DNA of 8,374 nucleotides, from NCBI GenBank assembly GCA_029210545.1, contig JARGFV010000105.1, positions 1 through 8,374 on the forward strand. Reading direction: 5' to 3'. Of this stretch, positions 1 to 8,374 are shown piece by piece. The position numbers and the translations under genes were made by a program. A model generated the notes under the pieces. The model did not search any database. It was not told where the DNA came from and saw only the letters and a list, made by a program, of their open reading frames with translations. The stretch is from a bacterium (GTDB lineage Bacteria; BMS3Abin14). Numbering within the stretch: position 1 is the first letter of the stretch; the number at the start of each line of letters is the position of its first letter.

Positions 1-233
1 ACTTCAAGAAGCGTAACTACCCCGAAGCCATAACGTATTATCAGAAGGCGCTGTTCATAGACCCGACCTTCGCCATGTCCTACTATAACATTGCTCTTGC
101 CAACGAGAACATGGGACAACAGATCGATGCCATTGCTAATTACGAAAAGTTCCTGCGGTTCTGGCTGGGTGATCCCAAGTACAAATCTATAGCACAACAA
201 AAAATCTCCCGCCTAAGGCAAAACAACCAGTAA
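1..233 (+). CDS. TPR-repeat protein, C-terminal fragment (5' end outside window)
   Basis: Reading in frame 3 (first whole codon at base 3) gives 76 residues ending in TAA at 231-233. Two tetratricopeptide-like helical pairs are visible. The first has the pattern Y-PEAI-YYQKAL-IDP, followed by F-A-M-S-YYN-IALA; the second has DAIANYEKFL. The end is basic and Gln/Asn-rich. TPR repeats are protein-protein interaction scaffolds, and the sequence gives no specific partner. The nearest downstream gene on the same strand starts 93 nt later, and I see no terminator in that gap, so the two may be co-transcribed. The N-terminus is missing, so total length, signal peptide and other domains cannot be judged. 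Confidence 0.8.
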   Translation, partial: FKKRNYPEAITYYQKALFIDPTFAMSYYNIALANENMGQQIDAIANYEKFLRFWLGDPKYKSIAQQKISRLRQNNQ

Positions 234-326
234 AGCGATGTTATTTTAAACTGGTAAAGCTAAGATGCATCCAGTCTGAACCAACAGTGAACCATCTCCA
301 ATAAACGCATACTTTAAGAGGGCTTT

Positions 327-1382
327 ATGAAACTCAATTACATCAAGTACCAAATCTTTCCAGTATTTTTTCTGCTTTTATTCGGATTTTCTCTTCTGGC
401 ACCTCCTGTTTCTCTCGCATTCAAGACTTCAGAGGTAAACAGCGACACAAATAGGTCATCCATGGAAGTGGATGGGGCACAACCGTTCACTCTGCCTACA
501 GTGACACTGGACGGGGAACCTATCCCGGAGAAGATCATTCTGGCCGCCCTGAAGTTCGGCGCCGTTCAGAACACTATTTTTCACGGAGAAAATAACTTTG
601 ACGCTTATGTGCAACAGAAATGGGAAAGCACTGTAAACACATTGATCCCCCGATTTCTTCTGGCCAGGGAAGGACAGCGGACCGGGATCATTATTGACGA
701 TAATCGATTTAACACCTTTATTGGCGAACGGATCGAGCAGTTTGGAGGTAAAGAGGCACTGGAAGGCATGTTTGAAACCGTCAAGCTTCCCTTTGAAGAC
801 TACGTTGCCCTTTCCCGCCAGGCGTTCGGCGCCCGCCTTTACGTAGAGAAGCTTTTTGAAAATATTATCGTTTCAGAGGAAGACGCACTTACCTACTACC
901 AGGAAAACAAGGAGAGGTATGGAAAGCTGGGAACCCGCACCGTCTCATTTACACGCTACATTTTCCGCAAAGACCCGGTAGATATTGAATCTATTGGTGA
1001 CCTTCGGGCAGCTGCATCCGATATAGGGACGAATAATACTTTGACAAAGGTCTCGGACAGATTACGGAAAAAGTATCCGGTCGACGTCACCAACATGTAC
1101 GACATCGTCATCACCGAAAAGGTAACGGGCCCCCTCTGGATCGGGGCACAGGAACTTGCAAAGGGTCAGTGCGGTTATTTTCCATTCACAACAAGACCCG
1201 GCGTCAAGGAACACTACCTGATCCTGGTCAACCAGATCACCCCTGAGAACATAAGACCGTATGAGGAGATAAAAAGCAGGATCGTGAACAGGCTGGTAAA
1301 GGATCGTCAAAAGGCCATTCTGGAGCAGAAGGTCGCGGAACTGAAAGAGCGAACCCGGATCGAAATCCAGCAACCACAATAA
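327..1382 (+). CDS. Secreted SurA-N/parvulin-like chaperone (peptidyl-prolyl isomerase family, degenerate)
   Basis: The product has 351 residues. It starts with a hydrophobic signal segment (about residues 9-31) with a probable cleavage after SLA, so it should be periplasmic. Residues about 95-195 have the SurA N-terminal helical pattern: long amphipathic helices, I-I-DDNRFNTFI, then LPFEDYVALSRQAF and VSEEDALTYYQENKERY. Residues about 200-305 fit a poorly conserved PpiC/parvulin fold ending in EHYLILV, followed by a long charged C-terminal helix (about 312-343). Full-length SurA is longer (about 430 residues, two parvulin domains), so this is a short relative. The ATG has an AAGAGGG Shine-Dalgarno at 316-322. 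It converges with another parvulin-family gene across a shared terminator. Its role as a chaperone for exported proteins is inferred from family and context; isomerase activity is doubtful. Confidence 0.75.
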   Translation: MKLNYIKYQIFPVFFLLLFGFSLLAPPVSLAFKTSEVNSDTNRSSMEVDGAQPFTLPTVTLDGEPIPEKIILAALKFGAVQNTIFHGENNFDAYVQQKWESTVNTLIPRFLLAREGQRTGIIIDDNRFNTFIGERIEQFGGKEALEGMFETVKLPFEDYVALSRQAFGARLYVEKLFENIIVSEEDALTYYQENKERYGKLGTRTVSFTRYIFRKDPVDIESIGDLRAAASDIGTNNTLTKVSDRLRKKYPVDVTNMYDIVITEKVTGPLWIGAQELAKGQCGYFPFTTRPGVKEHYLILVNQITPENIRPYEEIKSRIVNRLVKDRQKAILEQKVAELKERTRIEIQQPQ

Positions 1383-1415
1383 ACAACCCGGTAAAATATA
1401 TATCCAAAACGTAAC

Positions 1416-1442
1416 TGAGGCGGCCCACAAGGGGCCGCCTCA
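1416..1442. terminator. Probable bidirectional intrinsic terminator between convergent genes
   Basis: A perfect 11-bp inverted repeat pairs TGAGGCGGCCC (1416-1426) with GGGCCGCCTCA (1432-1442) around a five-base loop. On the plus strand it is followed by ATTTGTT, and on the minus strand by GTTACGTTTTGG, so both sides have a modest U-rich tail. It lies 33 nt after the plus-strand stop (1382) and 43 nt after the minus-strand stop (1486), where termination is needed in both directions. The tails are weaker than a classical T run, so efficiency is uncertain. Confidence 0.8.
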
Positions 1443-1485
1443 ATTTGTTCATGCCATGCATCTTACACATGCCCGATTAAGCAGG

Positions 1486-3303
1486 TTAATGGAAAGAACC
1501 CTTGCTTGGTGAAATACCACGTATGGTCTTCCTTGCGTCCAGCCACTCCTCGATCATTTCACCCACGAGGCCGGCTTCCACAAGGTAATCAGCAGGGTAT
1601 TCCCTGGCTCCCCTTTCCATGATCGCCATATTGGTTCTCTTAAGGGAATCCTGCTGAATCGAATTCTTTACCTGAGCGTATGCTTTTTCGAAAGGTTGAA
1701 GGTCTCCCCGTTTTTTGCCAAGGACTTTGTAGACAGCCCAGCCGGTTTTCTCATCCAGGGGCTTGGTTACATCCCCAACAGGGGTCATCTCGAGGGTAAG
1801 GATTGCCTTTTCAGAAAAATCTCCCTCCCGATAGGTCCCTTCCAGTACCTCAGGGCCACCTTTTGAATCACTACTTTTCACGAGTCCTTCCAGCGGTAAT
1901 TCACGTTTAAGGTCTTTTGCAACATCCTCTGCAACATCTCGAGTGGCCAAACCCCGAACCCCCCTTACGCTGAATATCGCCTCTGGGGAATCTGCCTGCC
2001 CGGAGGAGTGAATATAAAAACTGAAAATTTCTTCATCGGAAGGCTCTGATTTTTTATTCATCCGGTCAAGGGCTGTCTGGACAAGGGCATCCTTCCAGGC
2101 ACGATCCAGATTTTCCTTGTACTCTTTTTCCTCCAGAACACCCTGGGAAGCCGCTTCTTCACGCATGGCGAGGTCCGGCGCCACTTCCCTGATACGGCTC
2201 CACCATGTATTAACAGAGGTACTTGCCACAGCTTCCTGGCCCTTGGGCCAGAGTGTCAGGACAACCTTTTGCATCCAGTCCCAGGTGATCTCGTATTGGC
2301 CCACTGTTCCCAGTACAATGCTGCCATCTCCAGTTTCGAGGGCCTTTTCCAGGCTTCCCTCGACAGGCTTCAAGGGATATTTTTCAGGTATCTTTCCCTT
2401 CAGGGAGTCCACCGCCAGGGCTAAGAGGCGATTTTTAGCGCCCTCTACCATATTATCGATCTCTTCCGGCAACAACGGTCTTTTATCCTCCATGAAGAAT
2501 ATATTATAACCAAGACCGGTGGGGATGACGGTGCTTACCTCTCCCTTTTCCAGAAATTCAAGCCTTGAAATGATTTCCGCACCGTAGTGATGGGGCAAAC
2601 CTGTGATAATCGGCTCAGTAAGAAGCCCACCGTTTTCTGATGCCGGCCCAACACTATGGTCCGTGGCCAGTTTTGCAAAATCCTCACCGGCAGCTGCGCG
2701 CTCCCGGATCCTCTGAGCCTCACCCAGTTCAAGGAGAACGATCTGACGTATAGTCATGACAAAGCCGGTTGACGGAACAGTAGCTCTCGCCACAGCATCG
2801 TCGATATTTACATCAGCATCCAACTTTTTGGAGTAATACTTCCCCGTCCACAGGGGGATCTTGGCCTCCCACGCTGACCGGATATCAGGAGAAACTTCCA
2901 TAGATTCCTTGACAGCATCGAGGTAAAGGTAGTTCCGGTAGAGGACCGTCCTGGTGACAGCCCTGCTGGCCAGCTCCCGCGTGTCGTCCTGTTTGGGCCG
3001 GTTGTACAACCTGTCGAATACATCGCGAAGTTCCATCTTCGTAACCTTGGTCCCTTTAAAGGCGATGAGAACCGTTTCCGGGGGGGCGCTCAGCAGATCG
3101 GTTACCCTTTCCGCGGTGAAAACCTGTACCTCACCCTCAACCTCCTCGAACGGTTTAGGCTCACATGCTGTGAGAGCGAAGATAGCGCAAAGAATGGAAA
3201 TAACGAGTGCAGTTATCTTAGGGACAGGGTTCCAATTGAATATGTAGGTCAATGGGTTTTCTCCAACGGTTATCAGTTTATCATCGATTAAAGGGGATGG
3301 CAT
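1486..3303 (-). CDS. Large parvulin-family (SurA/PpiC-like) lipoprotein, probable periplasmic chaperone
   Basis: The product has 605 residues. A hydrophobic stretch (about 30-46) ends in the lipobox L44-T-A-C47, so it is probably a membrane-anchored periplasmic lipoprotein. Residues about 183-275 form a clear PpiC/parvulin domain: the IRQIVL strand, AAAGEDFAKLA, ENGGLL, LEKGEVSTVIPT and LGYNIFF. The two positions that are usually histidine in parvulins (S-H-I-L and G-Y-H-I) are Q187 and N267 here. A second, very degenerate parvulin-like region lies at about 440-530 (ending GWAVYKVL), preceded by SurA-type helices (about 360-430) and followed by a C-terminal helix. It is the last gene of the minus-strand cluster, 48 nt after the thioredoxin gene. 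The ATG at 3303 leaves an unusual 28-residue polar leader before the signal helix. A TTG at 3252 with GGAGA seven bases upstream would give a 588-residue protein with a normal signal peptide. The family assignment is firm; the start and catalytic activity are not. Confidence 0.85.
   Translation of the reverse strand: MPSPLIDDKLITVGENPLTYIFNWNPVPKITALVISILCAIFALTACEPKPFEEVEGEVQVFTAERVTDLLSAPPETVLIAFKGTKVTKMELRDVFDRLYNRPKQDDTRELASRAVTRTVLYRNYLYLDAVKESMEVSPDIRSAWEAKIPLWTGKYYSKKLDADVNIDDAVARATVPSTGFVMTIRQIVLLELGEAQRIRERAAAGEDFAKLATDHSVGPASENGGLLTEPIITGLPHHYGAEIISRLEFLEKGEVSTVIPTGLGYNIFFMEDKRPLLPEEIDNMVEGAKNRLLALAVDSLKGKIPEKYPLKPVEGSLEKALETGDGSIVLGTVGQYEITWDWMQKVVLTLWPKGQEAVASTSVNTWWSRIREVAPDLAMREEAASQGVLEEKEYKENLDRAWKDALVQTALDRMNKKSEPSDEEIFSFYIHSSGQADSPEAIFSVRGVRGLATRDVAEDVAKDLKRELPLEGLVKSSDSKGGPEVLEGTYREGDFSEKAILTLEMTPVGDVTKPLDEKTGWAVYKVLGKKRGDLQPFEKAYAQVKNSIQQDSLKRTNMAIMERGAREYPADYLVEAGLVGEMIEEWLDARKTIRGISPSKGSFH
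3250..3264 (-). promoter_or_regulatory. Candidate ribosome binding site and TTG start for the parvulin lipoprotein
   Basis: On the minus strand, GGAGA (3264-3260) is followed after seven bases by TTG (3252-3250), in frame with the parvulin gene. Starting here puts the hydrophobic signal helix and lipobox cysteine 30 residues from the N-terminus, which is normal for a lipoprotein signal. The upstream ATG (3303) has only the G-rich GGTGG preceded by a run of seven G (3311-3317). Both starts are possible; signal-peptide logic favours the TTG. Confidence 0.5.
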
Positions 3304-3351
3304 AACGCCACCCCCCCGTTAATAATCAAAATCTTAGGGTTACAGGAACTG

Positions 3352-3852
3352 TCACTTTAATATGTCTTCTATGGCACTGTGGCTATCCGGGCTGTAGCCT
3401 GAAATGACCTGCCTTACCAAAGCTCCCTTTTCAAAGAGGACTGTGGCAGGAGTGAAGCTGACCCCGAACTTGGAGGCAATGGCGAAATCTGGGTCTACGT
3501 AAACCATCGCGCCTTCCATTTTTTTCATGTACACCTTCATCCAGCGTTCAACCATGTCCTTGCCGCCGATATCGATACTCACCAGATGGATGTTGGAACC
3601 GGGGTGGTCCTTGTAAAGCCACTTGATCTCCTGCAGACAGTTGTTGCAGGTGGTGTTGAAGAAAACAAGCGCACCGGGCTCCTTAAACAAGGTGTCCAGG
3701 CCCACGGTGGTTCCGTCAAGTTTGGTGATCATGACAGGCGGTTCCGAGGGCACTGTACTTCCGGGGGGAAAGCCGATGGCACTGGCCACAGGCACCATGG
3801 CCAACCCGATGCAAAGCACCATCAGGGCTATCAGTGAACGTTTACAATTCAT
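3352..3852 (-). CDS. Exported TlpA/thioredoxin-like disulfide oxidoreductase (CNNC active site)
   Basis: The product has 166 residues. Its Sec signal peptide (about 1-25) ends in VASA, predicting a soluble periplasmic protein. The rest is a compact thioredoxin fold: a beta strand ALVFFN, then T-T-C69-N-N-C72 at the start of a helix, the strand VSIDI, and F-T-P135, the cis-proline expected opposite the active site. The Trp that usually precedes the first Cys in thioredoxins and CcmG/ResA/TlpA proteins is replaced by Thr. ResA/CcmG-type members of this superfamily keep apocytochrome CXXCH cysteines reduced for heme ligation. Lying just downstream of a 14-heme cytochrome gene suggests that role, but this is inference. 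The start is well supported: AAGGAGG at 3866-3860 lies seven bases before the ATG. The parvulin lipoprotein gene follows after 48 nt, suggesting one transcript. Confidence 0.88.
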   Translation of the reverse strand: MNCKRSLIALMVLCIGLAMVPVASAIGFPPGSTVPSEPPVMITKLDGTTVGLDTLFKEPGALVFFNTTCNNCLQEIKWLYKDHPGSNIHLVSIDIGGKDMVERWMKVYMKKMEGAMVYVDPDFAIASKFGVSFTPATVLFEKGALVRQVISGYSPDSHSAIEDILK

Positions 3853-3882
3853 GGGGTTACCTCCTTGAGCAGAGATTAAGAG

Positions 3883-3919
3883 GGGAGGAAGAGGGTAACA
3901 CTGACACCCTCTCCCTCCC
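3883..3919 (-). promoter_or_regulatory. Long RNA hairpin in the cytochrome-thioredoxin gap
   Basis: In the minus-strand transcript, GGGAGGGAGAGGGU (3919-3906) pairs over 14 bp with ACCCUCUUCCUCCC (3896-3883). The only non-Watson-Crick pair is one G-U, and the loop has nine bases. On the plus strand the same site is an A-C mismatch, so the element fits better as minus-strand RNA. No U tract follows, so it is not a classical terminator. It lies 16 nt upstream of the thioredoxin Shine-Dalgarno. The CCUCC in its 3' arm could alternatively pair with that GGAGG. An mRNA-stabilising or translation-tuning role is inferred. Confidence 0.5.
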
Positions 3920-3967
3920 TGAAGCCAAGAGCAATATCACACGTACCTGGCTTTTTCAACTTTGCTG

Positions 3968-3986
3968 AAAAAACGGTTGCCCGTTA
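3968..3986 (-). terminator. Small intrinsic-terminator-like hairpin overlapping the cytochrome stop codon
   Basis: On the minus strand, AACGG-GCAA-CCGTT forms a 5-bp stem with a GNRA-type tetraloop, and six consecutive T (3973-3968) run from the end of the stem. The stem begins within the TAA stop of the cytochrome gene. The short stem suggests partial termination, which would leave more cytochrome message than thioredoxin/parvulin message. Ribosomes reaching the stop would also interfere with folding, so its strength is uncertain. Confidence 0.4.
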
Positions 3987-6290
3987 TTTCGCGTGACACG
4001 CGTTGCAGAGCACAGCCTCATCAATGTATCCGCCTGTACCAGCGCCCGCCGTCTCCAGGATGTAGGTGGAACCATCCGTATCGGCATCGTGGGCCCTGTG
4101 ACAGGACTCGCAGTTGATCTGGCCTGTGGAGGATCCGTCGGTGTTGGTACCAACGTGCGTGACACCGTTCTCACCGATGTTTGCATTGTTGGCAGTGACG
4201 GTTCCCATGCTGGTTGTATAATTTGGCAGAACCGGGTGTGTGGAACCGGTTCCCGGAGCTCCGCCATGGCATGAGGTACAAAGATACACAGTCGTTCCGC
4301 CATTGTCGTTGTTGCCAGCGGAGGACAGCAGCATACCGATACCGTCCAAGGTCGAGTTCTCGTTGTCAGAGTCTTCGTTGGTCCGCTCAGCAGCGTTGTA
4401 GTTGGTGCTGCCCGCATCGCTATCACCGTTGTTGGAGAATATGGCCTGCCCGGTGTCAGTCTTGATGATATGGCAGGAGGTACAGATCAGGGCCGAGTTG
4501 GCAAAACTGCCATCACTGGAGTAGTTGATGGGAGCAGTTGCACCGGCCTCGGGCGTGACAGCTGAACCGGATCCCTGGGCCCACTTGTAGTTGGCCGTGG
4601 CAATCTCACCAAGGACGTGGGTCCCGGCATCGGTGGTGTTGTGGCCTGTAAACCAGGAGGGGTTAACACCGTGACAGTCCACACACATGGAGTCGTCGGT
4701 GGCAACACCGGCCACGCCAGGGAAGGATGTAGCGTTGTTGTGGGCGCTCGCATTGGGTCCAGCGTGGCACGTCATGCAGCCCATAACGCCACCGGGGAAA
4801 TCGTAGTAGTTGGTCGAGCCGGTCCAACCGGTGGGGTCGGTGGTGATCATGTTGACCATCACCTGGGTTCTGGCAGCACCACCCGCGACCACGTAGGAGG
4901 ACCAATCCATGTCGGTGCCGATCTCGGTACCCGTGCCATCGGCGCGAAGATCGGTATCGCCGGTCACGGCAAAACCGGAGGGATGGTGACCAGGCTTGAA
5001 GTTGCCAGCACCGGTGCCGCTGTGGCAATCGGAACAGTAAGCAGCCTGGAGGGCGTACTCGTAGTTGGGGGGACCGACCGCGGTGTCGTCGTAGTTCGTG
5101 GCAAAGTGCATGTCGTGACACGACTGGCACACGATGACCTGGTTGGCGGCATCGGTGTTGAGCCACTTCGTACCTGCCGGCTCAGTAACATCAAAACCGG
5201 TGGCGGCGGTACCGTCGAAGGTGTTGTTAAAGGGGTGCGAGAAGGTAGCAAGAGCACCAGGGCCCGAGGTTGCGTTCGTGTAGTCGTGGCACTGGGAGCA
5301 GATGTCCGCAGATGCTGTGCCACTCGGGTCGGAGCTGTAGACTGTCAGGTCGTTATGACCAAAGTTCACCGCAAGGGTGACATCGGTCCCGGCGGCCAGA
5401 CCATCGGCAACGCCGTAACCCGCATCACCCTTGCCGAGCTCGTTCCAGTGGACAACGTGACAGGTACCGCAGTTGATCTCACCGGTAACGGCAGCGCCGG
5501 CGTTGGCCTCGAACTTGGCGCCCAGGTTCCAGTGGTTACCGGTAACGGTAGGCGTATTGGCTTCCTGGGTCAGGAGTGCCCAGGTGCTGTTGAAGTCTGT
5601 GCCGTAGGCGTCAACACCGAACTGGAGCAGGTTGGCGTTGGTGCCAGCCTCGGCCAGGACCACGTTGGAAGCCGGGTGGTTCTGGCGGGCGTCGGCGCCG
5701 GCGTTGCCGCCGTCGTTCTCGTCGCGGGCCACGTGGCAATCCTCGCAGAAGGTCAGGAAGTCGCCTGCCACCAGGGCCAGGGAGCCCGTGGTGTTGGACC
5801 TGAGGAAGGGCCTGTAGGTGTTGTCGTGGATGTTATGACATGACTGGCAGCCGACGACCGCCCCCAGGGTGGCGTGGGTGCTTGTGCCGTAAACGGCATC
5901 AGTGAGAGTGGCTTCGAGGGCATCACCCCAGGACTCCAGAACCGAAAGGTCACGCCCGTGGGAACCTGACTGGAAGGGGTTGATCTCAGCGGCGTCCGTG
6001 TAGCCTGAGGCGTCGTTGTGACAGGCCCAGCAGATGGCGGCGATGGGATCGTTGTCCCACTGAGACCCGGTAGCCACGTCCGCAATGGCGGTGGGGAACA
6101 GCTTCTGACCGCCGGCACCGTGGGGGATGTGGCAGAAGGAGCAGGCGCCCTTCTGGGCCGCTCCACCCGTGTAGTCCTGGTGCAGGATCATGTTGTGACT
6201 AGAGTTTAGAAGCCCCGCGGACATGGCCGTACCGGTGCCGAAAGCCACCAGGGCCAAAACCATAAGAGCCAAAACAAGCTTGCGTTTCAT
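3984..6290 (-). CDS. Exported 14-heme c-type cytochrome (doubled-CXXCH type)
   Basis: The product has 768 residues, with a Sec signal peptide (about 1-25, ending AMSA). There are 14 CXXCH heme c sites, with first cysteines at 50, 87, 148, 182, 274, 331, 388, 419, 505, 536, 603, 671, 727 and 762. Sites 1, 3, 5, 7 and 13 extend to CXXCHXXH. I count 20 further histidines, enough for bis-His ligation of every heme. The sites pair into seven modules resembling the doubled-CXXCH cytochrome family. The mature chain is very acidic (about four Asp/Glu per Lys/Arg), low in lysine and rich in Gly, Thr, Asn and Ser, with a polar linker at about 611-665. No membrane segment follows the signal, so it is periplasmic, outer-surface or extracellular. 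The start is supported by AGGAGG at 6304-6299, eight bases before the ATG. The likely role is long-range electron transfer; no catalytic site or terminal acceptor can be read from the sequence. Confidence 0.95.
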   Translation of the reverse strand: MKRKLVLALMVLALVAFGTGTAMSAGLLNSSHNMILHQDYTGGAAQKGACSFCHIPHGAGGQKLFPTAIADVATGSQWDNDPIAAICWACHNDASGYTDAAEINPFQSGSHGRDLSVLESWGDALEATLTDAVYGTSTHATLGAVVGCQSCHNIHDNTYRPFLRSNTTGSLALVAGDFLTFCEDCHVARDENDGGNAGADARQNHPASNVVLAEAGTNANLLQFGVDAYGTDFNSTWALLTQEANTPTVTGNHWNLGAKFEANAGAAVTGEINCGTCHVVHWNELGKGDAGYGVADGLAAGTDVTLAVNFGHNDLTVYSSDPSGTASADICSQCHDYTNATSGPGALATFSHPFNNTFDGTAATGFDVTEPAGTKWLNTDAANQVIVCQSCHDMHFATNYDDTAVGPPNYEYALQAAYCSDCHSGTGAGNFKPGHHPSGFAVTGDTDLRADGTGTEIGTDMDWSSYVVAGGAARTQVMVNMITTDPTGWTGSTNYYDFPGGVMGCMTCHAGPNASAHNNATSFPGVAGVATDDSMCVDCHGVNPSWFTGHNTTDAGTHVLGEIATANYKWAQGSGSAVTPEAGATAPINYSSDGSFANSALICTSCHIIKTDTGQAIFSNNGDSDAGSTNYNAAERTNEDSDNENSTLDGIGMLLSSAGNNDNGGTTVYLCTSCHGGAPGTGSTHPVLPNYTTSMGTVTANNANIGENGVTHVGTNTDGSSTGQINCESCHRAHDADTDGSTYILETAGAGTGGYIDEAVLCNACHAK

Positions 6291-6320
6291 AAGTTTTTCC
6301 TCCTATTGCGCTGTAAATAA

Positions 6321-6348
6321 ATTATACTTCAAATCAATCCTCCCCAAA
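6321..6348 (-). promoter_or_regulatory. Candidate sigma70-type promoter for the cytochrome gene
   Basis: On the minus strand a perfect TATAAT lies at 6326-6321. The best -35 match, TTTGGG (6348-6343) at a 16-nt spacing, is poor. Transcription would begin near 6314, giving a leader of about 23 nt that contains the AGGAGG ribosome site. A good -10 with a weak -35 fits a promoter that needs an activator, and a direct repeat sits immediately upstream. The box could still be chance in an AT-rich stretch. Confidence 0.45.
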
Positions 6349-6368
6349 GGGAAGGCTTGGGGAAGGCT
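6349..6368. repeat. Phased 9-bp direct repeat upstream of the candidate cytochrome promoter
   Basis: GGGAAGGCT occurs at 6349-6357 and again at 6360-6368, a period of 11 bp, so both copies face the same side of the helix. It lies just upstream of the weak -35 of the candidate promoter, where an activator would bind. The same stretch can also form two mutually exclusive hairpins: CCCCAA 6342-6347 with TTGGGG 6357-6362, or GGGGA 6359-6363 with TCCCC 6368-6372. If read through from the propeller gene, these could act in RNA. The rest of the 248-nt gap (6291-6538) shows nothing convincing. Confidence 0.45.
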
Positions 6369-6538
6369 CCCCCTATCAATTGCCCTGAACCCGGGCACTG
6401 ATTCTGTGTCCACCTCCTTTCATCTTTTGATCAGTTGTTCTTTCTCAAGCAGCTATAAACAAAAACAACGCTTCAGCTACACAGCCCTCAGCCACCCGGA
6501 TCATATGGATCTGCCTGGGCCTTTCTTATAGGGCGTTT

Positions 6539-8140
6539 TTACTCCGTTTTTTCGGGCCTCTGGTCAGCCTGGTCCCAGAGAAGCTGGAATACGCCTATGC
6601 GCTTGGCGATCCCCTCCAGAACGAACAGGTACTTCTCGTCCTCGGAAACAGCGATCCCGCTCGGGGAGGCAATGGCCAGGTTCCCCGATTTGTCCTTATT
6701 CGTGACGCTCCAGTGAAACTCCCAGTTTCCGTCCTCGTCCTTGCGGAAAATCTGGACGTTGCTGGCCCTGATGTCGGCCGCGTACAGGTTACCCTTCTGT
6801 GTCAGGTCGATGCCGTAAATAGAGCTGAACTGCCCGATGTTGGAACCCAGGTTCCCGGTACTCTTTATCCGCTCATTACCTTCCGAGTCAAACCCCTCGA
6901 TGGTGAAGATGCTGCTGATGAGAACCTCGCCATCCTTGTCGATCTTCAGGTATTTCGGGGTGTCGACTTTCCAGCGTGGCTCCGGTATTAGCTCAGCATC
7001 CGGGTCAAAGCCCACGGTCTCGATGAGTTCGCCGTCTGCAGTGTAGCGGACCAGCCTGAAGTTATCGGGATCGGAGATGATCAGGTTACCGTCCAGATCG
7101 CAGACCAGGTCATAGGGGTTGGGGTTGGCCACCTTCTGCTTGTCCAGCTTCTCCCCGTAAACCAGTTCACCGGGTTTGGGGGCTGGTATGGGGAACTGGT
7201 TCACCACGGTGCGGTTTGCAAGGCTGAGTTCCTTGATAACCCTCTGGGGCCTAGACTGGATGACGAAGACGCGGCCATCACAGACAGCAAGCCCCCTCAG
7301 GTGGTCCTCATTGGGGAAAATCTCCTCATAATCTTCCATGGTCGCCGGTGTAGTGATATTAGGGAAATAGTACAGCTTGTTGGCCGTTACCAGGGCCTCC
7401 TTCCCGAAGATCTCCATGTCGAACCCACCGAACTCCATAAAGATCTGCGTTACCTGGGTTGTGGGGACAAGAAGCCTGGGGATTTTTTTCTCGTCGGCCG
7501 CGGGAGCCTCAACTACCAGGAGCTGGGCCTCCGCCGACGGTGAAAAAGAAGAAGCCTTTCCGCTGGAATCCTTTGACTTAACGGCATATTCGTAGGTCTT
7601 GCCGGCTTCCGGGGTGGCGTCGTCGTAGCGGGTGGTGTTAACGGAAGACACCATCTTAAACTCCCCCTCACCCTTTACCTTGCGGAAAACATCGTATATG
7701 AGCGCTCCCGGTGCCGTATTCCAGCGAACTGTTATGCGCGTCTCTGACGGAAGAACCGCCAGGTTTCCCGGAGGTTCAAGAATGATGATGTTAATAAGGC
7801 TCTCAACCGAAAGGGGACTCTCGGCCCCCGCAGCATCAACGGCTGAAACCTGATATTTGTATTCTCCACCAGCCGTCGGCGCGGGGGCAATGAACTGCAT
7901 CGCTATCGATTCAGTGATCTTCTTGCCGTTCATATAAACATTGTATTTCACGGCGCCGGGTATGGGTGACCACATGATAATGATCTGGGGTCCCGCCAGC
8001 ATGGGGAAGCCCGGCATGAAGTTGGGCGCCGGTAATGCGGCCGAAGCCGGCTGGGGCAGCACCAGACCGCACGCCATAACGGCCACGGCGAGGAGCACCC
8101 CAAGTGCTTTAAAAGTTCCGTTCATTTTGATCCGTTTCAT
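6539..8140 (-). CDS. Exported protein with two Fn3-like domains and an NHL-type beta-propeller
   Basis: The product has 533 residues. A long Sec signal (about 1-34) ends in PASA. Two fibronectin-III-like domains follow: about 37-120 (W-SPIPGAVKYNVYMNGK, YKYQVSAVDAAGAESPLS) and about 122-210 (VRWNTAPGALIYDVFRKV, YEYAVKSKDSSGKAS). From about 225 the pattern changes to NHL/six-bladed-propeller repeats, with blades visible near 282-315, 342-370, 394-415, 440-467 and 492-517, each a dG-lyv-D-n-rv-f type strand set. The only cysteines of the mature chain, C287 and C347, occupy equivalent V-C-D positions in adjacent blades and could form a disulfide. AAGGAGG at 8152-8146 lies five bases before the ATG, supporting this start. 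It is first in the minus-strand cluster, 248 nt before the cytochrome gene. NHL proteins usually act as binding scaffolds; a role in cytochrome assembly or surface attachment is inferred. No enzyme motif is visible. Confidence 0.88.
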   Translation of the reverse strand: MKRIKMNGTFKALGVLLAVAVMACGLVLPQPASAALPAPNFMPGFPMLAGPQIIIMWSPIPGAVKYNVYMNGKKITESIAMQFIAPAPTAGGEYKYQVSAVDAAGAESPLSVESLINIIILEPPGNLAVLPSETRITVRWNTAPGALIYDVFRKVKGEGEFKMVSSVNTTRYDDATPEAGKTYEYAVKSKDSSGKASSFSPSAEAQLLVVEAPAADEKKIPRLLVPTTQVTQIFMEFGGFDMEIFGKEALVTANKLYYFPNITTPATMEDYEEIFPNEDHLRGLAVCDGRVFVIQSRPQRVIKELSLANRTVVNQFPIPAPKPGELVYGEKLDKQKVANPNPYDLVCDLDGNLIISDPDNFRLVRYTADGELIETVGFDPDAELIPEPRWKVDTPKYLKIDKDGEVLISSIFTIEGFDSEGNERIKSTGNLGSNIGQFSSIYGIDLTQKGNLYAADIRASNVQIFRKDEDGNWEFHWSVTNKDKSGNLAIASPSGIAVSEDEKYLFVLEGIAKRIGVFQLLWDQADQRPEKTE

Positions 8141-8374
8141 TGTTACCTCCTTCTTTCTCCGTCAGTGTTTACGCAAGTTTCATTCCATAAAATTGCCATT
8201 CACAGCGGAAACCTGCCAGGCATTTTATCTTTATTTTCAGCAGGTTGCCATTATCTCTCCAATTTACTGCTTATAGCTGTCCTCAAGCACCTCCGTTGTG
8301 TGTGTTAAGACTCAACATGTGGGGGAAAAAACCCATGACCCAAGTCTCGGAATGGAAACAGAATGTACCGGACT
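8141..8374. other. Upstream region of the propeller gene; no gene supported
   Basis: This stretch holds the AAGGAGG ribosome site of the propeller gene (8152-8146), the inverted repeat at 8210-8246 and AT-rich segments where a minus-strand promoter is likely, but I find no convincing -35/-10 pair. From 8317 a plus-strand frame starting with ATG stays open to the window edge (19 codons). The minus strand is also open over most of 8317-8374, so coding here cannot be decided. Confidence 0.4.
8210..8246. repeat. Inverted repeat upstream of the propeller gene
   Basis: AACCTGC (8210-8216) and GCAGGTT (8240-8246) form a perfect 7-bp inverted repeat around an AT-rich 23-base spacer. The arms are 30 bp apart, close to three helical turns, so they could be paired half-sites for a regulator. 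They could also form a hairpin in the propeller gene's leader RNA. The distance to the start codon is about 70-105 nt. Confidence 0.35.

Follow-up and report, generated by a model that had tools for sequence, protein, structure and literature searches.

Known cytochrome filaments carry 4, 6, or 8 hemes per subunit. Two of them are the tetraheme filament protein OmcE of Geobacter sulfurreducens and the hexaheme OmcS, a linear filament with cross-subunit heme ligation; in both, a heme is ligated by a histidine of the adjacent subunit (PMC9473688, PMC12954529). In OmcS this is heme 5 (PMC6584659). Reviews disagree on how the hemes of OmcE correspond to those of OmcS. What cytochrome filaments do physiologically is itself a matter of dispute (PMC11077965). 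Clusters that combine a six-bladed propeller protein, a peptidyl-prolyl isomerase, and large cytochromes occur in bacteria exchanging electrons with partners or metals (PMC5539420, PMC8322314). In Geoalkalibacter an OmcE homologue is reported to lie beside NHL-repeat proteins (PMC12016550), and Desulfovibrio ferrophilus encodes a 14-heme cytochrome, DFE_0449 (PMC8446621, PMC9769857).

The stretch of bacterial DNA analyzed here (8,374 nucleotides, hereafter the window) encodes an enlarged relative of a filament cytochrome within this known kind of electron-transfer cluster. The protein carries 14 hemes in seven two-heme units and probably transports electrons outside the cell.

The 14-heme cytochrome

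The cytochrome gene and its modules are as follows.

3984..6290, minus strand: 14-heme c-type cytochrome gene, 768 aa including the signal peptide (about aa 1-25)
6018..6197, minus strand: module 1, H32 - CSFCHIPH (heme 1) - CWACH (heme 2)
5733..5960, minus strand: module 2, H111 - CQSCHNIH (heme 3) - CEDCH (heme 4), with an RPFLR motif common to OmcE
5286..5678, minus strand: module 3, H205 - CGTCHVVH (heme 5) - CSQCH (heme 6)
5022..5237, minus strand: module 4, H352 - CQSCHDMH (heme 7) - CSDCH (heme 8)
4671..4988, minus strand: module 5, H435/H436 - CMTCH...AHN (heme 9, its histidine H517 displaced by an insertion) - CVDCH (heme 10)
4266..4619, minus strand: module 6, H558 - CTSCH (heme 11, lacking the second histidine of CXXCHXXH) - CTSCH (heme 12)
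3993..4238, minus strand: module 7, H685 - CESCHRAH (heme 13) - CNACH (heme 14), followed by two residues and the stop codon

The ORF (6290-3984) begins with ATG, is preceded by an AGGAGG-like ribosome site, and encodes a Sec-type signal peptide. After removal of this peptide the protein, with a pI of about 4.5, is acidic; it has a high content of Gly, Ala, Thr, Asn, and Ser and allots 53 residues to each heme (743 residues, 14 hemes). The first cysteines of the 14 CXXCH motifs are residues 50, 87, 148, 182, 274, 331, 388, 419, 505, 536, 603, 671, 727, and 762, and the 768-aa ORF holds no longer-spaced CX(3-6)CH motif. A preliminary description, which had given no strand, agrees exactly with this heme count and these positions. 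It also recorded correctly the odd-to-odd spacings of 98-126 residues (98, 126, 114, 117, 98, 124), the within-module gaps of 31-37 residues except for 57 and 68 in the third and sixth modules (37, 34, 57, 31, 31, 68, 35), and the restriction of CXXCHXXH to hemes 1, 3, 5, 7, and 13. Composition alone would yield about 0.4 CXXCHXXH motifs against the 5 observed, and the chance probability that all five fall on odd hemes is about 0.01.

The protein belongs to the doubled-CXXCH class, scoring 67 bits with PF09699 (cut-off 20.6) and 57 bits with PF14522 (cut-off 24.8), and it matches Pfam Paired_CXXCH_1 at 1.2e-18. The preliminary statement that the family is known thus holds for this generic domain, while the informative relative is OmcE.

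Family and distribution

The family comparison comprises 18 full-length proteins (the window protein and 17 homologues) chosen by profile similarity rather than by heme count; two further homologues are cut by contig ends and lie outside the set. All 18 contain 14 CXXCH motifs despite lengths from about 655 to 950 aa. Weaker relatives with other heme counts exist, such as an 11-motif ORF at locus L070. The window's genome (G000) and others of its family, the one family of that phylum covered by the search, contain orthologues (46-48% identity) and paralogues (25-29%), locus L024 among them, and a search of 386 genomes yielded further relatives in other phyla. Matches in viral contigs cover only 60 residues near the N-terminus, and none was found among the plasmids searched.

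G000 holds four 14-heme copies, on contigs C105 (the window), C114 (L026), C24 (L029), and C3 (L032). Each of the four adjoins a propeller gene in this 2.7 Mb genome. The C3-type locus has no thioredoxin or PpiC gene directly downstream and adjoins an apparent sigma factor gene. More long doubled-CXXCH arrays (ORFs of 433-801 aa with many PF09699 matches) lie on contigs C117, C4, C13, and C18. In another phylum, L064 and L065 carry two to three 14-heme genes side by side with other multiheme genes of 5 to 15 motifs. At L063 (6592-7368) lies a gene for a clear OmcE-like tetraheme protein, which matches 7tfs at E 5e-31. A truncated gene of the 14-heme type precedes it by a few kb on this contig, and after it comes a large exported protein, possibly an outer-membrane barrel.

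An old two-heme period

The best representation of the unit is [His - CXXCHXXH - CXXCH], repeated seven times, and the histidine preceding each odd heme makes a better module border. With the CXXCH residues excluded, heme flanks of the same parity are more alike than those of opposite parity across the 18 proteins, and of 1716 equal splits the odd/even labelling accounts best for flank similarity. It remains the best split when the column of the additional histidine of CXXCHXXH (hereafter xxH) is removed, and also when upstream residues alone are used. The xxH lies on odd hemes throughout the 18 homologues and occupies all seven odd hemes in most of the distant ones. The two-heme period proposed in the preliminary description is therefore borne out at the family level, beyond CXXCH spacing.

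The accompanying proposal, that serial duplication is visible in the window protein, fared less well. Within this single sequence the modules show hardly any alignment outside CXXCH, and pairwise module alignments lie near background (mean z 0.85), with only the pairs 2-4, 2-7, and 4-7 reaching z 2.4-2.8. Scores from hhalign comparisons of module profiles are dominated by CXXCH and are no higher in the natural than in a shifted register, and for these reasons they were set aside as evidence. Recent serial duplication is not supported. Because all 18 family members, those of other phyla included, already have 14 hemes, any expansion is ancient, and the two-heme period, though genuine, is old.

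Distal histidines and heme ligation

The family conserves 14 distal histidines (H32, 57, 111, 155, 205, 281, 352, 395, 435, 436, 517, 558, 685, and 734), which gives the window cytochrome one per heme (14/14). Thirteen of them, H205 included, are present in 8/8 aligned sequences and H57 in 6/8; in the wider comparison H32 occurs in 18/18 proteins and H57 in 13/18. Six other non-proximal histidines (37, 139, 253, 312, 550, 712) are not needed for this count, H253 being present in 6/8 sequences. The short histidine motifs that had been noted after even hemes are present, but the one assigned to heme 10, GHN (H550), is not conserved; the family-invariant residue there is H558 (GTHVLG). In the window cytochrome, the pairing of ligand histidines with particular hemes is a putative one, drawn by analogy.

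The absence of xxH at heme 11 is offset by a second histidine in the HHP motif after heme 8. The window's group shares this arrangement, while the proteins of genomes G237, G097, and G366 have xxH at heme 11 and a single histidine after heme 8. The swap correlates in 18/18 proteins, is probably one evolutionary event, and fits a requirement for one distal histidine per heme. A sister clade (L032, L033, L067, L068, L060) has no xxH at heme 1 and carries one directly at heme 9.

Relation to OmcE and other solved cytochromes

As a single sequence the window protein finds no cytochrome in the PDB, only spurious ribosomal L31 matches. The family profile without signal peptide ranks OmcE (7tfs) first among all solved proteins (E 1.4e-13, OmcE residues 28-231), an end-to-end match that aligns OmcE to hemes 1-4. 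A profile of hemes 5-14 again ranks OmcE first (E 2.2e-6) and places odd hemes on odd hemes. The OmcE-profile match rests largely on heme motifs and a few others (KHDL-like, PFLR, LCxxCH). A family profile also gives a partial match to OmcS (6ef8, 3.5e-9) at the C-terminal hemes; OmcS has 6 hemes rather than 14. With the profile lacking the signal peptide, MtrA scores 2.2e-6. The second-best match of that profile, 9yuq (1.5e-9), is a putative multiheme cytochrome c present in 16 copies in its entry; it has 4 hemes with exactly four distal histidines and shares the four-heme pattern of OmcE, although its profile match is weaker.

In OmcE and 9yuq this pattern starts with a histidine at -18/-20; hemes 1 and 3 each carry xxH, DHP follows heme 2, and the chain stops at heme 4, so that the two-heme unit is present exactly twice. 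In the window protein and the 17 others the OmcE ligand order runs on through heme 14, and the chain likewise stops with the last CXXCH; this common order explains why OmcE is the best profile match. Like OmcE, the window protein is exported, matches over the full OmcE length at the profile level, and repeats H - CXXCHXXH - CXXCH with one distal histidine per heme and a terminal CXXCH. It differs in having 14 hemes rather than four per chain and in lacking a significant single-sequence match to OmcE, and its formation of filaments is putative. The difference in heme number makes it an enlarged relative and not an OmcE orthologue.

Operon, neighboring genes, and promoter

The operon on the minus strand comprises, in order, the propeller gene (8140-6539), the cytochrome gene, a thioredoxin-like gene (3852-3352), and a PpiC isomerase gene (3303-1486). 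The features outside the cytochrome gene are as follows.

8172..8187, minus strand: sigma-54-type promoter TGGAATGAAACTTGCG, which starts 47 bases ahead of the propeller start codon
6539..8140, minus strand: exported FN3/Ig-like and NHL-type beta-propeller protein, first operon gene (NHL in 7/8 orthologues, best 3.8e-17)
3352..3852, minus strand: exported thioredoxin-like protein, ResA-like, with a conserved CNNC
1486..3303, minus strand: PpiC/SurA-type peptidyl-prolyl isomerase, probable lipoprotein (LTAC)
327..1382, plus strand: second PpiC-type isomerase-like protein, convergent with the operon (similar ORF in orthologous loci)
3..230, plus strand: C-terminal TPR part of a gene, beyond the second PpiC gene

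Gene order is the same in the orthologous loci L025, L026, L028, and L029, the operon is conserved at 46-48% and at 28% identity, and the CXXC of the thioredoxin-like protein is invariant among orthologues. Operon-adjacent proteins in other loci (L025:2087-4009, L028, L029) are polytopic with C-terminal TPRs, and one of the three gives a weak, sub-threshold match to PMT_2 (O-mannosyltransferase). OmcE filaments are glycosylated, so a TPR membrane protein of this kind might modify the cytochrome.

The combination of propeller, large multiheme cytochrome, and isomerase, all exported, is the one found in the SEEP-SRB1/Desulfuromonadales/Ca. Desulfofervidus cluster (PMC5539420). The window differs in that a single OmcE-type 14-heme cytochrome replaces the pair of 16-heme and 26-heme cytochromes, and in that it adds a thioredoxin-like gene and a sigma-54-type promoter.

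Matching sigma-54-type sites occur at -41 to -47 in five loci, namely the window and the four others in its family with the region present; contig C114 ends before the propeller gene start and falls outside this comparison. The site is conserved in L025, L028, and L030. The pattern TGGNAYGNAACTTGCG occurs twice in the 2.72 Mb genome, at the window operon and at the C24 operon (G000:C24:5253-5268), and not at all in the reversed control of that genome. Genes for an NtrC-type sigma-54 activator and a histidine kinase adjoin several orthologous operons.

A candidate extracellular electron conduit

A unit found twice in a conducting filament is repeated seven times here, and the cytochrome therefore probably carries electrons outside the cell. 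The leading interpretation, considered moderately probable as a whole, is that of a secreted, bis-histidine-ligated, OmcE-related conduit whose seven [His - CXXCHXXH - CXXCH] units would stack 14 hemes in a line, with assembly aided by the partner proteins, expression driven by sigma-54, and subunits possibly joined head to tail. The thioredoxin-like protein would keep the heme-binding cysteines reduced, the PpiC isomerases would help the cytochrome to fold and pass through the periplasm, the propeller protein would serve as a surface partner or assembly factor, and the sigma-54 activator would switch operon expression on.

Given the relationship to OmcE, the wire-like chain proposed in the preliminary description and its polymerization are both plausible, and the window cytochrome may itself build filaments. 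The candidate N-terminal inter-subunit ligands are H32 and H57, one or the other of which would ligate a heme close to the C-terminus of the neighboring subunit, as in a head-to-tail filament of the OmcE kind with 14 hemes per subunit. An AlphaFold2 model from two sequences (the window protein and L024) had a pLDDT of 26.5 and no heme geometry and was discarded, so wire geometry and polymerization are inferred here from the OmcE relationship. Also counting against the leading interpretation are the single-sequence search that found no cytochrome, the dependence of the OmcE match largely on heme motifs, and the result that no porin or secretion gene was seen in the 8,374-nt window.

The strongest competitor, although an unlikely one, is a monomeric outer-surface cytochrome that serves an electron-transfer cluster as terminal reductase or electron acceptor, with hemes in linear order inside the protein and no polymerization. 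When large multiheme cytochromes are encoded beside genes for a propeller and an isomerase, the usual description is that of surface cytochromes (PMC5539420, PMC8322314, PMC9769857). DFE_0449, clustered with the propeller DFE_0451, shares with the window protein the heme number and the propeller neighbor; the likeness is one of literature description, not of sequence, and DFE_0449 is annotated with a lipoprotein signal, unlike the window cytochrome. Moreover, 5/18 homologues, the C3 paralogue among them, have no xxH (H57) at heme 1, so not every member can link subunits by that residue. The window protein, however, retains both H32 and H57 as well as an OmcE-like C-terminal heme ending, and conserved ligands match the hemes in number only when both N-terminal histidines are used.

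It is improbable that the protein is a periplasmic or porin-embedded conduit of the MtrA/DmsE type across the outer membrane. The linear heme order is typical of MtrA, and weak profile matches to DmsE (3.1e-8) and to MtrA point in this direction, but OmcE scores far better with the same profile, and the MtrA/DmsE family model TIGR03508 gives 33.4 bits against a cut-off of 192.2. The protein is also far less compact than MtrA, which has 25 residues per heme (PMC7399161). Among the ORFs of the window and of those orthologous loci that were inspected, none was recognized as a porin.

That the seven modules are merely the generic CXXCH spacing of large multiheme cytochromes is very improbable, for the near-background single-sequence alignments and the equal scores of shifted-register profiles that would suit it are outweighed by the odd/even split, best even without the xxH column, and by the confinement of xxH to odd hemes across the family.

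The preferred reading of an OmcE-related conduit extends, more tentatively and with some doubt, to a filament with a 14-heme subunit that arose by multiplication of the OmcE unit to seven. The sister clade without xxH at heme 1 is possibly a non-polymerizing version; in the extended reading it would be a natural non-polymerizing or cap form within the same genomes.

Implications

The literature search returned no paper on a 14-heme family built from the OmcE unit; key filament papers lay outside that search, which is thus not proof of novelty. If the leading interpretation is correct, heme-wire proteins would follow a unit rule (leading histidine, CXXCHXXH, CXXCH) by which the length of a wire could be deduced from its sequence, and a single series would take in related proteins of 4 to 14 hemes. 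A filament subunit with 14 hemes would be larger than any of those known. The family would also supply new filament candidates in little-studied bacterial phyla, with exact residues for the linkage of subunits, and the pair of promoter and regulator would tell when such wires are made.
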